Assembly: GCA_903824755.1 (NCBI GenBank)
Contig: CAIJXW010000043.1
Coordinates: 1-40,647 of the forward strand
Length of the DNA: 40,647 nucleotides
Direction of reading: 5' to 3'
Source: an uncultured Bacteroidota bacterium
GTDB lineage: Bacteria > Bacteroidota > Bacteroidia > Flavobacteriales > Flavobacteriaceae
The notes below the pieces were generated by a model, which searched no databases, had not been told where the DNA came from, and was given only the letters and a program-made list of their open reading frames with translations. Position 1 is the first letter of the stretch. The number at the start of each line of letters is the position of its first letter. Both the position numbers and the translations under genes were made by a program. Below, piece after piece: positions 1-40,647 of the stretch.

Positions 1-8
1 GCAAAACC

Positions 9-94
9 GCTCGGATGGTGAAATTGGTAGACACGCTGGACTTAAAATCCAGTGAACAGCAATGTTCGTGCGGGTTCAAGTCCCGCTCTGAGTA
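9..94 (+). tRNA. tRNA-Leu (anticodon TAA)
   Basis: Acceptor stem GCTCGGA/TCTGAGT, anticodon arm CTGGACTTAAAATCCAG, long variable arm typical of Leu, T arm GCGGGTTCAAGTCCCGC. Confidence 0.96.
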
Positions 95-95
95 C

Positions 96-126
96 AAAAA
101 GCTTCAAACTATGTTTGAAGCTTTTT
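96..126 (+). terminator. Rho-independent terminator after tRNA-Leu
   Basis: AAAAAGCTTCAAAC-TAT-GTTTGAAGCTTTTTT perfect hairpin with T-tract. Confidence 0.85.
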
Positions 127-146
127 TATTTTATTACTATTATTTT

Positions 147-503
147 ATGGCAACTTTTGTTATTAGTAAAAGATTTGACGATTATTATAAATTTGTATTC
201 ACTTCCCGAAAAGGGAAGGCAATATTTACGAGTTTTCGGTATGAGTTAAAATTTGAATGCGAGGAGGGAATAGAATATTTTAAAAATTCAATAGAAACCG
301 TAACTTTTCTAAAAGTAAAATCTCCAGGAGGAAAATTCTTTTTTAAAATAATGTTGGAAGATATTCATTTTGCAACAAGTCGAAAATACACTACTGAATT
401 ATTGTTGCAAAAAGGAATTGAAGAAATACAATTGCACAGTCAAAAATCGGAAGTTTTAGACTTTACTTCCAATGATTTTGTTTTTAATAAAGAAAAATTA
501 TAG
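147..503 (+). CDS. DUF1508/YegP-like small protein (two tandem motifs)
   Basis: ORF starting at internal ATG 147, since the upstream part of the 15..503 ORF overlaps the tRNA. Two KFxFTSxKGxxIFTSxxYxxKxxxxxGIE-like units. Confidence 0.7.
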   Translation: MATFVISKRFDDYYKFVFTSRKGKAIFTSFRYELKFECEEGIEYFKNSIETVTFLKVKSPGGKFFFKIMLEDIHFATSRKYTTELLLQKGIEEIQLHSQKSEVLDFTSNDFVFNKEKL

Positions 504-620
504 CAACACATTTCAATTTCATCGGGCTACTTTAAATACAAATAACAAACTCCGAATCGTTTTATAGTTTTATCTACAACTACCTTCAGAACTATCTTTT
601 TTTAAATTTTAAGCATAAAA

Positions 621-643
621 AAAGCCACGCATTGCGTGGCTTT
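621..643 (-). terminator. Terminator for the small lipoprotein gene
   Basis: AAAGCCACGC-AAT-GCGTGGCTTT hairpin followed by a T-tract on the minus strand. Confidence 0.8.
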
Positions 644-669
644 GAAATTTTTTAGAAACTAATTTCTAA

Positions 670-873
670 TTATTTTGCAGCAGGAGCTTCAGCAGCAGGA
701 GCAGCTTCAGCAGCTGGAGCAGCAGTTGTGTCAGCAGCAACAGCAGCAGTATCAACAGCAACAGCAGTTGTGTCAGCCATAGGTGCTACTTCTTCTGCAG
801 GAGCTTCAGCTTTTTTACAAGAAACAGTTGCCAAAACAGCAACAAATGCTAAACTTAAAAGTACTTTTTTCAT
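670..873 (-). CDS. Small Ala/Pro/Glu-rich lipoprotein
   Basis: 67 aa; signal peptide with a lipobox-like cysteine (LATVSCKK), then low-complexity A/P/E/T sequence. TATCTTTG -7-like box at 910-917 on the minus strand. Confidence 0.8.
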   Translation of the reverse strand: MKKVLLSLAFVAVLATVSCKKAEAPAEEVAPMADTTAVAVDTAAVAADTTAAPAAEAAPAAEAPAAK

Positions 874-1053
874 CTTACTTAATTATAAAGGTTAATTATT
901 AATTCGAGGCAAAGATATAAATTTTTTAATAGGTAAAAATTAAAATTTAATTTTTTTTAAAATTTAATCCTTGCAACTTTAATATTCTTAACAATTACTG
1001 TGCCAAAATCATAAAATTATATTAAAAAACATGATTATTCTCATTAACTGCTT

Positions 1054-3234
1054 CTATTTGCCTTTTTTTATTCTATTTTTTGTCTGATTTATTTTATTTT
1101 TTGGGTGAACTAATTTTAATTCTTCGATTAAGTTATTTGCTCCCGCATATTTATCGATGATAAATAAAACAAATCGAATATCGACCATTACATTTCTGCA
1201 AATGCTTGGGTCATAATATATATCACTCATTGTTCCTTCCCAAACTCTATCAAAATTCAATCCAATTAGGTTTCCATTGGCATCAATCGCTGGACTTCCA
1301 GAATTTCCCCCTGTGGTATGATTTGTTCCAATAAAGCAAACGGGCATTTTTCCGTTTTCGCCATATTGTCCATAATCTTTACTTTTATATAAGTCCAATA
1401 ACTTTGCAGGAACATCAAATTCATAATCACCTGGAATGTATTTTTCAATTGCTCCGTCCAAATATGTTACGGGCATATATAAGGTAGCGTCTTTTGGAGC
1501 ATATCCTTTTACCTTTCCATAAGTAACTCTCAATGTGCTGTTTGCGTCTGGAAACATTCGTGAATTTTTATTTAATTCTAATTGAGCTTTCATATAGGTG
1601 CGTTGCAAAGCCGTAATTTTTAAATTTATTTCATCATATTTTGGTGCTACATCTTTCAAATATTTATCGGCCATTTTTTTTATTAGAATATAACCCTTAT
1701 CGGAATTTAATTTTTCAAATATTGCTTTTGAATCTCCAGAAAGTAAACCTTGAAGCCCGTCAAGTCGAACTAATTTGGATTCTCCATAAATTTCATCTGC
1801 TAATTTTTCGGCATTAATTTCCAATAAATTAGAAGGCAAATATTCTGATGGCACTTTTAAAGCATATAAATTAATGAGTTTCTCAAAAACCTTTTTATCT
1901 ACATTTGCATTAAAATCTTTATAGAAATCAACCAATCCAGTCAATAAATTGTTTTTTCTATCCATAAATGCTTGTTCTCCTTTTGTTGTGTAAACTTGTT
2001 CTAATAAATACAATTTATAGCCAACACTCAATAATTCTGTGTTTCTTAAAGCCACTTCCGAAAAATAATCTCTTGCTAACGCAAAAGGGGCTATTTCTAT
2101 ATAATTTTTTTCGAAATCAGACAATAAATTTCCGTACTCTTCTTGTTTTCCAGCTTTTAAAACCTTGTCTTGAAATGTTTTTTCTTGTTTCAATTTGATA
2201 GCAATAGCATCAGATTTTTTTAGACCCTGAGTTTCACCGATCCATTTTTTCCAATAATTAGCAATACTAGCATATTTCGAAGCATATTGAATTTTGATTG
2301 CATTGTCTTTTCGCATGAAACCATCAGCTACTTTTAATGCTTGATCTCTAATTTCGATTTTAGCAGGATTCAATTCGTTTACAATTTGGGCTATTGCTAC
2401 TGCTGGTAAATATTCATTTGTTTTTCCAGGATAGCCAAATACCATCGTAAAGTCGTCTTCTTTTATTCCGTCTAATGATACTGGTAAAAAATGTTTTGGG
2501 GTATATGGCACATTTTCCTTCGAATAATTTGCAGGTCGATTGTTCTTGTCTGCATAGATTCTAAACAATGAAAAATCTCCTGTGTGGCGGGGCCAAACCC
2601 AGTTATCAGTGTCTGAACCAAACTTTCCAATCGAACTTGGTGGCGCCCCAACAAGACGAACATCTTTGAAGGTTTCAGTCACAAAAAGCATATATTGATT
2701 GCCTTCATAAAACGTTCTTATCTTGTTTTCTTGCCAATTTTCTTTTGGTAAAGAAATGCTCAATGCTGAAATATTTTCCTGTATTTTCTTTTGTTTTTCT
2801 GCTTCAGAAGTTAAATTTGACGTGCCTTCGATTACTTTTGAAGTTACATCTTCAATTTTCACGATAAAGGTCACTACTAAATTTTCGTTAGGCAATTCTT
2901 CTTCCATTTTATATGCCCAAAACCCATTTGTTAAATAATCATGATCTAAAGTGGAGTGATTTTGAATGGCATCAAACCCACAGTGATGATTGGTTAATAA
3001 TAACCCTTTTGGCGAAATCACCTCCGAAGTACAGCCTCCATTAAAATGTGGGACGGCATCTTTCAAACTCGATTTGTTTACAGAATAGATATCAGAGGCA
3101 CTCATTTTCATACCAAGATTTTTCATCTCTGTTTCGTTCATTCCTTCTAAAAGTGATGGAATCCACATGCCTCCCTGTTGGGCTTTGGCCTGAATGACAA
3201 ATAATAATAGTAGTATTTTTAGATAGTTCATCAT
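1054..3234 (-). CDS. S46 family peptidase (dipeptidyl-peptidase 7/11 family)
   Basis: GGMWIPSLL N-terminus, CTSEVISPKGLLLTNHHCGFDAI catalytic His region, TGGNSGSPAIDANGNLIGLNFDRVWEGTMSD Ser region. Confidence 0.95.
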   Translation of the reverse strand: MMNYLKILLLLFVIQAKAQQGGMWIPSLLEGMNETEMKNLGMKMSASDIYSVNKSSLKDAVPHFNGGCTSEVISPKGLLLTNHHCGFDAIQNHSTLDHDYLTNGFWAYKMEEELPNENLVVTFIVKIEDVTSKVIEGTSNLTSEAEKQKKIQENISALSISLPKENWQENKIRTFYEGNQYMLFVTETFKDVRLVGAPPSSIGKFGSDTDNWVWPRHTGDFSLFRIYADKNNRPANYSKENVPYTPKHFLPVSLDGIKEDDFTMVFGYPGKTNEYLPAVAIAQIVNELNPAKIEIRDQALKVADGFMRKDNAIKIQYASKYASIANYWKKWIGETQGLKKSDAIAIKLKQEKTFQDKVLKAGKQEEYGNLLSDFEKNYIEIAPFALARDYFSEVALRNTELLSVGYKLYLLEQVYTTKGEQAFMDRKNNLLTGLVDFYKDFNANVDKKVFEKLINLYALKVPSEYLPSNLLEINAEKLADEIYGESKLVRLDGLQGLLSGDSKAIFEKLNSDKGYILIKKMADKYLKDVAPKYDEINLKITALQRTYMKAQLELNKNSRMFPDANSTLRVTYGKVKGYAPKDATLYMPVTYLDGAIEKYIPGDYEFDVPAKLLDLYKSKDYGQYGENGKMPVCFIGTNHTTGGNSGSPAIDANGNLIGLNFDRVWEGTMSDIYYDPSICRNVMVDIRFVLFIIDKYAGANNLIEELKLVHPKNKINQTKNRIKKGK

Positions 3235-3239
3235 AATAA

Positions 3240-4484
3240 TTAATTAGTTTTTTTAGTGTTAATATAGTTCAGCACATGAGCGGTAGCTCCTTTGTTCATT
3301 TCTACAAAAGTACTACAAATGTGTCCTTTTTCATTTCTTATATCTTCGTTTTTTATTAGTGTTTCTAATGCGTCAAGTAATGATTCTCCATCATTAATCG
3401 AAATACAACCCCCCATATTTACTAGTGCTATTGCTTCGGAAAAATGCGAAAAATTAGGGCCAATAATTATTGGAACACCAAAAGTTGCTGGTTCCAAAAT
3501 ATTGTGAACACCTGGATTTCCAAAACCGCCACCTACATAAGCAATATCAGCATAACTATATATTTTGGTCAAAATCCCAACTACATCAATTATAAACACA
3601 TCATATTCTGCAAGAGAATGAGTGCTGTTTTCTGTAAAAAGCACCGTTTTTTTAGTAATAGAGTTTTTTAATTCCTGAATTTGTTCAGGGTTAATATTAT
3701 GCGGTGCAATAATAAACTTCAAAGGAATTTTTGTTGAATTGATGAAGTCAACCAAAAAACTTTCGTCTTTTGGCCAAGAACTTCCTACTACAATTGTCAT
3801 TGTATTATTTTTGAATTCAGCAATATAATCTAGTGAATTATCGCGTTCTAAAATGGCAGAAACCCTATCAAACCGGGTGTCTCCAGAAACAGTAACGTTT
3901 TGCTTTCCTAATTTTAATAATAACTCTTTTGTAGAACTGTTTTGCACAAAAAAATGTTCAAAAGCATCTAAACTTTTTCTATAAAAACCACCATACCATT
4001 TAAAAAAAGCATGATTTTCTCTAATAATTCCAGAAACGAGATAGACTGGTATTTGCTTCTTTTTCAGCTCATTCAAATAATTTGGCCAAAATTCATATTT
4101 TATAAAAAATGCCATGTCTGGGCGAACAATATCAAGAAATTTTCTAACATTTCCTTTTGTATCTAATGGCAAATAAACGGTAACATCTGCAATCGTATTG
4201 TTTTTCCGAACTTCATAACCAGAAGGCGAAAAAAAAGTCAAAACAATTAAATGGTTTGGATATTTGCTTTTTATTTTTTCCATTAATGGTAAGCCTTGCT
4301 CATACTCTCCCAAAGAAGCAGCATGAAACCAAATCATTTTATCGTAGGCTCTAATTTTTGATTTCAAAATCCCAAAAGTAGCGTTTTGACCCTCTACTAG
4401 CAGTTTTATTTTGGGATTAAAAGAGGTCATTATTTTCAGAAAAAAATCAGAAAAAATAACCAATAAATTATAAATATAAAACAT
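3240..4484 (-). CDS. waaA: 3-deoxy-D-manno-octulosonic acid transferase
   Basis: WFHAASLGEYEQ, YEFWPN, YVGGGFGNPGVHNILEPA motifs of KdtA/WaaA. Confidence 0.95.
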   Translation of the reverse strand: MFYIYNLLVIFSDFFLKIMTSFNPKIKLLVEGQNATFGILKSKIRAYDKMIWFHAASLGEYEQGLPLMEKIKSKYPNHLIVLTFFSPSGYEVRKNNTIADVTVYLPLDTKGNVRKFLDIVRPDMAFFIKYEFWPNYLNELKKKQIPVYLVSGIIRENHAFFKWYGGFYRKSLDAFEHFFVQNSSTKELLLKLGKQNVTVSGDTRFDRVSAILERDNSLDYIAEFKNNTMTIVVGSSWPKDESFLVDFINSTKIPLKFIIAPHNINPEQIQELKNSITKKTVLFTENSTHSLAEYDVFIIDVVGILTKIYSYADIAYVGGGFGNPGVHNILEPATFGVPIIIGPNFSHFSEAIALVNMGGCISINDGESLLDALETLIKNEDIRNEKGHICSTFVEMNKGATAHVLNYINTKKTN

Positions 4485-4624
4485 AGTCCAATTTTTTGTG
4501 TCGCTAAATTACATCACTTTATAGAATTTTCATTGCAATAACTCATTAAATAACTATTTTTGTAATTCGTTTTACAAAAAAAGGCTTTTAAAAGTAACTA
4601 GAACACCAAATTTAACCTCTATTA

Positions 4625-5758
4625 TTGATGAAAAAAATTCAAATGGTTGACTTAAAAGGTCAATATGATAAAATAAAAGAAACTGTAAATAATTCTATCC
4701 AAGAAGTTTTAGATACAAATACCTATATAAATGGACCACAAGTTCAACAATTTCAAAAAAACTTAGAAGAATATCTAGATGTAAAACATGTTATTCCATG
4801 TGCAAACGGAACAGATGCGCTGCAAATAGCAATGATGGGATTAGATCTAAAGCCTGGTGATGAGGTAATTACGGCCGATTTTACATTTGCCGCAACCGTA
4901 GAAGTGATTGCTTTATTGCAACTAACGCCAGTATTAGTTGATGTTGATTTTGTGAATATGAATATATCTATCGATGCTATAAAAAAAGCAATTACCCCAA
5001 AAACTAAAGCTATTGTTCCCGTTCATTTATTTGGACGAGCCGCAAATATGGAAGCAATAATGAATATTGCAAAGGAGCATAATCTATTCGTAATCGAAGA
5101 CAATGCCCAAGCAATTGGAGCAAATTGTAAATTTTCTGATGGGACAAAAAAGAAAGCAGGAACAATTGGACACGTAGGGTCAACCTCTTTTTTTCCTTCA
5201 AAAAATTTAGGTTGCTATGGAGATGGAGGGGCAATATTCACTAATGATGACGCACTAGCACACAAACTTCGAGGCATTGTGAACCACGGAATGTATGTTC
5301 GTTATCACCACGATGTTGTAGGGGTAAATTCACGTTTAGACAGTATTCAAGCCGCAGTTTTGAATGCAAAACTTCCTTTTTTAGATCAATATAATGTTGC
5401 ACGTCAAAATGCTGCTCGAAAATATTCGGCTGCTTTTCAAGATCATAAAAATATTATTGCACCATCAATTTGTGATATTTGTGATTGCCATGTTTTTCAT
5501 CAATATACATTAAGAATTATAGATGCAAACCGAGATGGACTCATGCAACACTTGCTAGACAAAGGGATTCCATGTGCAATTTATTATCCAATTCCATTGC
5601 ATGCTCAAAAAGCATATTTGGATTCAAGGTATAAAGAAGAAGATTTTATAGTTACAAATAAGTTGGTTCAAGAAGTTATTTCGCTGCCAATGCACACTGA
5701 ATTGGACGATGAACAAATTAAATTTATTACGGATTCAGTATTAGAATACCTAAAATAA
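4625..5758 (+). CDS. DegT/DnrJ/EryC1/StrS family aminotransferase
   Basis: MVDLKGQY...NGTDALQIA...VIEDNAQAIGA...STSFFPSKNLGCYGDGGAIFT PLP-dependent sugar aminotransferase signature. Confidence 0.95.
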   Translation: MMKKIQMVDLKGQYDKIKETVNNSIQEVLDTNTYINGPQVQQFQKNLEEYLDVKHVIPCANGTDALQIAMMGLDLKPGDEVITADFTFAATVEVIALLQLTPVLVDVDFVNMNISIDAIKKAITPKTKAIVPVHLFGRAANMEAIMNIAKEHNLFVIEDNAQAIGANCKFSDGTKKKAGTIGHVGSTSFFPSKNLGCYGDGGAIFTNDDALAHKLRGIVNHGMYVRYHHDVVGVNSRLDSIQAAVLNAKLPFLDQYNVARQNAARKYSAAFQDHKNIIAPSICDICDCHVFHQYTLRIIDANRDGLMQHLLDKGIPCAIYYPIPLHAQKAYLDSRYKEEDFIVTNKLVQEVISLPMHTELDDEQIKFITDSVLEYLK

Positions 5759-5858
5759 TTTTTTTGATTCTGCTTTAAGAACTCAGCCAAAAAATATTTT
5801 AAAGTAAAGCAATCCGTTTTTAATAATCAAAATTCACGAAACCATTAATTTCAACAAA

Positions 5859-6872
5859 ATGAAAATATTAGTAACAGGAGGATTAGGATTTATTGGTTCG
5901 CACACGGTTGTAGAACTTCAAAATGAAGGGTTTGAAGTTGTAATAATTGATAATCTGTCAAACTCAGCATTGGAAGTATTGAAAGGAATTGAAGCAATTT
6001 CGGGGAAAAAGCCAATTTTTGAAAAATTAGATTTACGAGAAAAATCAAGCGTTAAAGAATTATTCAACACTCATAAAGATATTGAAGGAGTCATTCATTT
6101 TGCAGCTTCAAAAGCTGTTGGCGAAAGCGTAGAAAACCCATTATTATATTATGAAAACAACATTAATTCATTAGTGTATTTGCTTCAAGAATTACAAAAA
6201 AAACCAGAATCAAATATAATATTTAGCTCTTCTTGCACTGTTTATGGTCAAGCCGACACAATGCCAATCACCGAAAATGCACCAATAAAAACCGCAATGT
6301 CTCCCTACGGAAATACAAAGCAAATAGGAGAAGAAATCATTAGGGATATTGTCAAAGTAACTAACATTAACGCCATTTTATTGCGATATTTTAATCCAAT
6401 AGGGGCACACCCATCGGCCGAAATTGGCGAGTTGCCTATCGGAGTTCCTCAAAATTTAGTTCCGTTTATCACTCAAACAGGAATAGGACTTCGAACAGAG
6501 CTCTCGGTTTATGGAGACGATTACCCTACTCCTGATGGAACGGCAATTCGTGATTATATCCACGTAGTAGATTTGGCGAAAGCCCACACAATAGCAATGC
6601 AACGATTATTAGCCAAAAAAAACAAAGAGAAAATAGAAATTTTTAATCTTGGAACTGGAACAGGAAGCTCTGTTTTAGAAGTAATTCAAGCTTTCGAAAA
6701 TATATCTGGGCAAAAATTACCCTACAAAATAGTAGATAGGCGAGAAGGAGATATTATTTCTGCCTATGCAAACACGGATAAAGCGAATGAAATACTGGGT
6801 TGGAAAGCCCAATCATCACTTCAAGACGCGATGAAAAGTGCCTGGAAATGGGAGCAAAAAATTAGAAAATAA
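5859..6872 (+). CDS. galE: UDP-glucose 4-epimerase
   Basis: GGLGFIGSHTVVEL Rossmann motif, SSSCTVYGQ, YGNTKQIGE, RYFNPIGAHPS. Confidence 0.95.
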   Translation: MKILVTGGLGFIGSHTVVELQNEGFEVVIIDNLSNSALEVLKGIEAISGKKPIFEKLDLREKSSVKELFNTHKDIEGVIHFAASKAVGESVENPLLYYENNINSLVYLLQELQKKPESNIIFSSSCTVYGQADTMPITENAPIKTAMSPYGNTKQIGEEIIRDIVKVTNINAILLRYFNPIGAHPSAEIGELPIGVPQNLVPFITQTGIGLRTELSVYGDDYPTPDGTAIRDYIHVVDLAKAHTIAMQRLLAKKNKEKIEIFNLGTGTGSSVLEVIQAFENISGQKLPYKIVDRREGDIISAYANTDKANEILGWKAQSSLQDAMKSAWKWEQKIRK

Positions 6873-6880
6873 GTTCAATA

Positions 6881-6916
6881 AAAAACCCAAATTATCAATA
6901 AATAATTTTGGTTTTT
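6881..6916. terminator. Bidirectional terminator between convergent galE and fabD
   Basis: AAAAACCCAAATTAT...ATAATTTTGGTTTTT inverted repeat between convergent stops. Confidence 0.65.
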
Positions 6917-6936
6917 ACTTTATAAAAAAAAACTAT

Positions 6937-7809
6937 TTACGCATTTGCGGTTACTGCTTCTCGATCAATTTTGTTCACTAATCCCGACAGGACTTTTCCA
7001 GGGCCAACTTCTGTAAACAAACTCGCACCATCTTTTATCATTTGCTGTACGGATTGCGTCCATTTAACGGGAGCAGTAAGTTGTATTATCAAGTTTTTCT
7101 TAATTTCATTTGGGTCGGAAACCGCATTAGCAGTTACGTTTTGATAGACAGGGCAAATTGGGTTGGAGAAAGTAGTAGCCTCAATCGCCGCTGCCAATTC
7201 TGCCCTTGCAGGCTCCATCATAGGTGAGTGAAATGCGCCGCCAACGGGCAACAGTAAAGCTCTTTTTGCACCTGCAACTTTCATTGCTTCACAAGCCGCT
7301 TCAACCGCAGAAAACTCTCCCGAAATCACCAATTGACCAGGGCAATTATAATTTGCAGCAACCACAACTCCATTTATAGCAGCACAAATTTCTTCGACAA
7401 TTGCATCTTCAAGTCCCAAAACCGCTGCCATTGTCGAAGGTTTTACTTCACAGGCTTTCTGCATTGCCAAAGCTCTTTTTGAAACCAATCTCAAACCATC
7501 TTCAAATGATAAAGTGCCATTTGCAACTAAAGCGGAAAATTCACCTAACGAATGTCCTGCAACCATTTCTGGTATAAAATCGGCTAGTGTTTTTGCCAAT
7601 ATCACCGAGTGTAAAAATACTGCGGGTTGCGTCACTTTGGTTTCTTTTAATTCTTCGGCAGTTCCATCAAACATAATATCCGTTATCCGAAAACCCAAAA
7701 TTTCGTTTGCCTTTTCAAATAATTCTTTTGCCAAAGCGGAATTTTCATATAGGTCTTTGCCCATTCCTGTAAATTGAGCTCCCTGCCCTGGAAAAACATA
7801 TGCTTTCAT
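6937..7809 (-). CDS. fabD: ACP S-malonyltransferase
   Basis: FPGQGAQFTGMGKDLY, GHSLGEFSAL, GGAFHSPMM motifs. Confidence 0.97.
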   Translation of the reverse strand: MKAYVFPGQGAQFTGMGKDLYENSALAKELFEKANEILGFRITDIMFDGTAEELKETKVTQPAVFLHSVILAKTLADFIPEMVAGHSLGEFSALVANGTLSFEDGLRLVSKRALAMQKACEVKPSTMAAVLGLEDAIVEEICAAINGVVVAANYNCPGQLVISGEFSAVEAACEAMKVAGAKRALLLPVGGAFHSPMMEPARAELAAAIEATTFSNPICPVYQNVTANAVSDPNEIKKNLIIQLTAPVKWTQSVQQMIKDGASLFTEVGPGKVLSGLVNKIDREAVTANA

Positions 7810-7838
7810 CTTTTTTAATTTTATAATTATAAGGTTTG

Positions 7839-7846
7839 CAAAAATA
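7839..7846 (-). promoter_or_regulatory. Putative Bacteroidetes -7 element (TATTTTTG) for fabD
   Basis: Matches TAnnTTTG 30 nt upstream of the fabD ATG; no clear -33 TTG checked. Confidence 0.4.
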
Positions 7847-7914
7847 GTATTTTTTTTATGAGCAAATCAACTCATTTCCATTGGTGATAGCTAGAAAAAA
7901 GTTCTTTTTTTTTT

Positions 7915-9075
7915 CTAATAATTGATTTTTACTAAATCCGCCGCCTTTTTTGCGCTTTCAACAATTTCTTCAATTGGAGTTTCTAAATTATCATAAACTA
8001 GCGAAACTCCCATTCGGCGATAGGGACGAGCGGTTGGTTTGCCAAAAATTCTAAAATCGGTTTTAGGCAAACAAGCTACATTTTCTAATCCAGTATATGT
8101 TGGATTATTAGAATTTTCAGAGGCTAAAATAACGGCACTTGCTCCAGCCTTTTCTAGTGTAATTTCAAAAATAGGCAAACTCAGAATGGCTCGTAAATGC
8201 AGCTCGAATTCATTGAAATTTTGTGTCCCTGCAAGTGTTACCATTCCAGTATCGTGAGGTCTTGGCGATAGCTCAGAAAAATAAACGCCGTCATCAGTCA
8301 AGAAAAACTCAACTCCAAAAAGCCCTGCTCCTCCTAGTGCATTTGTCACTTTTTCAGCCATATTCTGGGCTTCAGATAAATCCTTGTCAGAAATCCTTGC
8401 TGGTTGCCAGCTCTCTCGATAATCGCCTCTTTCTTGTCTATGCCCAATTGGCGAACAAAACAAAGTAGGGTTATTATTTTGTGAAATAGTCAAAAGTGTA
8501 ATTTCTGAATTGAATTTTACAAATGCTTCAACAATCACCTCTACCACATCACCTCGAGAGCCTTCGACTGCATAACTCCAGGCTTTTTCAATATCATCTT
8601 TGGTTTTAATTGTTGATTGCCCTTTTCCAGAAGACGACATCAGGGGTTTTACTACGCATGGAAATCCAACATCCGAAACGGCATTTCTTAATTCAGTTGC
8701 TGTTGTAGCATACCGATAATTTGCGGTTTTCAATCCTAATTCTTTTGCTGCCAAATCCCGTATGGCCCTTCTGTTCATAGTGAAATTTGCCGCTTTTGCG
8801 GAAGGAACTACCGTAAATCCTTGTTTTTCATACTCATAGAAGCGTTCAGTTCGAATAGCTTCAATTTCGGGAACAATAAAATCTGGTTTGTGTTTTGCAA
8901 CTATTCTATCTAATTCGGCACCATCTAGCATATTTATCACTTCAAAGTCATGAGCCACTTGCATGGCGGGTGCATTTTCATAATGATCTACGGCAATCAC
9001 GGTTTGCCCAATTCGTTGTGCCGCAATAACAAATTCTTTTCCTAGTTCGCCCGAACCTAAAAGTAGTATTTTCAT
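7915..9075 (-). CDS. purT: Formate-dependent phosphoribosylglycinamide formyltransferase
   Basis: [55 protein letters not shown]-grasp motifs. Confidence 0.97.
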
Positions 9076-9084
9076 GTAATAAAA

Positions 9085-9140
9085 AAGTTTAAAATTTAAA
9101 GTTTAAGGTTGTCAAACTTTAAACCCTAAACTTCAAACTC
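9085..9140. repeat. Heptamer-periodic AT-rich repeat with inversion at its centre
   Basis: agtttaa|aatttaa|agtttaa|ggttgtc|aaacttt|aaaccct|aaacttc|aaactca; GTTTAAA-like units followed by their complements. Confidence 0.7.
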
Positions 9141-9158
9141 ATTTAATTGTAGCGTTTT

Positions 9159-10343
9159 TTATGCGACCGCTGCTTTTATTCTTCGCAATGCTTCTGTCAA
9201 TAAATCTTCGCTAGTAGCATAAGAAAAACGAATGCAGTCTGGATTTCCAAAAGCATCGCCAGTTACTGTGGCCACGTTTGCATGGGATAAAAGATACATC
9301 GAAAAGTCATTTGCATCTTTAATAAAAGTTCCATTTAAAGTTTTTCCGAAAAAATAAGAGACATCTGGAAAAACATAGAAAGCACCCTCTGGAACGTTGA
9401 TTTTTATACCTGGAATTTCTTTTAAAAGACCAACAACCAAATCTCTACGTCTATGAAATGCTTCCACCATGTGTTTCAAAACAATTGGATCAGCGTCAAC
9501 AGCAGTAATTGTGGCTCTTTGGGCAATAGAATTTGCTCCGCTAGTAACTTGGCCTTGAATTTTTATACAGGCTTTTGCAATAAATTCAGGAGCTCCTATA
9601 TAACCAATTCGCCACCCCGTCATTGCAAATGCTTTTGCAACGCCATTTACGGTTATTGTTTTTTCAAACATACCAGGAATTGAACCAATACTACAAAATG
9701 TACCCGAAAAATTAATGTGTTCATAAATTTCATCGGCCACAACATATATATTTGGGTATTTTTCTAAGACTTTTGCTAATGCCGTTAATTCTTCCCGATT
9801 ATAGACAGAACCACTAGGATTGCAAGGAGAACTGAACCACATCATTTTAGTTTTTGGCGTTATAGCCGCTTCCAGTTGTGCGGGTGTAATTTTGAAATCA
9901 CTATCAATAGAAGTAGGAACTTCGATAGGAATTCCTCCAGAGAGTTTAATTATTTCAAAATAACTAACCCAATATGGTGCTGGCAAAATTACCTCGTCAC
10001 CGTCATTCAACATAACTTGTGCAATATTATATAAAGATTGTTTTGCACCAGTAGAAACTACAATTTGTGATGGTTTATAATCCAAATTGTTGTCCCTTTT
10101 AAATTTTCTACAAATAGCTTCTTTTAATTCTAAATAGCCTTCAACAGGAGAATAGGTGCTATAATTTTCGTCAATAGCTTTTTTTGCGGCGTCCTTAATA
10201 AAGTCGGGAGTATTGAAGTCGGGTTCCCCTAAGCTTAAACTAATTATGTCTTTTCCTTGTGATTTTAATTCTCTGGCTAAAGCAGCCATTGCTAATGTTT
10301 GCGATGTTGATAAATTATTTATCCTGTCAGAAAGTGGGTTCAT
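9159..10343 (-). CDS. Class I/II pyridoxal phosphate-dependent aminotransferase (aspartate aminotransferase-like)
   Basis: SLGEPDFNTPDFI, YSPVEGYLELKEAI, SPCNPSGSVY, AMTGWRIGY. Confidence 0.95.
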   Translation of the reverse strand: MNPLSDRINNLSTSQTLAMAALARELKSQGKDIISLSLGEPDFNTPDFIKDAAKKAIDENYSTYSPVEGYLELKEAICRKFKRDNNLDYKPSQIVVSTGAKQSLYNIAQVMLNDGDEVILPAPYWVSYFEIIKLSGGIPIEVPTSIDSDFKITPAQLEAAITPKTKMMWFSSPCNPSGSVYNREELTALAKVLEKYPNIYVVADEIYEHINFSGTFCSIGSIPGMFEKTITVNGVAKAFAMTGWRIGYIGAPEFIAKACIKIQGQVTSGANSIAQRATITAVDADPIVLKHMVEAFHRRRDLVVGLLKEIPGIKINVPEGAFYVFPDVSYFFGKTLNGTFIKDANDFSMYLLSHANVATVTGDAFGNPDCIRFSYATSEDLLTEALRRIKAAVA

Positions 10344-10379
10344 TAGTTGTAAAGGTTGTGTTGTTTTAATTAAAGTTAT

Positions 10380-11477
10380 TTATGCTATTAATGCTGGATT
10401 TGTTCCTAAATCTTTTAGATGTTTGAAGTGAGCAATTACAGCACTTCTCATTGATTTATATTCATAATATGGCAAATTACATTCCTGAGCGGTTTGTTTT
10501 ACAATTTTTGCAATTTTGCCATAATGAACGTGACTGATATTTGGAAAAATATGATGCTCTATTTGATGATTTAAACCTCCTGTATAATAGTTGATTAGCC
10601 AGTTTTTTGGAGCAAAATTAGTAGTAGTATATAATTGATGAATCGCCCAAGTATTTGCTATTTCACCATTTTCGTCTGGGCTAGGATTTGTAGTTTCTTC
10701 GACTACATGTGCTAATTGAAAAACGATGCTCAATATTAATCCAGCTGTATAATGCATTACAAAAAAACCAATTAAGACTTGCCACCAAATGATTCCAAGT
10801 ACCATCGGAATTACTATCCAAACCCCAAAATAAATCACTTTTGTTATTACTAATGTTGTCCATAAAGTTTTAGGACTTTTAGCATCTCCATAAGATAGTT
10901 TTCTTTTCAAATAGGCTTTCATCTGCTTAAAATCAGTAGTTAAAGCCCAGTTAAATGTCAATAATCCATATAGAAAAATAGAATAATAATGTTGAAATTT
11001 ATGAAAATTATACCACTTCGCATCTTTGGTAAATCGAATTACCCTTCCTGCATCTAAATCTTCATCATGACCTGGGATATTGGTATATGTATGGTGCAAG
11101 ACATTGTGTTGAACTTGCCAATTATAGACATTTCCAGCCAAAATATAGATGCTTGACCCCATTATTTTATTTAGCCATGGCTTCGAGGAATAGGAACCAT
11201 GATTTCCGTCATGCATCACGTTCATTCCAACACCTGCCATGCCAATACCGATTACGATACTAGAAAGCAAATGCAACCAAAAAGGCATATTTAATGTTAA
11301 TATTAGAAAATAAGGAGTTAAGAAAAGCGAAAACATTACTATGGTTTTCAAGTGTAGTTTCCAATTCCCAGTTTTTTTTATATTATTGTCTTTAAAATAA
11401 TCGTTTACGCGAGAATTTAAAGTTCTAAAAAACTTCATTGAGTCGTTTCTAGAAAAAGTTGGAGCAGTAATATTCAT
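10380..11477 (-). CDS. Acyl-CoA/fatty acid desaturase (cytochrome b5-less front-end type)
   Basis: Three His boxes HDGNHGS, HNVLHHTYTN, HQIEHHIFP with multiple TM segments. Confidence 0.93.
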   Translation of the reverse strand: MNITAPTFSRNDSMKFFRTLNSRVNDYFKDNNIKKTGNWKLHLKTIVMFSLFLTPYFLILTLNMPFWLHLLSSIVIGIGMAGVGMNVMHDGNHGSYSSKPWLNKIMGSSIYILAGNVYNWQVQHNVLHHTYTNIPGHDEDLDAGRVIRFTKDAKWYNFHKFQHYYSIFLYGLLTFNWALTTDFKQMKAYLKRKLSYGDAKSPKTLWTTLVITKVIYFGVWIVIPMVLGIIWWQVLIGFFVMHYTAGLILSIVFQLAHVVEETTNPSPDENGEIANTWAIHQLYTTTNFAPKNWLINYYTGGLNHQIEHHIFPNISHVHYGKIAKIVKQTAQECNLPYYEYKSMRSAVIAHFKHLKDLGTNPALIA

Positions 11478-11565
11478 ATAAAAATGATTGAATTTTCATC
11501 AAAGATAATTAATATATAAATTTATAAACCTAAAAAGCAGTTAAATATTTCAACGTTTAATTCAT

Positions 11566-11573
11566 TACTTTTG
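11566..11573 (+). promoter_or_regulatory. Putative -7 element (TACTTTTG) for rsmG
   Basis: TAnnTTTG match 15 nt before ATG 11589, implying a 5' leader of about 10-12 nt. Confidence 0.45.
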
Positions 11574-11588
11574 TCGAAAACTTTATTA

Positions 11589-12218
11589 ATGGAAGAAATT
11601 ATTGCTTATTTTCCAAATTTGACTGAGATTCAACAGAAACAATTCCGTCAATTAGAGGTACTTTATTTTGATTGGAATTCAAAAATTAACGTTATTTCTC
11701 GCAAAGATATCGACCAATTATATATCAAACATGTGCTTCATTCATTGGCAATAGCCAAAATTCAAAAGTTTGAACCTGGAACTTATGTTTTGGACGTTGG
11801 AACTGGTGGTGGTTTTCCTGGAATCCCCCTGGCTATTCTTTTTCCTGAAACCCGTTTTTATTTGATTGATGTAATTCTGAAGAAAATAAATGTTGTAAAA
11901 GCCGTAGCCGAAGCCTTGGAACTAAAAAATGTTAAAGCTGAACAAATTAGAGCCGAAAATGTAAAAGGTGATTTTGATTTTATCGTTAGTCGTGCCGTAA
12001 CCAACATGCCTGATTTTGTTTCTTGGATTAAAAATAAAATAAAAAAACAGCAAAAACACGAACTTAAAAATGGGATTCTGTATCTAAAAGGTGGCGATTT
12101 ATCTCAAGAATTGGAGCGTTTTCCTGAAGCAACAGAATATAATATTTCTGATTTCTTTGCCGATGAATTTTTTGAAACTAAAAAAGTAGTTCATTTACCA
12201 CTGAAGTTCAAGTCGTAA
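11589..12218 (+). CDS. rsmG: 16S rRNA (guanine(527)-N(7))-methyltransferase
   Basis: DWNSKINVISRKDI, HVLHSLAI, VLDVGTGGGFPGIPLAILFP. ATG 11589 preferred over the TTG at 11571, which lies in the -7 box. Confidence 0.95.
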   Translation: MEEIIAYFPNLTEIQQKQFRQLEVLYFDWNSKINVISRKDIDQLYIKHVLHSLAIAKIQKFEPGTYVLDVGTGGGFPGIPLAILFPETRFYLIDVILKKINVVKAVAEALELKNVKAEQIRAENVKGDFDFIVSRAVTNMPDFVSWIKNKIKKQQKHELKNGILYLKGGDLSQELERFPEATEYNISDFFADEFFETKKVVHLPLKFKS

Positions 12219-12250
12219 ATTTATAGTTTTATATATCGATTTTTTTAAAT

Positions 12251-12287
12251 AAAAAAAAGCCAAATCAAAATTCTGATTTGGCTTTTT
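12251..12287. terminator. Bidirectional terminator between convergent rsmG and pruA
   Basis: AAAAAGCCAAATCA-AAATTC-TGATTTGGCTTTTT. Confidence 0.88.
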
Positions 12288-12304
12288 CTGTTAATTAAAA
12301 TAAT

Positions 12305-13933
12305 TTATTCTCCCAAAAACGGATATCTATAGTCCTCTGGAGTTACAAAAGTTTCTTTAATTGTTCTTGGCGAAACCCAACGCAATAAATTCAATGAAGA
12401 ACCCGCTTTGTCATTTGTTCCGGAGGCTCTAGCCCCGCCAAATGGTTGCATTCCAACTACTGCACCTGTCGGTTTGTCGTTGATATAGAAGTTTCCAGCA
12501 GCATTCTGCAACGCAACAGTTGCTTGTTCAATTGCATATCGATCTTGACTGAAAACGGCGCCTGTTAAAGCATATTCAGAAGTTTCGTCAACTAGTTTTA
12601 GAGTAGTTTCCCAAGTGTCATCTTCATATATATAGATAGTCATTACGGGCCCAAATAATTCGGTTTCCATAGTAGAATATTTTGGATTTGTAGTCACAAT
12701 TACTGTGGGTTCAACAAAATATCCTACCGATTTATCATAGTTTCCGCCAATAATAATTTCGGCATCAGTATCCTTTTTTGCTTGATCAATATAGCGAACT
12801 AATTTATCAAATGAGCCTTCGTGAATTACTGCTGTAACAAAATTTCCTAAATCTTCGGGCGAACCCATTTTCATTGATTTTATATCGGTTATTAATTGAG
12901 CTTTTATTGAAGGCCAAAGACTTTTTGGCAAATAAGCTCTAGAAGCTGCCGAACATTTCTGCCCTTGAAATTCAAATGCACCTCGAGTTATCCCAGTGGT
13001 TACTTGTTTAATATTGGCACTTGGGTGAGCAATTATAAAGTCTTTCCCGCCTGTTTCTCCAACAATTCTTGGATAGGTTTTATAGTGATGAATATTTGTT
13101 CCTATTTTTGCCCAAATAGCCTTGAATACATGTGTTGACCCAGTAAAATGGACTCCAGCAAAATCGCGACTTTCAAGAACTGTATTTGTAATCATTTCGG
13201 CATCTCCAAAAACTACATTGATTACACCGTCTGGCACTCCCGCCTCTTTGAAAACATCAATAATTATTTTTGCCGAAAAAACTTGACTATCACTTGGTTT
13301 CCAAACCACAACATTTCCCATCATGGCAGCACTTGCAGGTAAATTTGCAGCAATTGCAGTAAAATTAAAGGGTGTAATTGCATATACAAAACCCTCCAAT
13401 GGGCGATATTCCAAACGGTTCCATACCGATGAATCCGAATTGGGCTGATCGTTATAAATTTGGGTCATGAATTCGACATTAAATCTCAAAAAGTCTATCA
13501 ATTCACAAGAAGCGTCAATTTCTGCCTGATGAACGGTTTTGGATTGAGCAATCATTGTGGCGGCATTTATTTTTGCTCTATATGGACCTGCAATTAGTTC
13601 GGCGGCCTTCAAAAATATTGCTGCACGTTGCTCCCAAGCCATATTTGCCCAGACATTTCTTGATGCCAATGCACTTGAAATGGCTTTTTCTATATGTGTT
13701 TTTTCTGCTAAATGATAGGTTCCTACAATGTGTTTATAATCGTGAGGAGCCGTCATGTTTTGAGTGTTTCCTGTTTTTATTTCTTCGCTTCCAATATATA
13801 AAGGAACATCAATTTTTGAGTTCCACATTTCTTTATAAGCAGAAAGAACAGCAATTCTTTCAGGCGAATTTTGGGCATAAGATTTTACGGGTTCGTTTAC
13901 CGCTTTCGGAACATGAAAAAAGCCTTTTAGCAT
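12305..13933 (-). CDS. pruA: L-glutamate gamma-semialdehyde dehydrogenase (1-pyrroline-5-carboxylate dehydrogenase)
   Basis: FNFTAIAANLPASAAMMGN, HFTGSTHVFK, GETGGKDFI, FEFQGQKCSAASRAY, QPFGGARASGTNDKAG. Confidence 0.96.
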   Translation of the reverse strand: MLKGFFHVPKAVNEPVKSYAQNSPERIAVLSAYKEMWNSKIDVPLYIGSEEIKTGNTQNMTAPHDYKHIVGTYHLAEKTHIEKAISSALASRNVWANMAWEQRAAIFLKAAELIAGPYRAKINAATMIAQSKTVHQAEIDASCELIDFLRFNVEFMTQIYNDQPNSDSSVWNRLEYRPLEGFVYAITPFNFTAIAANLPASAAMMGNVVVWKPSDSQVFSAKIIIDVFKEAGVPDGVINVVFGDAEMITNTVLESRDFAGVHFTGSTHVFKAIWAKIGTNIHHYKTYPRIVGETGGKDFIIAHPSANIKQVTTGITRGAFEFQGQKCSAASRAYLPKSLWPSIKAQLITDIKSMKMGSPEDLGNFVTAVIHEGSFDKLVRYIDQAKKDTDAEIIIGGNYDKSVGYFVEPTVIVTTNPKYSTMETELFGPVMTIYIYEDDTWETTLKLVDETSEYALTGAVFSQDRYAIEQATVALQNAAGNFYINDKPTGAVVGMQPFGGARASGTNDKAGSSLNLLRWVSPRTIKETFVTPEDYRYPFLGE

Positions 13934-14059
13934 AATATTTTTTATTTGAATTTATAGAATAGGTAGTGTTTATATGTTTTATTTTTTACAAAAGTACAAA
14001 TCAAAAACATATAATTTGTAGTTTATCATTTAGAAAACAAAATATATAAAAAGGGAGGT

Positions 14060-14446
14060 TTAATTTAGTGCATAAGGGGCGCTAAGTCTGAAAGAAGGAA
14101 CAACTACCCGAAAATTTCGAGTGGTTGTAAAATTAATCATATTAAAATAACCTCGCATCGCACCAAATGGTGACGAAAGCAAACAGCCAGAACTGTATTT
14201 GTGAGATTCTCCAGGTTTTAATACTGGTTTTTTTCCAATAACCCCTTCACCATCAACAATTTCCATACCAGACAATGAGTCAAAAATTTCCCAATGACGC
14301 GTGATTAATTGTACCGAATCTTTGCTATGGTTTTCTATTGTTATTTCATAACTAAAGGCAAAGTGCATTTTGTAGTTTTTGAAGTAAGTGCCTTCAAAAC
14401 TAGTCAAAACTGAAATTTTTATACCTCTTGTAATTTGTGTAACCAT
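14060..14446 (-). CDS. apaG: Co2+/Mg2+ efflux protein ApaG
   Basis: 128 aa; FAFSYEITIENHS, RHWEIFDS, VEGVIGKKPVLKPGE-type ApaG motifs, SSPFGAMRGYF. Confidence 0.95.
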   Translation of the reverse strand: MVTQITRGIKISVLTSFEGTYFKNYKMHFAFSYEITIENHSKDSVQLITRHWEIFDSLSGMEIVDGEGVIGKKPVLKPGESHKYSSGCLLSSPFGAMRGYFNMINFTTTRNFRVVVPSFRLSAPYALN

Positions 14447-14524
14447 GTTCTTGAGTAATGGGATTATTTTACTTTTCCAAATTTACAAATTTTTGTAAAT
14501 GGTTTTACGTTTCTTTAAAAAAAA

Positions 14525-15775
14525 TTAATTCGTAATGTCTGTTGAGTTTGCAACCCCTTTTCCAATGATTCTGTCATATCGTTTTCCGTTTTCTCGATAA
14601 TAAACAATTACAAAATAATTGTTTTCCGTTTGAAAATAATTGCCGTCAACGTTATTTTTATAATCTATAGTCCCGCTTTTATCGGCTAGAATATATTGAT
14701 AATTTGTAAATCCTTGTTTGATGATTATCGCTTTTTCATATAACCCTTTTGATTGGTTATAATCCATTTTGTTCTCGGAACTTAAAGCATAATTATTAAA
14801 CATTCCGTTGATATAAATGTCTTTGTTTTCATAAAACGGGGCATTTAGACTAAAAAATACCCAGGTATAATCGGATTCTATTTCGCTGTTTTCAGCATTG
14901 ATACAATTTGGAATAAAGGTTCCGTTAGCATCTGGATAGAAGGTATAGGGACTTTTTCCACGAGCAAAATTGGTATATAGATGCGTGTTGTATAGGCCGC
15001 CACTTAAATCGACAGACCCCACATTGTTAGTTCTTGCTTTGGCATCTTTGTTTTCAAAAAATAAAAATTCATTACCCGCCCAAAACTGGGTTTCTGCATC
15101 ATATTTATAGATTAAATCATTTCCAATTGTATACATTGGTTTTATGTTTGTAATCATAGAATTTATTTGCCCATTTTGCATTAATGCTACTTTCACATTT
15201 TGCAACGGACTTTGAAACATTATCGATGCTGATTTTACCGAAAAATCTAAATTTTGCTTTGTGTCGATTGTCTCCATCGTTCTTGCTCTTTTGATTGAAA
15301 TGGGAACAGTAGCAAAATTTTCGGTGAGCATGAATTTTCTCGAAAAAACAATGTCTCTTTCTTCGTTTAATATGTGTAACATATAATTTCCGCTAACATT
15401 AAACTGAGTATTTTTGTTGGGAAGTGACAGCTTATAATGGGAATAAATTTGCAAAGTATTGAATGAATTTGAATAATCTTGAATCCGAATATTATCGAAA
15501 CCACTGATATATTCGTTTTTTGATAATTCGGAAGGTTTCCAATCATAATTGCAATGAACTATTTCATAATAGTAGTTGGCTTCATTACCATACAAATCAT
15601 CAAATTGAATTTGAAAACTCTCGTTTAGTCCAAAAAGCGGTATCGTGTTTTGTCCGTTTTGGATAAAGGCCACCGATTTTATATTGAATGGCGGAACGAC
15701 CTCTTTTTCTACTTGAGAATAGGAAAAGCAGGAAACCAAAAGCAACAATAGAGATTTCAAAAACACATTTTTCAT
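14525..15775 (-). CDS. Type IX secretion system plug-domain protein (DUF5103)
   Basis: Family recognised from FNIKSVAF...YYYEIVHCNYDWKPSELSKNEYISGFDN...YSHYKLSLPN; start moved to ATG at 15775, giving a standard signal peptide. Confidence 0.85.
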   Translation of the reverse strand: MKNVFLKSLLLLLVSCFSYSQVEKEVVPPFNIKSVAFIQNGQNTIPLFGLNESFQIQFDDLYGNEANYYYEIVHCNYDWKPSELSKNEYISGFDNIRIQDYSNSFNTLQIYSHYKLSLPNKNTQFNVSGNYMLHILNEERDIVFSRKFMLTENFATVPISIKRARTMETIDTKQNLDFSVKSASIMFQSPLQNVKVALMQNGQINSMITNIKPMYTIGNDLIYKYDAETQFWAGNEFLFFENKDAKARTNNVGSVDLSGGLYNTHLYTNFARGKSPYTFYPDANGTFIPNCINAENSEIESDYTWVFFSLNAPFYENKDIYINGMFNNYALSSENKMDYNQSKGLYEKAIIIKQGFTNYQYILADKSGTIDYKNNVDGNYFQTENNYFVIVYYRENGKRYDRIIGKGVANSTDITN

Positions 15776-15843
15776 AATTTGATTTTTGTAAATATAAGAA
15801 ATTATAGCAACCAACAATATAACCAATAAATATGTTTTTTTAA

Positions 15844-16614
15844 TTATTTAAAACAAACTGGAATAATTTCTCCTTTTGCCAAACAATATTTTTCAACTAA
15901 CTCGTGATTGATTTTATTAGTATAATCTTCTTCAATAACCCGAAATCCTATGCTTCGCAATTTATCAAAATAATCCCGCCCATATATTCTAACATGATCA
16001 TATTGGCCAAAAATGGCTGCCCGTTCTTTTTGATTCGTAATAGTATCATCAGAAAAAGTAGTAGCTCTGTTTAGATCTTGTGGAATTTGAAAAATCCCCA
16101 TTCCTCCGGGTTTTAAAACCCGATATAATTCACTCATCGCCTTTGTGTCGTCTGGAATGTGTTCCAAAACGTGATTGCACAATATAATGTCATACGAATT
16201 ATCCTCAAATGGTAAATCACATATATCAGCCTTCACATCAGCAAGTGGAGAAAACAAATCGGTGGTAGTATAGTCGATATTTTTCTGATTTCTAAATAGT
16301 TTATAGAACGCTTGTTCTGGAGCAAAATGAAGGACTTTCTTTTTTTTATTGGAAGAAAAAAAATCAGTTTCATTGTTTAAATACAACCACAATAATCGAT
16401 GTCTTTCTAACGAAAGCGTACTGGGGGAAAGCACGTTATTGCGTTGATTTCCATAGCCATAAGGCAAGAACATTTTAAAACTTTTTTGGTCTATTGGATC
16501 CGTAAATTTATCTCCTTTCAGCAGTAAAGCTAGGATTGGTCGAGCAATATAGCTTAGCCGAATAAGGATTGGACGAGGAATGGTATTGAGGATGAATTTA
16601 AACATTTTTTTCAT
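15844..16614 (-). CDS. Class I SAM-dependent methyltransferase
   Basis: VLHFAPEQAFY, DICDLPFEDNSYDIILCNHVLEHIPDD, ELYRVLKPGG (methyltransf_11-like). Confidence 0.88.
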   Translation of the reverse strand: MKKMFKFILNTIPRPILIRLSYIARPILALLLKGDKFTDPIDQKSFKMFLPYGYGNQRNNVLSPSTLSLERHRLLWLYLNNETDFFSSNKKKKVLHFAPEQAFYKLFRNQKNIDYTTTDLFSPLADVKADICDLPFEDNSYDIILCNHVLEHIPDDTKAMSELYRVLKPGGMGIFQIPQDLNRATTFSDDTITNQKERAAIFGQYDHVRIYGRDYFDKLRSIGFRVIEEDYTNKINHELVEKYCLAKGEIIPVCFK

Positions 16615-16635
16615 GTCTTTGTCGGAGCTTTTTTA

Positions 16636-17454
16636 TCAAATTATAAAAGGAATTTTTCTAAATTCGTCTTCTTCATTACTCACAATTCCAAGGGCTTTAT
16701 AGACATAAGCAAAAGTAGAAAGCAGTTCTGGTTTACCGTCAATAATAGCTACATCATGCTCAAAATGGGCAGATGGTTTTCCATCGGCAGTAGTGATAGT
16801 CCAGCCGTCTTTGTGCTGTTTTATATTTTTTGTTCCCATATTAATCATGGGTTCAATAGCAACAACCATTCCTTCCAAAAAGAGTTTGCCTCGACCTCGT
16901 TTTCCATAATTTGGCATTTCTGGGTCTTCGTGCATTTTCTGACCTAAACCATGCCCAACTAATTCACGAACAACGCCGTAGCCATGACTTTCTGTATATT
17001 TTTGAATTGCATTTCCAACATCTTCAACTCGGTTTCCTATTTTAAATTCGCGAATACCTATATATAATGATTCTTTGGTAACTTGTAATAATTTTTTGGT
17101 CTCGGGAGCCACTTCGCCAATCTCAAAAGAATAGGCATGATCGCCGTGATAACCATTTTTGAAAGCACCACAATCAACCGAAATAACATCGCCACTTTCT
17201 AACGGTATATTATTCGGAATTCCATGAACAACTTGTGCATTAGGGCTCATACAGAGTGAATTAGGAAAACCATATAGCCCAAGAAAACTTGGCACCGCAC
17301 CATGGTCTCTGATAAATTCTTCGGCTAGTTTGTCTAAATATAGCGTAGTTATGCCAGGCTTAATTTCGCTGGCAATCATTCCTAATGTTTTTGAAACTAT
17401 CAATGCACTCTCGCGCATAAGTTCAATTTCTTCTCGTGTTTTCTGGATAATCAT
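16636..17454 (-). CDS. map: Type I methionyl aminopeptidase
   Basis: SLCMSPNAQVVHGIPN, GDVISVDCGAFKNGYHGDHAYSF, GHGLGQKMHEDPEMPNYG, GMVVAIEPM. Confidence 0.97.
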   Translation of the reverse strand: MIIQKTREEIELMRESALIVSKTLGMIASEIKPGITTLYLDKLAEEFIRDHGAVPSFLGLYGFPNSLCMSPNAQVVHGIPNNIPLESGDVISVDCGAFKNGYHGDHAYSFEIGEVAPETKKLLQVTKESLYIGIREFKIGNRVEDVGNAIQKYTESHGYGVVRELVGHGLGQKMHEDPEMPNYGKRGRGKLFLEGMVVAIEPMINMGTKNIKQHKDGWTITTADGKPSAHFEHDVAIIDGKPELLSTFAYVYKALGIVSNEEDEFRKIPFII

Positions 17455-17537
17455 TTATTTTTTTTGAAAGTGCTAAAATACAATATTCTATTGATTTTGT
17501 TTTTTATATAAAAGAATAGTTTCAAAAAGATGTATAC

Positions 17538-19055
17538 TTATAATAACGAGTGTCGGGTCATTGCTGTTGGTTTTTCTATCCCCATTAATTCAAGAATGGT
17601 CGGGGCAATATCGCCCAAAACGCCATCATGAATTGTTTTTAACTCCTTGTCGATTAGGATAATTGGGACTGGATTTGTGGTGTGAGCCGTATTTGGACTT
17701 CCGTCTGGATTTATCATTGTTTCGCAATTTCCGTGATCGGCAATAAGAAGGGTAGAATAATTGTTTTTTAAAGCTGCCGTAATTACTTTTTCGACACATT
17801 TATCTACGGCTTCACAAGCCTTTATTGCTGCATTCATATCGCCTGTATGCCCAACCATATCACCATTTGCAAAATTTAGACATACAAAATCAACTTCTCC
17901 TTTTTCTATTTCTGGCACTAATGCTTCTGTTAATTCAAACGCACTCATTTCGGGTTGCAAATCGTATGTTGCCACTTTTGGTGAATTTTTTAATATTCGG
18001 CTTTCGCCAAAAAAAGGAGTTTCACGACCGCCCGAGAAGAAGAATGTCACGTGAGGGTACTTTTCTGTTTCGGCAATTCGGATTTGTTTTTTGTTGGCTT
18101 TCTCCAAAACTTCGCCTAGTGTTTCTGTGATGTTGTCTTTATTGTAAACTACTTTTACGTTGCTGTATGTCTCGTCATAGTTGGTTAGCGTTACATAATA
18201 TAAGTTCAATTTATGCATGTTTTGCTCATGAAAATCTTTTTGAGACAATGCCTCTGTTAACTCTCTACCTCTGTCTGTTCGGAAATTAAAGAATAAAACG
18301 ACATCATTTTCCTGAATAGTTGCAATTGGATTTTCAGCTTCGTCCACCATTATTATTGGGGCTATAAATTCGTCTGTGATATTTTTTTTATAGCTTTCTT
18401 CGATGGTATTGATGGCATTTTTTGAATGAGTTCCTACTGCGTTAACTAATAAATCGTAGGCTAATTTTATTCGTTCCCATCGTTTGTCTCGATCCATGGC
18501 GTAGTATCTACCTATAACTGTGGCGAGTTTTACGGTTGTTTTTTGTATATAGTTTTCTATATCCTGAATATATTTTTTTCCTGATTTTGGGTCAACGTCA
18601 CGTCCGTCAGTAAAGGCATGAATATATACTTTTTTCAACCCGAAGTTTTGTGTTGCGTCTATCAGTCCTCGCAAATGTGATGTGTGAGAGTGAACGCCTC
18701 CGTCAGAAACAAGTCCCAGAAGATGGACGTTTGTGTTGTGGTCTTTTGCATATTGAAAGGCGTCAACTAAAACGGGTTCGGTGTTTAAAGTTTTGTGTTC
18801 TACGGCCAAATTTATTTTGGCTAAATCTTGATATACAATTCGTCCTGCTCCAAGGTTCATGTGTCCCACTTCTGAATTTCCCATTTGGCCCTCAGGCAAA
18901 CCTACATTTAGTCCGTCTGTTCGGAGTTGTGCATTTGGAAATTTTGAATATAATGATTCTATAAATGGAATGTTTGCGTTGTCGATTGCAGATACTTTTG
19001 GGTCTGGAGATTTGCCCCAACCATCAAGAATCATGAGGATTACTTTCTTGTTCAT
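17538..19055 (-). CDS. gpmI: 2,3-bisphosphoglycerate-independent phosphoglycerate mutase
   Basis: MILDGWGKSPD, GNSEVGHMNLGAGRIVYQDL, HIHAFTDGRDVDPKSG-like, LNFANGDMVGHTGD, ADHGNCE. Confidence 0.97.
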   Translation of the reverse strand: MNKKVILMILDGWGKSPDPKVSAIDNANIPFIESLYSKFPNAQLRTDGLNVGLPEGQMGNSEVGHMNLGAGRIVYQDLAKINLAVEHKTLNTEPVLVDAFQYAKDHNTNVHLLGLVSDGGVHSHTSHLRGLIDATQNFGLKKVYIHAFTDGRDVDPKSGKKYIQDIENYIQKTTVKLATVIGRYYAMDRDKRWERIKLAYDLLVNAVGTHSKNAINTIEESYKKNITDEFIAPIIMVDEAENPIATIQENDVVLFFNFRTDRGRELTEALSQKDFHEQNMHKLNLYYVTLTNYDETYSNVKVVYNKDNITETLGEVLEKANKKQIRIAETEKYPHVTFFFSGGRETPFFGESRILKNSPKVATYDLQPEMSAFELTEALVPEIEKGEVDFVCLNFANGDMVGHTGDMNAAIKACEAVDKCVEKVITAALKNNYSTLLIADHGNCETMINPDGSPNTAHTTNPVPIILIDKELKTIHDGVLGDIAPTILELMGIEKPTAMTRHSLL

Positions 19056-19068
19056 GTTTGCAGTTTAA

Positions 19069-19149
19069 TAGCCCAGATGGCAGTGGAAATCCTTTTTGTT
19101 TTTTCTTTAAAAAACAAAAAGATTGAAACGCACAGCTGGAAATAGCTCC
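19069..19149. repeat. Structured intergenic element (nested inverted repeats), copy 1
   Basis: Minus-strand reading GGAGCTATTTCCAGCTGTGCGTTTCAATCTTTTTGTTTTTTAAAGAAAAAACAAAAAGGATTTCCACTGCCATCTGGGCTA; nested pairs AGC/GCT, CCAG/CTGG, GTG/CAC, then a 13-bp perfect stem CTTTTTGTTTTTT/AAAAAACAAAAAG. A diverged copy lies at 33958-34011. Confidence 0.75.
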
Positions 19150-19166
19150 AAATTTAAGAAATAAAA

Positions 19167-21587
19167 TTAATGTTTGAAGCGATTATAATCTATAAAATAG
19201 CGAAGACTCAATGAAAAAACGTGTCCAAGAGCGTCATTATTCAATAAATTTGAGATGTTTTTCCCAAAATCTTTATTGATAGATTGTTCGAAAGTGTTTG
19301 AATTGTTGCGGTATAAGACAGAAAGTTGGCTACCAGGAGCGAACCACCAAGAATAGGAAAGGTCAAAATTCCAGGAGTTATAGTTGGAGTCTTTGTTAGT
19401 GATGGCGGTCGATCCAGAATAGTCAGAATATTTTCCGTTATCGTTCAGGGCAAGAAAATTCTTGTTTTCGGAATAGGACCAATATTGACGCACAGACAAA
19501 TTGATCGTCATCAGACTATTTATGGAATATTTTCCTGCTATCGAATTGGAATAGGTGATCACATTTCTATTGGCAAAGATAATTTCGTTTGCTGTGTTTG
19601 GGTTGTTGTCTAGGTCTAAATCTGAGACATTTATATAGCCTTTATTGTTGTTTTGTCTAAAAAAATTGAAGTTATAATTCAATGAAAATTTGTCGTTGAA
19701 ACGATATCTAGGCCCTATATTTATTCCGTATGAATTTCGGCCAATTTCATTTAGAACGGCTGCAGTTGGGTTGATGTCGAGGGCAAATTTGTAATTATAA
19801 TTTGACGAAAAATAAATCCAGCCTCCAAATTTTGTAGGAAAAATTACAAATCTGTTTTCTGTTCTTGGTTCATAATAATCGTAGTTTTCAAATGGATTTG
19901 CATTGATTCCAAACCCTAAATAGTGATTTTTTTTGTTGGTTAAATTGATGTTCAAATTGATTTGATTGGCTTGTAGTTTTCCTGTTTCTTTTTGAAATTG
20001 GGAGAAAACATTGATATTCGTAAAAAACGAGTTTAGGTGTTTTGTTGAGGTTAAAATTCGATAATTGGCATTTCCAAAAAGGCTATAATAATTGGTTTGA
20101 AAATTTATTCCAAGGTCGTTATTGTCAAAGTTTTTTGTATTGACATCTCCCCCAATTCCGTATCTAATTTTCCCGCTGGTTTTTCCTAAATTTAAAGACG
20201 AAAAGATTCCTTTTTTTATTTCGCCATCATTTATATAACTGTATTTAAAATCGCCCGAAAGGTTGAATGTGTTCTTTTTTGTGTTTAAATCGAACACAAT
20301 TGCCGAGACGTTTGCATCTCGAAAGCTGCCGTTTCTCGTGACGTTTGTGTTTATTAATGAAACGGAGGAATTTTTGTTAAATCGTTGGTCAAAAACCAAC
20401 ACATTATAGTTTGTTAGAGGCTCAATTTCTACTCTTTTTGTAGCTTGTGTCACTGTGTTTCTGACGGTGACAAAGGTGTCTTCGGTCACCGCATTGAGCA
20501 CCCCGATTCCTAATCCGTTTTTTGTTCGTCCCGATATTTTTAGTGCATTGATGAGTTTTACATTATTTGGATATTCCTCCACGATTTCATCAGAATTTAG
20601 TGTGGGATAGGAGGAAGGGCTTCCGCCAATTCTTCTAGAATATAATAAATTCCCTTTGTTGAACAAGTCTGTTCCTTCGGTAAAAAAAGCTCTGTTTTCG
20701 TTAAATTGTTGCTCGAAAGGGCCTAGATTTAGAATTTTTTCGTCAAATTTTGCTTGTCCAAAATCTGGAACCAAAATTGCATCTAGCGTAAACGCATCAT
20801 TTATTCCATATTTTATATCAAGCCCTCCTTTTATTGTCCCTTTTGTTTTTTGAGTACCACCATCTAAATAAAAAGAAGAATAAGGCATTAAAAATAAACG
20901 AGTTGGGGTTTTAATATTTTGAATTCCTTCTAGGTTTCCTGCTTGCTGAATTACATTCCCTATTTTATTATCAATATTTGTCCAGGTATATACTTGATTG
21001 TCTCGCTTTATAGCACGGACAAAGTTGATTCCCCACGACTGAATTTTTTCGTCCGAAAAGCGAATTGCAGCATACGGAATCCTCATTTCTACGACCCACC
21101 CAAAATCGGTTATTCTTGTTTTGCTTCCCCAAACGGCGTCCCACGAAAAGTCTTCGCCAGTGGTTTCGGTTGCCAAACAATCCGCTTGTGTTCCTGATGC
21201 CGTGCAGAAAAATCGAAAATCTTGTTGCCCATCATTGAAGCCATTTATAAATACGCCAAAAGTATCTGTTGTCCCAAAATCATCTCGTTGCGTAATTTCT
21301 TTTAAGATTTTATTTGGTTCATTGTCATAGAGCATTGCTCCGATATAGACATATTCATTATTATATATGATTTTTACTTCCGTTTTTTTATCGTTTGAAA
21401 TAGGCTTTCCATTATCAGGTTCAAACATGATAAAATCCTTAGCGATTTCGGCATTTTTCCAAATCGGCTCATCTAGATTTCCGTCTAAATTAATGGGTTC
21501 CGAAACAGGAATTGTGTGCAAGATCTTTTTTTGAGAAAAAGATTTTGAAAACGAAAACAGAAATAAAATAATAATTGCTTTTTGCAT
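19167..21587 (-). CDS. DUF5916 domain-containing, CBM9-like N-terminus, outer membrane beta-barrel-like protein
   Basis: PINLDGNLDEPIWKNAEIAKDFIMFEPDNG (CBM9-like), FSLSLRYFIDYNRFKH C-terminus, long beta-rich region. Confidence 0.88.
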   Translation of the reverse strand: MQKAIIILFLFSFSKSFSQKKILHTIPVSEPINLDGNLDEPIWKNAEIAKDFIMFEPDNGKPISNDKKTEVKIIYNNEYVYIGAMLYDNEPNKILKEITQRDDFGTTDTFGVFINGFNDGQQDFRFFCTASGTQADCLATETTGEDFSWDAVWGSKTRITDFGWVVEMRIPYAAIRFSDEKIQSWGINFVRAIKRDNQVYTWTNIDNKIGNVIQQAGNLEGIQNIKTPTRLFLMPYSSFYLDGGTQKTKGTIKGGLDIKYGINDAFTLDAILVPDFGQAKFDEKILNLGPFEQQFNENRAFFTEGTDLFNKGNLLYSRRIGGSPSSYPTLNSDEIVEEYPNNVKLINALKISGRTKNGLGIGVLNAVTEDTFVTVRNTVTQATKRVEIEPLTNYNVLVFDQRFNKNSSVSLINTNVTRNGSFRDANVSAIVFDLNTKKNTFNLSGDFKYSYINDGEIKKGIFSSLNLGKTSGKIRYGIGGDVNTKNFDNNDLGINFQTNYYSLFGNANYRILTSTKHLNSFFTNINVFSQFQKETGKLQANQINLNINLTNKKNHYLGFGINANPFENYDYYEPRTENRFVIFPTKFGGWIYFSSNYNYKFALDINPTAAVLNEIGRNSYGINIGPRYRFNDKFSLNYNFNFFRQNNNKGYINVSDLDLDNNPNTANEIIFANRNVITYSNSIAGKYSINSLMTINLSVRQYWSYSENKNFLALNDNGKYSDYSGSTAITNKDSNYNSWNFDLSYSWWFAPGSQLSVLYRNNSNTFEQSINKDFGKNISNLLNNDALGHVFSLSLRYFIDYNRFKH

Positions 21588-22006
21588 TTTTTGGATAAAA
21601 ATATATTGTAGTATCTATGAAATCTAAAGTCGTTTATTTTTAGCAAAAAGACTGACTTTTATTGATATTGTTACATCATTTAACGTTTATTTTTGATAAA
21701 ATTTTTTATGGGCCTCTTTTTTTGTAAGCAAAACCTAATAAATTGGGATAGACTGTTAAAAATTCTAGCCTATTATCACATCTTTTTGTTTAAAAAAGCA
21801 ATTCAATTTGAATAATTATATGTTTTTAACGAAGTTTGAGGTGGTATATTATTTATTATAAGTTATCTGTTTTATTTTATCTAAATCCCAAAGATTTTTT
21901 TTTGCATTTATAACGCTCAACTATTTCATATTAAAATAATTACCACCACAATTAGGGGGTGCGTTTGTGATTATTTTAGAAAGTTTGATATTTTTTTCTA
22001 AAAAAC

Positions 22007-22038
22007 TTGCATCAAAGCCAACTAATTTTTTATATTTG
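22007..22038 (+). promoter_or_regulatory. Bacteroidetes-type promoter for tRNA-Gly (TTG-N21-TATATTTG)
   Basis: TTG at 22007-22009, TATATTTG at 22031-22038, 12 nt before the tRNA 5' end. Confidence 0.7.
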
Positions 22039-22050
22039 CACCGTTGTAAT

Positions 22051-22123
<73 letters not shown>

Positions 22124-22125
22124 CT

Positions 22126-22156
22126 AAAATCCTCAAACTTTGTTTGAGGATTTTTT
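22126..22156. terminator. Terminator shared by tRNA-Gly and convergent pepE
   Basis: AAAATCCTCAAAC-TTT-GTTTGAGGATTTTTT. Confidence 0.85.
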
Positions 22157-22874
22157 ATTTTAAATAGCTAAGGTCACTTCCAGCGGCTATTTCTACGGCC
22201 GATTTGTCCTGTTGAAAAAGTCGAGCGAAAAGCGTCCCTCTCAAAGTGATTTTTTCTCCCGAAACATCTAGCCAACTTCCTTCCCTTAGCCCTAAAACGG
22301 GAGTTGTGTTGAACTGATGAAACTCGTTTATTCTGGTTTCACGCGTTTCGCCCATGTGTTTAGAATGTTCATTAGAATCCAAAAAATGGGGGTTTAAATT
22401 GAATGGAATAATACCCAAAGTTCGAAAACTTGGCGGATATACAATAGGCATATCATTTGTGGTTTGCATAGTTAATCCACAAATATTACTGCCAGCACTT
22501 GTCCCTAAATAGGGTGTTCCGTTCTTTATAGAAAGGGCTAAAGCATCAATAATCTTGAAACGATATAACTCGGCAACCAATAAGAAAGTATTTCCTCCTC
22601 CTATAAAAATCCCTTCCGCTTCTTGTATTGCTTTCAAAGGATTTTCAAATTCATGAAGGCCATTTACGGACATATTTATTTTGGCGAAAGCCACACCTAC
22701 CTTTTCTGTATATTCATCATGCGAAATCCCACTTGGCCGAGCATAGGGAACAAATAATAGCGACTTGCAGTCTTTGAAGTGAAGGGCTAATTCGGGCAAA
22801 AGATAGTCTAAATATTCTCCTCCAAATAACGTAGAAGTACTAGCTATAATGCATTTTTTCATGTTTTGTTTCAT
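22155..22874 (-). CDS. pepE: Dipeptidase E (peptidase S51)
   Basis: FIGGGNTFLL, GTSAGSNICG, PPSFRTLGIIPFNLNPHF. Internal ATG (MKKCIIAS) is an alternative start. Confidence 0.93.
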   Translation of the reverse strand: MKQNMKKCIIASTSTLFGGEYLDYLLPELALHFKDCKSLLFVPYARPSGISHDEYTEKVGVAFAKINMSVNGLHEFENPLKAIQEAEGIFIGGGNTFLLVAELYRFKIIDALALSIKNGTPYLGTSAGSNICGLTMQTTNDMPIVYPPSFRTLGIIPFNLNPHFLDSNEHSKHMGETRETRINEFHQFNTTPVLGLREGSWLDVSGEKITLRGTLFARLFQQDKSAVEIAAGSDLSYLK

Positions 22875-23029
22875 ATATTAATTTCAAAGTTACATTTTTA
22901 TCAGAGAATTTCTCAATATAATTCAACCAACTTTTAACTTTTTATTGGCTTGCCTTTATCATTTAATTTGGGAGGTCTTGATTTACTTTTATACCTTTAC
23001 AAATCAATGAATTTTTAGCTAATATAATT

Positions 23030-23731
23030 ATGCGGTTACTATTTTTCTGTTTCATTTCGACTTCAATAATTTTAGCTCAAAATAGTGAATCAAAATTAAT
23101 TCATGGAAAAATTGTTGCTCAAAACGCTCTAGTCGGAAAAATTGACATTGTGAATTTAGTCAATGAGAAAGCTACTTATTCAAACTCAGAGGGTGATTTT
23201 TTTATTTTGGCCAAAGTAGGAGATGTTTTGGTTTTAGAATCAAATAATCTTGAGTTTCAAAGAAAAATTATTAGCGAAGACGACCTGTTGGCAAATCCTT
23301 TTATTGTCAATATGACCCCAAAAGCAATTGAACTCAATGAGGTTTTAGTTTCAAAAACTGCTTCGGAAGGAACAAGTTTTTTCTCAGGACAAAAAACCTA
23401 TTCTCCTGCAGAACGAAAATTGCATACGGCAACATCGGGGATTTTGGACGCTCCAATAAACTGGATGACGGGTCGTACCGCAATGCTTAAAAAAGAAGTG
23501 ATTGTCGAAAAAAAAGAACGACTCCTTAGTCGTGTTTCAGGATTATATAGCGATGATTTTTATACAAAAAAATTAAAAATACCATTTGAATATATTGAGG
23601 ATTTTCAATATTATATGATAGATGATAAAGATTTTCAAGCGGCTTTGAAGTCAAAAAACAAAACGATGCAATTGTTTCTTGTCTCCAAATTAGCCACAAA
23701 TTATAGAACGATTATGGCCAATTTTAAATAA
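23030..23731 (+). CDS. Secreted protein with carboxypeptidase-like regulatory domain
   Basis: Signal peptide, then KLIHGKIVAQNALVGKIDIVNLVNEKATYSNSEGDFFILAKVGDVLVLES (CarboxypepD_reg-like). Confidence 0.8.
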   Translation: MRLLFFCFISTSIILAQNSESKLIHGKIVAQNALVGKIDIVNLVNEKATYSNSEGDFFILAKVGDVLVLESNNLEFQRKIISEDDLLANPFIVNMTPKAIELNEVLVSKTASEGTSFFSGQKTYSPAERKLHTATSGILDAPINWMTGRTAMLKKEVIVEKKERLLSRVSGLYSDDFYTKKLKIPFEYIEDFQYYMIDDKDFQAALKSKNKTMQLFLVSKLATNYRTIMANFK

Positions 23732-23822
23732 AACTGTAAGCCTTTTTAGTTTTGTAAAATAATATAATCTTGTCGAAAAATCTTAGTAACTTTGTGTTTT
23801 TAAATTAAAATAATTAATTAAT

Positions 23823-24158
23823 ATGTTTGGAATTGGTGGTGGCGAATTAATATTCATTTTGTTTATTGTATTGATGCTTTTTGGGTCTGATAAAATCCCT
23901 GAAATTGCTCGAACAATGGGGAAAATGATGGCACAATTAAAAAATGCGACAAACGATTTGAAAAGCGAAATTCAAAAAGGTGCAGACGCAAATGGATTTG
24001 ACGCAAAATCAATCACAGATATAAAAGGCTCAATTTCGTCAGAAATAAATAAGGCAAAAGAGAATCTATTGAGTGATGATAAAACAACTTTGGATAATCC
24101 AGAAATTTCAAAACCAGAAATAGACGAAATCGAAGGACCTATAAAACGGAATTTATAA
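23823..24158 (+). CDS. tatA: Sec-independent protein translocase TatA/TatB family
   Basis: MFGIGGGELIFILFIVLMLFGSDKIPEIARTMGKMM. Confidence 0.92.
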   Translation: MFGIGGGELIFILFIVLMLFGSDKIPEIARTMGKMMAQLKNATNDLKSEIQKGADANGFDAKSITDIKGSISSEINKAKENLLSDDKTTLDNPEISKPEIDEIEGPIKRNL

Positions 24159-24718
24159 TGCTTGAAAAAATAATAGAAATAGATAAAAATAGCTTTCTTT
24201 TTTTATACAATCTTGGCTCTGAACAATTTGATTCTTTTTGGCTAATTATCACACAAAAATTGTCTTGGACGCCCTTTTTTATTTTTATTTTATTTTTATT
24301 TCAAAAAAAATTAGGCTGGAAAAATCTAGGTTTTTTTCTATTATTTCTTGGAGCTTTAATTCTAATAAGTGACCAAACGGCTAGTTTTTTCAAAAATCAT
24401 TTTCATCGCCTTCGACCTTATTTTGACACTTCCTTTGTTGATGTAATTAGAACTTTAAAACACGAACCTGGCCGTTATAGTTTTTTCTCTGGACACGCAA
24501 CAAACTCAATGGCAACAGCTACTTTCGGGTTTTTGATTTTGAAAAATTATTACAATCGTCCTTACTGGTTATTCCTATTCCCAATCATTTTTGCCTATAG
24601 TAGAATATATCTTGGATTGCATTATCCGTTGGATATTCTAACAGGATATGCTTTCGGGGCAACCTATGGATTTGTATTTTATAAATTATATTCAAAATAC
24701 ATACTCAAACTAAACTAA
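24158..24718 (+). CDS. PAP2 family phosphatase
   Basis: FHRLRPYF, YSFFSGHATNSMA, SRIYLGLHYPLDILTGYAFG acid phosphatase motifs. Confidence 0.93.
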   Translation: MLEKIIEIDKNSFLFLYNLGSEQFDSFWLIITQKLSWTPFFIFILFLFQKKLGWKNLGFFLLFLGALILISDQTASFFKNHFHRLRPYFDTSFVDVIRTLKHEPGRYSFFSGHATNSMATATFGFLILKNYYNRPYWLFLFPIIFAYSRIYLGLHYPLDILTGYAFGATYGFVFYKLYSKYILKLN

Positions 24719-25356
24719 AGTATTCTACTGACTGTCAATCCGTCTCGAATGGGCAGCAAGACAGTTTCTACCCGAGGATCGTTTTTTAGTAATTCATTAT
24801 ATTTTAGAAGGATTTCGGTACTAGAATCATTTTTTTCAAGCGGTTCTAAAACTTTACCACTCCACAACACATTATCAGATAAAATGATGCCGCCTTTATT
24901 CATTTTTGGGATAATCATTTCATAATAATTGATATAATTTTCTTTGTCGGCATCGATAAAAACCAAATCAAATTTTGTTTCCAACGTTGGAATTACCAAA
25001 AGGGCTTCGCCCAAATGCTGAATTATTTGTGTTCCCCATGGTGATTTATCAAAATATTTTCGCTGAAAATCAACCAATTCTTCTTTGATATCAATGGTGT
25101 GAATTTGCCCATTTTCTTGCATTCCTTCACACAGACATAAAGTAGCGTAGCCAGTATAGGTGCCGATTTCAAGTATGTTTTTTGGACGAATCAGCTTTGA
25201 TAACATACTCAAAACCCGCCCTTGAAAATGGCCGCTCAACATTCTTGGCAACAACACTTTTTGATACGTCTCTTTGTTGAGTTGTGCCAATAACTCTGGT
25301 TCGTTTTGCGAATGCCTTTCAATATAATCCTCTAATTCTTCTGAAATAAAATGCAT
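24715..25356 (-). CDS. Class I SAM-dependent O-methyltransferase
   Basis: ILEIGTYTGYATLCLCEGM, FDLVFIDADKENYINYYE, GGIILSDNVLWSGKV. Confidence 0.95.
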   Translation of the reverse strand: MHFISEELEDYIERHSQNEPELLAQLNKETYQKVLLPRMLSGHFQGRVLSMLSKLIRPKNILEIGTYTGYATLCLCEGMQENGQIHTIDIKEELVDFQRKYFDKSPWGTQIIQHLGEALLVIPTLETKFDLVFIDADKENYINYYEMIIPKMNKGGIILSDNVLWSGKVLEPLEKNDSSTEILLKYNELLKNDPRVETVLLPIRDGLTVSRIL

Positions 25357-25415
25357 TTTTTATAATTTTCTTCAAAGTTATCAATTTATAAAATAATCAA
25401 ATCCACAATTTACAC

Positions 25416-25423
25416 TAAATTTG
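25416..25423 (+). promoter_or_regulatory. Putative -7 element (TAAATTTG) for rlmN
   Basis: TAnnTTTG match ending 5 nt before the rlmN ATG; no clear -33 TTG at the expected spacing. Confidence 0.45.
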
Positions 25424-25427
25424 TCCC

Positions 25428-26471
25428 ATGCAAATCGAGAAAAAAGATATTAGGTCATTATCCAAAGAACAATTAAGGGATTTTTTCGTTTCACAAGGCG
25501 ATCAATCGTTTCGTGGAAATCAGGTATATGAATGGCTGTGGAGCAAAGGAGCCCATAGCTTTGAAGACATGACCAATATATCAAAAGAAACGAGATTGAT
25601 GTTGCAAACTAATTTTGTTATCAACCATATTAAGGTCGATACGATGCAAAGAAGTGCCGATGGAACCGTAAAAAATGCCGTTAGATTGCATGATGGTTTG
25701 ATTGTTGAAAGCGTGTTGATTCCAACAAACACCCGAACAACAGCCTGTGTTTCTAGCCAAGTAGGGTGCAGTTTGGATTGCAATTTTTGTGCTACCGCAA
25801 GACTAAAACGTATGCGAAATTTAGAACCTGGTGAAATTTATGATCAAGTGATTGCTATTGATAAAGAAAGCCGCCTTTATTATAATCACCCACTCTCAAA
25901 TATTGTATTTATGGGAATGGGCGAACCATTAATGAATTATAATAATGTCTTGAAAGCCATAACGATGATTACCTCTGACGAAGGTCTAGGAATGTCGCCA
26001 AAAAGGATTACAGTTTCTACTTCTGGGGTTCCAAAAATGATAAAAAAATTAGCTGACGATGAAGTAAAATTCAAATTGGCCGTTTCTTTACACGCTGCAA
26101 TTGATGAAATACGTTCTAAAATCATGCCTTTTTCAGCAAATTTTCCCTTGGCCGATTTGCGAGAATCCTTAGAATATTGGTATGCCAAAACAAAAAGCAA
26201 AATAACATACGAATATGTGGTTTGGAAAGGCATAAACGACAACAAAGAATCAGTAGATGCACTCATAAAATTCTGTAAATACGTGCCTTGTAAAGTAAAT
26301 CTAATTGAATATAATCCAATTGATGATGGCGATTTTCAACAAGCTTCCGAAGAATCAATCCATGCTTATTTGACCGCTTTGGCTAGTAATGATATTGTGG
26401 CAAAAGTGAGAAGAAGTCGCGGAAAAGATATAGATGCCGCCTGTGGACAATTAGCTAATAAAGAGGCATAA
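25428..26471 (+). CDS. rlmN: 23S rRNA (adenine(2503)-C(2))-methyltransferase
   Basis: Radical SAM motif CSLDCNFCATA, FMGMGEPLMNYNNV, RITVSTSGVP, C-terminal DIDAACGQL. Confidence 0.97.
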   Translation: MQIEKKDIRSLSKEQLRDFFVSQGDQSFRGNQVYEWLWSKGAHSFEDMTNISKETRLMLQTNFVINHIKVDTMQRSADGTVKNAVRLHDGLIVESVLIPTNTRTTACVSSQVGCSLDCNFCATARLKRMRNLEPGEIYDQVIAIDKESRLYYNHPLSNIVFMGMGEPLMNYNNVLKAITMITSDEGLGMSPKRITVSTSGVPKMIKKLADDEVKFKLAVSLHAAIDEIRSKIMPFSANFPLADLRESLEYWYAKTKSKITYEYVVWKGINDNKESVDALIKFCKYVPCKVNLIEYNPIDDGDFQQASEESIHAYLTALASNDIVAKVRRSRGKDIDAACGQLANKEA

Positions 26472-26498
26472 AAAAACGCCCAAAATTTTGAGCGTTTT
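26471..26498. terminator. Bidirectional terminator between rlmN and lipoprotein gene
   Basis: AAAACGCcCAAAATTTTGaGCGTTTT. Confidence 0.75.
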
Positions 26499-26517
26499 AA
26501 TTTAAAGTTTTTTAGAT

Positions 26518-27372
26518 TTAGAATGTAAACGGCACTGCTGCTCCGCCATCAATGGCAATAGTAGCAATATTATCACAAACTCCATCACCATAATCCAAAA
26601 TAGCAGTATGGTTAGTTTTTACAATTGTCACCGTTCCTCGAACCAATTTATAATCACAATTCATTCTAATTCTTAACGGATTTGTTCCAGAAATAGTATT
26701 GGTATGCACGTTTCCGTTTGGAAAAGTTGTAGCCCAAGCCCCTGTGATTACATATATATTATCATTCCAAATTTGATTTGTTGCAAACCCTTCTACACAC
26801 TCTCTAGTTCTTGAACCAATGCGTGTAAAGACTTCGCCAGTAGGACTTGTAATGGTCATATTGATATCCATCACATGAACTGGGTGCGAAACCGCAGCAT
26901 AATTTGTTGATTGAAATGAACGAGTTACCGTTCTACTTCCTTGAACTAAATAATCATTATGATAAAAATTCTCAAAAGTATAATTCATCACATATTGCAT
27001 TTGATTTGTAACGATACTTCCGCTAATAATTATTTTGCCTCTCAAAACGGCACCGTTTGGCATCGGGCAACCTGTAGTTCCAAAATCGATGGTTCTAGTC
27101 CAAGTTGTAGGCGTTAAAACAGTAGTTTTTGTGGCACACGAAGGTAAAATGGAATTAGCAGCAGTACTTGATTTTCCAGTAGGGTTTTGTTCTAAATACT
27201 GATCATCAACAATATCTGCAACATCATTTGAAACCGCATCAATTTTTGCATTAGTAGTGATTTCGGCTTTTGTTAATCCCGAATTGCTGTTTGAATCATT
27301 GTCCTTAGAACAACTTACTATTAAAATAACAGCAAATAATAAGCTAATTTTTAATAAAACATTTGTTTTCAT
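26518..27372 (-). CDS. Hypothetical lipoprotein
   Basis: Signal peptide with lipobox LIVSCSKDND; no recognised domain. TATATTTG -7-like box at 27412-27419 on the minus strand. Confidence 0.8.
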   Translation of the reverse strand: MKTNVLLKISLLFAVILIVSCSKDNDSNSNSGLTKAEITTNAKIDAVSNDVADIVDDQYLEQNPTGKSSTAANSILPSCATKTTVLTPTTWTRTIDFGTTGCPMPNGAVLRGKIIISGSIVTNQMQYVMNYTFENFYHNDYLVQGSRTVTRSFQSTNYAAVSHPVHVMDINMTITSPTGEVFTRIGSRTRECVEGFATNQIWNDNIYVITGAWATTFPNGNVHTNTISGTNPLRIRMNCDYKLVRGTVTIVKTNHTAILDYGDGVCDNIATIAIDGGAAVPFTF

Positions 27373-27500
27373 AACTATATTGATTTTATTGATTTGTTAA
27401 TTAGAACACTACAAATATAAAAGGTTTAATTATTAAATGAAAAAAAACAGAAATTTATAATAGTTCTTTTTTCTTCTTATAAAAATATAATCCAAAAACG

Positions 27501-27508
27501 TACCTTTG
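27501..27508 (+). promoter_or_regulatory. Putative -7 element (TACCTTTG) for polyprenyl synthetase
   Basis: TAnnTTTG match 8 nt before ATG 27517. Confidence 0.4.
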
Positions 27509-27516
27509 AGCCGCTT

Positions 27517-28494
27517 ATGAATACAATCGCTCAAATAAAAAATCCAATCAATAGTGAAATGGAACTTTTTGAAAAAAAGTTCTTCGACTCTATGAGTTCA
27601 AAAGTAGCTTTGCTCAACAGGATTACCTATTATATTGTGAACCGTAAAGGAAAACAAATGCGTCCAATGTTTGTTTTTCTTACCGCCAAAATGCTTTCTA
27701 ACGGACTAGTAAACGAGAGAACCTATCGAGGCGCCTCAGTTATTGAGCTAATTCATACCGCCACTTTAGTTCATGATGATGTGGTAGATGACAGTAATAG
27801 ACGAAGGGGTTTTTTCTCTATAAATGCACTTTGGAAAAACAAAATTGCCGTTTTAGTAGGGGATTATTTGCTGTCAAAAGGAGTCTTGTTATCAATTGAC
27901 AATGACGATTTCGATTTGTTGAAAATAATTTCTGTAGCAGTTCGCGAAATGAGTGAGGGCGAATTACTACAAATAGAAAAAGCAAGACGACTCGACATCA
28001 CCGAAGCAGTCTATTATGAAATTATTAGAAAAAAAACGGCTACATTAATAGCTTCGTGTTGTGCTCTTGGAGCAAAATCGGTTGTCGATGATATGGGACA
28101 AGTCGAAAAAATGAGAAAATTCGGAGAATTAATTGGTATGGCGTTCCAGATAAAAGATGATTTATTTGATTATTCAGAGGAAGCAATTGGAAAACCAACA
28201 GGGATCGATATTAAGGAACAAAAAATGACACTTCCATTGATTCATGTTCTCAATAATTGTTCAAACAAAGAAAAATCTTGGCTTATCAATTCGATAAAAA
28301 ATCACAATAAAGACAAAAAACGAGTCAAAGAAGTTATTGCATTTGTAAAAAACAATAACGGACTTATATATGCCGAAAATAAAATGGTAGCTTTTCAACA
28401 AGAAGCGCTCCTTATTTTGAATAACTTTCCGAATTCAATATACAAAGACTCCTTAATTATGATGGTTAATTATGTAATTGAACGAAAAAAATAA
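27517..28494 (+). CDS. Polyprenyl synthetase family protein
   Basis: GKQMRPM, ELIHTATLVHDDVVDDSNRRRG, GDYLLSKG, FQIKDDLFDY. Confidence 0.95.
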   Translation: MNTIAQIKNPINSEMELFEKKFFDSMSSKVALLNRITYYIVNRKGKQMRPMFVFLTAKMLSNGLVNERTYRGASVIELIHTATLVHDDVVDDSNRRRGFFSINALWKNKIAVLVGDYLLSKGVLLSIDNDDFDLLKIISVAVREMSEGELLQIEKARRLDITEAVYYEIIRKKTATLIASCCALGAKSVVDDMGQVEKMRKFGELIGMAFQIKDDLFDYSEEAIGKPTGIDIKEQKMTLPLIHVLNNCSNKEKSWLINSIKNHNKDKKRVKEVIAFVKNNNGLIYAENKMVAFQQEALLILNNFPNSIYKDSLIMMVNYVIERKK

Positions 28495-28630
28495 ACAATT
28501 ATTTTTATATTCAAAAAACTGATTTTCAACAAAGTATGTATTTTTTATTTTTAAAATATTTTTTTTTACCAATTGATGCAACCTTTTTCCTACAATAATC
28601 GTCTATGCTAATAGTATTTAAATAAATGCC

Positions 28631-29191
28631 ATGAAAGTGATTAATTTATATTATCAAGAAAGCGAAATAATTCAAAAAGCCATCGAGAATAATCGAAAGG
28701 CTCAAGAGCAAATTTATGTCAAGTTTTCTCCAAAAATGTTAAGCGTTTGTCGTCTATATATTAAAGACATGCAATTAGCAGAAGATATAATGATTACTGC
28801 TTTTATGAAAGTTTTTTCTAATTTGAAAAGCTTTGAAAGCAAAGGTAGTTTTGAAGGTTGGATTCGAAGAATAATGGTCAACGAATGTATTTCATTTCTT
28901 AGAACACAATCAAAATTTCAAACTATTGAATTTGAAAATTATAAAGAAACGGCAATAAGTTATTCCGATACTGAATTTTCTGTTGAAGAAATTCAGAGTT
29001 TGATTGATAATTTGCCAGAGGGTTATAAATTGATTTTTAATTTATATGCCATTGAAGGTTTTAAGCATCACGAAATTGCAACCCTGTTATCAATAAATGA
29101 GGGAACATCAAAATCGCAGTTGTCACATGCTAGAAAATTATTGAAGGAGCAGATTTTAAAAATGAAAAAGCATCAAAATGGAACAGAATAA
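28631..29191 (+). CDS. RNA polymerase sigma-70 factor, ECF subfamily
   Basis: Sigma2 AEDIMITAFMKVFSNLKSFESKGSFEGWIRRIMVN; sigma4 LPEGYKLIFNLYAIEGFKHHEIATLLSINEGTSKSQLSHARKLLK. Confidence 0.95.
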   Translation: MKVINLYYQESEIIQKAIENNRKAQEQIYVKFSPKMLSVCRLYIKDMQLAEDIMITAFMKVFSNLKSFESKGSFEGWIRRIMVNECISFLRTQSKFQTIEFENYKETAISYSDTEFSVEEIQSLIDNLPEGYKLIFNLYAIEGFKHHEIATLLSINEGTSKSQLSHARKLLKEQILKMKKHQNGTE

Positions 29192-29822
29192 ATTAGAAAA
29201 ATCATTTAAAAATCATTTAAATTCAAGAAAAATTGAGCCATCAAATGCTGCTTGGCAAAAATTAGAATTAAAATTGAATTCAAAAAATAATCACAAAAAA
29301 CAAAAGTTTTGGAGATCGATAGCTGCCATTTTTATTGGGGTTATAGCCATTGCGTCACTCTTTTTTATTCAGACAAATGATACAATTGATAACAAAATTG
29401 TTTTGGCTACCAAAAAAAAATCAGAAGCTCCAATTATAAAAGCTAATATTAATAAGGAACAATTCATTTATAAATCCAATGCTTATATTGCTCAAAAAAA
29501 CATAAACAAAATTAAAGGCGATACTGAATCGCCAAAAAGCACTCCTAACTTAGTAACAGAAGAAACTAAAAAAGAAGAAATAATTAATGTCGAAAATGGT
29601 ATAGTTCAGGCAATTATCGAAAATAATCCGAAGATTAGTAGCCCTGAGAATACAGCAATAATGGTCGAAATTAATAATCCTGCCGTAACTGTAAATTCGA
29701 AAATGCTACTTTCGCAAGTAGAAGAAGAATTGAAACTTACTTTTAGGCAGAAAGTTTTAAAAACAATTATAAAAAATTATAAAGCTACAAAAGATATTTT
29801 GGTATCAAGAAATCAAGAATAA
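29178..29822 (+). CDS. Single-TM protein, possible cognate anti-sigma-like factor
   Basis: Overlaps the sigma gene by 14 nt; short cytosolic N-terminus with a SNAAWQKLELKL motif, one TM (SIAAIFIGVIAIASLFFI), extracytoplasmic tail. Confidence 0.75.
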   Translation: MEQNKLEKSFKNHLNSRKIEPSNAAWQKLELKLNSKNNHKKQKFWRSIAAIFIGVIAIASLFFIQTNDTIDNKIVLATKKKSEAPIIKANINKEQFIYKSNAYIAQKNINKIKGDTESPKSTPNLVTEETKKEEIINVENGIVQAIIENNPKISSPENTAIMVEINNPAVTVNSKMLLSQVEEELKLTFRQKVLKTIIKNYKATKDILVSRNQE

Positions 29823-29845
29823 ATAACCCAATTTAAATAAAAAAT

Positions 29846-30967
29846 ATGAAAAAAATTATCTCCTTAATTGTAATTATTATTTTATGCTATCCTTCAACAG
29901 TAGCCGCACAAGACCAAACGGATAAAATCGAAGCAAGAAAAAACAAAATCGAAGAGAAAAACATTGAACGAAACGGTAGATATAAATTAAGCACTTTTGA
30001 TAAAAAAGTAAAAGAAATCGAAAAGCGAATTGAAAACATCGCTTTGGAAGAAAAAAATGCCTTGAAACTAGAAATAGAATCGCTGAATAATCAATTGGAA
30101 AAGGGACAAATAAATGAAGAAAAGGCGACCGAACAAAAGTTGAAATTGTCAGAAACATCGGCTACAAATATAGAACGCAGAATTGCAGCTGCGAATCAAG
30201 ATTTGAAAAATTTAATACAAGAAAAAGTTGATGGAAAACTAAAACAAGACGATTCGATAACGGGCTATTATTTTTCATTTCCATCAATGAAACTTAAATA
30301 TAAAACATTAGATTCAAATTCAGATCAGGATAGAACCACGACTCAATTTGTAATCGCTGTGGGCTTCAACAATCTGATTACTAACGATCAAGTGGCACAT
30401 TCTGATTATCGATATTGGGACTCTAGATTCTATGAGTGGGGATTAACTTTCAATACTAGAATTTTAAAACAACACAATTTATTGCATGCAAAATATGGAA
30501 TTTCTTTAATGTATAACAATTTGCGTCCAACCGAAAACCGCACTTTTGTTATAGACGGAAATCAAACGAATCTCGAAGTTAGCCCAATTCATTTGGAAGA
30601 TTCTCGATTTAGAAATGTATATTTAGTAGCGCCAATTCACCTAGAATTTGATTTTTCTAAATCCAAAACTAAAATGGGTAAAAAACATTTTGCTTCTCAC
30701 AAAAGTATCCGATTGGGTTTTGGAGGATATTCTGGAATTAGAATTAAGTCAAAACAATTGTTATTTTATACTGATGCCGATGGAAATGAAGTTAAGAACA
30801 AAACAAAAGGAAGCTTCAATTCGTCCGATTTTATCTATGGAATTAGCACATATGTTGGGTATAAACAAACAAGTTTGTATTTGAAATATGATTTGAACCC
30901 TATTTTTAAATCAAATATTGTCAAACAAAATAACATTTCTTTAGGTTTGCGTTTCGACTTGAATTAA
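29846..30967 (+). CDS. Secreted coiled-coil plus beta-barrel-like hypothetical protein
   Basis: Signal peptide ending near VAAQ, charged coiled-coil (KKVKEIEKRIENIALEEKNALKLEIESLNNQLEKG), then beta-rich C-terminal part ending ISLGLRFDLN. Confidence 0.8.
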   Translation: MKKIISLIVIIILCYPSTVAAQDQTDKIEARKNKIEEKNIERNGRYKLSTFDKKVKEIEKRIENIALEEKNALKLEIESLNNQLEKGQINEEKATEQKLKLSETSATNIERRIAAANQDLKNLIQEKVDGKLKQDDSITGYYFSFPSMKLKYKTLDSNSDQDRTTTQFVIAVGFNNLITNDQVAHSDYRYWDSRFYEWGLTFNTRILKQHNLLHAKYGISLMYNNLRPTENRTFVIDGNQTNLEVSPIHLEDSRFRNVYLVAPIHLEFDFSKSKTKMGKKHFASHKSIRLGFGGYSGIRIKSKQLLFYTDADGNEVKNKTKGSFNSSDFIYGISTYVGYKQTSLYLKYDLNPIFKSNIVKQNNISLGLRFDLN

Positions 30968-30986
30968 CGAAATAAAAATATTTTTT

Positions 30987-31026
30987 AAAACTCTCAAAGA
31001 GTTTCAAATTCTTTGAGGGTTTTTTT
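30987..31026 (+). terminator. Rho-independent terminator
   Basis: ACTCTCAAAGA-GTTTCAAAT-TCTTTGAGGGTTTTTTT. Confidence 0.85.
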
Positions 31027-31040
31027 CTAAAAAAACTTTG

Positions 31041-31048
31041 TAACTTTG
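31041..31048 (+). promoter_or_regulatory. Putative -7 element (TAACTTTG) for dnaG
   Basis: TAnnTTTG match 23 nt before the start; candidate TTG falls inside the upstream terminator with long (25 nt) spacing. Confidence 0.4.
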
Positions 31049-31071
31049 AAACCTTACCAAATTATAATTAA

Positions 31072-33045
31072 TTGATTTCAAAAGCTACCATAGATACTGT
31101 TTTCGAAACTGCTCGCGTTGAGGAGGTGATTGGCGATTTTGTTCAGTTGAAACGTGCTGGAAGCAATTTCAAAGGACTAAGCCCATTCTCTGACGAACGT
31201 TCGCCTTCGTTTATGGTCTCGCCTGTAAAACAAATTTGGAAAGATTTTAGTTCAGGAAAAGGAGGCAATTGTGTCGCTTTTTTAATGGAGCATGAGCATT
31301 TTACCTATCCTGAAGCCATTCGATATTTGGCCAAAAAATATAATATTGAAGTTGAAGAAACGATTCAAACCGATGAAGAAAAAGCAAATACAGATGTTCG
31401 AGAAAGCATGTATTTGGTTTCTGAATATGCCCAAAAATATTTTCACGAGACACTTTTAAATTCAGAAGAAGGAAAAGCAATTGGCTATACTTATTTCAAA
31501 GAAAGGGGATTTACGAACGAAACAATAAAAAAATTCTCGCTAGGTTATTCGCCAGAAACTTGGGACGCATTTTCGCAAGATGCACTTGGGAAAGGCTATA
31601 AGCTAGAATTTCTGGAAAGCACAGGGTTTACAATTGTTAAGGAAGAAAAACTTATTGACCGTTTTCGTGGTCGGGTGATGTTTCCAATTCAAAGTATGTC
31701 TGGACGAATATTAGGGTTTGGAGGTCGAATTTTGTCAACCGATAAAAAAGCAGCCAAGTATCTAAATTCTCCCGAAAGCGATATTTATCATAAAAGTAAA
31801 GTTTTGTATGGGATTTTTCAAGCAAAACAAGCCATAGCCAAACAAAATAATTGTTTTTTGGTAGAAGGTTATACAGATGTAATTCAATTTAATCAGGTTG
31901 GAATCGAAAACGTAGTTGCCTCTTCAGGAACGGCTTTAACGCCTGATCAAATTAGATTAATCAACAGATTAACAAAAAATATCACCGTTTTATTTGATGG
32001 AGATGCCGCAGGACTTCGGGCTTCTATTCGTGGTATCGACTTGATTCTAGAAGAGGGAATGAACGTAAAAGTTTGTGCTTTTCCAGACGGGGAAGACCCA
32101 GATAGTTTTGCTAGAAAAACACCTTATGAAGAATTGGTTTTGTATTTGGAAGAAAATTCCAAAGACTTTATTCAGTTTAAAGCTTCACTTTTGATGAATG
32201 ATGCCAAGAATGATCCGATAAAAAAGGCGGGTTTAATTCGAGATATGGTGACGAGTATTTCTAAAATTCCAGACCGCATTCAACGAGAAATTTATATTCA
32301 AGAATGTTCCAGAATAATGGATATTTCCGAGCAGGTATTGATTAGTACATTAGCTCAAATGATTCAAAAAGATGCAGTTGAATCAGGAAAAAAACTAAAA
32401 CAAGAGCAGAAATCTTTTGAGATAATAAAAAACGAACCCGAAGTTACGGTAGAAAAAATTGACATTCTCTATCAATTAGAAAGAAAAATAATTGAAATTT
32501 TATTGCTTTATGGACACAAAACAGTAGAGTTTGAAGACATTACTATTAAAACTAATGAAGATGGGGAAATTAAAGACGTTTCCGAAAACAAAGAATATTT
32601 AGTCTACCAAAGGGTTTATTTGAGTTTGCAAGAAGATGAGGTAGAGCTTGCAAATCCATTTTTTAGAGCTATTTATGTAAATTTAATTGAGTACTTTAAT
32701 CAAAATGAACACTTCAATATTGAGCAATATTTGATGCAATTGCCACCAGAATTTGCCCAAGAAGTAACCGATGTTTTGATGGAAGACGAACGATTAACAC
32801 TACATGATTGGGAGGGGCAAAATATATTTGTCAAACAAAAAGATCAAAATATTAGCCAATATGTTTCCGAAACAATATTAACGCTCAGATGGTATCTTGT
32901 CGATAGGCTAATTGAGGAAATAAAAGGCTCAATCTCTTCCGAACCCGAATCTGATAATTCAGAACCGCTATCTCTGGCAATGGATTATTATAAACTGATT
33001 AACTCTTTTTCAAATAAATTAGGGCGTGTAATGACACGTTATTAA
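31072..33045 (+). CDS. dnaG: DNA primase (TTG start)
   Basis: SPFSDERSPSFMVSPVKQIWKDFSSGKGGNCVAFLM, LVEGYTDVIQFNQVGIENVVASSGTALT, VLFDGDAAG. First codon is TTG. Confidence 0.97.
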   Translation: MISKATIDTVFETARVEEVIGDFVQLKRAGSNFKGLSPFSDERSPSFMVSPVKQIWKDFSSGKGGNCVAFLMEHEHFTYPEAIRYLAKKYNIEVEETIQTDEEKANTDVRESMYLVSEYAQKYFHETLLNSEEGKAIGYTYFKERGFTNETIKKFSLGYSPETWDAFSQDALGKGYKLEFLESTGFTIVKEEKLIDRFRGRVMFPIQSMSGRILGFGGRILSTDKKAAKYLNSPESDIYHKSKVLYGIFQAKQAIAKQNNCFLVEGYTDVIQFNQVGIENVVASSGTALTPDQIRLINRLTKNITVLFDGDAAGLRASIRGIDLILEEGMNVKVCAFPDGEDPDSFARKTPYEELVLYLEENSKDFIQFKASLLMNDAKNDPIKKAGLIRDMVTSISKIPDRIQREIYIQECSRIMDISEQVLISTLAQMIQKDAVESGKKLKQEQKSFEIIKNEPEVTVEKIDILYQLERKIIEILLLYGHKTVEFEDITIKTNEDGEIKDVSENKEYLVYQRVYLSLQEDEVELANPFFRAIYVNLIEYFNQNEHFNIEQYLMQLPPEFAQEVTDVLMEDERLTLHDWEGQNIFVKQKDQNISQYVSETILTLRWYLVDRLIEEIKGSISSEPESDNSEPLSLAMDYYKLINSFSNKLGRVMTRY

Positions 33046-33090
33046 TACAGTTTTTAGTTACTAAAAATCCTAATTCAATAAATAATTATA

Positions 33091-33906
33091 CTACAAAATA
33101 GATTTTATTTCTAGAGGAATAGTACAAACAGGAATTGGATTCATTTTGTGCTTATTTTGAGTATTTAATCGGATATATATATCAAAAACTTCACTTTCCC
33201 GTCCCACAAAATCAGTTTTTTTCTTGCCTATTGCGTGTTGGTTCATTGCCCATTCTAGTTCATTATAACTAGCTCCAAGTTGCTCCTCATCGGTTCTGGA
33301 GTCAACAAAAAGACCATCGGTTGGAGCCGCTTTTAAAATAGCATCTGGAACTTTCAAAAATTCGCCTAAAGCAAAAACTTCCGATTTCATTAGATCGGCA
33401 ATTGGACTCAAATCGACCCCGCCATCACCGTATTTTGTATAAAAACCCACTCCAAAATCTTCTACTTTATTGCCCGTACCAGCAACCAAATAGCCATGAA
33501 TCCCAGCAAAATAATAGAGCGTTGTCATTCTTAGCCTTGCTCTCGTGTTTGCCAACGATAAATATAGTTTTTCTTCATTTTCAGTTGAAGACAACGCTTT
33601 ACAAAAGGAATCGAATAATGCTGTCAAATCCGCTTCTTCCGAAGTAACATTATGGAATCTATTTTTTAGTTGTAGAATATGTTCTTTCCCTCGATTTATC
33701 TGATTCTCAGCTTGGTGAATAGGCATTTCTACGCACAAAGTTGGAAATCCAGTTTGGGCACATAGCGTGGAGGTCACCGCCGAATCTATTCCGCCAGATA
33801 TTCCTACAACAAATCCATTCACTTTTGAAGCAATTGCATAATCTTTCAACCAGCTTACAATGTGAGCATTAACTTTTTCAACCTGAATTGTGCTTTTTTT
33901 AAGCAT
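33091..33906 (-). CDS. nadE: NAD+ synthetase
   Basis: GISGGIDSAVTSTL, NTRARLRMTTLYYFAG, VAGTGNKVEDFGVGFYTKYGDGGVDLSPI. Confidence 0.96.
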   Translation of the reverse strand: MLKKSTIQVEKVNAHIVSWLKDYAIASKVNGFVVGISGGIDSAVTSTLCAQTGFPTLCVEMPIHQAENQINRGKEHILQLKNRFHNVTSEEADLTALFDSFCKALSSTENEEKLYLSLANTRARLRMTTLYYFAGIHGYLVAGTGNKVEDFGVGFYTKYGDGGVDLSPIADLMKSEVFALGEFLKVPDAILKAAPTDGLFVDSRTDEEQLGASYNELEWAMNQHAIGKKKTDFVGRESEVFDIYIRLNTQNKHKMNPIPVCTIPLEIKSIL

Positions 33907-33935
33907 AGTTTTTATAGTTTTAAAAATCAGCGATG

Positions 33936-33951
33936 TATATTTGCAAAAATA
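33936..33951. promoter_or_regulatory. Abutting opposed -7-like boxes in the nadE/gldB divergent region
   Basis: TATATTTG|CAAAAATA: plus-strand TATATTTG (33936-33943) directly followed by minus-strand TATTTTTG (33944-33951). Confidence 0.4.
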
Positions 33952-33957
33952 ATAATT

Positions 33958-34011
33958 ATTTGGAGCTATTTCCTGCTTTCTGTTTCATTCTTTTCAAAAA
34001 AGGATTTTCAC
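33958..34011 (+). repeat. Structured intergenic element, partial or degenerate copy 2
   Basis: TTTGGAGCTATTTCCTGCTTTCTGTTTCATTCTTTTCAAAAAAGGATTTTCAC aligns with the minus strand of 19069-19152 (31/36 plus 14/15 by hand, with a loop-length gap). Confidence 0.65.
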
Positions 34012-34085
34012 GATAATCGAATTTTGACGAATACTTCAAAAATAAAGGGTTAGTGAAGAAATTAGAGCAAAAAAATTAAATAAAT

Positions 34086-35042
34086 ATGAAAAAAATTCTT
34101 CTTCTAACGACATTCCTATTTCTTGTTTTTTCATGCAATCAAAAAAGCAAGGTAGAAAAAGAGATAGAAAATAGTATTGTTTCGGTAAAATTAGAACGCT
34201 TTGATAAAATATTTTATGAAACACCAATCTCTCAATTTGGTAAAATAAAAAGCAAATATCCTTATTTTTTTCCAAAGCAAACTCCAGATTCAGTTTGGAC
34301 AAACAAAATGTCAAATCCTTTATACAGAGAATTGTATGGCGAAGTTCAGAAAAAATATAAAAATAGTGATACTATTCAAGCCAATTTGGACGAGCTATTT
34401 AAACACATTAAATATTATTTTCCTGAAACCAAAACACCAAAAGTAATTACGCTTATATCTGAAATGGATTATCAAAATAAAATGATATATACTGATAGTT
34501 TAGTTTTGATTTCATTGGATTTATATCTTGGAAAAAACCATCGTTTTTATGAATTTCCTGATTATTTGAAACAAAATTTTGAACCTTCGCAAATCATGCC
34601 TGATCTAGTGGATAGTTTTGCACCCTATAAAATCAAACCACCCACAGACAAAACGTTGCTTTCGCAAATGATTTATGCCGGAAAGCAATTGTATTTGAAG
34701 GATATTTTGCTTCCAGAAATTACAGATTACGATAAAATTGGGTATAAGCCCGAACAGCTAAAATGGTGTCAAGAAAACGAAAGTTATATGTGGAGTTATT
34801 TTATAGAAGACAAATTGTTATACAGTTCGGAGTCAAAATTAGCCAATCGATTTATAAATTTAGCCCCATTTTCCAAGTTTTATTTAGAGATTGACAACCA
34901 ATCTCCAGGTCGTGTAGGGACTTGGATTGGCTGGCAAATAGTGCGTTCTTTCATGGAGAAAAACCCTGTTTCAATTTCTCAATTAATGACAATTGATGCT
35001 ACTGAACTTTTTCAAAAATCAAAATACAAACCCAAAAAATAA
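34086..35042 (+). CDS. gldB: Gliding motility lipoprotein GldB
   Basis: Lipobox FLVFSCNQ; GldB-type sequence (KLERFDKIFYETPI...KYPYFFPKQTPDSVW...WQIVRSFMEKNP); followed by gldC. Confidence 0.93.
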   Translation: MKKILLLTTFLFLVFSCNQKSKVEKEIENSIVSVKLERFDKIFYETPISQFGKIKSKYPYFFPKQTPDSVWTNKMSNPLYRELYGEVQKKYKNSDTIQANLDELFKHIKYYFPETKTPKVITLISEMDYQNKMIYTDSLVLISLDLYLGKNHRFYEFPDYLKQNFEPSQIMPDLVDSFAPYKIKPPTDKTLLSQMIYAGKQLYLKDILLPEITDYDKIGYKPEQLKWCQENESYMWSYFIEDKLLYSSESKLANRFINLAPFSKFYLEIDNQSPGRVGTWIGWQIVRSFMEKNPVSISQLMTIDATELFQKSKYKPKK

Positions 35043-35377
35043 TGGCAAATACAAATACATCAGAAATAAAATTCTGTATTGAATTAGACGAAAACAAAGT
35101 TCCCGAAAAATTATCATGGTCGGCTGAAGATGGCGGAATTAAAGATGAAGAAGCAAAAGCAATTATGCTTTCTGTTTGGGACAGTAAAGAAAAACAATCG
35201 ATGCGTATTGATCTTTGGACAAAAGAAATGCCTGTTGATGAAATGAAAATATTTTTTCATCAAACTTTAGTGGCCATGTGCGACACTTTTCAACGAGCTA
35301 CTGGCGATGAAAAAATGGCTGATACGATGCGTGATTTTAGTGATTATTTCGCAGAAAAGTTAGAATTAAAGAGATAA
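35042..35377 (+). CDS. gldC: Gliding motility protein GldC
   Basis: EIKFCIELDENKVPEKLSWSAEDGG...WDSKEKQSMRIDLWTKEMPVDEMK. Confidence 0.95.
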   Translation: MANTNTSEIKFCIELDENKVPEKLSWSAEDGGIKDEEAKAIMLSVWDSKEKQSMRIDLWTKEMPVDEMKIFFHQTLVAMCDTFQRATGDEKMADTMRDFSDYFAEKLELKR

Positions 35378-35387
35378 AACTACCGAT

Positions 35388-36008
35388 TTAAAACTCATTT
35401 TGATTCTTAAACACTTCTTGATTTACTTCATCAATATAGGCAAGTAAGGCTTCTTTTCCAGTGCCTTCGGAAGATGAGGTTACAAAATAGTTAGGCATTT
35501 CGGCCCAGTTGTTTGCAAACATTTGCTTCTTGTAGGCAGCAACATGCGAGTCGATTTTTACTTTGCTAATTTTGTCTGCTTTTGTGAAAATTATACAAAA
35601 CGGAATTTCACTTTCACCCATATAAGACATAAACTCAATGTCAATATTTTGAGCTTCGTGGCGAATGTCAATCAAAACAAAAGCACAAACAAGTTGTTCT
35701 CTTCGTTCAAAATAATCGGTGATAAATTGTTGGAAAACAGATTTTGTTTTTTTGGAAACCTTCGCAAAACCATATCCTGGTAAATCGACCAAAAACCAAT
35801 TTTTATTTATCAGAAAATGATTTATAAGTTGCGTTTTTCCTGGTCTTCCAGAAGTTTTAGCCAGGCTTTTATGATTAGTAAGCATGTTGATTAATGAAGA
35901 TTTTCCAACGTTTGAACGGCCAATAAAGGCATATTCGGGCAAAAAATCTTTTGGACATTTAGCAACTTCTGAATTGCTAATAATAAATTCGGCAGTATTA
36001 ATTTTCAT
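35388..36008 (-). CDS. engB: Ribosome biogenesis GTP-binding protein YihA/YsxC
   Basis: FIGRSNVGKSSLINML, SGRPGKTQLIN, LVDLPGYGFAK, FTKADK. ATG at 36008 preferred over 36044. Confidence 0.95.
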   Translation of the reverse strand: MKINTAEFIISNSEVAKCPKDFLPEYAFIGRSNVGKSSLINMLTNHKSLAKTSGRPGKTQLINHFLINKNWFLVDLPGYGFAKVSKKTKSVFQQFITDYFERREQLVCAFVLIDIRHEAQNIDIEFMSYMGESEIPFCIIFTKADKISKVKIDSHVAAYKKQMFANNWAEMPNYFVTSSSEGTGKEALLAYIDEVNQEVFKNQNEF

Positions 36009-36033
36009 ATTTTTTATTGCGGTACTTTTGCCG

Positions 36034-36798
36034 CTATAATTCATTCTTTATTAGCCAATCTTCCATGTGCAGATTAAACTCTTCAGGTCGCTCCATCATT
36101 GCTGCATGACCACATTTGTCAATCCAATATAACGAAGAATGAGGAAGTAGCTTGTGAAACTCATCGGCCACTTCGGGAGGTGTGACTAGGTCATTTTTAC
36201 CCCAAATAATGCAGGTAGGAACGTGCATTTTAGGTAAATCTTTGGCCATATTATGTCGAATGGCACTTTTTGCTATTGTCAAAGTTTTGATTAATTTAAT
36301 TCGGTCATTTGCCATCAAAAAAACTTCATCAACAATTTCTTTAGTGGCTATTTTTGGATCATAAAAAACAGCTTCTGCCTTTTGTTTTATATAGTCATAA
36401 TCACCGCGTCTTGGATAACTATCGCCCATCGCACTTTCATAAAGTCCTGAACTACCAGTTATTATAAGACCGAGCATTTTTTCGGGATACATTTTTGTAT
36501 GATACAAAGCAATGTGACCACCAAGAGAATTTCCGAGGAGAATCACACGTTCAAAACCCTTAAAAGTAATAAAATCTTTTACATATTTTGCAAATGCTTT
36601 TACGTTAGTTTTAAGGATATTTTGAGTATAAATGGGCAACTCAGGAATAACCACTTTATATCCTTTATTAGGAAAATAATTTGCTACCCCGTCAAAATTG
36701 CTAAGCCCTCCCATCAATCCGTGAAGAATAATGATTGGAGTTCCTTCTCCAGCCTCAAAATAGGTGTATTTTCCTTCCTTAATTAAATTGTGCTCCAT
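36034..36798 (-). CDS. Alpha/beta fold hydrolase
   Basis: IILHGLMGGLSNF, LLGNSLGGHIAL nucleophile elbow, WGKNDLVTP, CGHAAMMERPEEF. Confidence 0.94.
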   Translation of the reverse strand: MEHNLIKEGKYTYFEAGEGTPIIILHGLMGGLSNFDGVANYFPNKGYKVVIPELPIYTQNILKTNVKAFAKYVKDFITFKGFERVILLGNSLGGHIALYHTKMYPEKMLGLIITGSSGLYESAMGDSYPRRGDYDYIKQKAEAVFYDPKIATKEIVDEVFLMANDRIKLIKTLTIAKSAIRHNMAKDLPKMHVPTCIIWGKNDLVTPPEVADEFHKLLPHSSLYWIDKCGHAAMMERPEEFNLHMEDWLIKNEL

Positions 36799-37074
36799 TG
36801 TGCTATTTGCATTACAAATTCAGACAAATATATGATAATAATGCCAAAAATAAATTGTGTTTCGTTTTAAAATGTATTTCTTCAAAAAAACGTATTAAAT
36901 TTTTTAATTAAAAAAACAAATTTTCATTTTTTTAATAATCACTCAAAGTTAGAATCTTTTATTAATAGACCTACTATAATCAACAAATTTCACATAATCT
37001 TATTGACTTCTTAACGATTTGTTTGCGAGAGATTTGTCATAAAAATCCTTAAAAATAGATGCTTTTTTTCAAAA

Positions 37075-37121
37075 GTGGTAAAACTTATTAACAAAGTGGT
37101 AATTTGTGGTAAAATGTGGTA
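37075..37121 (+). promoter_or_regulatory. MraZ-box-like GTGGTA array upstream of mraZ
   Basis: GTGGTA at 37075, 37096, 37106 and 37116; the last three at exactly 10-bp spacing, the first 21 bp away. Confidence 0.75.
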
Positions 37122-37130
37122 TTTTTTATT

Positions 37131-37138
37131 TATTTTTG
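37131..37138 (+). promoter_or_regulatory. Putative -7 element (TATTTTTG) for mraZ/dcw operon
   Basis: TAnnTTTG match 19 nt before ATG 37158; TTTG at 37103-37106 is a candidate -33 with 24-nt spacing. Confidence 0.5.
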
Positions 37139-37157
37139 TCATTATCATTTAAAATTA

Positions 37158-37637
37158 ATGTACTTGAATTCAATTATTGGAACATATGAGTGTAAGGTTG
37201 ATGCAAAAGGAAGACTTCTTTTGCCAGCTCCTTTGAAGAAGCAATTGACAGCTTCGATTCAAGATGGCTTTGTCTTGAAGCGTTCTGTTTTTCAGCCTTG
37301 CCTTGAGTTGTATCCAATGTCTGAATGGAATTTGATGATGCAAAAAATAAACAAACTCAATCGGTTTGTGAAAAAAAACAATGACTTCATTAGACGATTT
37401 ACCGCAGGTGTAAAAGTGATTGAAATGGATAATCTTGGCCGATTATTAGTGCCAAAAGATTTGGTTTCATTTGCTGCTATTTCAAAAGATATAGTGCTTT
37501 CATCTGCTGTGAATATTGTCGAAATATGGGACAAAGAGCTGTATGAAAAATCCATCTCTGAAGCCGAAGTTGATTTTGCCGATTTAGCCGAACAAGTAAT
37601 GGGAAATTTTAATGATGATGAACATGGAGTATCATAA
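37158..37637 (+). CDS. mraZ: Transcriptional regulator MraZ
   Basis: IIGTYECKVDAKGRLLLPAPLKKQL, VIEMDNLGRLLVPKDLVSFA; ATG at 37158 preferred. Confidence 0.95.
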   Translation: MYLNSIIGTYECKVDAKGRLLLPAPLKKQLTASIQDGFVLKRSVFQPCLELYPMSEWNLMMQKINKLNRFVKKNNDFIRRFTAGVKVIEMDNLGRLLVPKDLVSFAAISKDIVLSSAVNIVEIWDKELYEKSISEAEVDFADLAEQVMGNFNDDEHGVS

Positions 37638-38520
37638 CCCGGTATTGTTGAAAGAATCCGTTGATGGATTGAATATCAAGCCAGACGGAATATATGTCGA
37701 TGTGACTTTTGGCGGTGGTGGTCATTCCAAAGAAATTTTGAGTCGCCTTGGGCCAAACGGAAAATTGTTTGCCTTTGATCAAGATGAAGATGCTCTAGAA
37801 AACGCAATTGATGACAGTCGGTTTGTTTTGATTAATGAGAATTTTCGATTTATAAAAAGGTTTTTGAGGTTTCATAATATTAAAAGTGTAGATGGAATTT
37901 TGGCCGATTTGGGGGTTTCATCTCACCAATTTGATGTTGCCGAAAGAGGTTTTTCTACTCGATTTGATGCCGAATTGGATATGAGAATGAGTCAAAAAAA
38001 TGATTTGAATGCCTATCGAGTGGTCAATGAATATGACGAAACTAATTTGAGAAGAGTTTTTTTGGATTATGGAGAATTAAAAAACGCTCCCGCAATTGCT
38101 AGAGTGATTTTGGAAGCCCGAGAAATTAATCCAATAAAAAACACCGAACAATTAAAAACAGTTTTAAGTCGGTTTTTACCAGCACATAAAAGCCATAAGA
38201 TTTTGGCACAAATGTATCAAGCCATACGAATAGAAGTGAATCAAGAAATGGATGTTTTGAAAGAATTTTTAGTTCAATCTTTAGAAATATTAAATTCTGG
38301 CGGACGATTATCTGTGATTTCCTATCATTCATTGGAAGACAGATTGGTGAAAAGATTTATAAAAAACGGCATGTTTGAAGGAGAGCCAGAGAGAGACTTT
38401 TTCGGTAATTTTTCAGTTCCGTTTATGACAATTGGGAAACTAGTAGTCCCTGATTCAAATGAAATTAAGATAAATAATAGAGCTCGAAGTGCAAAATTAA
38501 GAATAGCAGAAAAACGATAA
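37612..38520 (+). CDS. rsmH: 16S rRNA (cytosine(1402)-N(4))-methyltransferase
   Basis: YHNPVLLKESVDGL, DVTFGGGGHSKEIL, LADLGVSSHQFD, RLSVISYHSLEDRLVK. Several in-frame ATGs at the start. Confidence 0.97.
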   Translation: MMMNMEYHNPVLLKESVDGLNIKPDGIYVDVTFGGGGHSKEILSRLGPNGKLFAFDQDEDALENAIDDSRFVLINENFRFIKRFLRFHNIKSVDGILADLGVSSHQFDVAERGFSTRFDAELDMRMSQKNDLNAYRVVNEYDETNLRRVFLDYGELKNAPAIARVILEAREINPIKNTEQLKTVLSRFLPAHKSHKILAQMYQAIRIEVNQEMDVLKEFLVQSLEILNSGGRLSVISYHSLEDRLVKRFIKNGMFEGEPERDFFGNFSVPFMTIGKLVVPDSNEIKINNRARSAKLRIAEKR

Positions 38521-38523
38521 ACA

Positions 38524-38877
38524 ATGAAAAATGGAGTTTATAGCATATTAAAAGCCAGATTTCTTATAAATGAAGAAGCTAATGCCACTAAAAACTGGCG
38601 TTTCATCATTTTTCTAATAGTACTAGCCATTTTTATGATTGCAAATAATAATCGTTTTGATCAAAAAGTTTTCAAAATTATTGAGCTTACAAACCAAGTA
38701 AAAGAATTACGCTCTGAATTTGTTGATGTCCGTTCTGATTTAATGAAATTAAAAATGGAATCAACGATAACCCAGCAAATGGCCATCAGAGGGGTCGTTC
38801 CTTCATCGGTTCCGCCAGTTAAAATAACAGTTAAAAAAGTAGAAGAAAAAGGATTTCTAAATAAATTATGGCAGTAG
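38524..38877 (+). CDS. FtsL-like cell division protein
   Basis: Short bitopic protein (WRFIIFLIVLAIFMIANN) with coiled coil, between rsmH and ftsI. Confidence 0.88.
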   Translation: MKNGVYSILKARFLINEEANATKNWRFIIFLIVLAIFMIANNNRFDQKVFKIIELTNQVKELRSEFVDVRSDLMKLKMESTITQQMAIRGVVPSSVPPVKITVKKVEEKGFLNKLWQ

Positions 38878-40589
38878 AAGATAAAAATATTTCTTACAGA
38901 ATTTACCTGGTTGCGGTTGCCATTTTCTTTATGGCTATCGCAATTACTGTGAAACTCACTAATATTCAGTGGGTTCAGGGTAATTTCTATAGAAAATTAG
39001 CAAAAGAGCGAACCGTTCAAACTTTTGTTATTCCTTCCAATAAAGGAAATATTTATTCTTCTGACGGTAGCTTGTTAGCAACATCAATCCCAAATTATGA
39101 AATTCGATTTGATGCCGTTGCTCCTAAGCCAGAGGATTTTCAAAACAAAGTAAAAGCACTTTCTGATTCGCTTTCCCTTCTATTTGGGAAACCTAGCTCC
39201 TTTTTTCAATCAGAATTAAGAAAAGCTAGAGCCTCAAAAAATAGATATTTATTGATTGCCAGAGCTGTAGATTATACTGATTTTACTCGAATGAAAACCT
39301 TTCCGTTAATGAAACCGGGGACAATTATTGTAGATCAAAAAACCGTTCGGAGACATCCAATGGGCGAAATTGCTAGGAGAACTATTGGTTATGAGCGAGT
39401 TAAACCAGACGGAGCTCCTGATGGAAAAGGAATTGAGTGGGCTTATAGAAATTATTTGAACGGGAAAGACGGAAAAATTTTAAAACAAAAAATCGCAAAA
39501 GGACAATGGAAACCACTTCGTGATATTAGTGAAATAGAGCCTCAAGATGGGTATGATATTGTTTCGACAATAGATGTTTATGTTCAAGATGTTGCTCATC
39601 ATGCGTTATTAGAACAATTGACAAAATATTCCGCCGACCATGGTTGTGTGGTGGTAATGGAAACCAAAACAGGTTATATAAAAGCCATTTCAAACATTGG
39701 AAAATCTGCTGATGGCACTTATAATGAAACAGAAAATTATGCAATAAAAGAGGCACATGAGCCAGGCTCTACCTACAAATTGGCGGATATGATGGCGCTT
39801 TTGGAAGATAAAAAAGTGGATACAAGTACTGTTTATAATACTAATGGAGGTATAGTTACCTATTTTGGAAAAAAAGTTGTCGATTCTCATAAAGGGGGTT
39901 ACGGATCAATTTCTTTGGCAAAAGGTTTTGAAAAATCATCGAATACTGTGATGGTTCAAGCGGTTTATAATAATTACAAAAACAACCCTTCCCAATTTGT
40001 AAATCAATTGAAATCATTTGGGTTATATAATAAAATTGGATTGCCGTTTCAAGGAGAGGGGCAACCTTATATTCCAGTTCCTACTGACAAAAAGTGGTCT
40101 AATATTTCACTTCCTTGGATGGCTTTTGGATACGGAGTTTTGATAACACCACTTCAAACACTAACATTCTATAATTCGGTTGCCAATAATGGTGAAATGG
40201 TTAAACCCCAGTTTGTTTCGGAAATTAAAGAATTAAATCGCACCGTAAAGAAGTTTGATAAAATTGTAATGAATCCAAGTGTTTGTTCGGGAGAAACGGT
40301 TTCAAAATTAAAAGCAGTTTTGGAAAATGTTGTAAAAAGAGGAACAGCCTCATCATTGTTTTCTAAAGATTTTTCAATGGCTGGAAAAACAGGTACGGCT
40401 CAAGCAAATTATGGTTCTAATGGCGGTGCGGACAAGTATTATATCTCCTCATTTGTAGGTTATTTTCCTGCCGATAATCCAAAATATTCTTGTATTGTAG
40501 TAGTTCACAAACCAGACACGTCTAATAATAGTTATTATGGAGCTGATGTTGCGGGGCCTGTTTTTAAGCGAATTGCTCTGAGTGGGTAA
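38868..40589 (+). CDS. ftsI: Penicillin-binding protein (FtsI/PBP2-like transpeptidase), C-terminus apparently truncated
   Basis: ERTVQTFVIPSNKGNIYSSDGSLLATS, EPGSTYKLA, KGFEKSSNTVM, MAGKTGTAQ; ends abruptly after VAGPVFKRIALSG. Confidence 0.92.
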   Translation: MAVEDKNISYRIYLVAVAIFFMAIAITVKLTNIQWVQGNFYRKLAKERTVQTFVIPSNKGNIYSSDGSLLATSIPNYEIRFDAVAPKPEDFQNKVKALSDSLSLLFGKPSSFFQSELRKARASKNRYLLIARAVDYTDFTRMKTFPLMKPGTIIVDQKTVRRHPMGEIARRTIGYERVKPDGAPDGKGIEWAYRNYLNGKDGKILKQKIAKGQWKPLRDISEIEPQDGYDIVSTIDVYVQDVAHHALLEQLTKYSADHGCVVVMETKTGYIKAISNIGKSADGTYNETENYAIKEAHEPGSTYKLADMMALLEDKKVDTSTVYNTNGGIVTYFGKKVVDSHKGGYGSISLAKGFEKSSNTVMVQAVYNNYKNNPSQFVNQLKSFGLYNKIGLPFQGEGQPYIPVPTDKKWSNISLPWMAFGYGVLITPLQTLTFYNSVANNGEMVKPQFVSEIKELNRTVKKFDKIVMNPSVCSGETVSKLKAVLENVVKRGTASSLFSKDFSMAGKTGTAQANYGSNGGADKYYISSFVGYFPADNPKYSCIVVVHKPDTSNNSYYGADVAGPVFKRIALSG

Positions 40590-40647
40590 TGAAATACAGA
40601 GTTCCACCTGTTTTGGCGGCTGCATTTGCAGTACCTGCGGTACCTAC

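Follow-up and report, generated by a model that had tools for sequence, protein, structure and literature searches.

What kind of element fills the 111-bp gap between gpmI and its neighbor in a 40,647-nt stretch of contig CAIJXW010000043.1 from an uncultured Flavobacteriaceae bacterium (the window, meaning the whole stretch analyzed), and does it act on the genes beside it? The two genes, gpmI (17538–19055; start codon 19053–19055) and the DUF5916 gene (19167–21587), are co-directional on the minus strand, and both names are upheld by Pfam (iPGM_N/Metalloenzyme and DUF5916, respectively). An earlier note on this DNA had described nested inverted repeats in the gap, correctly placing their edge ∼13 nt from the gpmI ATG, and had suggested that they might be transcribed as a gpmI leader. 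We identify the element as one copy of Flavo-1, a repeat dispersed among intergenic regions, whose plus strand is kept foldable into one fixed ladder with an interchangeable hairpin cap, and whose placement ignores gene orientation.

The family is already catalogued. Positions 19066–19146 (plus strand) match Rfam RF01705 (Flavo-1) over model positions 1–76 with 79.4 bits (E 4e-16), well above the gathering cut-off of 42 bits, and the conserved end runs on to ...GCTCC at 19149. The earlier note had named Flavo-1 among the Rfam families to compare and had allowed that a described family might account for the element; it does belong to one, though to a family with no assigned function. Flavo-1 is filed in Rfam as an sRNA, is likewise classed as RNA by Weinberg et al. 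2010, and is one of the most abundant families of small RNA that databases list (PMC9029176). A second, degenerate copy in the window (33965–34028, minus strand), between the NAD synthase and gldB genes, has lost its left outer arm and scores 30.9 bits, below the cut-off.

The earlier statement that such sequences recur in Flavobacterium was right: the window genome (2 Mb in 190 contigs, 89% complete) has 75 matches, and other genomes of the genus yielded as few as 0 and 4 scored matches and as many as 100 or more. When one genome per species was scanned for the pattern, the matches listed came mostly from Flavobacterium and also included Chryseobacterium, Halpernia, Kaistella, Epilithonimonas, Dokdonia, Psychroflexus, and a MAG labelled Chitinophaga; viral contigs, searched for phage carriage, gave no match to the exact pattern. 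Several variants were seen. A longer subtype (L040, L045, L046, L055, L069, L071–L073, and similar) carries GCGTGAGGGAT...GCCCGACC(C)GAA on the outside, with more complementary sequence beyond it, instead of the TAGCCC...GCTCC ends. L042 (C165:8535–8678), L167, and G010 matches of ∼143 bp are extended by long central arms; several of them within one genome are almost equal in length and may form an amplifying lineage of their own. Two identical copies (L024, C80:22–102; L025, C178:5532–5612) lie 21 bp from two contig ends, indicating that the assembly broke at a repeat carrying Flavo-1. Repeats of the GATTGCTTCG or CCTTCGACTTCGCTCAGGATGAC type directly adjoin several copies (flanks of L169, L171, L143, and L161), and some of these repeats resemble CGTC-tagged palindromes.

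On the plus strand of the gpmI copy (19066–19149), the left outer arm (19070–19076) consists of AGC (19070–19072), paired with GCT (19145–19147), and CCAG (19073–19076), paired with CTGG (19136–19139), with a right-side bulge, AAATA (19140–19144), between CTGG and GCT. The left half of the ladder (19077–19090) continues with an A.G mismatch, TG, GCA (GNA loop 1), GT, GGA (GNA loop 2), and AAT; a single extrahelical C (19091), conserved among copies, leads into the replaceable central hairpin (19092–19121; 13-bp stem 19092–19104/19109–19121, loop CTTT 19105–19108), and the right half (19122–19139) returns through ATT, GAA, AC, GCA, CA, G, and CTGG. Of the segments described earlier, AGC/GCT, CCAG/CTGG, and the perfect 13-bp stem with its 4-nt loop are all there, whereas GTG/CAC has to be replaced by the true covarying pairs, TG/CA (19078–19079 with 19133–19134) and GT/AC (19083–19084 with 19128–19129); the internal loops of this copy are two 3×3 GNA/GNA purine loops.

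The consensus has the same architecture. Read on the plus strand, AGC pairs with GCU and CC-N6-G with C-N6′-GG, followed by the A.G mismatch; U-N10 then pairs with N10′-A, and a 3×3 GNA/GNA loop, an R-Y segment paired with R-Y, and a second 3×3 GNA/GNA loop lead to AAU (or a variant) paired with AUU, one unpaired C, and a hairpin of free sequence. The arms are pseudo-symmetric, with GNARYGNA on each side. As for covariation, which the earlier note had proposed to check, the four variable ladder positions compensate almost always, being Watson–Crick in 217, 218, 222, and 205 of 222 unique copies against shuffled maxima of 114, 120, 170, and 143, counts in which arms were anchored by a regular expression that required the ladder motif on each side and left complementarity at the four positions free, and in which copies inside one genome are related, so that pairs are not independent events. 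All four Watson–Crick pair types are used at both N6 (A19075:T19137 in the window, the position with 217/222) and N10, while G11 and A13 of the GNA loop are nearly invariant. A lone C, the only extra left-hand base, occurs in 213 of the 214 hairpins scored, and hairpin pairs are Watson–Crick in 2302 of 2362 cases, with a register picked for the best stem and thus favoring pairing there. The central stem sequence itself is wholly different between copies and between orthologues. For the gpmI copy, RNA folding relative to dinucleotide shuffles reaches z-scores of −2.8 (plus) and −2.3 (minus), and DNA folding is stronger (−4.4 and −3.9).

Mismatches point to the strand that folds. Across the 222 unique copies, G.T mismatches outnumber A.C by 49 to 10 (p 2.7e-7), which indicates folding of the plus strand, where the purine loops also lie; single-strand folding of this strand appears to be what selection sees. 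This excess tells which strand folds and cannot separate RNA from ssDNA. As a control, seven tRNAs gave 20:0 for G.U-type versus A.C mismatches, with 12.8% G.U compared to ∼1.5% G.T in Flavo-1, and the two ratios do not separate cleanly (p 0.058). A DNA-only argument from the rarity of G.T, based on hairpins of three genomes (G.T:A.C 11:7), was dropped given the ratio in the larger set.

The main rival to an ssDNA-repeat reading is an RNA role, in which transcripts of the plus strand would fold, bind a protein or the ribosome, and alter stability or processing. We regard this as a serious though rather doubtful possibility. It would accommodate the mismatch excess, the GNA/GNA loops, which are standard RNA motifs, the existing classification as RNA, and the coincidence of some F. 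psychrophilum 5′ transcripts with Flavo-1 (PMC9723704), but placement argues against it. Among 94 placed copies in other genomes, 27 are sense, 35 antisense, 16 convergent, and 16 divergent, in line with a baseline of spacers ≥90 bp from the same loci (157 co-directional, 32 convergent, and 41 divergent; p 0.77); the window genome has 14, 28, 8, and 14, respectively, all gene calls being simple longest-ORF calls that introduce some error into the class counts. Antisense copies are thus slightly commoner than sense copies in both sets, without the consistent sense orientation of a cis leader, and divergent spacers are occupied at the baseline rate. No conserved promoter-like sequence was seen in the 30 bp upstream of the 222 unique copies, which disfavors an autonomous sRNA gene, and in the F. 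psychrophilum transcriptome Flavo-1 was found in sense and antisense alike, with many copies outside transcripts (PMC9723704). With respect to replication, copies in three closed genomes show no leading/lagging-strand bias (72:78, with the terminus assumed opposite dnaA). One of these three, G057, has 40 plus-strand and 16 minus-strand copies among the matches listed, in the same way in both assumed replichores.

The leader suggested earlier may hold at the gpmI locus alone; as a general explanation it fails, since all gene arrangements are used as often as the baseline has them and neither strand is clearly preferred. In 25 of 25 sampled species without Flavo-1 at gpmI, the ATG has CAAA[GT][AG]TA close upstream, a TAnnTTTG-type (TATCTTTG-type) box when read on the gpmI strand, whereas in none of the five species with the element (G000, G055, G014, G098, and G047) is this ATG-side box left, Flavo-1 filling the spacer instead (all read by eye). 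The far-side box is kept in the other four, as TAAATTTG in G055, G014, and G098 and TAATTTTG in G047. In the window, TAAATTTG adjoins the other edge of the element (19149–19156, minus strand), just as the earlier note had it, and fits the Bacteroidota −7 box TAnnTTTG; it belongs to the gpmI locus and forms no part of the Flavo-1 flank consensus. As a candidate promoter, it would give the complement of Flavo-1 as the gpmI leader, which may serve locally as an antisense leader.

That such a leader, or an attenuator, was domesticated from a Flavo-1 insertion specifically at gpmI seems improbable. Retention of Flavo-1 in five diverged species and the loss of the ATG-side box alongside a conserved far-side one speak for it. 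On the other hand, gpmI transcripts would read the complement of the structured strand, G098 and G047 retain the ladder with a different central hairpin, and most Flavobacterium express gpmI without Flavo-1.

A transcription terminator, perhaps bidirectional, is less probable again. Stop codons often lie within about 10–20 nt of Flavo-1, and the stem is strong, but a T-run is often found 5′ of the element and an A-run 3′ of it, so that on either strand the stem has no U-tract behind it, in agreement with the earlier remark that the element lacks the hairpin-plus-T-tract form. Neither enrichment between convergent genes nor depletion between divergent ones was found among the copies placed in other genomes (16 vs 16, baseline-like). 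Baseline placement and the lack of a U-tract together make a terminator, or a general cis leader, unlikely.

The weakest reading, a classical REP mobilized by a RAYT (Y1 HUH) transposase, is largely refuted and very improbable: copy number, intergenic position, and the extrahelical base are REP-like (PMC6006769), but no RAYT turned up in G004 (at least 100 copies), G011 (at least 44 copies), G012, G055, or the window genome, which is 89% complete. Several copy-rich genomes, G000 and G004 among them, lack RAYT and other Y1 transposases; no Flavo-1 flanks the RAYT loci save for one copy >1 kb away; and the tetranucleotide at the hairpin foot is CTAG (118), TTAG (64), or ATAG (32) and the REP tag GTAG (of GTAG/GTGG) in only 5 of 222 copies. 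The RAYT/IS200 Y1 transposases were rejected as mobilizers on the grounds of their absence from copy-rich genomes and of loci without flanking Flavo-1. Another candidate partner, the four-helix-bundle 23S IVP family PF05635, was likewise discarded, as its counts do not track Flavo-1 and only one Flavo-1 was found at 20 loci.

Comparison of close genomes revealed how the copies turn over. G006 and G075 carry 40 and 25 copies, respectively, in flanks that are mostly 92–99% identical, and when 39 G006 copies were compared with 20 of the 25 in G075, about half had no counterpart. At the 15–16 shared sites most elements are near-identical, and about five have an exchanged core (L139/L179, L161/L181, L137/L180, L163/L193, and L170/L175, with at least one of the two flanks near-identical); chiefly the apical hairpin changed in L139/L179, and the entire element in L161/L181. 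One G075 site shows a deletion that kept the 3′ remnant ATAGCGGGATTAGCTCC alone, and one further site lacks Flavo-1. In L141 (G006) versus L195 (G075), the whole spacer differs though the flanks are ∼94–97% identical, with Flavo-1 in one genome and short degenerate repeats in the other. Copies of one genome share hairpin types that differ from those of other lineages, a pattern suggestive of recent amplification or gene conversion. No clean empty site with a target duplication was found between G006 and G075, where deletions, replacements, or unalignable spacers occur instead, and insertion is accordingly something we infer.

Taken together, the interpretation we put first, with middling confidence, is a REP-like single-strand-folding DNA repeat, spread or homogenized by a putative enzyme or by gene conversion. 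The folded strand that matters would be transient ssDNA, recognized by a putative trans-acting nuclease or recombinase, and Flavo-1 would work like a REP, IS200-end, or attC hairpin, as a small non-autonomous repeat whose copies spread, get lost, and swap cores by re-insertion or gene conversion. Both its mobility and this mechanism are read from sequence comparisons. At gpmI, on this reading, Flavo-1 displaced what normally adjoins the start codon in an ancestor of the five sampled species, so that gpmI now probably uses the far-side box, and a leader carrying the Flavo-1 complement would be a side effect of that replacement. Baseline placement, the compensated ladder, the extrahelical C, turnover and core swaps in G006/G075, and the equal indifference to strand of the published F. 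psychrophilum transcriptome (PMC9723704) are consistent with such a repeat. Against it stand the missing empty site, the lack of a linked mobilizing gene, the even replichore distribution, although an IS200-kind mechanism on replication-fork ssDNA predicts a bias, and the G.T tolerance, which fits RNA too and which the tRNA control separates poorly. Retention at gpmI in five diverged species could mean a local function, and antisense copies in the window genome often adjoin stop codons. More tentatively, Flavo-1 might represent a new class of ssDNA recombination hairpin, in which a putative non-RAYT enzyme would read the GNA/GNA ladder and the C while apical hairpins are exchanged between loci.

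A strand-folded yet orientation-blind Flavo-1 would move the family away from regulatory RNA and closer to DNA that is mobile or recombinogenic, and such a reassignment would end a misannotation as sRNA that has been listed for more than fifteen years. If mobile, Flavo-1 would shape intergenic regions and promoters of Flavobacterium, with gpmI as an example.

Among known systems, the closest is RF01705 itself; the window element agrees with it along the entire model, in sequence as in structure, and scores above the gathering cut-off. The placement and orientation reported here do not support the transcript-based role that the sRNA filing implies, and we further describe a fixed extrahelical C and a symmetric GNA/GNA ladder. 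REP/RAYT repeats (GTAG- and CGTC-tagged) are alike in being dispersed, intergenic, bulged palindromes of high copy number, whereas Flavo-1 is longer (∼80 nt) and has neither a GTAG tag nor an associated Y1 transposase. Integron attC sites and the end hairpins of IS200/IS605 act as strand-specific folded DNA, in which an extrahelical base is conserved and the remaining sequence is free. Unlike these, Flavo-1 has no core-site motif that we noticed, no linked recombinase, and no replichore bias; by analogy, the likeness would be one of working and not of membership, a folded strand marked by a fixed unpaired base.
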